Assembly (NCBI GenBank): GCA_963930775.1
Contig: OZ005694.1
Location: 6,875,054-6,939,053, forward strand
From: Cliona cf. orientalis
Taxonomy: Eukaryota; Porifera; Demospongiae; Clionaida; Clionaidae
DNA length: 64,000 nt
Direction: 5' to 3'
The translations under genes were made by a program, and so were the position numbers. The notes beneath the pieces were generated by a model. That model was not told the origin of the DNA and did not search any database. It saw nothing but the letters and a program-made list of their open reading frames with translations. Shown one piece after another: positions 1 to 64,000 of this stretch. How positions within the stretch are numbered: the stretch's first letter is position 1; each line of letters opens with the position of its first letter.

Positions 1-467
1 AGTAGTCCACTCCACCGTTCCATTCCACCATTCCAGTCCACCGAATTCATATTCCCGTCTCATTGCTACATCGATATCGGCCGCCTAACGCTGCCTTCTT
101 TGTCAACCTCCTCTTAACGAAGGGCGTGGTTAAGAATTTTGCACAGATCTTCATTCTTCTACACTGGAATATTGACAGCGAATCATGTAAGATGAATTAT
201 TCTGAGAGCAAAAAAAAAAAAGAACAGAAATAAGTATAAAAACAATTGAATAAAATTGAAGGATGAAGTAGCTAGGGATGGCAGGATCAAAAAGTACATA
301 AACAAGATTTGTAGGGATATAAATCACATCCAATATACATCCCTACACTTGCTTTTTGAGGGGTGCAAGAACAGTAATATCTTCCATATGCAAGTCAAGA
401 GTGCTTAACGAACAAGTTAGGTGCATGATAATCGAGTATCAATACTCCAATTGAATCTATTAAAGTT

Positions 468-594
468 CAACAGCGACATCATATCTGATATCTCGAGGGC
501 ACTCTTTGTCTAGGTCTTCTTTGAAGCCGTGTCGCGACAAAATCTCTTCCAAAGTAGGGCCGGTTTCGCTCAGAATTGGACCACTTGTTGCCAT
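468..594 (-). pseudogene. Truncated death-domain first exon
   Basis: From ATG 594-592 it reads MATSGPILSETGPTLEEILS, RHGF, DLDKECPRDIR, then homology stops at ~468. Upstream sequence (600-710) also matches the copy 1 and copy 2 promoters, so this is the 5' end of a lost array member. Confidence 0.7.
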
Positions 595-651
595 GTTTTG
601 GTTGGTAGTACATGTAGTCTACACCCTCCACCCTCCAGACACGCACCCAAT

Positions 652-706
652 ATCTATAGCCCCACCCCTCGCATGACCTTGCAGTTCTGCGCATGCGTAG
701 TTGCGT
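652..706 (-). promoter_or_regulatory. Conserved promoter block of the array (relic copy)
   Basis: Contains atagccccacccctcgc and gcgcatgcg, also found upstream of copies 1 and 2, at a similar distance from the DD start codon. Confidence 0.45.
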
Positions 707-800
707 AGTTAGCTCACCAATGGAAATTAACAAAACGCGTATGGAATGAGACATGTATAGACCAAAAATAATTTAAAACAAAAGTTCAAAAGAAACATGT

Positions 801-2853
801 AGTAGAGTTAAATAGGAGGGATCCATCCCTCAGATGTTGCCAGGGTGATGTTAGACCCATAGATAGGGCGGTGAAAGGAGGATCTGCTGCCTTGGATACA
901 CATGATGGATGCTCGGAGCGAGGCAAAGGAGAGCCGACACCTTAGCCATCCCATCACTGCTGGATAGTCATGTTGTCTCTTCTGGGCAATCATGTCAGCC
1001 AAGTGTTTGTAGAAAGTTGTTGCCTCCCTTCTCATGCCACCAGTTGTAGATAGAACTAGAGGGGTGAATACACCACGCTCAACTTCCCTGATTCACTGAC
1101 CATACTCTCGCTTCTTGGATTGTTCATGCCTTCTTTAGATAGAAGAGGGGTCTGTTGAACGGTTGGAGGATGCGTTTGGGTAGAATACCCTTACATCAAA
1201 AAATGCATCCTGAGACGCGTTCCAAAAGCCTCTTGCACGAATGTCTACATGAGCTCCGTCTTCAGTGTTTGCAGAGCGAGCTATCATTCTTTCTCCACTA
1301 AGTGGTTGGAGTGGAGGCTCAGTTGCGACATTGTTGCAAACTTCGGTCAAGAGAGTAGCTGTTATGTCACGAATCTCGTTGTGACGGATGGTTGGGAAGC
1401 CTCCCATGTGGCATATCATAGCATGATCAACGGTGAACTGGGTGCCACAGTTGCAGGTCTGAGGGGTGTTGATAGGCTTCCATCCATATCGCAGACATAG
1501 TGCATCCCTGAACTCTCCCTTATGTGGGTAGAAACCGTGTTCTTCGAGCGGGAGAACAGAGAGCCACGAAGATGACCCTTTCTCTTTTGAAAGGGTGACA
1601 CATCGCTTGAGCTCTGTGGTTGTACACTGTCCGAGCTTGTTCATCCTGGTTGTGCCGGTTTCTCTTCAACCGGCTTGATTTCCTTCTTGATTGTGGAGAT
1701 GGTGTTGGGATCGATAAACTCGTTCACATCCTGACAAACTATCAATGCCACAAGTGGTGCAGTGATACGTTCTGAAGACTGAACAGTGTGCGTAGGAAGA
1801 TGTTTTTGAGCAGGGGGGCTGAAAGTAAGCAGGTGAAGACTCGCTTTACGTGCGTGTAGCTAGCGCGCGAAAGCTAGGGGGGTCTGGGGGCATGCTCCCC
1901 AAGGAAAATTTTGGAGTTTTAGACCTTCTGAGAGCTTTTCTAGTGCATTTTCGAGGACATTCTGGACTCTTAGCTTGTCACATGTGAATACAGATCAGTA
2001 GTGACTAGCAACTGATCTGTGTTCACATGTGACAATTATTGATATCTACACACCGTGCGGCTAAGATACACCACAATAATGAATAACTCAAGCCTGATTG
2101 TGGCAACAGATGAAAAAGAAAAGTGCAAACCTCAGAGGGTGAGCCCTAGAGACAAGCACAATATGCTGGCATTGCTTTGGGCATAATAGGTGGTTTTGTT
2201 ATGCCGGCATAATGCTGGCATAATAGGATTAAATTATAAGGCAGTCAGGTAATCGACCAAGTACATAGTACTTTTCTAACGTTTAGTGAGTAAGGTAGTC
2301 TAGTATGGCCGTAGCTTGTCTTTTTTATGAAATATAGCTTTCATAAGGTACAAGTTTCCGAATGAGATTAGCATCAAAATACTAAAAATTGAGAGAAATC
2401 GAGAGCATAATAGGTACAAAACAATGAGCATAATTGGCTTGGTGTTGGGAATTAGAGCATAGCATAATAGGAACTTTAAAAAGCATAATGTGCGTGTCCC
2501 TAGTGAGCCCCACCCCCTGGCTTGTACAGCAGTCTAAAAATCAGAGGGGCTCTGCCCCCCCCAATCTTATGACTGGGGGGGGGGGGGCAATTGCTCCCCC
2601 AGCCCCCCTGGTTCTTACGCCAGTGCTGAAAACATTCAGATGACATGGTGGCTGGATTTCAGAGACCTAAGCCTCCGAGACGGGTAAGAAGTGCAAGTAA
2701 GTCTCTCTCAGTGGAGGAGCCTGGTGGTCGACCGGTTAGTGCTGGGATGAGATGTTGGTGTATTGCATTTTCTAGCGGCTGTAGCAAGTCACCCGGACTC
2801 ACCGATGTCTGGAATTGTTCGCAGAAGGTATGACCAGCGACTAGATAGACCAT
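801..2853 (-). pseudogene. Broken retrotransposon ORF (C-terminal RT-associated region)
   Basis: Pieces on the minus strand read in order: 2853-2640 (HQHLIPALTGRPPGS, RLGGLGL, stop, NPATMSS), 1790-1660 (SSERITAPLVALIV, DVNEFIDPNTIS), 1644-1135 (WLSVLPLEEHGFYPHKGEF, CNCGTQFTVDHAMICHMGGF, RHNEIRDITATLL) and 1035-808 (EATTFYKHLADM, SLRASIMCIQGSRSS). This matches the distal part of a retroelement protein common in sponges and corals, with a Cys/His cluster (C-x-C, H-x3-C). Stops and frame breaks occur near 1090 and 2680, and an ~845-bp insert (1784-2628) splits it. The RT catalytic core is absent. Confidence 0.7.
1784..2628. mobile_element. Insert with imperfect TIRs, hAT-like
   Basis: The left end cagtgtgcgtaggaa plus caggggggctg mirrors the right end cagcactggcgtaagaa plus ccaggggggctg. 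It splits the retroelement relic at 801-2853. No coding sequence and no clear 8-bp duplication. Confidence 0.45.
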
Positions 2854-3464
2854 GCATAGCTCACCAATACTTATTATTACATCCCTTATAGTAGCTATAA
2901 ATTTACTTTTCTGAAAGAGTAAAGGTATCGCATCGTGAAATTTGGTGCAGATACATGCAGGTGAATATGAGAAATATTTTAAAGTTTGTCATAGGTTTTC
3001 ATTTTCACTTTAAGGCATTTTATGATTACATAACATTGCATAACTTAAGGATGCTACTTACATACATAGTGATCCTTTACCATATACATGCAATGAAGCT
3101 ATAATACGAGGGATGTGGTAACGTTTCATTTATATTATATGAACACTTGACCATATCCCCAGTAGCTGATTTACATGCCCAGTAGAAATTTACTTTTCTG
3201 CGGTTATTAGGTAATGATGATGTAATCTATGAGGTAATTGCCAGAAAATTCAGGGCCTCCGTGGAGCCTTTCTGAAATCAGTATAATACATGTAGAGTAT
3301 CTGACGCATGTATCCAGCGAATACATTATAAGCTGAGCGCTAATTTCTCTGCGAAGTACCGCCGGCCGAACTTCACGCGTTCTCTTGGCTGATGTAATCC
3401 CGTGGATAAAAAAAAGGCTATATATAGCACGCGCGCTGTGTGCCATGCCGCAACTAACCTGATG

Positions 3465-3512
3465 TTCAGAAATCTCCTCCAAACTTGGACCTGCTTTGCT
3501 CACAATACATGC
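3465..3512 (-). pseudogene. Short death-domain relic
   Basis: Minus-strand reading SKAGPSLEEI matches the copy 3 first exon (SEAGPSLEEI). Homology ends on both sides. Confidence 0.4.
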
Positions 3513-3977
3513 AATGCATAGGCGGCGGAAGCATATTGAATGTGAGGGGGCCAAGAGCGCGCGAAAAATTTTTAAGCCACGCCCACTAATTAGCGTAACG
3601 CGTTCGTGATAAATGAAGAAACAATGATGGACAGCAGGCAAAAAACAGTCGATTTCAAGGAGAGCAGCAATGAAACTAGCATGTGTTTGACTCAGAAATG
3701 ATAAAAGGCTCTTGCAGACTGGTAAAATTGACAGGTTCATTGTATTTTCGCAGTGTCTAGAGTGCCGGCAAATTTATGTACAAATTTATATTGCCATATG
3801 CAGGAGGGGGCGGGGACTAGGGCTACGTAAGAGTACAGTATTTTATATGGACTTACCGGCACTATAACGCTTAAATTGCGGTGCCGGTACCGGCACTGTA
3901 GACACAGCGTTGTATTTTACTTAGTACAAGGCAAACGTGGGCCACGGTGTATCAGCTTTGAAAAAGTTGGGGGGCCA

Positions 3978-3979
<2 letters not shown>

Positions 3980-4009
<30 letters not shown>
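3980..4009. repeat. Poly-C tract
   Basis: Uninterrupted run of about 30 C. Confidence 0.9.
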
Positions 4010-4279
4010 TTCTGCTGATTGACACCATGACATGCTTCGCTCGCCACACCCCAAAATCTGAGTTTGGGGGGTGTGGCCCGAAACCATCACATATAATTAT
4101 ACACATACAATCTTGATGACCATTTCCTAATGGCACTACTGGGCCATGCGATCGAGTGCATAAACGACATATGCATGCATTATTAATAATTAATATTATG
4201 GTAATCAGGCCTCAGGAAATCAGGGTGCAGCTGCTGCCTCTATAGATCTAGCTGGTTTGATGATAATAGCCTTCTCAGA

Positions 4280-4302
4280 TGGGGGGGGGGGGGGGGGGGG
4301 GG
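4280..4302. repeat. Poly-G tract
   Basis: Run of G followed by a GA-rich stretch that recurs at 51700-51780. Confidence 0.85.
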
Positions 4303-4369
4303 TGGAAGAGATTGAGAGAAAGAGCAAGATCGAGTAAAACTGAGCGAGTACATTGAGATATTATTATAT

Positions 4370-5080
4370 GTGACCCTCCACGAGGAAACCAAGAGTGGGC
4401 GGGGCCACGTATTTACCATAAACGGCGAATATACGGACTTCCGCGTGCAGCATACGTAGCAACGTTCATTGCAATTTTTTGCAAAACTTTAATAGTACGG
4501 GCGATCCGGGTATATTAAAGGCATTGTGTCCATACATAAGGCCTAATTGCTTCTTAATGAGCTCATTAGTTCAAAAATTCAATTAAAGTGGGCACAGGAA
4601 GTACGGGCGCGCCCAATATTACGGTATAGTCCACGGAAGTACGCAGAGATCGAACACGTGCAGCGCAAAAGACATTCGCGACGATCGAGTTGAGAAGCCT
4701 GCGATCTTCGGTTATGGACAGCTAAAGAGTAAGAAAACTGATAAGTATAGGATCGAGAGCCTACACGACGCCTAGAAAGTCGAACGCCCAGCAGAGCGAG
4801 CCTCAGCGGACAGATTTGAATGTACACGCGAACTTATCAGCCATCCGCCACGCCCAGTGTTCATTTACCGCGTGGGCGCGTGCGGCTTCAATTAGCAGGC
4901 AATCAGCGCTTATAGCATGACACAATGCCTTTAATTTTTTGCTCATATCTCCATGACTACACGGGCTAGAGACTTCAAATTTGCTGGAGCAATAGTTCAA
5001 AGGTTGTAGTTGGTAATGGTAGCCTTTAAGTCAAAAATTTTTTTCCGCGCATTATGCTTGGTTTACTCGTGGAGGGTCAC
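4370..5080. mobile_element. 711-bp TIR element, empty site known
   Basis: Termini gtgaccctccacgag and ctcgtggagggtcac are perfect inverted repeats, continuing with aaaccaag/cttggttt. The duplicated flank near 51780 lacks it. No coding sequence recognised. Confidence 0.75.
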
Positions 5081-5388
5081 ATATTATTGATAATGTTATG
5101 AAGCAAAATAATATTCATGATAATCCAATTTAATCCTGTATTTTGCTCACCAGTAAATATTCCAGTTGCTTTCTCTAGTAGCTAGTTCCCTTACCCATGT
5201 ATTTCCAAAGCCAGAGGAAGCTGGCTAGAGCCATGACTGCCCTCCTTGTCCCATTGATGCCAAGAATTAAAGTGGAATTTATTTTTGTTTTGCATAGTGT
5301 CCATGCAGTATGAATACACCCTGATATTAATATTCAATTCCTGTAGCTGGTTACATGTATACTTTTCTTGATTTACGTGTGCTATAGC

Positions 5389-5570
5389 TCATCCAATGAA
5401 AACTCTAAACAAAAAATAATTATTAATCATTTCCCAGTACACTCCAAGTTCAATAGCGATAGCTATTATCTCATAATAATTATTGGTCTGGATCTTCTGT
5501 GAATCTTTATTGCTCATGAAGCCATAATTATCATGACAAAAATTTAATAATGAATGCACTGGATGTGAGA
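5389..5570 (-). pseudogene. Degenerate death-domain exon
   Basis: Minus-strand reading SNKDSQKIQ, IAIAIELGVYWEMI, FLFRVFIG aligns by eye with the copy 1 DD (ECPRDIRDDIAIELGADWEMI). A related relic is at ~52095-52260, so it predates a block duplication. Confidence 0.55.
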
Positions 5571-6244
5571 ATGCTACTCTGCCAGATATAGTTATACTTA
5601 AGCACATGGAGCCACATGTGACATCACCAGCAAAACTTGCATTCACTTAATGTAGTGGAAGGGGTAACTATGTACACTGGGCTAAGCACATGCAGCAGTT
5701 TAGTATCACAGACCCTATATACTTTGATAATTAACCCTCGCCGCATAGCGTAAGCAGAGGGTTACTGTAATTGTTTGGCAATTTTTGTACATCCGAACCC
5801 TCCTGTGCTAAAATTAATGGTAAGGGTCGTCTGAGAGAATGAAGGTGTGCATTTGAGGTATAATAATAATATCGGTAGAAAGGAATGGTGCCGGTCATAT
5901 TACATGTAAGTCCTACCCAGTGGTGTACGTAGCATAATGCTACACACAGACTGGAAACAGCTGCACAATTTGTGCAATTACATGGCACCTACCTCAGCTA
6001 CATGTACGTATACATGACCGATTGTCATCATTCTATATGCTTCGCTGGTCAGTTGTCAATGCAATGACAGTGTAAACAAGTGGCCCTCAAGTCATTCTCT
6101 GCTCTCTCTCAGCTTCATTTGCAATATTATTATATTATACGATCGCAAACTCACTGAATCTTTTCGGCCAGGCTGCATTAGCTACATTTTCAAGCTCCTC
6201 TCATCTGACATTCTCTCTCTCTTTTCCCTTGCACTTCGTACATG

Positions 6245-6639
6245 CATAGGTGCCAACTTGTTTTGGTGGACATCAGGGACACAGGGACCACGCCCCCAAA
6301 CCCACCCATTCCACGCCCATACCACACCCACTAAGACTAATTAAACCCGAGAATGTGACCTTAGTGCCACTAGTTATTAATGGTTGACTCCACCCCCAAG
6401 CCAGCTGTTTGGCACAAGTCAACAATCAATCCACTATAGAGAGTTTTTATAGCTAGTTTTGAAAGTTGCTCAGCCATCTACAAGTGCAATAATTATTGGT
6501 AAGGTATAATTGTCAATCAGCTCAGTCAGATGGAAATTCCAGGAAATTTAAAGCCAAAAATTAAGTTCTGTGCGGGACACGGGACAGGGCCTCCAATTTC
6601 GGGGTTGTCCCGGACGTTCCGGGACAGTTGGCACCTATG
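6245..6639. mobile_element. MITE, ~395 bp
   Basis: Ends cataggtgccaact and agttggcacctatg are inverted. The matching block at ~52930 lacks it (acttcatatgtctggc). Confidence 0.7.
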
Positions 6640-6845
6640 TGTAACATGTCTGGCTATGGTGATCATTTCACCTCTCCCTCCCATCTTCTCCTTATACTCT
6701 CCCTCTCTCTCTTTCTTCCTCTCAATATAATTCATCATAAAGTAATTATAATGTATGCTCATTGTATAAACACTTCAAGATACACAAATATTGAGTGGGA
6801 ATCGAAACGTACACAGAAATATAAATGAAGCTACTCATCAAAATA

Positions 6846-9800
6846 TCATTTCAACTTGTCTTTGAGTCTTGTTGGAAGTGGTAGTCTATCAACTTCATCA
6901 CCACTCTTTAGCCAACTTGATAGTCTTTCCAGGCACAGCTCTTCAAGGTTGATAGCACCATACTCTGTAACTGTAGACGGGTGCATGGTGAGAAAATTAA
7001 TTATTGAAAATTATGCATGAGAGGGAGTGTGGTCAATATCCTTGTGGATTATTCCAATTTAGCAGGTATCTATAGCTATAGGCTGTGACTTCAAGCACAA
7101 TGTCCAGAGTCCGATAGGCATCACACTAAACACTATGCTTGGCTATGGATACAATTAATGTACAATATTATGTTTCAATTATTAGAGTGAGCCACAAAAC
7201 ATAATTAATTTTGTGGGTCAACAAAAATGAAATTTAGGTAAACTAAATAATACTAATTTTAATAGTGGCGTAAATTCCATAGGTATGTGTACATACACTA
7301 TAGATATAGATGTGACTACTGTAACACTCACCTGCTTTGGTGATAACCGTAGCAACACACTGGCCATAATGGTCCACAACGGCATAGACATCTGATTCAG
7401 TGTCTCTGGTGTAGATATTCTTTGCTGCTATGCCTTGACTTTCACCATTCACAGTGAACTCCAACACTCCATCTCGGGATAGACGCAATCCAACACAATC
7501 TCCCTCACGAAGATCACACGAATTAACATAGCCGTAGTCGGAATCCTCTCCAGGAGTGACAAGGTTATTGATAAGTTTCTGGTCAATCCACACACAATGG
7601 TATTCAGCGTATTCGGAATCTTCAGGGATACCAGGACCAGATTCAATGGGCACACCTTTATTGCTCCTCCTCAGTCCTATTTGAATTGATCCACCCCATA
7701 ATGCTCCATATGTCAGCATTTTCACCTCAAACTCTGCTAGTCCTTTGAGAGGTTGTGCTCCATATGCTACACCATCATTGCGTTTATTTTCAGGGTCCAT
7801 CCTCTCAGCTCCTAGTCCATTGTTGGTGATTCGAATGTTTTTTCCCGCTGCACTGTGGTAGCCAAATTGAATGTCTCTGTTTGGTGTTGAATCATCTGTA
7901 TCTGACTCTGACAGAGGATCTTGTAGTCTTCTGGTTTGGTCTTCCTCCACTAACATAAGCCCTGATAGGAAAAGAAAGGTATGTACATGTACGTAACTTG
8001 ATGTATGTCCACCCACATAACTCTTAATATCTGCATAGTTCTGTATCTGTTAATTTTGGGAGGCTCACTCATAAAAAAATATTATGCTTCCCATACAAGC
8101 CCCTCTCATTCTTGATTTGCATAATAATTATGTCCCTTCTTTATTAGATAGCCAAGCAAAAGCAATACTGCTATTTATTATATGAATGGCTTCTCTCATT
8201 TGCTTGTGTGAATATTATTAATATATATGCATACATGACCTGGAGCATTCTTGCAGTTCATCAAAATGTTTTGGTACGTATCTTCAATAATAATACTATA
8301 TTATTATGGTACTAAAGAGCATTGTGAAGTAATGCAACTACTGTTGTGTATATTCCTAGGGGAAACCCCTGACCCTATGTTTATTTGACAAACTCATCAA
8401 TAGCAGAATAGAATGAAGCACTATCATACAAAACCTCGTAGCTAATACGGCGGTATACATTAGCTACACATAGCAAGACAAACCAGCATTATAATTAGTG
8501 ATGATACAATCGAGTAACAGCAGGAATGTCATTACATAATATACATTACACTGAGCAGCCTCACCAAAACTTAAGTTGAATTTCAACAAAAGGCACACAC
8601 ATACAATATAATATATCTTCATAAAAGTCTAATGGCACATCATATGATTTCAACATACACTGTTGAAACCATGTAGCACAGCAATAGACACATGCACTCA
8701 TCAACTCACTTACTCAGTGACTACATACCTACATTGTTAACTCTACGGGACATGAACTGAGGGTTAACAATGTTTTCCCTAGGATGTTAAAGGGAATACA
8801 ATATATATGTACATATTATGCTTTTTTATGTGGGAATGGGACAGGGCCAAAAGCTTTGATAGTAAGGTACGGGTTCCAACCCAGTATGCCTCAGCCTTGG
8901 GGATTAGGGAGGACACTGAGAGTACAAATTAATCATATCTCCAGCCAGGTTGACATGAAATAGTAGTGACATAATGATGATCACCCTAACATCATGTAAA
9001 GGCAGCTTAACATTGTACCTCCCATAACAACAAAATTAATATAGAGTGTGTCTGTGTGCACTCGTAATTATTATCTGTATAAACTCATTCATACCTTCAT
9101 AATTAATCCGTGGGTGTATATCCATCATTGAATCATCAGTGCTTCCTTCAAATTTGATAGTGGGTGGATCAAACCTTGTTCCTCTCATCGTTACCTTGAC
9201 GTGATAGTCTAGCAGCCGATGTTGCAGGTCTTCATGCTCACTCTCCCTCCAAATGTCAGAAACTCTAATCTGTTGAAAAGGGTAATTAACAGCAAAGAAA
9301 ATTATTTCATGTGATATACGAGGTAGGGAATCTGTAGCTAGCCATCCACCTGCACTTCATCCAATACTTTGATGTGTCATTGCTAGCAATCTCCCACTGA
9401 CAGTGTCCTCATATAGGCTTTCCCCAGATATTCAGAGTATAGGGCGGTATTTTGATCAAAGATCAAAGGCTTTTACCTTCCACCGATCATATCAAAGGGA
9501 AATGAACACAGGTAGAGTGGTGCAGCACTGCAGTGCTCTACTCTGCCCTAGGGAAACCCATGAACCACTGAAGGATCAGCCCCTGCTACTGATACATTGG
9601 CTATTTAGATGTAAACTGCTAGGACCCACTGCTAAAATAATTGTTATACATGTATGATTGTAATTGTTGTCTATGCTAGTGCATTAATTCATGTGAGCCA
9701 GCATGTCGTGTTTCTCTATGCTCCGCCCCTTGTTCCCATCACCCATCATTATTCTCTGGTCTGTTTTGTCTCTGCCAGCCCTGTTTTCATTTCCATATAT

Positions 9801-12800
9801 ATAGAAATCTGTACACTCACTCTATGCTTAAGAGCTAACTTTATCTGCTTGCTTGTTGTGTGGATTTAGCATCAAATTCAGCACACTACAAATGGACTAG
9901 TCAACACCAATCAGATAGCACCTGTTCAAATACCGTGTATACGTAAAGGGAAACATTCAAATGAAAAACTTTCGTAGATCAGTATGAAGTGAGAGTGAAA
10001 ATTTTCATGGAATGCTATGTATAAGTGGGTGGAGCATGCCTAAATTTGTGGAAAAACCTTTTGAAGCCTTTCTCCCACGAAAGTTTCCTACCATACGGTA
10101 TGCACATATAACTTCTGGGATTGATTTGGGTGCTCCTGATTATGAAAACACATTCATCCCTTTAAGTATCGGTAAATAAATCCATCAACCCTCTTAGTTC
10201 CTTGACACATTGCCTTTATATTATACCCTAGCCTCTAAAATTCTCTAAACACAAGTGGCACTTGACATCTGCTAGCTATCCATTGAGATATGTTACCATT
10301 CCTTCTTCAGGCTCCACTGCAGTGATGTGTGGGTTCTTTTCTGGCACAATGACTCTTAAGGATCCACCTGAATTGGCCGTCAAATCAAATCTAAAAATTT
10401 TGATACAGAATTGCTTGTCACCATCACCATGGACTTCGTGTTTGCGTCGCAATTTCAAAATCTACAAGTTAAACATCAATAAGTAAACAATTCAAGAGAC
10501 AACTGAGGAATGCTACTTTACTTTGAGAGCTGTATTACGAAAATGAGCATCGATATAGACTTCATGAATGTCACCGGATGACTTTACTGACACAACAAGA
10601 GAGTAGAGAGAATCAACACTGGCATCAGCTTGCTGTGGTGGTCTCTCAACCTGTATGAGAGATATTTCTATAAAAATTTTGATCTTCTAAGATCAATTGT
10701 ATGTCACACTTGGCGATTTGGTGAATTCAGTATAGATCACCAAATTAACTTAATGCAGACATTTTTAGACGATTTCGATTACGAATTGCTCAGATTCCTA
10801 GATCTGACGATCTTCATGTTTTTATCCTTAGCTATATGCATGCACACACACCCCACAGGATGGCAATGAAATCTTCAATATTGGTCTTGGCATAAAGGTA
10901 TGATAAAAATTTAATGCATATAGATAGGATATAGAATTAGAGAACAAAATTTATATTATTTCCATAAATTCCCACTACCATGCATGGTACATATACATAC
11001 TCTAAATGCACACTGTGACTTTTGTGTCATAAAGTCGTCAGACTATATTATAAGTAGGATATGCCATATATGTAATATACATTACAGATACCTAAATATC
11101 TCAAAATAGGTAATTTTGTGAAATATCTAAGTGTGAAAATCAGAATCTCCATCAAATTATCTATCTAATGAGACCAAGATCATTCATCAAATCAATTGTA
11201 CATGCCAGAACCAGATGTTAAAAAATGGCCATTTCCCAATCTTTCTTTCCTTCTTTCTCATTTCCAGGGCTAACTCAAGACTGTCTGGATCGCTCACCTT
11301 AGTTCTCATAAATTCTCTATTTTGTAGCGTGCAGTGCAGTGGCACGCTAGTTTGGCGTTATCTCGACAGTTACGTAATAGTGCATGGGTGTGTACAGTGA
11401 ATTAATGATAGAGTGTGTCCGATACACCATTTTGCAATATAATGCACATGCCCGGAATGTGCTTCCATGGTGAAGTCATGTGACAACACCTGGCCCTATG
11501 CGAGCTAGCTAGTTACTCGCTAGCGCATGCAGCGGCATGCTGAACCGATCAAGGATATGAAGGTATAAGGCTCGAGGAGTGGTAAGGCACTAGGCATAGC
11601 GCATGTACAGTCAAGCCTCTGATAACAGACCCTCCGAGAAGAGGACAACCTCTCTACAACGGACAAGCGTCATGTTACGGATTGGATTTAGCATGATTGT
11701 AGTACTTACGCAACCTCCGAGAAGCGGACACTTCTCGTTTCCGGACAGCGGACAAAACTCCAGCTCCCAATGTGACTTTCCAATATAAATTCGCTTCTAC
11801 ATAACAGACACCAGGAAACCACACCCTCAAAAATGTGCCATGCCCACACTACCAAGCGCACACAGATGCAAATATACGTACATGATAGCTATTAAACAAG
11901 GCCACTGGAATAATGTTAATGAGTCCACGGCAACTCCATCTTGTCTATGTAAGGCGTAGGTCCATAGAGGTGATACACACATGGTATTTCAAGTCCATAA
12001 CCAGCTCCTCAGCAAAATTAATGGAAGGAGATGGTGATGATGAGGACAATGACGTTGATCAACAAAAACCCCTTCCCAGATTGACAATTTACAAGGAAGC
12101 TGGCTATAACTGCTTTGGAAGATGTGTGCTATTTTTAAATTTTGGTTATAAAGGGGCATGGACATGAAGCCTTGTCTGTCAGTTCAATTGTAAATATTAT
12201 TATTGACAAGATTGTTAACCTAAAGCATGCATCTGCAAGACAAGCGACACTGCGTGACTACTTTATTCATGATCAGTAACATGCAATCATGTCATGCAAT
12301 GATTCACTCACAACACACATTATTAGGTTTTGAACATTCAATTGTCATAGTTAATACATTTCTGAATCAATGAATATCTGCCCTATTAAAGTTTATTTGT
12401 GGCAAATCTCCGAGAAAAAAACAACCTCCGAACAAAGGACAAAAGGCCCGTTCCAAAAGTGTCCTTTATTCGGAGGCTCGACTGTAGCGCAGTGCTCGAT
12501 CATAGATATCATACCATCACACAAAGGTGCAAGGCTCAAGGTGTGGTAACATACAGATCGTGAAATTATGCCGGGTAGCTAGCTGCTGCCAACAATAAAA
12601 CTTAGAACTTGGTTTTCTCCCTAAGCAGAAGAGTTTCATCACTACTTGTGCCGCCTAAAGCAGGCTTCTTTGTCAGCCTGCTTCATCACATAGGCATATG
12701 AACGCAAGTTAATGAGGGGGGTGGCTACGAATTTCGCAAACTTCGGCACCTCCCATCTTCCACTTAATTACACTCTTAGGACAGAAGTTGTGAGCAAATC

Positions 12801-15800
12801 ATGTAAGATGGCATTACACTAAGTGCAACAAAGAAAAGAACAAGTATAAAAACAATTTAAGAATGAAGTAGGGATGGCAGGGTCAAAAAGTACACAAACA
12901 GAGATAATCGCATCATAATATTATAATTATCCCCACGCTTGCTTTTTGAGGGGTGCAAAAATAACAAGTAATAATGCGATTGAATCAAAACTGACCATCC
13001 CAAACCGTCTTGGCAACTAGGGTACAACCTGAATGTCTCCCACATACCGCACTCGACATACACGTCAACATAATAATCAAGAAAAGCAAGCAGTCTACCC
13101 TAAGACGCCGGTTTGCTTGGAAAATCGGAAATGATATTCATACTATGGCATGCACAGCTGCACATGACCATATATGGGCTTCTGTGAGGCCTCACCTGAC
13201 CATACTATATGTAGCAGACCACAAATATGCACACACGTGATCAGTTTCTGTATACTACATACGGATACTACAGTAGTCTAGAACGCGCACCGCAAAGGAC
13301 TTAGCTGATTGTTCACAAAATGAACTTTTTTCACATTTTGCAAGCTTGAATCTCCATCACAGGTGGATGTCTCAGTTCCACACTCAGCCAGCACAGTGTC
13401 ATAATGGTATGGATTGTGTACAGTAAGTTCTGGAGTTCTGGGATATTTATTACTGATTTGATCCACTTGCAAATTCTGATTCAGACACCAAGTCTATCAA
13501 AGTCAGCGGTCAAGATGGACCACTACCAAAGATCTGTTTAGTACTAGCTTTTCTCGCTCGGGATATTGTTAGTAGAGAAGTTGAAGTTCAGTTTAGTCCT
13601 TGTCCTGTTATTTTAGCTAGTTTAGTTCTAAAGTTAGGGTTGTTAGAATTGCTAAATTTTTTCTGTACTTCATGCTCAAAGAAAGTGTACAAATCGGAGT
13701 ACTGTAACACTATGAATCATCCAGTGTAGTCTTCTGGTACTAACCTGATGTACAGGAGTGACTTTGGAGCGCTCAGATGCCCACTACTGAAATGATCCAC
13801 TTTGGAAAGTGCTGGTAGACATATGAGGTCTTACCTTTCTTACCGTTTTGTTCGGTGACTCCGGTCTTTTCTTGTCTTGATTCAGGTATCAAACGTAAGT
13901 AGAAGAGCTACTCTGACTAGTCTATACTTAGTTAAGGCAAGCGCTCGTGTTTCTAGCAAGTTACACTTCTACACATAGCACTGTACAAAATCCATGTGCT
14001 CAAAGGTCACGCATATCATTAACCCCCATACGTACAATACATTTCACCGTTTACTATGGAAGTATATGGACTTCCGGGCGTCAACGGGTAGACTGCAAGC
14101 ATGGAGATGTATAGTAGATGCGATTATCCCTTACAAATCTTGTTTGTATACTTTTTGACCCTGCCATCCCTACTTCATTCTTCAATTTTTAATTATTTTT
14201 ATACTTGTACTTACATTAGTGAAAGCTGATAGAGGCCCCGTAGCTGATGATGTCATACATTCAGCTGTGGTGTTCCTCTGATACAGTGTCCTCTCACCCA
14301 GCGATAGCTCAAGAATTTGTTCACTCTGAAGAAATGCAATATCCATGTGGCAAAATGCTACCAATAATTCCTGGACAGCCACAGTAGGGATAAACCACAC
14401 GGCGACGAACGAGTTGGCAGGTTGCACCAACATAAGGATAGACAAGGCAACAAACTCTGAGCGTCGTAGTTTGTTATAAAATCGATTTCGAAAGGAATCC
14501 AGCTTCTCCAGTGTGTATGACTTGGGATCATCTGCAAACTTCGCTCTCAATATTGTGTAGTCAATTGGTGGTACTTCAAGGCCGGGCCAGCAGTCTATCA
14601 GTTCACCGATAGTTGTGACTTTCTTGAACAACTGCATTTTTTCCGTGTATGATGTCATTTCTCGTTTTAACGCTTGACTACCAAATTTAAAAACGAGATG
14701 GTGGAGGAGTTCGTAATCAATAAATGTGAAGAGAGGATTGAGGTGATAAAACAGGTTGCAGATGACTTCCTTCTTCTCTAATTCGGGTAACATGCTCTGT
14801 ATTTTACTTTCATACTCCATCCTGAATGTAAATGGCAACCTTGTCAATACTCGCAACACTTGGTCGACCAAAGTACCTCCCTTTGACAATTCATTCACCA
14901 GGCGTTCATGAAGGCAGTCAAATTCCTCTATCAAATTTCCAATCCTCTTGGGCATATCCGGCGGATACGCTATATTATAGAAAAATGACTTAATGACTAT
15001 AATAATGCACCTGAACTCATTCCACAGAACAATTTATATACTGTACTTATTTGAGTACTAGCCGCGGCTACTATTATATCAGCCTTGCCAGAGTGCAGCT
15101 ACAAATTAAGGGCGTCTCTTTTTTGAGTGCGGCTTTTATTAATTTTGCAGCGATACCCCTCGCTGACATTGACACAAGATACATGATCGAGAAATAAGCA
15201 GCAGAACCAAGCCAGGGACATTTTCTACCATGTTTTTGCCTCAAACTAGTAATCGTTCATGGCTTTCGATCGTGGCCACACCAATTTAATTATGTTTGCG
15301 CATGCATACATGTATGTGCAGCTACTATTCGAGGGCGGGTACCATTTCTATTGCAGGCAGAGCTCCATGTGCGGCCTCTATTGAATAAATACGGTAACTC
15401 CACCCCCTCCCCCCCCCCCCCCCATGGGAAAATAATTGATCAATGTTATATTCCAAAAGCTAGTAAGGCTTCAAAGGTCTACATTTGCTATGTACAAACC
15501 ATTTTGACAGTTTCTATAGTACCAGCTAGCCAGAACCAATACAACTTCAAAAGAGCTAGCATACGCCACCGGTTATTGACTGGTACATATTATTGACCTC
15601 AGACACATTGATTATCGACCACCTCAAAATACAAAGTGTGCATACATATATTGGGGCGTGACCTCAACCTACCATGTGGTTGTGCTGCTTAATACTTACC
15701 GTAACTTACACAATGAATAATATAATATTTATCACACTAATAGCATGCAGAGATCGAGAAGCAGAAATTTGGAGACCTAAGTCGATGGTTATTTTTTCTC

Positions 15801-18800
15801 GTGCTATACTGCAGCCAGGCACTACACAAAAAATGCACTAATTTTTAACAAAACTAGTCAAGCAAATGCATCATCCGACGAAGGGACACAGTGGGATAGA
15901 TTGTAGAAGTGTAATTATTTTCTACACCATAAAAAGATATTCTCAGAGGTTGATAAATGATGTGGCTACATGTAGAGTACATGTAAAGTCGATAATACAT
16001 ACACATGGTCGATGATTGGTCAAAGTGATACCTTCACTGCATGAAGCACCACTTGTAGTGGAATAGTTTAAATCGGCACTATTTGAATGGGACATTAGCA
16101 AGTTCCATGATCATATGACCTACGAGTGAGGAATTCTACTCATGGTACATTCGGTGTCGATAATCAGTGGCATTTGCTACATAATCAATACAATCAATCA
16201 ATCAATATAATCATAGAGTCGGTAGACTCTATAAGTAGGGATGGCCCGGATATGCCATATATGTAATACATTGCAAATCTCCAAATATCTCAAAATAGGT
16301 AATTTTGTGAAATTTCTAAGTGTGAAAATCAGAATCTCCAGCAAATTATCTATCTAACAAGACCAAGATCATTCATCAAATCAATTGTATATGCCAGAAC
16401 CAGATGTTCAAAAAAATGGCTATTTCTCAATCTTTCTTTCTTTCTTTCTTTCTTTTCATTATCAGGGCTAGCTCAGGACTGCCTTAATCGCTCATTTTAG
16501 TTTGAGTATAAATCCACTCCATTTTGTAGCGCGCAGTGCAGTGGCACGCAAGTTCGGCATTATCTCGACCTGAGTTACATAATAGTGGGTGTGTACGGTG
16601 CATTGATAATTGGGTGTGTCTGATACGCCATTTTGAAATAAAATGCGCATGCTCGGAATGTGTTGCCATGGTGAAGTCATGTGACAGCGCCCCCGCCCCA
16701 GGCGAGCTCGAGCGCTCCTCGAGCTGAGGCCGAGGCGAGCTAGCTATATACTCGCTACTAAGCGCGTGCAGCAGCGCGCTGGATCGATCATGGATAAGAA
16801 GGCACAAGGTTCGGGGAGCGGTAAGGTGCTAGGCTAGGCATAGGCGAGCTACTCGCTAGCGCGTGCAGCGCTAATGCTCCGCTGGAAAGATCATACGGAT
16901 ATCATAACGGCGGCGACTCTTGAAGGTGCAAGGCTCAAGGAGCGGTAACGTACAGATCACAGAATTATGCCGAGTAGCTGCTGCTAACAATAAAATTTGG
17001 AACTTGATTTTCTCCCTAAACGGAAGAGTCTCATCACTACTTGGGCCGCCTAAAACAGCCTTCTTTATCAGCCTGCTTCATCACATAGGAATATGTCGGA
17101 ACGCAAGTTAACGAGAAGCGTGGCTACGAAACTTGGGCACCTCCCATCATCCACTTAATTAGAAGTTGCATGTAAGATGACATTGATAAAATGCACTATG
17201 TGCAATAAAAAAAGAATAGGAACAAGTATAAAAACAATTGAATAAAATTGAAGGATGAAATAGGGATGGCAGGATCAAAAAGTACACAAACAAGGGATAA
17301 TCGCATCTACTATACATCCCTACGCTTGCTTTCAAGTTGAGGGATGCAAAAAAACAAGTAATAATGTATGTGATTGAATCAAACTGACCATCCCACCATC
17401 GTGACAACTAGGAATAACCTGAATGTCTTCCACATACTTCACTCGACAAGTATGTTGACATTAATAAGTGCATAATAATAAAGAAAAGCAAGTGTAGGGA
17501 TGTATAGTAGATGCGATTATCCCTTACAAATCTTGTTTGTGTACTTTTTGATCCTGCCATCCCTACTTCATCCTTCAATTTTATTCAATTGTTTTTATAC
17601 TTGTATACGTTAGGCCACTATAACTTTATATTCATTGTTTCCCGTCACTCACCCGCATGCTTATTTTGTAGCTGCCTCAAAATTCACTATGCATTGCTAT
17701 AGCAAGCCAGCTAGTCATGCTCCTTGTAAACCACAAAAAGGGGGCAAGGTTTAATGAAAAATGAATAATGACCGCCCGCCCGCATGCTCTCCAGGTATAG
17801 GAAAGGACAGGAAACAAGGATTTAAATTATAGTGGCCTTAGCTAAGTTATTTACGCTGTTATTATACTATTTGGGTGCTATGATATTTACGCGTATTATC
17901 ATAGCACCCAAATAGTATAATATTCCCCACTCCTCCCCTTCTCTCCCTGTCTCTTTTTCTCTTGCTACTCTTCTTTTGGGGGAGAAGCTAGGTGCTTTGG
18001 GGGGAGGGGGGGGTGGAAACTTCCCCCTGCCCCCCCCCTATGGATAGAATCCTGAGCCTAATATTGGCGGTTAACTATAATTATATGTAGAGCGGGAAAA
18101 CTAATATGGCTTCAATGGCTACTTTTCATGTGCCCTCTAAAATTTCGTTCTTGCTCGCCAAGGTGAATTAAGCTCCATCGCCAGTTCTAAGGATTTCAAA
18201 CATGGTCAGCTACATTCACAAAGAATCATGGCAGTCACAGATCCACAGTTTTTCTGATTTCGTTCAACGGACCATAAAATGGTACCTCGCTTTTCTTCGT
18301 ACAATTCGATACTGATTTCTTTTCAGTAACAGTAAACGTCAAACATGGATTTCTATATTGTGAAACTCTCATAGAGTGTACGTGGCTACAGCATGCTGAA
18401 CTGAATCACCCCCAAAAGTCTTTTTCGAGATGTTCAAAATGATCGTCTTCTGTTGATTGGAGATCTTTGGATCGTTTGCTTACATCAGTGATACTAGACC
18501 TTGTGGGTTACCTATTCGCTAACTCATAGCTTCAGTGCTATCACCAGCATCTTTCAGTTGAAACTTTTGTAATCGTAATACTTGACTATGGAGTATCTAA
18601 CTAAGCTATTGCAAAACACATCCCCTACGTTACATACACATGGTCAAGAGTACGTACGTATATGCATGGGCCATTTTCACTTATTTAGATAATTTCCACT
18701 TATTTGAGCTGAGCAAGGATGTTTATGCACGAAGTGTACCGCTAGTATTACGTCTATTATACACAAAATATCTAGTACATCCAAAATATAGACTTAGGCT

Positions 18801-19300
18801 GTCTGCAGATCTGATTCATGGATATTATTAGTACCTGTAGAGACAGAGCCATTCTGAAAATGTTGAACTTGAAGTTGTTGATCGTTTCCAGAGGGCATTT
18901 CCAAACTGGTCACGTTTCCAGACAGTGGTACAAGGGTCAAGGTGGACTTGAGCTTCGTACACAGAAGATCCACGAGATCTCGACGCTTTCGTCGATGGAA
19001 GGCTTGAGCTAGCTTCAAGAAAGTGGCTCCTCGTCCTTCTCTTTTATGCCAGGCGTCCAGTAGGGATACTCTGCACATTTCCTGGCTGTTATTTTCTCGA
19101 TTTATGTCCCGTAGCTCGTCCAAGGAAAACTCCAGATAACGACCAATCATCTCCCAGTCAGCGCCAAGTTCGATGGCGATATCATCTCTGATATCTCGTG
19201 GGCACTCTCTGTCTAGGTCTTCTTCCTTGAAGCCGTGTCGCGACAAAATCTCTTCTAAAGTAGGGCCTGTTTCGCTCGGAATTGGACCGCTCGTCGCCAT
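6846..19300 (-). CDS. Tandem copy 1: death domain - helical domain - NHR protein, 7 exons, 812 aa
   Basis: Exons I join (5' to 3' on the minus strand): 19300-18835, 14969-14215, 10650-10522, 10461-10297, 9269-9095, 7961-7332, 6964-6846. They total 2439 nt, all junction phases agree and there is no internal stop. Residues ~24-114 look like a death domain (LEEILSRHGF, GADWEMIGRYL, LLDAWHKREG). Residues 157-407 are a helical domain (NPLFTFIDYELL, AVWFIPTVAVQEL). Residues 408-563 are beta-rich and unrecognised. Residues 565-773 form a Neuralized homology repeat (FGYHSAAGKNIRI, LEFTVNGESQGIAAKN, DVYAVVDHYG). The tail reads YGAINLEELCLERLSSWL. NHR proteins usually carry RING fingers; none is seen. 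An in-frame TGA at 6846-6848 ends the tail five codons before copies 2-4. Exon-4 end (donor gtaaca after EEGM) is inferred from phase. The role is probably scaffold or immune/apoptotic signalling, by domain inference only. Confidence 0.78.
11608..12484. mobile_element. Tc1/mariner-like non-autonomous element with TA duplication
   Basis: Ends cagtcaagcctctgataaca and its inverted partner ttattcggaggctcgactg are flanked by TA at 11606-11607 and 12485-12486. Repeated gaacggac/aacctc motifs inside. No transposase seen. Confidence 0.75.
12640..14215. repeat. Dispersed repeat with inverted end copies
   Basis: 12840-12930 (agtagggatggcagggtcaaa...) is inverted relative to 14118-14215, next to the helical exon of copy 1. 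Direct relatives are at 61-350, 16960-17350 and, inverted, 17494-17605. No gene seen in this stretch. Confidence 0.55.
16240..17350. repeat. Duplicate of 11060-12960 region
   Basis: 16250-16860 repeats 11060-11620 and 16960-17350 repeats 12540-12960; the Tc1-like element at 11608 is absent here. No gene seen. Confidence 0.6.
17610..17840. mobile_element. MITE of the GGCCACTA family
   Basis: Ends taggccactataa and ttatagtggcctta, with inner tttcccgtc/gacaggaaa. The same family occurs at 35302-35763. Confidence 0.6.
17861..17921. repeat. Perfect 25-bp palindrome with 11-nt loop
   Basis: Arms 17861-17885 and 17897-17921 are exact reverse complements. Confidence 0.85.
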
Positions 19301-19468
19301 GTTTTGCAATTGGGGGTATATTATAGTACTGCAAGTATACACCCTCCAGACTCGCCCCCAATATCTATAGCCCCACCCCTCGCATTAATTTGTGGTTTTG
19401 CGCATGCGTAGTTAGATCTCAGCATATAAACGAAAATGTACAATGTGAAAATGAGGCTAGCTATATAG
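19301..19468 (-). promoter_or_regulatory. Compact promoter of copy 1 (168-bp intergenic)
   Basis: The whole gap between the copy 1 start codon and the copy 2 stop. Holds atagccccacccctcgc and tgcgcatgcgtag (NRF1-like), shared with 652-706 and 40915-40965. Confidence 0.5.
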
Positions 19469-21039
19469 CTACTTATCAAAATATCCTTTCAACTTGTCTT
19501 TGAGTCTTGTTGGAAGTGGTAGTCTATCAACTTCATCACCACTCTTTAGCCAACTTGATAATCTTTCCAGGCACAGCTCTTCAAGGTTGATAGCACCATA
19601 CTCTGTAATTGTAGATGGTTGCAAATTAGTTATCACTGATGTGAGAGGGAGTGTGGTTAGTATAATGTAGCTACCGGTATTCCTTATGAAACATAGAATT
19701 TGATATAGCTAGGCACAGCATGCAGTGTTATTATTTTTATATATAGCTAGCTGTGGATTTTGGTAGTTCAGCAGCATCTGTAGCTGTTGGTTTCAATTCT
19801 GATGCAGAACATCCAGAGTACAATACGCATAATTCGCTCTAGCCCCATCCCGATATCACAAAGCTACAAGGCCAAGGTTCAGACCAATGTATAGCTACTA
19901 GCACTGTCATAATTCAATCTATTATTATTAATGCATGAACATCAAGTTGTGTACTAGTACAATATACAGCACTTGCAGTACGTGTCCAACAAGTCTCAGC
20001 ATTATAATAATATTATTACACTACATGTCCCTTTAACTTGGGGGAATTAGTATGACATTGTGCAAAGCCCAAATACTATAGTTAGCTATGGATGCAATAG
20101 TCTAGGACATGATATTGTAATTATTAGAGTGAGCCACAAACATAATTTAAGGGGTCATCTTTGACAAAAATGAAATTTAGGTAAGCTCAGCATACCTAGG
20201 TGTGTGTACATACACTAGATGTGACTACTGTGACACTCACCTGCTTTGGTGACAACTGTTACAGTAGCAATACAGTGGCCATAATGGTCCACAACAGCAT
20301 AGACATCAGTGTCTCTGGTGTAGATGTTCTTTGCTGCTATGCCTTGACTTTCACCATTCACAGTGAACTTCAATACTCCACCTTGGGATAGATGTAGTCC
20401 AACACAATCTCCCTCACGAAGATCATACAAACAAACATAGCCATAGTCGTGGTACTCTCTAGCAGTGACAAGGTTATTGTATAGTTTCTGGTCAGTCCAC
20501 ACACAATGGCATTCAGCATTATAGGCATCCTTAGGGATACCAGGACCAGGTTCAATCGGCACACCTTTCTTATTCCCAAAGCTAGTGATCCACTCCATCT
20601 TGCTCCATATATCACTATTTTCACCTCAAACTCTGCCAGTCCTTTAAGAGGCTGTGCTCCATATGCTACACCATCATTGTACGCACGCTTAGGATTCATC
20701 TTCTCAGCTCCTAGTCCATTATTGGTGATTCGAATGTTTTTTCCCGCTGCACTGTGGTAGCCAAATTGAATGTTTCTGTTTGGTGTTGACTCATCTGTAT
20801 CTGACTCTGACAGAGGATCTTGCAGTCTTCTGGTTTGGTGTTCCTTCACTAACATATCCCCTTATAGTAAAAGAAAAGTATGTACATGTACGTAACTTGA
20901 TGTATGTCCACCCACATGACTCTTATCTGAATGTGCATCTGTTAATTAATTTTGGGAGGCTCACTCATTATGGTCCCCATACAAGCCCCTCTCATTTTTG
21001 ATTTGCATAATTATGTCCTTTCTTTATCAGACTGCACCA

Positions 21040-21280
21040 CAAGCAAAAGCAATTGTATATTACCATGACCACATCCCCAGTAGCTGCATAGTTCTAATGA
21101 TGCATGTGGTAAAAGGTTATCAATATACACATCGATGCTCAATCGCAGAGATAGAGTCAAAGACCAACACTCAACCTTGATAGGGACAAGTTTCGATGCT
21201 TTAATCACAACAGATGAACTCGACAATACATATACAGTACAGCTTACGAACTTCAGATCGGTCGTGGCATGATACACATG
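21040..21280 (-). pseudogene. Ankyrin-like relic
   Basis: Minus-strand VYIDNLLPHASLELCSYWG aligns with a better relic at 63780-63960 (SIDNLLPHAPLHCAATGE). Stops interrupt it. Confidence 0.35.
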
Positions 21281-21321
21281 TTATATATTATAGTGCAAGG
21301 CTAGCTTTATTTATCCATGGG

Positions 21322-21465
21322 ATTGCACTTCGGAGCCTCTGGTTCCGACATGACGGTGTGTTTAGTCCTTTTCCCCGCCCACTGACAGCAAGTTCAAAGT
21401 CACGTGATCATTTTGGCGCCATCACCTAGGACACCACCGCGGAATGTGATCAGTCTTCTTTCTTG
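21322..21465 (+). repeat. DIRS left terminal repeat
   Basis: Starts attgcacttcggagcctc. Bases 21322-21361 are complementary to the internal complementary region (25656-25695), and 21350-21465 are complementary to the right end. Confidence 0.85.
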
Positions 21466-21526
21466 CTCACTGACAGCAAAATTGTTTTTTGTTGAGAGTG
21501 TCTTTGATCGATTTTACACATCGACA

Positions 21527-22681
21527 ATGAGCGATTCGGGGTCCGATATCGACGAGGACGACTACGTCACTATGGATACGCTCTCGAAAGAAGATCTGAC
21601 TGCCATTGTGGCTAATCCAAGGTATAAAACGCTCCTAACCGAGCTCCTAAATGATAGCGATCCCTCGGCTGACCCCGAGGATCGCCTTTCGGATGGTAAT
21701 ACCTCCGATCTTGACACGAGTAGTGGCGCTAACCCCGCCTCTCGTGACAAGCTACCAGCTACCCCTAACCGGGTGACTGGCATGGGTGACGATGAGCCAC
21801 CTCCAACAAAGAGAAAGAAGGAGGGGGATGGTGAAGAACCAAGTACTTCAGGCCTTTTTGATCCTGTTCTAGCTGGTACAGAGGAAGATGAGTACCAGTT
21901 TACCCCTCCAAAAGTGATCTCAAATTATCTAGAGAAGCACTTCCGACGTTCCTTGACTAAGAAAGAAAGGAAGGCCATGCTAAAAGCTGACCCCAAACCA
22001 CAAACACCGGTAATATCCCCACCTAATGTGGATGAGTACCTTGCGGTCTTTTGGAAGGGAAAGTTGAACCTCTCACAAGACGGAGAATGGAAACAAGTTC
22101 AGAATGCCCTTCTTTGTGCAACAGGACCGTTGTGCGGTCTGTGGTCTCAAATCCACGAGCAAGGCCTAGATAGTGAAGATGGTCCTATCCCAGCGTCAGC
22201 TGTTTTGGATATGATTCAGCGCACCCTCGTTTTGGTAGGGAATGCCAATCAATTATTGAGTGAGAAAAGACGTCTTGGATTACTCAAGTCCATTGATCCA
22301 AATCTCACCAAGTATGCAAAAGGGGAATTCCCGGAAGCTGGGAAAGAGCTATTTGGCAATAAATTTGCCAAGGAAATAGTTGGTCATGTTGAAGCAGATA
22401 CAGCTATCTGCAAAGCATCTGCTATCGTCAACAAAGGGCTTAGATCAACTTCATCGAAGGGGAAAAGCCCATCGTCGTCGTCGAAGTCCGACTTTTTTCG
22501 ATGGGGCCGGACCGGGGGGCATGGCACCGCCTCCGGCAGGAGCAACTTCAGCCCATGCAACAAGTCAAGCACTTTCCGTGGACGAGGGAGAGGCAGGTAC
22601 AACCTCCAGTCGTCCAGCAGTGTCTTCAGCCGGCTTGGTCCAAATCCCAACACAACGGACCAACATGCCAAGCAGAAATGA
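21527..22681 (+). CDS. DIRS gag-like protein, 384 aa
   Basis: This is the first open frame of the DIRS element. I chose the ATG at 21527 (MSDSGSDIDEDDY) because the upstream in-frame ATG at 21404 lies inside the inverted terminal repeat. The protein begins very acidic, has a low-complexity Asp/Ser/Pro region, then a folded segment (DEYLAVFWKGKLNLSQDGEW, DMIQRTLVLVGNANQLLSEK) of a kind I associate with DIRS ORF1. It ends in a basic Ser/Gly/Arg-rich tail (KGKSPSSSSKS, FRGRGRGRYN) that may bind RNA. No CCHC knuckle is seen. Its 3' end overlaps the RT frame by ~180 nt. Confidence 0.7.
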   Translation: MSDSGSDIDEDDYVTMDTLSKEDLTAIVANPRYKTLLTELLNDSDPSADPEDRLSDGNTSDLDTSSGANPASRDKLPATPNRVTGMGDDEPPPTKRKKEGDGEEPSTSGLFDPVLAGTEEDEYQFTPPKVISNYLEKHFRRSLTKKERKAMLKADPKPQTPVISPPNVDEYLAVFWKGKLNLSQDGEWKQVQNALLCATGPLCGLWSQIHEQGLDSEDGPIPASAVLDMIQRTLVLVGNANQLLSEKRRLGLLKSIDPNLTKYAKGEFPEAGKELFGNKFAKEIVGHVEADTAICKASAIVNKGLRSTSSKGKSPSSSSKSDFFRWGRTGGHGTASGRSNFSPCNKSSTFRGRGRGRYNLQSSSSVFSRLGPNPNTTDQHAKQK

Positions 22682-24741
22682 ACATAACCACCAACCATTT
22701 TCACGCACACACTTACATAGCAGGAAATATAAGAAATTATCTAGCACAATGGAAGGCCCTAACCCAGGACCAATGGTTCCACCAGGTGGTGGAAGGATAC
22801 CAGATAGAATTCTCATCAGCGCCCCCAGTAGACAACGCTTGTCCAATGTACAAGATGGACAAACCTCGACTGGAGGCCTTGGATCAAGAGATTCTGGATC
22901 TCTTAAACAAAGGAGCAGTAGAAAACGTCGAATCAGGAGAACTTGGCTTCGCCAGTCCGATGTTTGTAGTCCCCAAGAAGGGAGGCAAGTGGAGACCAAT
23001 TATCAACTTAAAATTCCTCAACCAGTTCGTGGAGAAACTCCACTTCAAGATGGAAGACATAAAAAATTTGAAAGATATCCTTCAAGAAGGAGACCAGATG
23101 GCCAAACTGGACTTGAAGGATGCGTATTTTTCCATATCAATCGCAGAAAAACATCGAAAATTCCTGCAGTTCTACTGGAGGAACCAACTACTCCAATTCA
23201 CTTGCCTACCCTTCGGACTGAGCAGCGCACCCTACGTGTTCACGAAACTACTCCGTCCTGTTCTTACCTTTCTGAGGGACAAGGGAATCCGCTGTCTGAT
23301 GTATCTAGACGACATGCTGATACTGGGGAGAACTGCCACGGAGCTGAATCACAATTTTGCACTCGTGAAACCTCTCCTGACCTCGCTGGGGTTCCTTGTC
23401 AATGAAGACAAATCAGTTCCGGGTCCAACACAGGAGTTAGAATTCCTGGGATTTTTAATCAATTCCAAGAGAATGACACTGGCAGTAACAGACGAGAAAA
23501 TAAAATCTCTGATCTCACAGTGCAAAACCTTGATGGAGTCACCTCAGATCACAATTCGACAGCTTGCTCGAATCATAGGCGTCATGACATCAATGACTCC
23601 AGCTGTACTTCCAGCACCTCTCCATTACCGGGCACTACAAGAGCTGAAAAACACAGCCTTGGACCACCACCACTCATATTTTGCCCAGATTACACTGACA
23701 CAGGAAGCAAAACAGGATTTGATGTGGTGGAGGACATATCTGAGACAGTGGAAGTCTCGGAGTATCCTACCGAAGAGAGCTTTTCTGACGCTGGAATCGG
23801 ATGCTTCCGATTTGGGTTGGGGAGCAGTATCTCTCAATCAGAAAACATCAACAGGAGGTGTTTGGAATACACACGAGACAACCCTCCACATCAACTGCAA
23901 GGAGCTTTTTGCAGCCTGGCTGGGGCTCCAGTGTTATGCTTCAACCCTACAGGATGTACACATACATCTTCGGATAGACAATACAGCAGCAGTGGCCTAT
24001 GTGAACAAAATGGGCGGTCTGCATTCCAAGAAGCTGTGTCAACTAGCATTACAGGTTTGGGACTGGTGTCTCTCCAGGAACCTTACGATTTCAGCAGAGC
24101 ACCTTCCAGGCTCACTGAACCAACTGGCAGACAAGGAATCGAGAACAGATTCAGATTCTTCAGAATGGGCACTGGACACCCAGATCTTCCACAGACTGAT
24201 GGAGATGAGGGGCCCATGTACGGTGGATCTCTTTGCATCCCGTCTGTCAGCCAAACTTCCAACATACTTCAGTTGGAGAATGGATCCAGGAGCGAACGCA
24301 GTGGATGCTCTAACACAGTCGTGGAACAACATCAGAGGCTATGCCTTCCCTCCATTTTGTCTAATAGGCAGGTGTCTAGCCAAAATCAGATCAGAGAAGG
24401 TACCTTGGGTATTATTGACCACACCCTTATGGAAATCACAAACTTGGTTTCCTCTACTCCCAGAAATGTCAGTGGAACCTCCAATTGTACTCCCGAGCGA
24501 CAGCTACTTACTAACGGATCCACACGGGAGTCCTCATCCAATGATTCTACAAGGTCATCTACAGTTAGTCGCCTGGACTGTATCAGGAACTCTTTGCAAA
24601 GTAGAGGCCTTTCAGACAAGGCTATCTCACTTATGTGTGCATCATGGAGGAGCAACACAGAATCTTCTTACTCCAGTTCGTGGAGAATCTGGGAAAGATG
24701 GTGTTTATCAGAGGGCGTCAATCCCCTTTGTGCGACTATAG
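22501..24741 (+). CDS. DIRS reverse transcriptase - RNase H, up to 746 aa
   Basis: This frame overlaps the end of the gag-like ORF. The true start is uncertain; the homologous region begins around 22780. RT motifs are seen as VPKKGGKWRPIINLK, AKLDLKDAYFSI (Asp204 from the 22501 start), LPFGLSSAPYVF and MYLDDMLILG (YLDD 268-271). RNase H follows, with ESDASDLGWGAV (Asp434), CKELFAAW and RIDNTAAVAYVNK. The C-terminal segment CTVDLFASRLSAKLPTYFSW with DALTQSW is characteristic of DIRS-group RT/RH proteins. No stop interrupts it. It is copied in the cell nucleus as part of the DIRS cycle, by family knowledge. Confidence 0.85.
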   Translation: MGPDRGAWHRLRQEQLQPMQQVKHFPWTRERQVQPPVVQQCLQPAWSKSQHNGPTCQAEMNITTNHFHAHTYIAGNIRNYLAQWKALTQDQWFHQVVEGYQIEFSSAPPVDNACPMYKMDKPRLEALDQEILDLLNKGAVENVESGELGFASPMFVVPKKGGKWRPIINLKFLNQFVEKLHFKMEDIKNLKDILQEGDQMAKLDLKDAYFSISIAEKHRKFLQFYWRNQLLQFTCLPFGLSSAPYVFTKLLRPVLTFLRDKGIRCLMYLDDMLILGRTATELNHNFALVKPLLTSLGFLVNEDKSVPGPTQELEFLGFLINSKRMTLAVTDEKIKSLISQCKTLMESPQITIRQLARIIGVMTSMTPAVLPAPLHYRALQELKNTALDHHHSYFAQITLTQEAKQDLMWWRTYLRQWKSRSILPKRAFLTLESDASDLGWGAVSLNQKTSTGGVWNTHETTLHINCKELFAAWLGLQCYASTLQDVHIHLRIDNTAAVAYVNKMGGLHSKKLCQLALQVWDWCLSRNLTISAEHLPGSLNQLADKESRTDSDSSEWALDTQIFHRLMEMRGPCTVDLFASRLSAKLPTYFSWRMDPGANAVDALTQSWNNIRGYAFPPFCLIGRCLAKIRSEKVPWVLLTTPLWKSQTWFPLLPEMSVEPPIVLPSDSYLLTDPHGSPHPMILQGHLQLVAWTVSGTLCKVEAFQTRLSHLCVHHGGATQNLLTPVRGESGKDGVYQRASIPFVRL

Positions 24742-25550
24742 AGAATGTTTTGGAATTCCTTACGGATCAATTTCACCAGGGAAAGAAGTATAGCACCCTG
24801 AATATCTACAGATCCGCCATTTCTACTACTCACACGCCAGTGGATGGATTCCAAGTTGGCAAGCACCCTCTCGTCTCTCGACTAATGAAAGGGGCATTTA
24901 ATCTTCGCCCTCCTAAACCAAGACATGCTGGTAGGTGGGACGTAAAACAAGTGTTGGATTTTTTGAAACAAAAAGGACCAACTGCTGATCTGTCGGTGAA
25001 GGATCTCACCCTCAAGCTTTCTATGTTACTGGCATTATCAAATGCTGATAGAGCATCCGACCTGTGTGCTCTCGATGTGAGATACCTATCTTTGACCCCA
25101 AAAGGTGCAGAGTTTCAACTGGTGACACTGACGAAATCAGCTAGACCAGACCGACATTTTATTTCCTTCTATCCATCCTTCCAAGATGAGACAGTTTGCC
25201 CGGTGACCACCTTGCAACTGTACCTCACACGAACAGCAGATTGGAGAGCTGATCAGAATAGGAACCAACTATTCCTATCTATCAACAGACCACATCATCC
25301 AGTCACTCCAGCCACGGTTGCACGATGGCTTAAGGAGACATTGAGAATGGCAGGAGTATCTACTGATTTCACTGCCCATTCCACCAGAGCTACTGCTGTT
25401 TCAGTAGCATTTGACAAGGGTGTCTCAATAAAAGACATCTTGAACACAGCAGACTGGACATCTGATTCAGTCTTCAAGAAGTATTATTATAAACCATTAA
25501 CCAGTTCTGTAAACCAATCCACATTTTCACATGCTGTTTTACAAGCATAA
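24540..25550 (+). CDS. DIRS tyrosine recombinase
   Basis: The frame is open from 23520, but only the part from ~24540 looks like coding sequence in this frame; the earlier part shadows the RT. The N-terminal core-binding region reads WRSNTESSYSSSWRIWERW and VLEFLTDQF. The catalytic region shows LSNADRASDL (Arg near 25050), TAHSTRATAVS (H-x-x-R near 25377) and a Tyr in KKYYYKP (25482-25490), together the R...HxxR...Y set of tyrosine recombinases. There is no obvious ATG before the domain, and the frame overlaps the RT end at 24741. Expression may therefore need frameshifting or re-initiation. It integrates the circular DNA copy without a long target duplication. Confidence 0.8.
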   Translation, partial: NDSTRSSTVSRLDCIRNSLQSRGLSDKAISLMCASWRSNTESSYSSSWRIWERWCLSEGVNPLCATIENVLEFLTDQFHQGKKYSTLNIYRSAISTTHTPVDGFQVGKHPLVSRLMKGAFNLRPPKPRHAGRWDVKQVLDFLKQKGPTADLSVKDLTLKLSMLLALSNADRASDLCALDVRYLSLTPKGAEFQLVTLTKSARPDRHFISFYPSFQDETVCPVTTLQLYLTRTADWRADQNRNQLFLSINRPHHPVTPATVARWLKETLRMAGVSTDFTAHSTRATAVSVAFDKGVSIKDILNTADWTSDSVFKKYYYKPLTSSVNQSTFSHAVLQA

Positions 25551-25655
25551 TCAGTTGTGATAATTATTATGTTATTGAGCATTGAAATTGTTTTAATAAT
25601 AATATTATTATTATTATTATTCAAAAAATTTCCATTAAGGAAGTGACTTTGAACA

Positions 25656-25777
25656 ACACACCGTCATGTCGGAACCAGAGGCTCCGAAGTGCAATTGATG
25701 ATCTCACCAGGGTCCAGAGGACCTGCAGTGTGATCGAGATTGTATGAGGAGCTGATGGTGAAGACATCACGGTGTGT
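25656..25777 (-). repeat. DIRS internal complementary region
   Basis: Complement of the left end (25656-25695) fused to complement of the right end (25693-25777). The centre gcaattgatg is the presumed circle junction. Confidence 0.85.
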
Positions 25778-25856
25778 CCCACCCGTATTATGAAGGTGAA
25801 GTACATCACCGTTGTTCTTTTATTTCCCACCCAGATAAGGTTGACAGTCAGAGTTA

Positions 25857-26045
25857 CAAGAAAGAAGACTGATCACATTCCGCGGTGGTGTCCTAGGTGA
25901 TGGCGCCAAAATGATCACGTGACTTTGAACTTGCTGTCAGTGGGCGGGGAAAAGGACTAAACACACCGTGATGTCTTCACCATCAGCTCCTCATACAATC
26001 TCGATCACACTGCAGGTCCTCTGGACCCTGGTGAGATCATCAATT
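25857..26045 (-). repeat. DIRS right terminal repeat
   Basis: 25857-25973 is an inverted copy of the left terminal region. 25961-26045 is inverted relative to the internal complementary region. Confidence 0.85.
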
Positions 26046-26560
26046 ATGTCAGCCAAGAGAGCGTGTGAAGTTTGGCCAGCATTATGATTGTACTTGTCGG
26101 AAAATGTAGTACTCAGCTTTTGATGTATTCACTGGATATAATTATTATATGTAAGTTAATCTATGATTCTGTGGATTTTTAGGTCTCAGAAGTGTTCTGT
26201 AAAGGCTCTGGTTATGACATCATAATTATCTAACCATAAAAAAGTAAATTGCTACTGGGAATGTAATAACATTGTCCATACATACATGATGATAGTACAA
26301 TGTGGTGGTTGTACATGTATATTACGTGCAGGTACATACATGTATGCATGTTAGTGTGTGTGATGTTTGTGCTAGATATTGAAAGCTTTTGTATCTTCAA
26401 TAATAATATTTTATTATACAACACTAAAGAGCATTGTGAAGTATTGTAACTACTGTTGTGTATATAATTATTTCCTAGGGGAAACCCCTGACCCTATGTT
26501 TATGGAAGCACTATCATACAAACCCTCGTAGCTAACATAATTTATATTAGTTGCACATAG

Positions 26561-26839
26561 CAGTGGAGTAGGAACCGGGGGTTAGGAGGGCCACTGGCCC
26601 CCCAATATTTCAGAAGGGGGGGGCCTGGCCCCCTCCCCCCAATCATCAGGCTTGATACATAACTCTTGTATATGTATCATAATTATATCAGACATTCTTC
26701 GTAAAAGCCTGGTTTAAATTACTGAAATACGACCTCTACAGAAGAATAATTATTGTGGTCACAAAATACAGTAATCAAAGCCACACCCACAATTTGTATC
26801 GGTAGTCCCTGAAACACACGATTGCTTCCTACTCCATTG
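26561..26839. mobile_element. MITE, 279 bp, with catag duplication
   Basis: Ends cagtggagtaggaa and ttcctactccattg, flanked by catag (26556-26560 and 26840-26844). The same place in copy 1 (~8468) is empty. Confidence 0.8.
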
Positions 26840-26914
26840 CATAGCAAGCCAAGCCAGAAACACAATTAGCGGTGTTACAATAGAGTAACAACAGGAATGT
26901 CATTACACAATATA

Positions 26915-27321
26915 CCATAATATTCGCTCGATCAAACGCCGCGGCTACTATTTATTTCACCGCCCGAGTTTGCGCGGCATTTATTCGAGAGCGGCGACTA
27001 TTCGAGAGCGGCATTTATTAATACCAGTAGCTGCTAGAGAGGCAATCCTTAGAGAAACGGTCGATTGATATCGCTGATCTAGGAGATTCTGGCCCCTTTG
27101 CTGATGCAGAAGAAGGTTAGAACTTGTTCTAGACTGTTCATCGTGTACCTGCCATCGAAAACGAGTCGCAAGGCATGTCCACGTGCTGGTATTCTCGAAT
27201 AGTAGGTGTGGCGCGGCTACTATTCGAGAGCGGCCACTATTTCGTTCAACACTTCCGGAGGTGCGGCGACTATTCGAGAGCGGCGACTAATCGAGAGTGG
27301 CGTCTGATCGAGCGAATACGG
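26915..27321. mobile_element. MITE, 407 bp, TA duplication
   Basis: Inverted ends tattcgctcgatca / tgatcgagcgaata, inside short ccata/cgg extensions; TA on each side. Copy 1 reads aatatacattac without it. Internal tattcgagagcgg repeats. Confidence 0.8.
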
Positions 27322-28010
27322 TACATTAAAACAATGGCATGCCTCACCAGAACCTAAGTTGAATTTTCCAAAAAAGATACACACATACAATCATAATATT
27401 ATATCTTCATAAAAGCCTAATGGCACATCAAATGATTTCAACATACACTGTTTAAACCACATAGCACAGCAATAGCATCAACTCACTTACTGAGTGACTA
27501 CCTACATTATTAACCCTACAGCATATGAACTGAGGGTTAACAATGCTTTCCTCTGCATGTTTAAGGGAATACAATACATACCGTAGTGTCCCGAGCAAGC
27601 GCCCACTCCCGGGTAAGCACCTATTTACCTTATTTCAAGGGGTCAACGTAGCAGCTTCTATACAAACGTATGGAAATTATGTCCCGGGTAAAAATTGCAA
27701 TGTATGTATATACCCAGGATGCTTTGGTACGTACATATGCCTTCACAATAGGCTATTTTTTGATGTGGGAATGGGACAGGGCCAAACGCTTTCATAGTAA
27801 GTTACGGGCTCCAATTCAGTATGCCTCAGCCTTGGGGATTGGGAGGACACTAAGTAGCCATATCTCATCAGTCAGCCAGGTTTACATGAAATGATGGTGA
27901 CATAATGATGATCACCCTAACAAACAGATATACATGTAAAGGTAGCTAATATGACTTACATACATAATGTTGTACCTCCCACAACAACAAATAGAGTATG
28001 CATGTGTGTA

Positions 28011-28599
28011 CAGTGGAACTTCTCATAACGGACCCTCCCAGGAGCGACCACCCCCTATATAACGGACAACCGCTATGGAACGGATTGAATTTGCCATAGA
28101 ATTAGTACATTACGAACCTCCGAGGAGCAGACAACCTCTCAATTCACTATAATGGACGGATTGTTCGGACCCGATTGAACTTCTCAGTATAATTTTACTT
28201 CTAAATAGCGGACGGCCAGGAAGCCACACCCCTTTCGCGGCCTGTGACGTAATTGCTGGCGCCATGATCCTGGTCAGATCCTTCCCACTTCGTAGGAGGG
28301 GCGCTATCTTGGAGGTGGGGTCTGGGGCGAGACTAATGCATCATGTTGCATGATACAATTCAAGTGTGGTCTATAGCTACATATACACAGTATACTATTA
28401 GAGTAGACTCATATCCAGCTCATATCCTTCTTTCCTGTTGATTCTTTCTCCATGGAGTCACCTCTGCAAACGCTAATGTGTAGACTATAATATTATAATT
28501 ATTATTATTAAAATTGTCTCTGCTTCTGTAAAAGGACAACCTCCATATAAAGGACAAAAGGCCTGCTCCCAATGTGTCCGTTATTCGGAAGTTCTACTG
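28011..28599. mobile_element. Tc1/mariner-like non-autonomous element, 589 bp
   Basis: Ends cagtggaacttctcataacg and cgttattcggaagttctactg, TA on both sides. Related to 11608-12484. Copy 1 is empty at ~9055. Confidence 0.8.
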
Positions 28600-29131
28600 T
28601 ACACATAATTATTAATATCTGTACAGACTCATTCATACCTTTATAATCAATCCGTGGGTGTATATCCATCATTGAATCATCTATGGTTCCTTCAAACTTG
28701 ATAGTGGGTGGATTAAACTCAGTTCCTCTCATCGTTACCTTGACATGATAGTCTAGCAGCCGATGTTGCAGGTCTTCATGCTCACTCACCCTCCAAATGT
28801 CAGAAGCTCTAATCTATTGAAAAAAAATAATGAACACCAGAGATAATTATTTCCATTATATTAATATTATTATTATGACATACTGGGGGAGAGAATAATG
28901 TAGCTAGCCATCCACCTGCACTGGATCCAATACTTTGATGTGTCATTGCTAGCAACCTCCCACCCTCTCAAGGCTTTCCCCAGATTTTCAGAGTATAGGA
29001 TGGTATTCTTGTTCATTTTGGCCAAAGATCAAAGGTGTTTACATTCCTGACTACATTTCACTGACCACATCAAAGGGAAAATAACACGGGGTAGCTAGAG
29101 CGGTGAAGCACTGCAGTGCTCAACTCTGCCC

Positions 29132-29153
29132 TGGGGGGGGGGGGGGGGGGGGT
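29132..29153. repeat. Poly-G tract
   Basis: Run of about 21 G. Confidence 0.85.
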
Positions 29154-29528
29154 GCTTCTTCATATTATAAGTTTCCACTTGATTACATAATGATTATAAT
29201 TATAGTAGGTGCACATAATATTATGTTCTCAATACATATACGTGGTATGGATGGGAGAGGCTGGGGGTCTAAGGCTGGGTTGGGGGCAATGGTTGTAGCA
29301 GGGTTAATCTCTAGGGTTTGTGTATGAAATGGGTAAAATAATGGTCGGCAGCAGCGACAACAGCGGTGGTCAGGTGCTTGGGGCTCTTATGTGTGGAACA
29401 GAATGTAGCAGGTTCAAATCACACTTTACACTTTGAATTCGTTTTTTTCTCCTCGAAATTTTTCTAACCCTAGGGAACCCCTGAACCACTGATGGATCAG
29501 TCCCTGCTACTGATGCATAATTTAGCTG

Positions 29529-29813
29529 TTAGGCGGGGCAAACTGAATTCGCTGTTTATCGTCACCGCCCGCATCGATTTTCAGATTTTCTCAAAATTTT
29601 TCAGATTTCATATTCAATACAGTAAACATATGGCACTTTGAGCCCCACCCACCGATCGCGTTAATTAGAGGGCGGGGCCTCGGCGATTTCGAGGTTCGAG
29701 CATAGCTTTCCAGCACTCTCTACTGGTTTGAAATATGAAAAATGACCGCCCGCCCGCATGCAAAATCGAAATCTTTGTGACGATAAACTGTGAATTTAGT
29801 TTGTCACGCCTTA
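29529..29813. mobile_element. MITE, 285 bp
   Basis: Ends ttaggcggggcaaactgaatt and aatttagtttgtcacgcctta, with cgataaac/gtttatcg inside. Confidence 0.65.
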
Positions 29814-32800
29814 TACTGCTAGGATCTATTGCTGAAGTGATTGTAACTGTTATGATTGTACTCCTTGACAATGTCTATATGCTAGTGTATTCATGTGAGC
29901 CAGCAGTCGTGTTTCTCTGCATGTGCTCCACCCCTTGTTCGTCATTATTCTCTTATCTGCTTTATCTGTGCCAGCCCTGTTACTACTTCCCTACATAGAA
30001 ACCTGTGCGCTCACTGTATGCATGCAAGAGCTAACTTTACATGCTTGCTTGTTGCGTGGATTTAGCATCAAATTCAGCACTCAACAAATGGACTAGCCGA
30101 CACCAATCAGATCGTACCTGTTTAATATCACCTAGAGGGAAACATTCGAGGGAATAACTTGCAGAGTGAGAATTTCACTGAGAAACCTTTTGCAGAATGC
30201 TAAATCAATTGTATAGGTGGGTATAGAGCATGCCTAAATTTCTGGGAAAACTTGTGAAAGTTCTCTCGCAACAGTTTCCCACTATGTGGTATGCATGCAC
30301 ATACATTGTCAACTTCTGGGATTGATTTGGGTGCTCCTGATCATAAAAATACATTCATCCCATTAAATATCAGTAAATAAATCGCTACCCCTCTGAGTTC
30401 CTCGACATAATATTATTGCCTTTGCACACTAGCGTCTAAGATTTTCTAAACACAGGTGGCACTTGACATCTACTAGCCATCCATTGAGACATGTTACCAT
30501 TCCATCTTCAGGCTCCACTGCAGTGATGTGTGGGTCCTTCTCTGGCACAATGACTCTTAAAGATCCACCTGAACTGGCCGTCGAAGCAAATCTAAAATTC
30601 TTTATAAAGTATTGCTCATCATCATCGCCATAGACTTCGTGTTTGCGTCGCAATTTCAAAATCTGTAAGTTAAATATCAATAAGTAAACAATTCAAGAGA
30701 CAACTAAGGAATGCTACTTTACTTTGAGAGCTGTGTAATGAAAATGAGCATCGATGTAGACTTCATGAATGTCATTGGATGATTTTATTGACACAGCAAG
30801 AGAGTATACAGTATCAGCACTGGCATCTGTTTGCTGTGGTGGACTCTCAACCTGCAAGCAGATATTTCTATAAAAATTTTGAGATCATTCAACTGATTCA
30901 GTGAAGTCAACTTTTTGGCAGAAGTCATCACATGTATAATATGTATCCATAATTCTCCTATAAACTAAATAGCTGGTGGTTATGGTTTGAATGGAGGGGT
31001 GGAGTTTGGGCCACATCAATATATGAGGATCATACCACATCAAACAAAATCAAACAAAATCTTGAAAGAATAAAAGCATACATAATACATGTATGCAGAT
31101 ATTCATTGTCCCTAGAATGATAATAATATTATTAGGCGCATTTGTCCATGCGTGTATTAATTATGTGTTAATACATGAGGGATCTAGCAGAATGCTCCCT
31201 CAGGAAAATTTTGTACTTTAGACGCTTTGACATGGTGCATTCTTAGATATAGGCAGTTTCATTAGTCAGCTGTCATAACGCTCTTTACAATACTATAGCT
31301 ATTAGCTACATTGAGTGGAAGTTATAGCATTGGTGTACAGAGAGAATACCTAGCCATACAAAGATCATATTATTATGTTTACCGTATAGTGGGAAACTTT
31401 GGTGAGGTTTTAATTTGGTGATTTGGCGAATTCGGTATAGATTTCCAAATTAAAAACTAGTCGATTTAATCTTATGTATATATGTGTTTTTTGACAATTT
31501 CGATGGATTTGATTACAAATTGCTCAAATGCCTATTATCTCTCCTAGCCAGGATGGCAATGAGATATTTGATCTTGGGATAAAAGAGTGATAAAAATTAA
31601 TGCAATGAAGGATAGATTTCCAGAATAACTTCTGCTGCCAATAATATAGATGTGGACGAAACTAAATTAATTTTTGTACTTACATGAGTGAATGCTGATA
31701 GAGGCTCCATAGCAGATGATGTCATACATTCAGCTGCGATGTTCCTCTGATACAGTGTCCTCTCACCCAGTGACAGCTCAAGAATTTGTTCACTCTGAAA
31801 AAATGTCCTGTCCACTAGTCTGAATGCTTCCATTAGCTCCCAAACAACCACAGTGGGTATAAACCACACAGCGATAAATGAGTTGGCAGGTTCCACAGCT
31901 AGCTACCAGGATGGAAACAGCTACACATTCTGACAGTCGTAGTTCATTATACAAGCGGTTTCGAAAGCAATCCAGTTTTTCGAGTGTGTATGACTTGCAT
32001 GGGATCATCTGCAAACGTTGCCCTCAACATTTTGTGGTCAACACGTGGTACTTTTAAGCCTGGCCAGCAGTCTATTACCTCACTGATAGTAGTGATTTTC
32101 TTGAACGATTGTACCTTTTCGGCGTATGAAATCATTTCTTGCTTCAAATCTTGACTACCAAATTTTGATATGAGATGTTGCAATAATTTGAAATCAATAA
32201 ACGTGAAGAGCGGATTGAGGCGATTAAAAAGCTGAGAAATGATTCTTCTTTTCTCTAACTTAGGTAGCATCTTCTGTATTGTACTTTCATACTCCTTCCG
32301 GAATGTAACTGGCAATTTTGTCAATACTTGCAACACTTGGTCCACCGAAGTATTTCCTTCTGACAATTCAGTGACCAGGCATTCATGAAGGCAGTCAAAC
32401 TGCTCTATCAATGCTTCAATCCACTTGGGCACATCCAGAGGGAACACTGCATGGAACAAGTTTATGGCAAGATAAGTAACTCAATAACAATGGGTAGGCA
32501 AGTATATGCCATCACATATTAAATGTTACTACATGAAGCTCATTAAGAATTGTTTCTATTGCACAGCGTGAAACTTTGGAGAGGTTTTAAATTTGGCAAT
32601 TTGGAGAATTCGGTTGGTAAAGATCACCTATAGCTACATGTATCTGTGAAAATCGAACTTCCCCCCTCAATTTTCCCACAAGACTAAGTATGAAAATTAA
32701 TGTTATGTAGCTATAGCTATGGCGGTTGAGCCACGGTAGGCACTTTAATTCATGCATACGTGCAGCTTATATATATGCTCAGACAGTTTTAAACTTACGT

Positions 32801-33925
32801 ACATCAAATGTTTACTATTGTCAGCTGGTGGTGAGGTTTTTTTACCTCCAAAAGTTTTAACATTATTACGCTCGGGAATTCATGTGAGACACGTTGATTA
32901 GGTTGTAAAGTCATAGCTATAATGGGCTTTTCCACAAATACCCCCTATTGAGGAACAAATTGTGAAATGATCCCCCAGGAACTACATGAAATTTTTGCCC
33001 CCCAAGAATAATTACTTTGGACAGTTCAACCCCCCTAGGATCAATTAAATTTATCCCTCTGGATATTAAGAAGTGATCGTTTGACCCTTCTGGAACCTGT
33101 ATAGGGAACCAGAAAGTACCCCCCCCCCCCCCCAAGATTAATTAAAATCGCCAAAAAGGCCTGTCACAAAATAAATGGTCCTCCACTACAAGTGGTCCCC
33201 CGGACCATCTGTTTCCACTAAAATTCGTCATCAGTGTCCAGGGAGGACTACTTGTGGGAAGCACAGATAGTCCAAGGAGACAGGTTATCATCTGGCACTA
33301 ATGGTCTGGGGGGACCATCTATTCCCGAAATGGATGGTCCGGGGGGACTGTCAATTGCATGACAGGCCCATAAGAACCAATTTAAAATTAATAGCCCAAT
33401 AATTAATATTATTCCATACCCGTATAACTTGATCCAACCTGGACAATATTCTAAGGAAGAATTTGAATTCGAAGGATATCAGGGAATTTTGGTGCATGCA
33501 AAGACAGTGTGCATCAGGCTCTATTTTCCCCTCCCCCAAAGAGAGCCTGGCAATAGTATATTATATCAATTAACTTTTTAATTACAGCTTTGATATCTAT
33601 ACTTCAGTCATGCACATGCATTAGTGTGCAGGTGTAGCTATAGCCAGGGTCCATAGTAGTCTCACCAGCACATCCTTCATGTTTATAAGAAAGCAGAACT
33701 GGTGACTTCGCACGGATACAATGAGTTGTCCCAGTACAATGCAAAGAAGTCATGGGTAACCACTAGAATCATAAGAGGGTGACTATCATGCATGTATTCA
33801 TGCTGCTACTAAAGTAATACTACTGGGCAAATGCCCACTCCCGGGTAAGTGCCCATGCATGTACTGCATTTCAAGGGGTCAATGTATATAGCAGCTTCTA
33901 TACAACCATAAGGAAGTTATATCCC

Positions 33926-34261
33926 AGGTAAGCACCCATGGGGGCCAAAATCACATTTTATGCTTAAGTGCCCATTTGGCTTACCTGGGACACTATAATG
34001 GTATGTTAAAACTTTAAAGTTTAATGTGATTCAACACAACCACACTGACGCCAAAAATTTAAACAGTTATACACTATAGACTATACCAGATCCTTAAGCT
34101 TGGACCCTATGTGAGCCTGAACAAGTCAAATTATATACAGAGTCTAAACTGCATGTATTTTAGGGGACCACTTTTGGAAAAATTATACTTTTTGCATTAA
34201 AGGGGTGGGCTCACATGACTACCATGATGTGCTAATTTTTGAAAATTCCCCTGATTACCTG
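33926..34261. repeat. Direct repeat X, left copy
   Basis: Nearly identical to 40086-40412; it ends with the splice donor and a few exon bases of the death-domain exon. Confidence 0.8.
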
Positions 34262-34339
34262 TACCCCTGCCGACACGGCCAGGCCCAATCACGTCAGATG
34301 ACGGAAGTGTGAAACCAAAAGAGGGAGGGTATTCAGGGT

Positions 34340-34526
34340 GGGCAAACACACTATCGGGAGCCGCCAGCTGCTCAGATGGCTGACATTGACGCACGAGGTA
34401 GCTAGCAAGGGGCAATGAACTGCGCATGACCGATAAGCTAGGCACGTGAATGCATGTCGTAAGCAGGAGGAGGAGCCAAACGCTCCATTCGTGGTTAACT
34501 TAGTTTAACTTCCTTAAACCACATTT
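34340..34526. repeat. Direct repeat Y, left copy
   Basis: acactatcgggagccgcc through ccttaaaccacat; repeated at 39903-40085 with almost no change. Confidence 0.85.
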
Positions 34527-35301
34527 AACCACTCATTATGCTGAGATGCTGCAAAGGGCCATGCTGCAAAGGGCTGCGGGCATACGCTTAATATATCTAC
34601 CATGCATGGAGTGAGCGACCCTTATACCGCTGCTCTCCTTGGAGGATGAGCCCGACCGTGCCGGGGCAGGACAAGCAATCTGTCAGCCGGGTACATGCAC
34701 AGGATCAAGCTGAGACCTAGAAAGCGGTAAATGCTCATTAGCCGACTGACATGTTCATAGGGTAGCATGCATGCCAGGATTGTAATTATGCTTGGGGGGT
34801 AAAGAGGGAGGCAAGTCCTGCCGACACGGCCCAGTGGACGAAGTCCCACCCCCCAAGGATAAATTATAAATAAATGAATTATTATTGTGGATGTTGTCTG
34901 CGAATGATGTGTATACTACGTGCACAAATGCCTAGACAATGCAGCCATGCAGGTTTTCAAGGGCTATTCTCCCATAGACAAGGATAAGCAGAGGACTTCC
35001 AACGTCCGAGAGTTTGTATTATTGAAATCTCTATAGCTACTGTGTGCGGCAGCAGTAGAGGCTGTGCCAATCCTGAAGCTGCATGTGGTCAGAATGCTGA
35101 GAGATATTGCTACCTGGCCAAGCTAGGGGGTCGCTGAATGCACTGGTAAATTTGTTCTGGAAGCCAAAGAAGCGGCCCCAGATTGTTGTGCGGCAAATCG
35201 GCCAAAGTATTGTTGTACCAGGTAGATGGCAAGCTGATACACCAAGAGCTATAATATTAAACCTTGCCGTAATAAAGTGCATGCCGGCAGCAGATCATAG
35301 A

Positions 35302-35763
35302 TAAGGCCACTACAAATTGCATAGTTGTTTCCCGTCCTGGCTGTCGCTTCAATAGCATGCGGGCGGGCGGTTAATTTTTATTATTCATTATTCATTATTA
35401 CCGGATGTGGTATAAACCACAAATGGTCGCCGGGGTACATGACTCGAGCTAATCTCGCCATCTTCAGCTGACATGGTAAGCACAGTCTTAGAACTATGAA
35501 TGAAGCTACTCACGAGTATAGCGATCATCATGCAGAGCGAGAATTGCAGTGAGCAAGTACTGAATGAGCCATCAACATCACAACCTTGGCTTGCAACTCG
35601 AGCGCACACGGAACAGACCGTAAATAATATTGAAATTTTCAATTACGTCATCAATATTTTCGTTTTAATAGAAAATAAGTGCAATAATAGAAAAAGTAGG
35701 CGGTAGCTCAAAAGGCATGCGGGCGGTGGACGGGAAACTATGATCCAATTTGTAGTGGCCTAA
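35302..35763. mobile_element. MITE of the GGCCACTA family
   Basis: Ends taaggccactacaaattg and caatttgtagtggcctaag; inner gtttcccgtcc and gcatgcgggcgg inverted pairs. Confidence 0.75.
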
Positions 35764-36125
35764 GAGCCATTGCAAATGAGCCAGGGCCGGTAGCTACTTG
35801 CATTAATGCGGCAGCATTACTTATCTCAGCGGCACCTTACTGATTTATTCAGGACTATGGGTAGATAAGAGCCATTGCAATGAATCGGGGCCAGTAGCTA
35901 TATACTTGCATTAATGCAGCAGCATTACTTATCTCAGCGGCACCTTACTGATTTATTCTTCCATTGACCACCCCAGGTAGCTACTGCAAAGGAGTATGGG
36001 TAGATAAGAGCCATTGCAAATGAGCCAGGGCCAGTAGCTACTTGCATTAATGCGGTAGCATTACTTATATATCTCAGCGGTGCCTTACTTCCATTGAGCA
36101 CCCCAGGTAGATACTGCAAGGACTA
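35761..36125 (+). repeat. Tandem repeat, three copies
   Basis: Units begin taagagccattgcaa at ~35761, ~35866 and ~36007. Confidence 0.75.
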
Positions 36126-38708
36126 TGGGTACTATACCCGTATTATTTATGTATAGATTGTGTAATGCCTCTGGCTATGCAAGCAGGAGCCAAAGCTTAT
36201 CCCAGAATGCACCGCAGCCCCAAGACCCAGACATACCAGATATCTGGGTGATCTTAGTGTCATCCTGCATCCTAGAGAGACCATTCCGATGCTTTATGGC
36301 CACAGCACAGTATCGGACTGTGCTTACTTATTAAGGCGAGTGAAGATGTTGCCTCGTCTGTGATGGGAGTATTTGAGGTGGTTATAATCAGACAGCTGAG
36401 GAAGGTATGGCTTGGGCGGACTACAATACTGGCATCCAGTAGGAGACTGTTAAGGGACTCCAGTTTCTTTCTTTTACAGAAAGGTTTGTGTTTATGAAAG
36501 AATTTGTCATAGCTACCATTTGAATTATGGACTTTAGTCATTCTATAGCTTTTGTGTTGGCCGGCGTAGCTCAAGTGCGAATGTGTCAAGTTCAATGTCC
36601 AAAGATTAAAGTTGTCGAGGGTCCCCCACGTTTGGGGAGAGAGAGAGGCAAAATAAAATGTGGCAGGTATCTTCCAGCAACGTGAGGATACCCAAAACAT
36701 TTGTGCATTGTGGCGGCGGCGACATGTAATTAAATCGTCCCGAAATGATCAAGATAAGTTACACCCCTATGCACAGCAATCCAGCCGAGGGCAGCAGCAA
36801 CTGCGCACATTAAATTTCGGGGCTAATTGCAGGCCGAAGGAAAGTACAGGGTTTATGTAAAGCTGCTGATTCCAGATCATGCCCAAGAGGGTGCGATTGT
36901 GGGGGGTGGAGTGGCACATTGCGAAATGTGCTGTCACCATCTATTTTAGCCAAAGCAGCCGCGGCCTAATTTCAAGATTTGCCTGACCCCGTAAAGGTAG
37001 CTGCTTGGATTCGGTGGACCTATTAAGCGACTCTTCTGGGCTTTGCTAGCTAGAGTCCCAGTGGTGCAGGAGAGGGGGGAGTTTGGGGGCTTGAGCCCCC
37101 CACCTTAGTCATCAGCAATAGTGGGCGTGGCAACAGTTAACAGCTTCTTTGCAGTAAGTACTCTATGAATACTGCATTGTACTGCTCTAACGTACATCTA
37201 ACAATCCATTTGAGCTGTAGAAATCCGTACCATTCACGCTTAAAGCGCGGCGAACTCATGCAGGCATAGTATGCTATTATGCACTATGCTTTAACTTAGA
37301 GTTCGAAGTTCAATAGTCAATAATGCAATTATGTGTTCCTAATTAATGGGCGTGGCCAAGGCAAAACTTCTTCACGCACTTCGTGCCCACTGTCACTGTA
37401 GGGTGCATACTCTATGTCTGGATGCATATTCAGCCAAATGTCCCGTGCTTGAAGGTTGAGTGGTGTTACTAAAATGCTTGGGAGGTAGGGGGGATGGGTT
37501 AGTGCAGGCTGCTAATGCTAACGTGTCTGCTGTGACTTAGGTGGGCTTGTATCCAGGCCATTAGCAGTACTTGAAGTTGAAGCTGTGCCTAACGTGTGGG
37601 CGGAGAAGATGGCCAAGGATTACCAAGCTTGACTAATGTTAAATGGTCGTGGTGCACGCATGATGGGGTGTGGTGGGTATATAGGTAGAATAAGATTGTA
37701 TAGTAGTCATACTCATAAACATGGACAAAGGTAAATCATGAGCATAGACTCTCTGTATGTACACAGCACAAATGTGCAAAGTTTAATAATTGTATAGTAG
37801 CTGGGTCAGTATTGACTATTATGTCTGTTGCAGGGAGCAGCCTGGCTAAGCTTGGCGAGCGGGCTTAATGGGGCAAGAGAGCACTGGGTGTGGGCCAGAG
37901 CAGTATATGCAGATATTATGCTGATCGATACTTGCCATATTATGGGGAGGATCCGCGTTCTTGTTGATGAGGATACAATGTGTTGAAGCTGGTCATTTAG
38001 CCAGTGGGTCCGCTAGGTTAGGTGCAAAGCGGCGTTGAGAGGGGGCTCCTGCTGGTTGTGGTGTGGGTGTGAGGTTACTAGGAAATAATGTGCGAGCTTG
38101 AGGGCAGTGGTAGGTGTGTTTTCTACATTCACCTTGGGTTCAGGGGGCTGCAACCCCCCCAAACGACCCCGAGCAGCCTGTCCAATTTACACACACAAGG
38201 CCCGCTATATATAGCCCGGCATAGCGGCTGCCACTGCACGGCCAGCAGCAGAACCGCAATGTACATAATTGGCCTCAAACAAGCAGGTGGTACTCGGTGG
38301 TTAGTGGCACACCCCGAACATGGCTGCAGGTATGAATAAATCATCAGTGTTAGCTAGGCATGGCAAAGTTAGTATTGTTATCCTATTGGGTCACAGTCAC
38401 TCTTTAGGGTGCGCGATTGAGCGGTGATTAAAGGTGGGTGTGGTCGCAAACTCATCGCGTGTGTGCTGGTACTGAGTTGCTCAGGTAACAGATCCACTAA
38501 ATCGATGTACTCCAGGCTTAGTGAGAAAGTGGGCCTGCAAGAAGCATGCCGATCATGTGGGCTAGGTAGTGTAAACGCAAGTAATGTGCGCGTGTGTGTG
38601 GGAGGGGGTTATGAATAGGGGTTGAATGCGGGAGGGTGGGTGGGACAGGCACTGTTGGAGTAGTAGCTAGGGTATGAGCAGGTAGGCAGAAGGGTATGAG
38701 AGCAGAGC

Positions 38709-39170
38709 CGGAGGGCTGGGCAGAAGCAGGGGCAGACCTGTCAAGTCTCACAGTGAGACTCCCGCATTTCCATGAGGTCTTACTCATAACTTTGAATACC
38801 TGATGTATATATTATTAATATGGAGTCTGACGCGTTTTTTTTTTTTTTTTTCATTCAAACAACATACAGATAGAGGGCTGGGCACAAGCAGGGGCAGACC
38901 TATCAAGTCTCACAGTGAGACTCCCACATTTCATGAGGTCTTACTCATAAATTTGAATACCTGGTGTAGCTATAATTATTATATTGTTAATATGGAGTCT
39001 GACGCATTTTTAGCTATGTACATTCAAACAACATACATATAGACGGCTGAGCAGAAGCGGGGGCAGACCTATCAAATCCCATGGTGAGACTCCCGCATTT
39101 TCATGAGGTCTTACTCATAAATTTGAATACCTGATGTATATATTAATATGGAGTTTGATGCATTTTTTTA
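38709..39170 (+). repeat. Tandem repeat, three ~165-bp copies
   Basis: Each unit has ggggcagacct, agtgagactcc/ggtgagactcc, gaggtcttactcataa and a T-rich end. Confidence 0.85.
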
Positions 39171-39244
39171 CGTTCACATAATTATTCTTATGGTTATATA
39201 TGTAAAATCTCACTCATTTGAACACTACGACCTTGATAGCTCTG

Positions 39245-39560
39245 TGGTGGCCAGGCAGGAAAATAGGGCAGCAGGGGGAAAGCAGCTGGGCGGGGCAGCA
39301 GGTGACGCAAGCAGCGGGGTGGGCCAGTAAGGAGAAATAGCAGGGGCAAGAGCAGGGCAGGGAAGCAAAGCTGCTGGGTGGGCAGCAGGGCGGGGTAGCA
39401 AGGCTACCTGAGTGGGCAGGAGGGCGGGGTAGCAAGGCTACCGGGCGGGGCAAAGCTGCAGGGCGGGCAATAGGGGGCAATCGGCAGGGTGGGCCAGTTA
39501 AGGCGAAATGACAGGGGCAAGAAGAGGGCAGGGCAGCGAGGCAACGGGGCTGCCGGGCCG
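39245..39560 (+). repeat. GC-rich minisatellite
   Basis: Irregular repeats of gcagggcggggcagcaaggctac type. Confidence 0.7.
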
Positions 39561-39902
39561 GTTGCTTTAAGAGAAGTATGAATAAACTTATCTTGATTGC
39601 TTGGCATGGAGGTGGTAGGAGCAGTCATGGGCGTTGATGTAGAGTGCTGCTGATCATGTGCCTGGTAATCAAGTTCTCAATCCACGCAAGGGTAAAAAGG
39701 GGCGTGGGAGTTCCTTCTCGCGATCAGGACGTTGCGGAGAAGCCATCAGCGCCGGAGTGGTTAGGTGAGGCTGAAAGGGCACATATCGTCGAATCGGTGA
39801 AGTCTCGAGTGTCAAATGCATCGGGAAAGGTGATGTCATCAAACGAAACGGTTGTCCATGGGATAGAGCGGCTAAAATGGGGGCCATCTAAGGGGAGATC
39901 GC

Positions 39903-40085
39903 ATCAAACACACTATCGGGAGCCGCCAGCTACTCAGATGGCTGACATTGACGCACGAGGTAGCTAGCAAGGGGCAATGAACTGCGCATGACCGATAAGC
40001 TAGGCACGTGAATGCATGTCGTAAGCAGGAGGAGGAGCCAAACGCTCCATTCGTGGTTAACTTAGTTTAACTTCCTTAAACCACA
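39903..40085. repeat. Direct repeat Y, right copy
   Basis: Matches 34340-34526 and abuts repeat X. Confidence 0.85.
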
Positions 40086-40412
40086 TGTAAGCACCCATGG
40101 GGGCCAAAATCACATTTTATGCTTAAGTGCCCATTTGGCTTACCTGGGACACTATAATGGTATGTTAAAACTTTAAAGTTTAATGTGATTCAACACAACC
40201 ACACTGACGCCAAAAATTTAAACAGTTATACACTATAGACTATACCAGATCCTTAAGCTTGGACCCTATGTGCAAGTCAAATTATATACAGAGTCTAAAC
40301 TGCATGTATTTTAGGGGACCACTTTTGGAAAAATTATACTTTTTGCATTAAAGGGGTGGGCTCACATGACTACCATGATGTGCTAATTTTTGAAAATTCC
40401 CCTGATTACCTG
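40086..40412. repeat. Direct repeat X, right copy
   Basis: Intron sequence next to the copy 2 DD exon; near-identical to 33926-34261, with a ~7-nt gap at ~40272. Confidence 0.8.
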
Positions 40413-40868
40413 TAGAGATGGAGCTACTCTGAAAATGTTTAATTTGAAGTTGTTGATTGTTTCCAGAGGGTATTTCCAAACTGGTCACGTTTCCAGACAG
40501 TGGTACAAGGGTCAAGGTGGACTTGAGCTTCGCACACAGAAGATCCACGAGATCTCGACGCTTTCGTCGATGGAAGGCTCGAGCTAGCTTCAAGAAAGTG
40601 GCTCCTCGTCCTTCTCTTTTATGCCAGGCATCCAGTATAGGGACTCTCTGCACATTTCCTGGTTGCTATTTTCTCGACTTATGGCCCGTACCTCGTCTGA
40701 CGACAAGTCCAGACAACGACCAATCATCTCCCAGTCCGCGCCAAGTTCGATGGCTATATCACCTCTGATATCTTGTGGGCACTCTCTGTCTAGATCTTCT
40801 TCCTTGAAGCCGTGTCGCGACAAAATCTCTTCCAAAGTAGGACCTGTTTCGCTCGCGATTGTCGCCAT

Positions 40869-41090
40869 GTTTTGAAATTTGGGGGCAGTAATACAAGTAC
40901 ACCCTCCAGACACGCCCCCAATATCCATAGCCCCACCCCTCGCGTGACACTGTGCAGGCGTAGTCAGCATAAAAATTATACCAATATTCAGTGGGAAAAA
41001 TTAACGTACAATGTGATATATATAAATGTTAACATAATAATAGTATTATTATTCTGAAAATGAGGCTATAGTTAATTATTATATAACTAG
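40869..41090 (-). promoter_or_regulatory. Compact promoter of copy 2 (222-bp intergenic)
   Basis: Carries the CACCC block (40930-40947) but the palindromic gcgcatgcg is degraded to gtgcaggcg, fitting the pseudogene status of copy 2. Confidence 0.45.
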
Positions 41091-44000
41091 CTACTCATCA
41101 AAATACCATTTCAACTTGTGTTTGAGTTTTGTTGGAAGTGGTAGTCTATCAACTTCATCACTCTTTAGCCAACTTGATAGTTTTTCCAGGCACAGTTCTT
41201 CAAGGTTGATAGCACCATACTCTGTAACCATGGATGGGTGCATGGTGAGAAAATTAATTATTGAAAATTATGCATGAGAGGGAGTGTGGTTAATATCCTT
41301 ATGGATTATGGCAGTTCATCAGTATCCATATAATTATAGCTATTGGCTACAACTCTCAAGCCGAACATTCAGAGTCCGATATGCATCATTCGCTCTAGTC
41401 CCACCCCCATATCACAAGACCAAGGCTCGCTCTAGTGTATAGCTACTAGTACAATCATGAATATGGAGCCGTGTACGACAGTACTTGGCAGTACGCGTCC
41501 AATAAGTCTCAGCATAATATTATTACCCTTTGTTAGATATTTAATTGGGAAATTAGTGTCTAAACACTACGGTTGACTATGGATACAACTAACATTTTAA
41601 TAATAAGAGTGAGTCACAAAACATATAATATTTGCAGGGTCATCTAATAGTATGAAATTTGGCATAAACTATTATTCACAATCATAGCTAGGTGTGTGTG
41701 TACATACACTACTACTGTAACACTCACCTGCTTTGGTGATAACTGTAGCAACACCGCGGTCACTATGGTCCACAACAGCATAGACATCAGTGTCTCTGGT
41801 ATAGATGTTCTTTGCTGCTATGCCTTGACTTTCACCATTCACAGTGAACTCCAACACTCCACCTTGGGATAGACGCAATCCAACACAATCTCCCTCACGA
41901 AGATCATCTAAATCAACGTAGCCATAGTCAGACTTCTCTCTAGGAGTGACAAGGTTATTGAATAGTTTCTGGCCAAACCACACACAATGGTAGTCAGCAT
42001 CATAGGAATCAGTAGGGATATCAGGACCAGATTCAATAGGTACGCCTTTCTTACACCTTCTTATTCCCAATCCTAGTGATTCAGTCGTGGACCATTTTGC
42101 TACATATGCCACCATTTTCACCTCAAACTCTGCCAGTCCTTTAAAAGGTTGTGCTCCATATGCTATACCATCAAATGATGTACCTTCAGGGTCCATTCTC
42201 TCAGCTCCTAGTCCATTGTTGGTAATTCGAATGCATTCTCCCGCTGCACTGTGGTAGCCAAATTGAATGTCTTTGTTTGGTGTTGACTCATCTGTATCTG
42301 ACTGTGACAGAGGATCTTGTAGTCGTCTGATTTGATCTTCCTCCACTAACATATCATCTGATAGAAAAAAGTATGTACATTTACGTACGTAACTTGATGT
42401 GTGTCCACCCACATGACTCTTATCTGAATGTGCATCTATTAATTTGGGAGGCTCATACGTTCATAAAAATGTATCATGCTCACCATACAAACCCCTCTCA
42501 TTAAATTTTATTTCTTTATTAGATTGCACCACAAGCAAAAGCAATGCTATTCATTAGCTTCTCTCATTTGCTTGTGTGAATTGTATATTATTATGATATT
42601 GCACATACGTGACAGTACATGTAGTTGTGGTGGTACATGTATAATGTCATGTACATTTACCCCGCGTGCATGCGCAAGGGATAAAGTAATCGGTCGTGTC
42701 ATCGTTGTCGTTGTATAGCACAAAAATCGCCATATCTCGAGGTCAAGGCACCTGAGTGACTAGTAAGTACAATGAATCAGTCGCATTTGACGAAGAACGG
42801 GCTTCAGAGTGCTTCGAATCAAGGGACATAGTCCACGAACGTCACAAATAGTGCCTTAAAGTTTTTATTAGCCTTCGTAACCACGCCTATCGACAGTGCC
42901 CACGCAACATAGCTATATTGCAGCAGTGGCATGCCTCACCAGAACTCAAGTTGAATGAAAGCCACACATACAATACATATCTTCATGAACCACAACCCTC
43001 CCAATACCGTATGGTGGATAATTTTTGCGGGGTGCTAATTTTCCTTATTTTCGTGGTTGACTTGGCAGTCACGAAATTTTCCCACCCACGAAAATTAATG
43101 CCTATGGTATTAATATGGTATAATGCGAGTCCATGATGATTGGCGTGGCCACAAACATCGTGGCAGCGTAGCCAACACTTTCCAGTATTAGCAAGCAATA
43201 GTAGCCACTGTTATCCAGCTGATAGCATCTTCGACACTAATTCTTCTATCTCATGCTATTTGTCCAAGTCTCTGTAGGTATGGCTTAGTAGCAAAGAAGA
43301 TCGCGAGTGAGATCGAGTGCGCATACCGATTACATCATTGCTTGTGCAGCAGAGCTACGCCCCTGGACTGGTTGCTATCACGAAATTTAAAGTCACAAAA
43401 ATTACTTTTGAGGGCCTTTTCGGACTTTTCACGAAAATTAGCACCCACGAAAATTACTTTACATGTAAATCTGGATATGTTCATTATAAAAATATTATTT
43501 TCGTAGTCAATGGTGGCTAATCTTACGAAAATTAGCGCACGCTATTAACGCTAATGCGGTGAGGGGGTGTTCCTACGAAGTTTTTTTACACGAAAATTTA
43601 TTATACAAAAATTTCGTTACATGAAAATTTCCAGATCTACAGCACCCACCATATATACAGTATGCTTCAGCCTTGAGGATTACTGAGAGAGTACAATATC
43701 ATGTAAATTCCTTAAATTATATCTCCAGCCAAGGGTAGTGGTGACTCAATGATGATCATCCTAACAATCACTGCACAAGTGAAATAAATGTACACATAAA
43801 GGGAGCTTAAGCTTACTTACATGTACATTGTACCTCCAAAAACAAATTATAGAGTGCACATCTATATAAATTCATTCATACCCAAAGAATTAATTTCCAG
43901 GTTTATATCCGTCATTGAATCATCTGTGCTTCCTTCAAACTTGATAGTGGGTGGATCAAACCTTGTTCCTCTCATCGTTATCTTCACGTGGTAGTCTAGC

Positions 44001-47000
44001 AGCCAATGTTGCAGGTCTTCATGCTCACTCTCCCTCCAAATGTCAGAAGCTCTAATCTATTGAGTACGATAATTACAGCAGATTGGATAAATTTCATACG
44101 ATATGGGGGAGGGAGTAGCTACCATAGGTTGGGTTTCGAATGCACAGTTACACAATTACAAATGGCGCTATACAACCCATAATTGTGAATTGCCAAATGG
44201 GAAAGCCACACCCTATATAATATTATTATAGAGGTATGTATATGGCTTGTGATGTTGTATGTGGGTGGGCTATTAGCTAATAGAACTTAGTCAACTCGAG
44301 TGGCAAGATGGCTAGTCCCTTTTTGTTTAAGTGCTGTACATGGTCATCATAATTATTTACTTAACAAAGACTCATAATCAACACCTATACATGTACATGT
44401 ACAAGCAGAGATCAAGAACGCATGCACGTTTGTGATTGCGAGTGTAGTGTGCGCACGATTGAGCAAAGGGGTATGGTCACGCGAAATAATAATATTATTA
44501 TTGTGTATTCTTTTTCCTGTAATTCTTTTGATTACATCTTGTACAAACTCACAATTCATATAATCAAACATTCAAAACCTGATCTATGGTATGTGGCAAG
44601 CCATCCACCTGCACTTCATCCAATACCGTTTGATATGTCATTGTTAGCAACCACTCCACCGTTTCACCAGAAATTCAGAATAGGGTGGTATTCTTATTCA
44701 TTTTTGTCAAAGATCAAAGGCTTTAACATTCCTGTATACATTCCACTGACAACATTAAAGGGAAATGAACACAGGTAGGGTAGTGCAGCATCACTTTATT
44801 CTGCCCTAGAGAATCCCTATAGACCTTGAAGGATCGCTTACTGATGCATTAGCTATTTAGGCCTACTGCTAAAGTATAATGTAATTGATATGCTGCAGTA
44901 TATTCATGTGAACCTACAGTCATATTCCCTTGTGCTCCACTCCTTGTTTACATCACCCGTCATTGTTCTCTGGCTTGTTTTGTCTTTGTCTGTGCTAACC
45001 CTGTTCATTAGTTCCCTACACAGAACCCTGCATGTGCGCTCACTCTATGCAATATTAAACTCGACCTAATTGCTCAAGAACTAACTATTGCCCACTTGTT
45101 TGTTATATGTATTTAGCAGCACACTAGAAATGGATTAGCCAATATCAATCTGATAGCACCCGTTCTAAATGAGCCATGTGGAAGCATTGAATATGCATGC
45201 AGCAGTTAATTCATCATCCCTCCTAGGTTCAAGACACATCGTTATTACACCCTCTAAGTTTTTCAAGAGCCACTTTGAAATACCGTAGTAAAATTATCGA
45301 ATATAATGCATGTTGATCAAATTTAACATAAGGAATTCTTACAACATTTATTACGTACATGGAGCGATTGACGAACTTGACCAGAAGAAAAGCATAGTAT
45401 GATGTGACACAAGTCGCACCCAATATCTGCTAGCTACCCATGCACCAAGACATGTTACCATTCCATCTTCAGGCTCCACTGCAGTGATGTGTGGGTTCTT
45501 CTCTGGCACAATGACTCTCAAGGATCCACCTGACCCAGGCATCGAAGCAAATCTGAAATTCCTAATATAGAATTTGTCATTGTAGTATCGCAATTTCAAA
45601 ATCTACAAGTTAAAAACACATCAATAAGTAAACAATTCAAGAGCAAGCTGAGGAATGCTACTTTATACCTTCAGAGCTGTGTAATGAAAATGAGCACTGA
45701 TATAGATTTCATGAATGCCACCGGATGATCTTACTGACACAATAAGAGAGTAGAGAATATCAAAACTGGCATCATCTTGCTGTAGTGGAATCTCGACCTA
45801 CGTACATGAGTGATAATTTTTTGGATCTTCTAATACTTATTGTAGTACTGAAGCCATACAAATCAAAAGATGTGACAACAGCTAAAATCGCTTACCACCC
45901 AACTGCCTTCCCACAGGACTATAACTAAACCCACAGGACAATAACTCCTGCAAGGCATATAACTGACTTGTTAGTGTCCTGTGGGTAGCAGCTGAGGGAA
46001 AGCACCTTGTAGCTATGTACACTAGCTGTGGTTTGCACCTTGTAGTTTTCTTTTGTTCAGTACTACAAATCGCGGTTATAGTACTCGATCTCGACAGTTC
46101 AGTGGCTTATTGACCTCGGGCTTTGCCCTCGGTCAATAAATCACTGAACTATCTCGCTCTCGTGCTATAACCTATATTTACCATCGTAGAACAATATTAC
46201 CGGGAAACATCATTCATTGATGCATATTGGATTCGAGTGTGAAGCAAGAGTAACAATACATGTACATGTACGTGACATTTCCGAGGTATTGTTGTTCTAC
46301 TATGGTCATGAACACCACTGGCGCCAAACCCTCGGTGCTGTCAGATTTATAGTAATGATATTATTATACTATACAGGTAGCTATTACAATAAAGATGATC
46401 GTATAATATTAGGCTGTGTATAAAATTTAGCGCTTTGAGTACTGGCAAACTAGCCTGCCAAAAAGCTTAGAAAATTTTCGAAAGTGGAAGGAAAAAAAAA
46501 TCCAAAGATCAAGCAGGATTCGAACCCATGACCACCGCTCAGCCAAACCCAGCTTGACACTGCTGGATGCCATTTTTGCCAACTTCATCCATCTGTCCCC
46601 TGACCCCGCCTTCGTAATCCTCACACATGCATATAACTATTAAGCCTATTCCGTATATAGCGCGACACACGCAGTGTTCTATTTATACAAAAAGTTAGCT
46701 GACTGAGATCGGAGAAGTCAAGAAGCTTAGAATCAGCAAATGACTCATAAACTAGCGAATAAAGCGTTCTCTACGAAATCCATACAAATCATAAGTTTGG
46801 AACACCATAAGGAACCTTATAACCGCAATTTGGACTCGCAAACAAGGTATGTAGCAGTTAGCATGGTAACACACAGACATACAGACAGACAGACACACAC
46901 ACACACACACAGAACGACTACCGTAATCCTCGCGCATGCGCCGAGGGTTAATAAGGTTATTTATTGTATATTTAAGAAGCCTATTCTGTACTGAAACTTT

Positions 47001-50000
47001 AGTAGCTCAAGTGAGAAGAGAGGATGAGTTAGTTTTTGCCATTTCAGGGACCTAAGGACTAAGGCGAATAGCTATTAAGGATACGATAAGTGGAGTAGCA
47101 CCATGGCAACTCATAAGTATAGAAGCTACTTACCGTAACTTCAATAGGGTTTCATCCAGTGGGGAGGGGGGGGGGCAAAGGGGAACCTTGCCCCCAAACT
47201 CCTTAGCTTACCTCCTAAACCTTTTCATAATAAGTAAAATAAATAAAGCCACTAGCTTTCCTTTTATTACTTAAAAGCAATCTGGAGTAATAACAAGAAA
47301 TCCTACTAATTAAAAACAAAACTCCTCAAGAAACTTTATGCGCTATAGCTAGATGCCAACTCATATTATATTACACTTCTGCCCCAAAATTTTGTCGCTA
47401 GATGAAACCCTGTTCGTGCACTGTGGATATTGGTTCCATGCAACAGAACAGAGCATTTCATTTGCGTTTAATACAAACAAAACAGGAACTTTTCATTGAC
47501 CAGTACTGTGGGTAGTATTTTCATAAAATTCCTGCTGCCATGCATACAATTACGTTACTCACATGAGCAAATTCTGATAGAAGCTCCATAGCTGATGATG
47601 ATGTCATACATTCAGCTGCGATGTTTCCCTGATACAGTATCCTCTCACCCAGCGACAGCTCAAGAATTTGTTCAGTCTGAAAAAAAGTCCTGTCAATCAG
47701 GCTGATTGCTTCTGTCAATTCCTGGACAGCAACAGTAGGGATAAACCACACAGCAATAAACGAGCTGGCAGGTTCCAACAACATAAGGATGGACACAGTA
47801 ACATATTCTGAACGTCGTATTTTGTGGTAGAATCGATTTCGGAAGGAATCAAGCTTCTCCAATGTATACGACTTGGGATCATATGCAAACTTTGCTCTCA
47901 ACTTATTGTAGTCAACTGTTGGTACTTCAAAGCCAGACCAGTGATTCATCAATTCATCGATAGTAGCAACTTTTTTGAACCACTGCACTTTCTCTGTATA
48001 TGACATCATTTCTAGTTTTAACTCTTGACTACCAAACCTCGAAACGAGATGCTGGAGCAGTTCATAGTCAATAAACCTGAAGAGCGGACTGAGGCAAGAA
48101 AACAGAACCTTTTTCTTCCCAAATTCACTTAGCATATCCCGCATTTTACTTTCATACTCCATCTTGAATGTAAGTGGAAACCTTGTCAATGCTTGCAATA
48201 CTTCCCCTGCAGAGGTACATGTATGTCTTGATGAAAGTTCATTCACCAGACGATAATGAAGGCAGTTAAACTCATCTTCCAACGTTTTAATCCACTTGGG
48301 CACATCCAGAGGAAAGACTGCATGGAATAAGTTCAATTTAAGGCACAGTATCAGGATATAAGGGCGGTGTATTACTATTTGAGAAATCCCTCAGGTACAC
48401 TAAGGCATAGGAGTACAATTTCGCGTACATCGGCCGTTTCCGCTCATGTACATCATTTGCATCTATGGCTATACTATATTATAATTAAGATCATGTAGCT
48501 ATTACATCTGTTGCTCCGGAATTCGCTATTTTTATTTATAAATATAGTGTGTCGTTTTGGTTGTCACGCCCACAGCACTGGTTGCTATGGTAACAAAATA
48601 AGAGATTGAGGTACGTACCAACAATCAAAGAACCAAGTCTGGTATACAAGTCTCAAAGACTTTTCCAGATACAACGAGTTTTGTATCACCATATTATTTT
48701 TGACACAAAATTGCATGTCCCATGCCTTAATGCGCCTGAGCAACTGCACAATGTGATGTCAAGTGCATGCAAGTGCAGGCAGTATCACTGGCCACATGGC
48801 ACCTACCACACCCACAGCTGTTGTTCGATCGAGACTTATACACCTTATGATGGCAGGTAAGCACAGAATAAAGATTAAATATCAAAAGGAGAAATAAACC
48901 AACTCTTCTGCACTATTTTTGTCTGCTATACGCTGATATAGTGCCTTTAAGTACATGTGTGCCATCACATAAAATTTACTATAATAATAATATTATTATA
49001 CCGTATAGCAGGAAACTTTCGAGGGAGAAACCTTCATGAATTTCACTATTTTACAGCCACCCACAAAGTTTTCTCCACGACATTTTAGGCCATACCACAC
49101 CCATTTATGTGGTTAGTTTAACATTCCATGAAAGTTTTCTCCACAAAAATTAATGCTCCCTTCCTACTGATCCACAAAAGTTTCTCCATCGAAAGTTTCC
49201 TGCTATACGGTACATACAGCTTGCTAAGAATAGTTTCTACCGTATAGCGGAAAACTTTGACAAGGGTTTTAATTCCCCCTATACTCTAAATGGGCATGTG
49301 TCGGTGAAAATTAATCCCGTGATAATTTTAAGATCACTTATCTGTGAAAATCTGTAGCTATCTCCCCCCCACTCAATTTTCCAGCTAGTACAAAATGTTA
49401 TAGCTATGGAGCTCGAGCAACAGCTGGTAGGCACTTTAATTCATAACTAAGTCGTATGTGCTTAGACAGTTCTGCACTTATGTATATCAAACGTTTACTA
49501 TTGTCAGCTAGTGGTGACTTTCAAACCGGGTTGTTTTGACCTCCAGATATACATGTAATACTGTGCTGGGGAATTCATGTGAGACATTTAGTTAGGTTAT
49601 AATATATTATATTTATTCCATACCCGTAGAACTTGATCCACCCTGGTGCTGATATCGATGCTGCTGATCACTTCCAGTGGATATTTCCCAGTTGGCGATA
49701 CTTCCTGACAGTGGTACCAGGCTTAATGTCGACTTAAACTTGGCACACAGAAACTCCACAAGGTCACAGCGTTGTCGACGGTGCAAGATGCTAGCTAGCT
49801 TCAGATACGTGGCTTTCTTGCCCTCCCTCTTGCCCCAGGTATCCAACAGAGCTATTCTGCAGAGCTCTTGGCTGGAGTTCTCGCGATTTATGTCTCTCAG
49901 TTTCTCCAAGGTGAACTCGAGGTAACGCCCAGCCATCTCCCAATCGCCAAGCTTAACAGCAACCTCGTCTCGAACCCTCTTGGGGCACTCCTTGTCCAGA

Positions 50001-50083
50001 TCGATTGGTTTTACACCGTATCGGGATAAAATCTCCTCCAAACTAGGACCTGCTTCACTCACAATAGGACTGATCGACGCCAT
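41091..50083 (-). CDS. Tandem copy 3: death domain - helical domain - NHR protein, 7 exons, 807 aa
   Basis: Exons joined: 50083-49624, 48317-47563, 45797-45669, 45602-45459, 44056-43882, 42357-41728, 41221-41091. The sum is 2424 nt with consistent phases and no internal stop. The start ATG (50081-50083) precedes a death domain (GPSLEEILSRYGV, GDWEMAGRYLEF). The helical exon is exactly 755 nt, as in copy 1, and the NHR exon exactly 630 nt. The fourth exon is seven codons shorter than in the other copies and the tail one codon shorter, all in frame, which suggests selection on the reading frame. This is the most diverged DD of the array. Its stop lies 222 bp from the copy 2 start codon. No RING, TIR, NACHT or caspase domain is seen. 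Function is inferred only from the DD and NHR adaptor folds. Confidence 0.78.
46096..46150. repeat. Strong hairpin (about 25-bp arms, 4-nt loop)
   Basis: agttcagtgg/cttattgacctcggg pairs with ccctcggtcaataa/atcactgaact, one bulge; outer ctcgatctcg/ctcgctctcg arms extend it weakly. Confidence 0.75.
46886..46912. repeat. (AC)n microsatellite
   Basis: Dinucleotide run after imperfect acag units. Confidence 0.85.
47143..47415. mobile_element. Probable MITE, ~270 bp
   Basis: Inverted ends agggtttcatc and gatgaaaccct. Confidence 0.5.
48999..49212. mobile_element. MITE, 214 bp, TA duplication
   Basis: Ends taccgtatagcaggaaactt and aagtttcctgctatacggta. Single-ended relatives lie at 31380, 32560 and 49243. 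Confidence 0.8.
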
Positions 50084-50491
50084 GATTGTTGTTCTTGGAT
50101 TGCACGGACAATCTTGGCGACCATTTCCTATTGACCATGTACTAGCACTCACGTTGAACTATATTATAGCACGGGATACAGAAGAGGCAAAGTAAGATGG
50201 TATTATGATACTCATATACCATTGATGTTTGTAGCTAGGTCTTGGTCTATGGTATGGCACCTGGTCATGCAGTAGGGCACTGAATTTGGTTGTATACGTA
50301 GTAAATTGGAAACCATGCATGTACATGTAGCTAACTAGCTACATTTCCATGATTTCTTGATGATTGAGACAATAATATTTTATATTATATTAATTTTATA
50401 GCAATGAAACAAGAGTGATAGTCTGCATGCTTGTAAAATAATAATATTGTGAACATACAAACTACTAGCTATAGCTAGCTAGCTAGCTACA

Positions 50492-50818
50492 TCATGCAAT
50501 TGTGCCGAGGTAGTGCTCCAGCCTGAGAGTGTCTCCATTATTATATCTCATCAGATAGTCTATGGATGTTGAAATGCCACTGTCCACAATCTGTCTCTGC
50601 TCTCTCGTAAAGTGCTCAGAAGTCTCATCATTGATGTTTCTGCTGAAAAGTGCTGAAGTCGGCAGCCATTCTCTGTCACTGTTAATTCTCCCTGTACCCA
50701 AAATGCAAGAAGTCCAACATGTTACATCGATCCTCGAGCTTGACTTGGGTGAAGGTGTCCTGTTTTAGATCCTAATACCTGTGTGTAGAATATCATTTAT
50801 TTTTTCGGGGGCCGGCAT
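50492..50818 (-). CDS. Small two-exon protein, 79 aa, unrecognised
   Basis: Exon 1 is 50818-50779, with ATG at 50816-50818 and the sequence MPAPEKINDILHT. Exon 2 is 50691-50492. An 87-bp intron with gtatta donor and gtacag acceptor is removed in phase 1. The spliced product is 240 nt with stop. The predicted protein is soluble, with no signal peptide or membrane segment. It contains REWLPTSALFSRNINDE, HFTREQRQIVDSG and DYLMRYNNGDTLRLEHYLG. The acidic/basic mix and compact intron look like a real conserved small eukaryotic gene, but I do not recognise the family. It lies 409 bp upstream of copy 3 on the same strand. Confidence 0.5.
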
Positions 50819-51046
50819 GTTGTGCAATATTAATGGAAAGTAGCTATTAGCAGCTATTAGCTATAGCTAGCTAGTTGATTCAACTCAACTGAGTAAAGTG
50901 GACAGCTAGTAATGAATCATACCGTAGTCCCAAAGTAATAGGAATGAAATGTTACCTGACCACTAGCACTGATTTGTTGTTTCTGTGACCGTCCATCACC
51001 CACTCCTGGAAGCTTACGCTTGATATATAAACGATGTCCAACCACC

Positions 51047-51049
<3 letters not shown>

Positions 51050-51086
<37 letters not shown>
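51050..51086. repeat. (GA)n microsatellite
   Basis: About 17 uninterrupted GA units. Confidence 0.9.
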
Positions 51087-51087
<1 letters not shown>

Positions 51088-51779
51088 TTACCGAACTCAT
51101 GTATAAAAGCTAATATTAATTTCGCTACAAGCTGTTCATCTTATCGAACTGTTCCTGTCCAGTGGATCCTATGTATTTATTGCTGTCGTTGGTGTGTGCC
51201 ATGTGTGTAGCTGCATTGAGGCAGTTCCACTCGGTGTAGGGATTTCAGACAATTTCGGATGGTTTCGCTAATTAAGTATAAACACAAAGCGGTTCAAGGT
51301 AAAGCGATTTAGTACGGGGCTTAAGGGTCACTGAGCCATATAGGCTGATACATGATATTATTTATAATTTTCATGGTATAATATTATATATTATGAATTA
51401 TTATTGTAAATTTGAAAAAGAATGGGGTGTTGGTGAAAGATAATTCAGATGGTATATATTCTCTGGGTCTTAATTATTAGCCTTGATCTTTCCATTGTTG
51501 AGTATCTGTGATGAGTTGACATCTGTCCATACCACTTAATGTGATTTAAATTTTTATGTTTTTACAATAATTATCACTGCTCCACTTCAAATGGCCTCAC
51601 TGTTCATTCCGGACACCCTAAGCTAGTCTTGTCACAGTATAATATATGAGCGACACCTTTTATGCCAAGACAAGATGATAGATCAATTCTAGAGAATATA
51701 TTATGAGGGGGGGGGTGGGGGACGGGGGGAAGAGAGATTTAGAGAAAGAGCAAGATCGAGTAAAACTGAGCGAGTACAT

Positions 51780-53102
51780 CGATATGAAGCAGAATAAAAA
51801 TATTATTATAATCCAATTTAATCCCGTATTTTGCTTACCAGTACATACTCCAGTTGCTTTCTCTAGTACAAGTAGTCTTCTTACCCATGTGTTTCCAGAG
51901 TCAGGGAAGCTGGCTAGAGCCACGGCTGCCCTCCTTGTCCCGTTGATGAATTGAAGTGGAATTTAATTAATTATTTGTGACAATGATTTTTTTCTTTGTA
52001 TGGGTAATATTATGCCAGGTGTCCATGCAGTAGGGATACACCCTGCACATCAATATTTAATTCCTGTAGCTGGTTGCATAAAAATGATTTACGTGTCTTA
52101 GCTCGTCCAATGAAAACTCTAAACAAAAACTATAATCATTTCCCAGTACACTCCAATTAGGTTCAACAGCGATAGCTATTATCTCATAATTGGTTTGAAT
52201 CTTCTGTGAATCTTTATTGCTCATGAAGCCATAATAATTGTGACAAAAAATTTAATAATGAATGCACTGGATGTGAGAATGCTACTCTGCCAGTTATAAT
52301 AGGTAGTAGACATCCTTCTGGTTATATACTTAAACACATGGAGCCATATGTGACATCACCGGCAAAACTTGCATGCAATGTAGTGGAAGGGGTAACTATG
52401 TACACTGGGCTAAGCACATGCAGCAGTCTAATATCAGAGACCCTACTTTGGTAATTAACCCTTGTCGCATAGCATAAGCAGAGGGTTACTGTAATCGTTC
52501 GGTGATATTAATTTTGTCCATCCAAACCCTCCTGTGTTAAAACCAATGGTGTATGCATTCAAGGTATAATCGGTATAAAGAAATGGTGAACATACATGTA
52601 TTACATGTAAGTCCTGCCCAGTGGTGTAGCATAATGCTATATACACAGACTGGCAACAGCTACACAATTTGTGCAGTTGTTGCCAGTCTGTGTTTCCATG
52701 GTACCTACCTCAGCTAATTGTACTTGACCAATTGCCATCATTCTATGCTTCGCTGGTCAGTTGTCAATGCAATGACAGTGTAAACAGGCAGTGGCTCTCA
52801 AGTCATTCTCTGTTCTCTCTCAGCTTCGTTTGCAATATATACGATCGCAAACTCACTGAATCTTTTCGGCCACATTTTCAAGCTCCTTTCATCTGATATT
52901 CTCTCTCTCTTTTCCCTTGTACTTCATATGTCTGGCAATGGTGATCATTTCACCTCTCCCTCTCACTCCCTCCCAATCTCTCTTTCTTCTTTCTCTCAAT
53001 ATCACAAATTAATGTATGCTCATTGTATAAATACTTCAATTGGGGATACACAAAATTAATATTGAGTGGGGAAATGTACACAGAAATACAAAATTAATGT
53101 AG
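51780..53102. repeat. Segmental duplication block A (3' flank of copy 4)
   Basis: Counterpart of 5100-6830. Contains a DD relic near 52095-52260 but no intact gene. From 50819 to 51780 I see only AT-rich sequence and the GA repeat. Confidence 0.7.
52095..52260 (-). pseudogene. Degenerate death-domain exon (duplicate)
   Basis: Same relic as 5389-5570, with more stops; recognised by shared ttcccagtacactcca and gcgatagctattatctc. Confidence 0.45.
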
Positions 53103-56100
53103 CTACTCATCAAAATACCATTTCAATTTGTCTTTGAGTCTTATTGGAAGCGGTAGTCTATCAACTTCATCACCACTCTTTAGCCAACTTGATAATCTTT
53201 CCAGGCACAGCTCTTCAAGGTTGATAGCACCATACTCTGTAACTGTAGAGGGGTGCATGGCGAAAAAAATTAATTAAAAATTATGCGTGAGAGGGAGTGT
53301 GGTCAATATCCTTATGGATTATGGCAGTTCAGCAGTATCTATAGCATTGGCTGCGACTAGCTCTCAAGCTGAACATCCAGAGTCTGACAGGCAGCCTCAT
53401 TCCCATGGAGGCCCTTCAAGAGGAGGAGGAGGAGAAAGGGCCTAGCTGGTACACATGCACTGTACGCGCATGCGCCGGGGAACCCCAGAAAAATGTGGGG
53501 TAATCGGATACTATTGTATACTCTCCATTTATCGTCCATAGAACTGTACGTCATGCAGAACCCGTGAATGATCACTATGGTAACGCAACTGGTCGCTATG
53601 GAGACTTCTGCGCATGCGCGCACAGTGTGTACCAGGCCCTTTCTACGGTGGCCGAGAAGGGCCATTTATATTGCTGATCTGGAATTATTCCATTTATGAA
53701 TATTGCTGATTTGGAAATATTCCATTTATGAATGTTTACAAAGACGATCTTTTCCAAACTTCACTAGTTCCAAACTACCACCTTACCAAAGCCTAAGCCT
53801 GTGATTGTGAACTGCTATCCAATGCGCACAGTGTAGAGAGTAGAGCAGGTGTCTAACTTTTGCTTGTGCTAAAGAGGTGAGCTCGAGCGTGATGATACTC
53901 GTTTTTGGAGACTCGGTGCGTCGGCTAGCGCTATAGTCGGACGCGGGGCCTGCGCTGCAGCGCTGTGCAGTAGCGTCACATGACGCGCACGTGCACATAC
54001 ATATTAGATCACGTGCTTTATGTTGCCTTGCCTTGAGCCTCCTCGTGCTTTAGTGAAAAAGGAGCTTATAGCTATTTAATATAGTGACTACCGGTAACTT
54101 GAGCGCAGGTGATATCATAGTGATATCAACAGCGGCTATGGCAGCTTTGTCAGACGATCTTGTGATCGAAGAAAGTTCCAGCGGATCAAGCGCTGCCGGC
54201 CCTACCAGAAGGCTGCGGTCGTCGCGGTCTCGGGCCACCACGTCCGGCCGCAGTACTTCATCTGAGCTAACATGTAAGTGCTAGATCTTATCTATGTATG
54301 ACTTGTTACCGTGTCTATTTCGATCGGTATACCAAGGATCAATTTGTATGGGAAAATGGGTCCTTTTGAAATAATTTCAACAGTTACTGTGAGCTTATGG
54401 TATCAATTAAAATTCCATGAAGTGATGTTCAATTGGATCAGCTGATCAGTAGCGATCACATGACGCGCACATGCAGATGCATCTTAGATCACGTGCTTTT
54501 ATGTTGCCTTGCCTTGAGCCTCCTCGTGCTTGAAAAAGGAGCTTATCAGTAGTGACTTAGTCTACCGTATCCAATCTATTAACGCGCCATGAAAAATAAT
54601 TATGAGTGCTGGGTGGTGCGCTATTAGAAGATTACCCTTCGCGACAAGGTGGCGCGCAAAATTTGTACACAAAAGTATAGAGACGCGTGGGTGGGCGCAT
54701 TTAAATAGAGTGCACTTCAGGCCTAGGTGGCGCATCTCTTAGAGAGGCGCGTTAATTAGATTGGATACGGTAACACTCTCACTCTCCATACATATAATTA
54801 TAGTTGCATAATAGCAACATGTCTCCATCAAGTATATCTGCTCTATTTCCAAATTTGTATATTTCCACGCACTATACATTTGTCACTTGAAACTGTGGTA
54901 TAGACGACTTAAGGCGTGACCGTTTAGCCCATTAACTGCATAGTAGCCGTTGCTATCCGCCATTTTGGTGGTCAAGCGGTAGTACCGCGTGTACTGCAGT
55001 ATGCCAGTGGAAGCTAGCAAGATCGATCATGAGCAAGAAGTCCACGGACAGTTTGTCTAAAGCAGCCCGAGAGCGTTCCATCCGGTGTCGTAGGCGAGCT
55101 GAGAGACGAGAAATGCACTCGCGATCGTACACTGTATAAAGCTATGGCAGTGCTGACCACCAACATGGCGGATATAACGGCAGTTAATGGGCTGAACGGT
55201 CACACCTTAAGTCGTCTATATATCCATTCTTTGATGCTTCCATAATTGTCTCTTGAAATTACAGTGTATTTCTGTTCTTTGATATTTCCAAACATACACA
55301 TTTCCATAGTTATTTCTTGAAATAGCAGTGAACATCCTTTTTTTGATATTTCCAAACATGTACATTTCCATAATTATTTCTTGAAAAAGCAGTGTACATC
55401 CATTTTTGATATTTCCAAACATGTACATTTCCAAAGTTATTTCTTGAAAAAGCAGTGTACATCCATTCTTTGATATTTCCAAACATATATATTTCCATAA
55501 TTGTCTCTTGATATTGCAGTGTATATTCATTCTTTGACATTTCCAAACATACATATTTCCATAGTTGTCTCTTGAAGTTGTAGTGTACATCAGTTCTTTG
55601 ACATTTCCAAAGATAATATTATACATTTCCATAGTTGTCTTCAGAAAAAGTTGTATAATTATATATATTAGGTATTTTTGTACTCTGTGTAGACATGGTA
55701 ACGTTATATCTTGAGCTGTATGCCTTATCTCTCTTTGCAATATTATATATTGCTGCATGGATTACCTAGCTACATAATTGACTATGCATTTATATGCAGC
55801 ATCAATTGAAGACTATATTGAAATGGCGAAGAAGAAGAGGGCAAAGCAGACTAAGAAGTGTACATCCAGTAAGAAAGTTGAAGACAAGCACTGCCAGATG
55901 ATGGTATAATATTATACAACATAATATATTAAGTAATATACGTATACAGCTTCTTTTTATGGATATTAATAAGTGATTATGAGGTAACAAAATGGCGAGA
56001 TTATTATTGCACACAGTAAAATTTGCGTATTACTTTCTCTCCATTGTTACAGTATATATACATGCATATTATATGCAGTATGCTGAATCATTTCATGATA

Positions 56101-59100
56101 ATGATTATTGTAGGTCCCAGTAGGGAGAATGTACCATTGCACAAAGCGAAAGAGAGGGGTACATATGCGCAGTGGGGGCGGCCCTCGGAATGTGCTACTT
56201 AGAAGGGATTGTTCATATGGACGAATGTTAGCTAAGTGTATGAGTGAGCTCTACACAGAAGAAGAAAGGAAGAATGCTGAATTTTACATTGCTGATGCTA
56301 AGGGGATACCGGTGTGGCACAAGGATAAGATAGAAGTTGATATGGAGAGTAGTGGGAAAGAAGTTGAAGAAAGGGAGTGGACACTTGGCGAGTATCTTCA
56401 GTTAACCAACAAATCACTGTCAAAATCAATGTTCTACTGTGTTCGTGAAGGTATAGAATCCCCCAGTAGCCATTGAAATGTTAATTTATTTATTCTAATA
56501 CTGCAGAATTGGAATCTGATGATGAAGCAGGGCAATCCAGTGTGGGTATGTTAATCATCTGCTCAAGGTATATCATAATATCTCCACTACATTTTAGGAA
56601 AGCGTGTCGTGAGAAAGGATAGGGGTGATGAGTTGAAGTTCTGTATTATATAATAGATGTGTGATAATGTTTAATTAATGTGTAGTTAAAGTTGATAGTG
56701 ATGCCAGCTCAGATGGTACGGAGTTGGAAAGTGTAAATGAAGAAATTGACACTGGTAATGGACATAGTACTCACGAGAAGATGGAAACAGAACCTGCAGC
56801 ACATGTACAACAGTATGACAGTGATAACTGTAAGCTATTTATAATGATGAATTCTGTATTGCTATCGTAACCTATATCATTGGTTAAAGAAATTGTTGCC
56901 ATAACAACAATGGTGGATCCCTTCTCATAAATTGTCCGTATACTATAATGAGTTATAAACCAATACCATAATGTGTTATATATATCCATGCAGACATTTG
57001 GTATCCATTTTCTCCTGTATTTATGAAGCGCTTGAAGAGTGCATACAGGGATGAATGGTCCTTTCGAACAGTGCATTCACAGTTAGATGCACTTCTTCTG
57101 TCAGAAAAACGTGACACTGTCCAAGATGAATACCAACATAATACTGTTGGTTTAATGGAAGGCAATCCCTTGCACCTACCAGATTTCTGGCTGGCAGGAA
57201 TAGATATAGCAACCAATCGTATGTGTATCATGTATAATAGGTATATAATATATGAAGCTGTTAATATCCGTTATGTTTATAGAAACAGGTATTGATTTAA
57301 TTGAGTGCTGCGATAGGCGAACTGGTGTTGTCCACTACAAGAAGCCTAGTGCTGGTGTGTATATATGTTCGTCTATATTATACTCGATATTTACATACTT
57401 CTTTGATATAATATCTGAGTAGAGAGTACTTTTGGAGTGTGGACTGGTGGTTTTTCTTGTCCTGGTGAAAGCGTGGCATTACTTTGTTGCCTAGCAACAG
57501 GTGGCTACCACAGCTGTAGTAGTTATATGTGGTCCCTCAACGATGAGATACTGGAAGAGGAAACCCATGCTATCGCTTATGTTATCTCCACTGGTTCATA
57601 TACTTGTGTTGTCACAGTATCTGGAAACGAAAAGCATTCCTTCTCTTTCAACGTACTAGGTATTTTATACTTAATACAATTAATCTTAATTAAATTATAA
57701 TTTAATGACATAAGTAGCAGATGTAGCCAATGATAGATGGAAAGTTGTCATTCCAGAAGGAGTCAATGTGTGTCAAGGTGAGGTATTACATGCATGCATG
57801 CATGTGTATAGTGTACATGTATAAATTATTTTTATTAATAATTTTGTATTACAGGAAGAAGTGTTGACATTGCCTTAAAACGGTTGTCCATACTGAATGA
57901 TGTTGAATTAAATGGTATGTATACTAATGGTTTTAATAATTATTATAATTTATATTGTCACCAAAAATTACTTGATAGATTATCGTAAAGTTTGTCTAAA
58001 AGAGGTAATTGGACAGGGTGGGTATGGAACTGTATACAAAGCTAACTGGCGAGGACTGGTGGTTGCCGCTAAAGTAATTCCCCTTCCAGCAGTATCAGCA
58101 GATTCCAATAATGTGAAGTCAGAGATTGAATTTTTGAAGTAATTTATTTGCTAATTCAGTCTATATTAATTTTATTATATTATACTCCTCATAACATTGT
58201 ATGAAAGGAAATTGCATCATCCCAACCTAAGCAGTCTCCTTGGAGTCGAACAGTTGGAAACGAGTATTGCTATTTTGACTCCACTTGTGTACGGTAAAAA
58301 TCTCCATGAATATATTTTTAGCTCTGACAGGAAGGTAAGATTACAATTATAGTTACTAAATTGATAGATTATTCTTATACAAAATGTATAGCTTGTTCAT
58401 CCCGAGAAGTTATACGTGTTGGTTCAAGTGTGTCAAGCTTTGACATATTTGCACACTTGTGAACCTCCTCTAGTACATCTGGATGTCAAGCCGGCCAATA
58501 TTTTGGTAAAAATATTTATTCAGTCAGTTATTGTAAAATTATAGCCATAATTAGCCTATAATATAGTAGTAATTGTATATTATCTATATAGGTGGATGCC
58601 ATGACACTTCATGTGACATTGACAGATTTTGGCCTTTCACATGCCATGCTGAATACATCATCCATTGGAACAAAAACAGCAATGGCTGGATCGCCTGGGT
58701 ATCAGTCACCCGAACAGTTACAAGCATTGAAGAAAGAAATAGGCCCACCAAGTGATGTGTTTGCTTTTGGTTGCGTTATAGTCACACTCTATAGTGAAGT
58801 GCCTTTGTGGCCAGGCCTGACCCCTTTTCAAATCATGTGCAAAGTTACTATTCACAAAGAAAAGCCTGGTACTATGTCTGATGTGCCCGGTGAATTGAGA
58901 GTGCTATGTGAAAAGTGTTTGGACTATAATATTGCAAATCGTCCTACAATTATAGAGGTCCAAAAGGGGCTAGCCCGCATCAAGGTGTGAGCTACAACAA
59001 AGCAAAAAAATTAACACCTGATCATTGCCATCCTTATTCAATACAATTTCACTATAATAAACGATGGATGTTGTGCAGTTAACATTCGATTCTGATCACT

Positions 59101-62100
59101 CTATTATTCATTATTAGATCCTGCATTGTTGACGATCTCACTCATCATGATTATATCAATTGATATAATATAATATTATTATAATATAATCTTCATTAAT
59201 TATTAATGACATCAGTATATGTACAGCATCGTCGGGGCATTAAATTTTATGAATTCAAAATAATTATATATTATGAACATTTTGCATGCATATAAACAAA
59301 ATAAATTATGTTGTATAATAAAATGGGTATTTGCAGACAAGTTCAATTAATGTGTGCTTCAATTGTGCATGTTAGTGAAATATACAAATCGATAGCTTGC
59401 TCAATGGATATAGGCATTTGTAATGATGAATCTGCATCCATCACCAACTTTGCTACCTGAAGAAACTCCAAAGATGCTGGAGGGTCTGGTTCTTCAGCAT
59501 AATCCTCAGTAACAGATATGTCACGAACATCCAACTGACACAGATAATCTTGAATACCTGTAGGAGTTACTGTAGATTCGGACTAGAAAATTTAAGATCA
59601 TGATCATGTGTACCAAGCAATTGAGGCAAGTGAAATAATTCATCAGGATGACCACTGGGGCAAATAGAATTTCTCACTGGCCGCAAGCGGTGACTATTCC
59701 ATTCAAGTTTGACTCGGTCCAAGTCATTTTGGATTAATTGCATAAAGCACAACTTTAAACAATCACTATAATAATATCGTAATAATAATGATAATCATAG
59801 CATAAGTTAACTTGTCTTTGGCTTACACATGAACAACGTTTGTACCATTGTAGAGTCCATGAGATTCCAGTCCCTGAAATTCAAAGTTGAAGCCAATTAC
59901 TATTATTGTGACATTGTGAATAATCTCACCTTAAAAAACTCCTGCCACCAATGAGTACACAATCTTCGCAATTGGGACCACCAGGCCTCTATTCTCTGTT
60001 ATAATTAAAATTATTATTGTCTCTATCTTTCATTGTAATGTTTTTAATCATAATAATTTCTAACTAACTTGGTTTGTGACGGACTTTCCATAACGAAAAC
60101 TCTCAAAACCAGCATAGCAATCTCCATGATTTCTTCTCAAAAAGGGTTGAATGAATGCTAGAGAAGAGTTCTCTGTGCCACAGTCAACTCTTACCAATCT
60201 AGGCATACCTACAACATTTAATTATTTGAGCTAGAACACACATTGTACATGTAACAGGCAAACCATTCAATTGCTTCACACACTCCAAATAATGATGTGC
60301 TATTGTCCTGGGATTATTGTTGCTAACTCCAACTTTTAACCACAGAATTTTCCGGGAATAGCTGCAGAAAAATTAATAAGACTTAGTGAAGGTAGCTATC
60401 TAGCAAAATTTAATACTCCACTGTTTACTCGGATGGCATACCCATCAATGCACGCATGGATTGCAAAACCAAAAGGCTTGATTTTATCAAAACCATCGAT
60501 ATGCCATACATAGTTAGGTCCCTACAATCATGGGAAAAAGAAAGTTTGAATAAAAGGGTTAGTTATATGTGATATCAGATTCTTAGCAAATTTTACTTTA
60601 TTATTGTATAATCTTCTACGTAAACGATTCTTTCTTCTAGCACGAGACCCCTCAGGATCAATTCTTGTCAGTAGTATCATCACATTATCTCTAGATACAG
60701 TCAATGAAGTATCACGACCAATGATTTATAATTGATACAGGGATTCCCCCAGAATAGAATCCAATCCGGGTGCTTAATGATATTCATAGGCTTTTGGTTA
60801 AGTTGTGGCTTTAAACTCCACCCCTTTCTTTGATGTTTATACAAGTCAAACTGGGTGGCCCACCCTGATTCAGGTACACTGGGGGAAACACTGATTGGTA
60901 TGATGAATACTTGTATCCCTTTCCTCCTTAGCTATGACAACATGCCTACCTTGACACTGGAATGCCATATTGCATTCTAACACGCCGCCACATACTTCTG
61001 TAGCCAAGTAGGCTTCCTGATCCTTTAAGCTCTTCCTATAATCAGAGAATTGTTAATGAGACCTCTCTATAGTGCACATATTACCATAAAAGGTATAACT
61101 GCAGCACCAAAAAGAATCACGCTTAATTGGCACTCCATTACAACATTTAAAAATTATTCTATAATCAATTTAACAATATTATCCAATGCTAAGTGCATGG
61201 CACGTACATAACGGAGTGGCACTGAAATTAGAACCGTTACGGTATACCACACACAACACCCTGACCAGTTGTGCCCTTGACGATCTTTACCTACCGTGAT
61301 TATTAACCCCTTGCGCAAGAGCGCGTGATAAATTTAATAAGGCTGGCTGACTCCAAAAAGAGCACACCTAACCTTGCACATTCATGTTTATTAAACTTGA
61401 TAGCTACAACGCCTACCTCAATTACACCCAGAGTATCAAGCAGCAAGGTCCTATCTTGCAAGGTACGCCTTCGCAGGCCGAGTCTCTTCAAAATTCTCTT
61501 AAGTTGTCGGAGAGATATCGATATGCCATGAAGAAAGTGCAGAAAGCACAATATTAGTCCATAGTCGTATCCAAGATGAAAATAATGCTCTACCAGCGCA
61601 TCCCTCGTCCCGAAAACGCATGGCGGAAAGGCCAATAAGGCCAGTATTACCGACAAAATCATGATCCGTTTCTCCGTGGATCCAGGGCATGCCACGGTGC
61701 TAGATTATGGGCCGGGACTTCCTCTTGTGTAATACCGTACTAGTAGTACTGCGTGGCGCATGCGCGTCATCGTACATGTACACAATAATATTAATATTAC
61801 ATGAGGAATTTAGTAGCTACATGTACTGTAAGGTTTGGAAATATGAATGTTTGTAATTTATAAGGTTTGGATATATTAAACTTTGGAAATTCCGGAACCT
61901 CGACTTTGGAAATACTAAATAGTAATGTTAGGAAAAGATCGTCTTCGTAAATATTCATAAATGGAATACTTCCAAATCAGCAATATTGATAAATGGAATA
62001 CTTCGAAATCAGCAATATTCATAAATGGAATAATTCCAAATCAGTAATATTGATAAATGGAATACTTCGAAATCAGCAATATTCATAAATGGAATAATTC

Positions 62101-63162
62101 CAGATCAGCAATATAAATGGCCCTTCTCGGCCACCGTACCTTTCTCCTCCTCCTCTTGAAGGGCCTGGGAACGAGGCTAAATTCGATCTAGCCCCATCCC
62201 ATATCACAAAGCTACAATGCCAAGGCTCAGACTACAGTACTTGCAGTACATATCCAACAAGTATTATTTTATTATGTCCCTTTGTTAGACAATTAATAAT
62301 AATATTGATTGGGGAATAAGTGCTTGAGTATGTGCAAAGCCTAAACTATGGTAACAATTAATACACAATATACATGTGCGTTTCAATTATTAGAGTGAGC
62401 CATGAAACATAATAAATTTTGCAGGGTCACCTTCAACAAAAATGAAATTTAGGTAAACTAAACTAGTGGCATAAATCATTCGCAATCACAGGTGTGTGTA
62501 CATGTACATACACTAGATGTGACTACTGTAACACTCACCTGCTTTGGTGATAACTGTAGCAACACAGCGAGCATAATGGTCCACAACGGCATAGACATCA
62601 GTGTCTCTGGTGTAGATGTTCTTTGCTGCTATACCTTGACTTTCACCATTCACAGTGAACTCCAACACTCCATCTTGGGATAGACGTAATCCAACACAAT
62701 CTCCCTCACGAAGATCATCTAAATCAACATAGCCATAGTCGGAACTCTCTCCAGGAGTGACAAACTTATTAATAAGTCTCCGGTCAGTCCACACACAATG
62801 GTATTCAGCGTAATGGGATTGTACAGGGATACCAGGACCAGATTCAATCGGCACACCTTTCTTGCACCTTCTTAGTCCAAATGCTAGCGATGGAGTCCAT
62901 TCTATTTCATATGTTACCATTTTCACCTCAAACTCTGCCAGTCCTTTAAGAGGTTGTGCTCCATATACTACACCATCATCAAACTTATCTTCAGGGTTCA
63001 TTCTCTCAGCTCCTAGTCCATTATTGGTGATTCGAATGTTTTTTCCCGCTGCACTGTGGTAGCCAAATTGAATGTCTTTGTTTGGTGTTGACTCATCTGT
63101 ATCTGACTCTGACAGAGGATCTTGTGGTCTTCTGGTTTGGTCTTTCTTCACTACCATATACC
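53103..63162 (-). CDS. Tandem copy 4 (partial): NHR exon and tail exon, 5' part outside the window
   Basis: Two exons are visible: the NHR exon 63162-62539 (624 nt, two codons shorter than copies 1 and 3, open) and the tail exon 53236-53103 ending in WYFDE and a stop. The acceptor (tatcag) and donor (gtgagt) match the other copies and phases agree. Exons for the DD, helical and beta regions would lie beyond 64000, since the equivalent copy 1 exon is ~1.1 kb upstream. The NHR has the usual motifs (AGKNIRITNNGLGAERM, LREGDCVGLRLSQDG, VDHYARCVATVI). The intron between these exons is ~9.3 kb because the whole Ig-kinase/integrase transposon (53393-62178) is inserted in it. Confidence 0.72.
53393..53757 (+). 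repeat. Left terminal inverted repeat of the Ig-kinase transposon
   Basis: Interrupted by a ~207-bp MITE. Without it, the match to 61933-62178 is continuous. Confidence 0.8.
53436..53642. mobile_element. MITE inside the left TIR
   Basis: Ends gggcct(agc)tggtacaca with gcgcatgcgc, inverted at gcgcatgcgc...tgtgtaccaggccc. Absent from the right TIR, so it arrived after the transposon formed. Confidence 0.7.
53971..54090 (+). promoter_or_regulatory. Putative promoter of the Ig-kinase gene, duplicated
   Basis: catgacgcgcac, tagatcacgtgctt, ccttgagcctcctcgtgctt then a short leader to ATG 54138. A second copy lies in intron 1 at 54450-54560. Confidence 0.45.
54138..58990 (+). CDS. Transposon-borne Ig-like/protein kinase protein, 15 exons, 745 aa
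   Basis: Exons: 54138-54273, 55800-55903, 56114-56450, 56507-56545, 56598-56624, 56686-56829, 56994-57218, 57283-57354, 57423-57659, 57721-57777, 57855-57914, 57979-58138, 58208-58334, 58392-58505, 58592-58990. All are GT-AG and together give 2238 nt with no internal stop. Residues 1-80 are Ser/Lys-rich. Residues ~85-192 start with a basic stretch and RSGGGPRNVLL (GGG-R motif). Residues ~362-440 look Ig-like (Cys383/384, Trp398, SYTC with Cys423). Residues ~484-735 are a protein kinase: G-loop GQGGYGTVY (491-499), VAAK Lys511, HLDVKPAN (Asp606, Asn611), DFG 625-627, GYQSPE. HRD is HLD, but all catalytic residues are present. It resembles tyrosine-kinase-like Ser/Thr kinases. No signal peptide or membrane helix is seen, so the Ig-like domain may be intracellular. 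The 27-nt exon 5 could be skipped in frame. Confidence 0.8.
54450..54560 (+). repeat. Second copy of the promoter-like segment
   Basis: Direct repeat of 53971-54090 with scattered differences; could be a second start site for the gene. Confidence 0.65.
54563..54772. mobile_element. MITE in intron 1 of the Ig-kinase gene
   Basis: taccgtatccaatctattaa and its inverted partner ttaattagattggatacggta; TA on both sides. Confidence 0.8.
54899..55220. mobile_element. MITE in intron 1, ~318 bp
   Basis: tatagacgacttaaggcgtg and its inverted partner ending acaccttaagtcgtctata; the inverted match runs ~40 bp; TA on both sides. Confidence 0.85.
55221..55650. repeat. Minisatellite, ~60-bp unit, about seven copies
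   Basis: Unit: tttgatatttccaaacat..., atttccataattatttcttg, aaaaagcagtgtacatcc. It creates long open frames on the minus strand that are not genes. Confidence 0.85.
58991..59342. other. Short 3'-to-3' spacer between the two transposon genes
   Basis: AT-rich with aataaa-like signals: ataata near 59055 for the plus gene and tttatt near 59320 for the minus gene. No other feature seen. Confidence 0.5.
59343..61695 (-). CDS. DDE integrase-type transposase, 10 exons, 413 aa
   Basis: Exons: 61695-61417, 61035-60950, 60690-60597, 60521-60442, 60361-60264, 60208-60069, 59995-59930, 59873-59829, 59752-59614, 59557-59343. They sum to 1242 nt, all GT-AG, with phases consistent and no internal stop. The N-terminal ~90 residues are helical with HTH-like features (YFHLGYDYGLILCFLHFLHG, LKRILKRLGLRRR). 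Then come LKGSGSLLGYRSMWRRV and DPEGSRARR, followed by an rve-like core: GPNYVWHIDGFDKIKPFGF (Asp162), VRVDCGTEN (Asp221), NQRIEAWWSQLR (Glu262), i.e. a D-58-D-40-E arrangement. This matches the 'integrase core domain' family seen in sponges, cnidarians and fish. It probably cuts and inserts the surrounding TIR element. Intron 2 contains a small inverted-repeat insert (60739-60897). Confidence 0.82.
60739..60897. mobile_element. Small hAT-like MITE in integrase intron 2
   Basis: Ends cagggattcccccag and ctgggggaaacactg are inverted. Confidence 0.5.
61756..61765. promoter_or_regulatory. GCGCATGCGC palindrome upstream of the integrase gene
   Basis: NRF1-type site 61 bp upstream of the start codon; likely promoter element. 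Confidence 0.4.
61933..62178 (-). repeat. Right terminal inverted repeat of the Ig-kinase transposon
   Basis: Mirror of the left end, expanded by about five 32-nt units (ataaatggaatacttc...aatcagcaatatt). Confidence 0.8.
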
Positions 63163-63527
63163 CTGATAGTAAAAGAAAAGTATGTACATGCACGTAACTT
63201 GATGTATGTCCACTTACATGACTCTTATTTGCATGTGCATCTGTTAATTAATTTGGGAGGCTCACTCATAAAAAAATTATTATGCTCCCCATACAAGCTC
63301 CTCTCATTTTTGATTTGCGTAATAATTATAAGGTAGCCAAGTAAAAGCAATACTGCTATTCATTATATGAATGGCTTCTCTCATTTGCGTGTGTGAATCG
63401 TATTATTATTATTATGACATTGTGCATACATGACAGTACATGTAGTTGTGGTGGTATGTTGCATTCAGGTATGTGTGTTAGTGTGAGTGATGTTTGTGTT
63501 AGAGATTGACTTATTGCATTTGACTTG

Positions 63528-63722
63528 CTAGGCTTGAACCAGAGGAGGTTGGTCACGGATTCTAATTAGAGTGCGTCTGCCATAGGCTGCAATGTACACC
63601 CACTCAACCCAGGTCAACCCGCTGAGTCAACCAAACAATATAATATTATTACATATGATATGCGATAATAAAATGCACATTCTGCGAAAATCATGACCAA
63701 CCTCCTCTGGGCTTGAACCTAG
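63528..63722. mobile_element. MITE, ~195 bp
   Basis: ctaggcttgaaccagaggag and its inverted partner ctcctctgggcttgaacctag; ~35-bp arms. Confidence 0.7.
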
Positions 63723-63779
63723 CGATATTAAAAAATCAGGTGAAGTTGATATCAGATGATCCCTTATAAGGCATGATCC

Positions 63780-63960
63780 CCCCACCTCCACCAAATTGGA
63801 ATAATATGAACCCTTGATCGTCTCCCCAGTAGCTGCACAGTGTAATGGTGCATGTGGTAAAAGGTTGTCAATAGAATGCGTACACATCGATCGATGCTGG
63901 CCCCAGAAATCATGGAGATGGCGTCTAAGATCGATCAAGTTTCGATGCTTCAATCACAGA
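63780..63960 (-). pseudogene. Ankyrin-repeat relic
   Basis: SIDNLLPHAPLHCAATGE on the minus strand resembles an ankyrin repeat core (x-LHxAAxxG). It runs toward the NHR exon of copy 4, but no flanking exon is intact and a similar relic lies at 21040-21280. Confidence 0.4.
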
Positions 63961-64000
63961 GACGAACTCGACAGCACAGTATTCCTTCCGAAATTCAGGT

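Follow-up and report, generated by a model that had tools for sequence, protein, structure and literature searches.

The element and its insertion site

The window, that is the whole stretch of 64,000 nucleotides analysed here, contains a DNA transposon of the IS3EU type which carries two genes tail to tail, one for an integrase-like transposase and one for a Ser/Thr kinase with an Ig-like domain (Table 1). The host flanks of the element, when joined, align across the junction to a paralogue at window positions 41088-42635, so that the element sits within a tandem host copy, in agreement with the preliminary description, according to which copy 4 is interrupted relative to its paralogs.

The ends of the element had been placed at 53393 and 62178 in that description, but this interval is a MITE split by the element. 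The proposed start of the terminal inverted repeat (TIR), AGCCTCRTTCCC, which had been suggested as a probe for other copies, occurs 977 times genome-wide as compared to 14 for a reversed control. For the stretch 53393-53643 there are 39 further matches at E <= 1.9e-66 (best 40 of 318 candidates scored, window included), and in those for which the opposite end was listed as well the repeat measures about 270 bp, for instance at C7:4940542-4940811. A second copy of the element, L015, has its end points at the equivalents of 53644 and 62138, with TACGG and CTGTA (one base changed), and not at AGCCTC; the element therefore spans 53644-62138. The AGCCTC end as TIR of the element was thus rejected on its genome-wide abundance, the MITE matches and the end points of the second copy, and AGCCTCRTTCCC marks the tip of a host MITE, abundant in this genome, into which the real element inserted. 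The true terminus was found in 459 copies, and in none in the control.

Table 1. Features of the element and its surroundings (positions in the window).
Feature	Position	Strand	Basis and details
Host MITE, left part (AGCCTC... end), outside element	53393..53637	.	
Left target-site duplication CCTTTC	53638..53643	.	
IS3EU-type DNA transposon, TACGG...CCGTA, 8,495 bp	53644..62138	.	Termini, flanks, end points common to second copy
Left TIR, 93 bp	53644..53736	+	96% complementary to right arm; subterminal 32-bp repeats
Kinase gene, 14 coding exons, 737 aa	54138..58990	+	Homology-guided spliced alignment without stops
Kinase gene, exons 1-7	54138-54273, 55800-55903, 56114-56450, 56507-56545, 56686-56829, 56994-57218, 57283-57354	+	
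Kinase gene, exons 8-14	57423-57659, 57718-57777, 57855-57914, 57979-58138, 58208-58334, 58392-58505, 58592-58987 + stop	+	
Kinase N-terminal domain exon	56114..56449	+	AlphaFold model, pLDDT 69; ubiquitin-like topology suggested
Ig-like domain exon	57425..57658	+	7-stranded model, pLDDT 82
Kinase domain exons	57979..58987	+	VAAK, HLDVKPAN, DFG motifs
Integrase (transposase) gene, 10 coding exons, 407 aa, rva_4	59343..61662	-	Homology-guided spliced model
Integrase gene, exons 1-5	61662-61417, 61035-60950, 60690-60597, 60521-60442, 60361-60264	-	
Integrase gene, exons 6-10	60208-60069, 59995-59930, 59873-59827, 59765-59614, 59557-59346 + stop	-	
Right TIR	62046..62138	-	Subterminal 32-bp repeats at 61950-62114
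Right target-site duplication CCTTTC	62139..62144	.	
Host MITE, right part	62145..62178	.	Assigned by sequence

The two genes

The genes are convergent and open, without stop or frameshift, as had been described, and the integrase has the expected 10 exons; the kinase has 14 and not 15. The integrase matched rva_4 (PF24764) at 3.2e-30 in Pfam with an early hand-stitched model in which two exon joints were off, and no zinc-finger model was among its four Pfam hits. Together with this domain, the residues D151, D210 and E251, invariant in 16 of 16 aligned integrases, bear out the D,D,E core. The N-terminus of the window integrase resembles a signal peptide, which was unexpected; the same was seen in 69 of 120 homologues among those listed.

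The kinase protein consists of an N-terminal domain, a middle region, an Ig-like domain and a Ser/Thr kinase domain, in that order. The N-terminal domain is possibly ubiquitin-like (beta-grasp), to judge from its model. The modelled Ig-like domain has a predicted Ig beta-sandwich fold, and a Foldseek search listed mainly Ig domains in its top rows, with a best E of 2.8e-3 and no match at <= 1e-3. The Pfam family Ig_2 scored E 0.039, below its cut-off, and the first Cys of the pair is not conserved. An HMM of the Ig-like domain, built with locus L060 included, detected the domain at L055 (5.5e-8) and L058 (0.0015). Searches among 5.8 billion proteins, covering those of 0.55-1.75 times the query length which share 5-residue words, gave no relatives of residues 1-475 at E <= 1e-3 (7,999 candidates scored) and none of residues 82-192 at E <= 10 (223 candidates). 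A membrane receptor was considered and rejected, since splicing removes the hydrophobic stretch in frame at 57912 as intron; inspected by eye, the protein shows neither a signal peptide nor a transmembrane segment.

An early hand-stitched model of the kinase matched Pkinase in Pfam at 8.9e-44, and Alpha_kinase was not among its two hits. The catalytic Lys, the Asp of the HRD position and the DFG Asp lie in VAAK, HLD[VI]KPAN and DFG in the window family (F1) and in the families F2, F3 and F4; the HLD and DFG motifs are altered in the decayed F5. The nearest solved structure of the F1 kinase domain is CTR1 (best PDB match), those of the L063 kinase are CTR1/TAK1, and those of the L060 kinase BIK1/CERK1/IRAK. 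The kinase is of TKL type with the catalytic residues intact, and is presumably active.

Copies and relatives in the genome

The second copy is 99.7% identical to the window copy (23 differences in 8,429 aligned bases, indels apart), and its integrase carries a stop. Matching termini and target-site duplications (TSDs) were found at five loci on four contigs, the two near-identical copies and three diverged families, and both genes lie tail to tail in all of them. The duplications are CCTTTC (window), TTTATC (L015), ATTATC, GGATTC and ATCCGTG, thus 6 bp in four of the five kinase-bearing elements and 7 bp in one. TACGG...CCGTA is present in the window, L046, F3 and F4. A sixth, decayed element (F5) has both genes and a single found end, TACGT. 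No stop or frameshift was observed in the aligned parts of either gene in F1, F2 and F4; in F2 the first integrase exon lacks an in-frame ATG. Apart from the window, F2, F4, L060 and L063, the loci fetched are for the most part decayed or partial, or lack a partner.

Twelve spliced-clade integrase loci were fetched among the listed HSPs (L057 left out), and a kinase faces the integrase in ten of these (F1, F1b, F2, F3, F4, F5, L058, L060, L062, L063). F2-F5 were picked after partner-gene hits beside them had already been seen; among the loci picked on integrase alone, the facing kinase was present in four of six. At L059 no kinase was found within 7.7 kb (alignment score 83, as compared to 80 for a shuffled query). 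L061 is a relative of 4.9 kb bounded by TIRs and a TSD (AGTGTC), with an integrase and no detectable kinase (90 as compared to 86), and the kinase is therefore not universal in the wider clade. The N-domain of L061 is only weakly akin to that of F1, since the identity is 24-26% and an HMM built without L061 finds it at E 0.35. A SAM-like exon in L061 was discarded after Pfam gave no family at E <= 1.

Kinase pieces without a detected integrase were found at L054 (decayed), at L056 (a decayed N-domain fragment) and at three clade B HSP loci, and for this reason the genome may hold a free-standing kinase copy. L055 has an integrase C-terminal exon beside the kinase, and at L057 the kinase frame is open (41%) and the pairing with an integrase ambiguous. 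When the genome was searched with the F1 kinase, all listed HSPs with at least 40% identity were at element loci or at L054, L055 and L057; the remaining ones, presumably of host kinases, reached at most 34%, as compared to 46-51% for the longest HSPs of F2, F3 and F4. The clade B kinases of L060 and L062, two loci with 95% identity over 8.6 kb, are situated 3' of the integrase exons and face them, and no TIR or TSD was found in the fetched sequence. Five clade B kinase loci were found at an identity of at least 48%, three of them (C1:20.64, 21.85 and 22.42 Mb) without a listed integrase HSP nearby.

For six of the intronless integrases (33-37% identity), namely L022, L023, L026, L027, L028 and L033, the flanks of about 1.5 kb to either side gave no N-domain or Ig hit that passed the inclusion threshold. 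A comparison by eye of the genome's 11 alpha-kinase HSPs with the listed integrase HSPs showed none near an integrase. The integrase was present in none of 20 pattern stretches from viral contigs and in 2 of 26 from bacterial genomes, at 32-33% identity, both on short contigs of a sponge-symbiont MAG. These contigs, with no kinase match on their 3.4 and 4.2 kb, are probably host DNA.

Comparison with known systems

IS3EU elements have, in the passages of PMC10045372 that concern them, TA..TA termini, a 6-bp TSD and a DDE transposase related to retroviral-type integrases. The sponge element, with TAYGG..CCRTA termini, a TSD of 6 bp in four of five cases and an integrase-type DDE protein without HHCC zinc domain, fits this published superfamily on termini, TSD and rva_4 integrase, although it could not be matched to a named superfamily in the preliminary description (PMC10045372, PMC12730594). 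A tree of the integrase comprised database homologues, which bear no transposon labels. The sponge family also has many short terminus copies. The passages of PMC10045372 considered here, on the IS3EU/GingerRoot lineage, describe no kinase or other second gene, whereas the sponge element has a kinase. A precedent is given by the fungal, mainly rust, TET+ IS3EU families as portrayed in the relevant parts of PMC12730594, which share the TAYGG..CCRTA ends, a TIR of more than 30 bp, the 6-bp TSD and a kinase gene opposite to the transposase; in the sponge the kinase is on the plus and the integrase on the minus strand. The fungal gene encodes an alpha-kinase, and a TET/JBP gene lies in between. 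Compared by domain class, the kinase of the sponge element is instead a conventional one of TKL type, to which Ig-like and possibly ubiquitin-like domains are joined, its second gene matching Pkinase and not the alpha-kinase family (PF02816); a TET gene was not noticed in it.

Kolobok, another superfamily, is similar in that its lineages of DDE transposons have lineage-specific second genes, such as a RecQ encoded on the complementary strand; in the parts devoted to them, PMC9587614 names as accessory proteins nucleases, a helicase and KolX, and its main text is without the word kinase. Among the matches listed in a literature search of freely accessible full texts, the sole mention of a kinase in IS3EU, in the passages matched, was the fungal one, and an alpha-kinase together with IS3EU was found in PMC12730594 alone. 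An IS3EU element with a kinase is thus known already from fungi, and the sponge element is a variant of this with a TKL-type kinase and an Ig-like domain in the partner.

Role of the kinase

Kinase and integrase distances are strongly correlated (Mantel r 0.945, p 2e-4, 9 loci including three close pairs). In the four between-family pairs pS was 0.77-0.82 and pN 0.39-0.40 for the kinase, as compared to 0.80-0.89 and 0.29-0.30 for the integrase, so that the kinase changes faster than the integrase at the protein level. In two moderately close pairs dN/dS was 0.53 and 0.72 for the kinase and 0.82 and 0.57 for the integrase, mildly below 1, as a dead member in the pair would lead one to expect; between the window copy and L015 the changes are too few to estimate dN/dS. 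With protein change limited where synonymous sites are saturated, the substitutions indicate that the kinase is a resident under selection. That it is resident and not a passenger, as proposed in the preliminary description, holds because it has the same place and orientation in two near-identical copies and three families and diverges in step with the integrase.

It is conceivable that segmental duplication has spread the region as a cluster of host genes, with no transposon, and the extended identity of L060 and L062 without ends could be read in this way. This has hardly any likelihood given the termini and duplications at five loci and the terminus count against its control, and for the window copy it is refuted by the TSD and the paralogue without insertion. 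A captured host gene, carried as a neutral or nearly neutral passenger inside an IS3EU element, is improbable. Transposons, including IS3EU, do acquire genes such as TET/JBP (PMC12730594), the family of the kinase domain is a host-like one (TKL, with CTR1 as best match) and L061 manages without a kinase, but the same arrangement persists across families whose synonymous sites are saturated and whose pN is about half of pS, the kinase co-diverges with the integrase, and the presumed host kinases are more distant than those of the other families.

Another explanation is that the kinase acts on the host and not on transposition, disturbing innate or chromatin silencing via TKL/IRAK-type kinase pathways. 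Stress and immune kinases are among CTR1, TAK1, BIK1, CERK1 and IRAK, the nearest structures of the F1, L063 and L060 kinases, and the higher pN of the kinase points in the same direction, as does the TET carried by fungal IS3EU, proposed in the corresponding passages of PMC12730594 to help escape methylation. The likeness to immune kinases is weak evidence, however, since related kinases are numerous in the genome, and we regard this explanation as less likely than not.

We prefer, with a probability of about 0.7, the reading that the element is an IS3EU member with a selected resident partner kinase, which acts either on the complex of integrase and TIR or on a nuclear factor of the host. 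The rva_4 DDE integrase would cut at the TACGG/CCGTA ends and join them to the target with a 6-bp stagger, as the duplications and the enzyme class suggest. Selection would maintain the tail-to-tail Ser/Thr kinase since an element that has it spreads better. Docked by its two small domains, the Ig-like and the possibly ubiquitin-like one, it would most likely phosphorylate one of the two targets named, the nuclear factor being one of repair, cell cycle or silencing, and phosphorylation would license excision or integration, or lift repression; what it phosphorylates and in which direction this works are, like the activity itself, deduced.

A wider and more tentative idea, to which we give somewhat less than an even chance, is that IS3EU has a kinase slot, the superfamily having as its regular second component a protein kinase which it needs to transpose efficiently or to escape silencing. 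Unrelated kinases would have filled this slot independently: an alpha-kinase in rust fungi, and in the sponge CTR1/TAK1-like and possibly IRAK-like ones, which share an Ig-like module in front of them.

To our knowledge, it is unusual for a transposon to encode a protein with an Ig-like and a kinase domain, and such a protein gives named, testable parts. IS3EU also offers a comparison of kinase types across kingdoms. The kinase appears to travel and evolve with the element, an indication that certain transposons come with phosphorylation machinery of their own, and if this is true, phosphorylation control would be a property of the transposon and not of the host.

Boundaries of the element and its host site

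The preliminary description was right that a large element lies here, with a kinase gene and an integrase gene facing each other, but it placed the edges wrongly. The true ends are at 53644 and 62138, where the two inverted-repeat arms are 96% complementary and the six bases CCTTTC flank the element on either side. The AGCCTC ends taken as its termini belong to another repeat: their 12-mer was counted 977 times in the genome and 14 times in the reversed control, the left 251 bp recur at 39 further sites when 40 of 318 candidates are scored, and the repeat is about 270 bp in total where both ends are listed. The outer ends are thus part of a different repeat, a MITE, with the large element nested within. 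This nest is located in one member of a tandem set of host paralogues. As had been proposed, the insertion interrupted a host copy, since the host sequences on its two sides, once joined, align continuously with the paralogue at 41088-42635, which lacks the insertion. Tandem host gene copies occur on both flanks (62513-63247 on the minus strand, and paralogues), and by eye the 244-aa frame in 62513-63247 (-) is a candidate SPRY-like sequence.

Terminal repeats of the window element, and coordinates of the diverged families (TIR, terminal inverted repeat; TSD, target site duplication)
Feature	Position	Details
Left TIR arm	53644-53736	starts TACGGTGGCCGAGAAGGGCC at 53644
Right TIR arm	62046-62138	ends at 62138 with reverse complement of TACGGTGGCCGAGAAGGGCC
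F2	C15:5003013-5011270	TIR 115 bp, 97%; TSD ATTATC
F3	C1:18463744-18473398	TSD ATCCGTG
F4	C4:4593432-4602676	TSD GGATTC
F5 (close to F2)	C1:28.30-28.32 Mb	one end found

A genome search with the first 117 bp gave one other copy with both ends, L015 on contig C1. Its end points are identical to those of the window element, it has its own duplication, TTTATC, and it mismatches at 23 of 8,429 aligned positions and has an additional 515-bp piece inside a kinase intron. L015 retains an open kinase frame, and a single stop lies in its integrase. The terminal 20-mer, allowing up to 2 mismatches, occurs 459 times in the genome and not once in the control. Among the 85 exact terminus places listed there were 29 inward-facing pairs within 12 kb, most commonly 1.0-1.2 kb in size. 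Two of them, the window and C15, exceed 8 kb, and by eye these alone overlap integrase HSPs. The many short pairs without such overlap imply that the terminus has a large set of short copies, presumably non-autonomous. The class of about 1.0-1.2 kb carries the IS3EU terminus (locus L008, 1086-2096, and the listed inward-facing pairs). In L008 an AGCCTC end lies within such a terminus pair, which suggests that each repeat can nest inside the other.

Diverged families and relation to IS3EU

Genome searches with the integrase and the kinase led to further loci, among them the families F2-F5, in every one of which the two genes face each other. The aligned parts of both genes are free of stops and frameshifts in F2 and F4; F3 and F5 are decayed, and the first integrase exon of F2 has no ATG. 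Between F1 (the window element), F2, F3 and F4 the identity is 51-55% in the kinase domain and 55-61% in the integrase. Ten of 17 hand-listed element or kinase-fragment loci lie at about 18-33 Mb on C1, a contig of 37.5 of the 216.8 Mb, as if older elements gather there.

Passages of Kojima and Bao (2023, PMC10045372) describe complete IS3EU elements as always TA..TA, usually with a 6-bp TSD. According to passages of Kojima (2025, PMC12730594), the TET+ IS3EU of rust fungi have TAYGG..CCRTA ends and 6-bp TSDs, and in all TET+ IS3EU families a TET/JBP gene separates the transposase gene from an alpha-kinase gene that runs in the opposite orientation. The window element shows every IS3EU feature tested, namely the termini, the 6-bp duplication and the integrase-type DDE transposase. 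The view that no named superfamily fits is therefore abandoned, and a kinase in IS3EU has a precedent. The kinase itself differs from that of the rust elements; what is new is its type, the domains of its protein and the animal host. In a midpoint-rooted tree of 59 integrases, the families of this genome group with a sequence from the sponge Corticium, which makes a sponge the likely host.

The two proteins

The only Pfam domains found in the 737-aa kinase protein are two protein-kinase models, and no relatives of residues 1-475 were found in the protein collection searched. For the N-terminal exon, structure prediction at moderate confidence suggests a ubiquitin-like topology. Exon 57425-57658 is predicted to form an Ig-like sandwich, with the Trp and second Cys conserved, the first Cys not. 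The kinase domain has the catalytic Lys, HLD and DFG, and its nearest solved structures by sequence are CTR1, followed by MLK and ABL kinases. Within intron 1 of the kinase gene (54899-55220 and 55238-55615) are a small insertion with inverted repeats, whose 41-bp arms match at 95%, and an array of 64-bp tandem repeats. Clusters of long, apparently intronless open kinase frames were seen on contigs C4, C5 and C11 of the host genome.

The integrase starts MILSVILALLAFPPCVFG, with no Met from there back to the upstream stop, and 61609-61662 (-) encodes a signal-peptide-like segment. A simple signal-peptide rule of our own was satisfied by 69 of 120 homologues listed (443 found), compared with 18 of 1,880 windows taken from inside these proteins. 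The start is similar in F4 and F5, and in F2 without Met; F3 does not show one. This start may act as a true secretory signal or have some other hydrophobic function.

As follows from the family, the integrase would excise and integrate the element, and the kinase would most likely phosphorylate the integrase complex or a host nuclear factor; its effect may fall on transposition or on repression by the host.

Association of the kinase and the integrase

A kinase faces the integrase in 10 of 12 multi-exon-clade integrase loci examined, a count that excludes the unclear L057 and includes F2-F5, chosen with partner matches already known; among loci chosen on the integrase alone it is 4 of 6. It was not found in two, L059 and L061. 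At L061 (2914-4157, minus strand), an integrase element in which no kinase is detectable, the second gene contains a sequence weakly related to the kinase protein's N-terminal domain and an exon read as SAM-like, without Pfam support; another such N-terminal domain lies at C14:2788101-2788406. The L063 kinase is CTR1/TAK1-like, and that of L058 is 52% identical to it; L060 has an IRAK/plant-RLK-like kinase behind a weak Ig match, and L062 is its 88% relative. Element ends were not found for these four loci. All HSPs of at least 50% listed in the clade C search fall at C2:5.459, C14:4.384 or C1:18.512 Mb, each a few kb from an opposite-strand integrase HSP.

Kinase and integrase distances agree (Mantel r 0.945, p 2e-4, 9 loci), an agreement driven partly by the three close pairs that these loci include. 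Four comparisons between families show saturation at synonymous sites (pS 0.77-0.89), with pN values of 0.39-0.40 in the kinase and 0.29-0.30 in the integrase. The simplest reading of these comparisons is that the pairing is an old partnership under selection.
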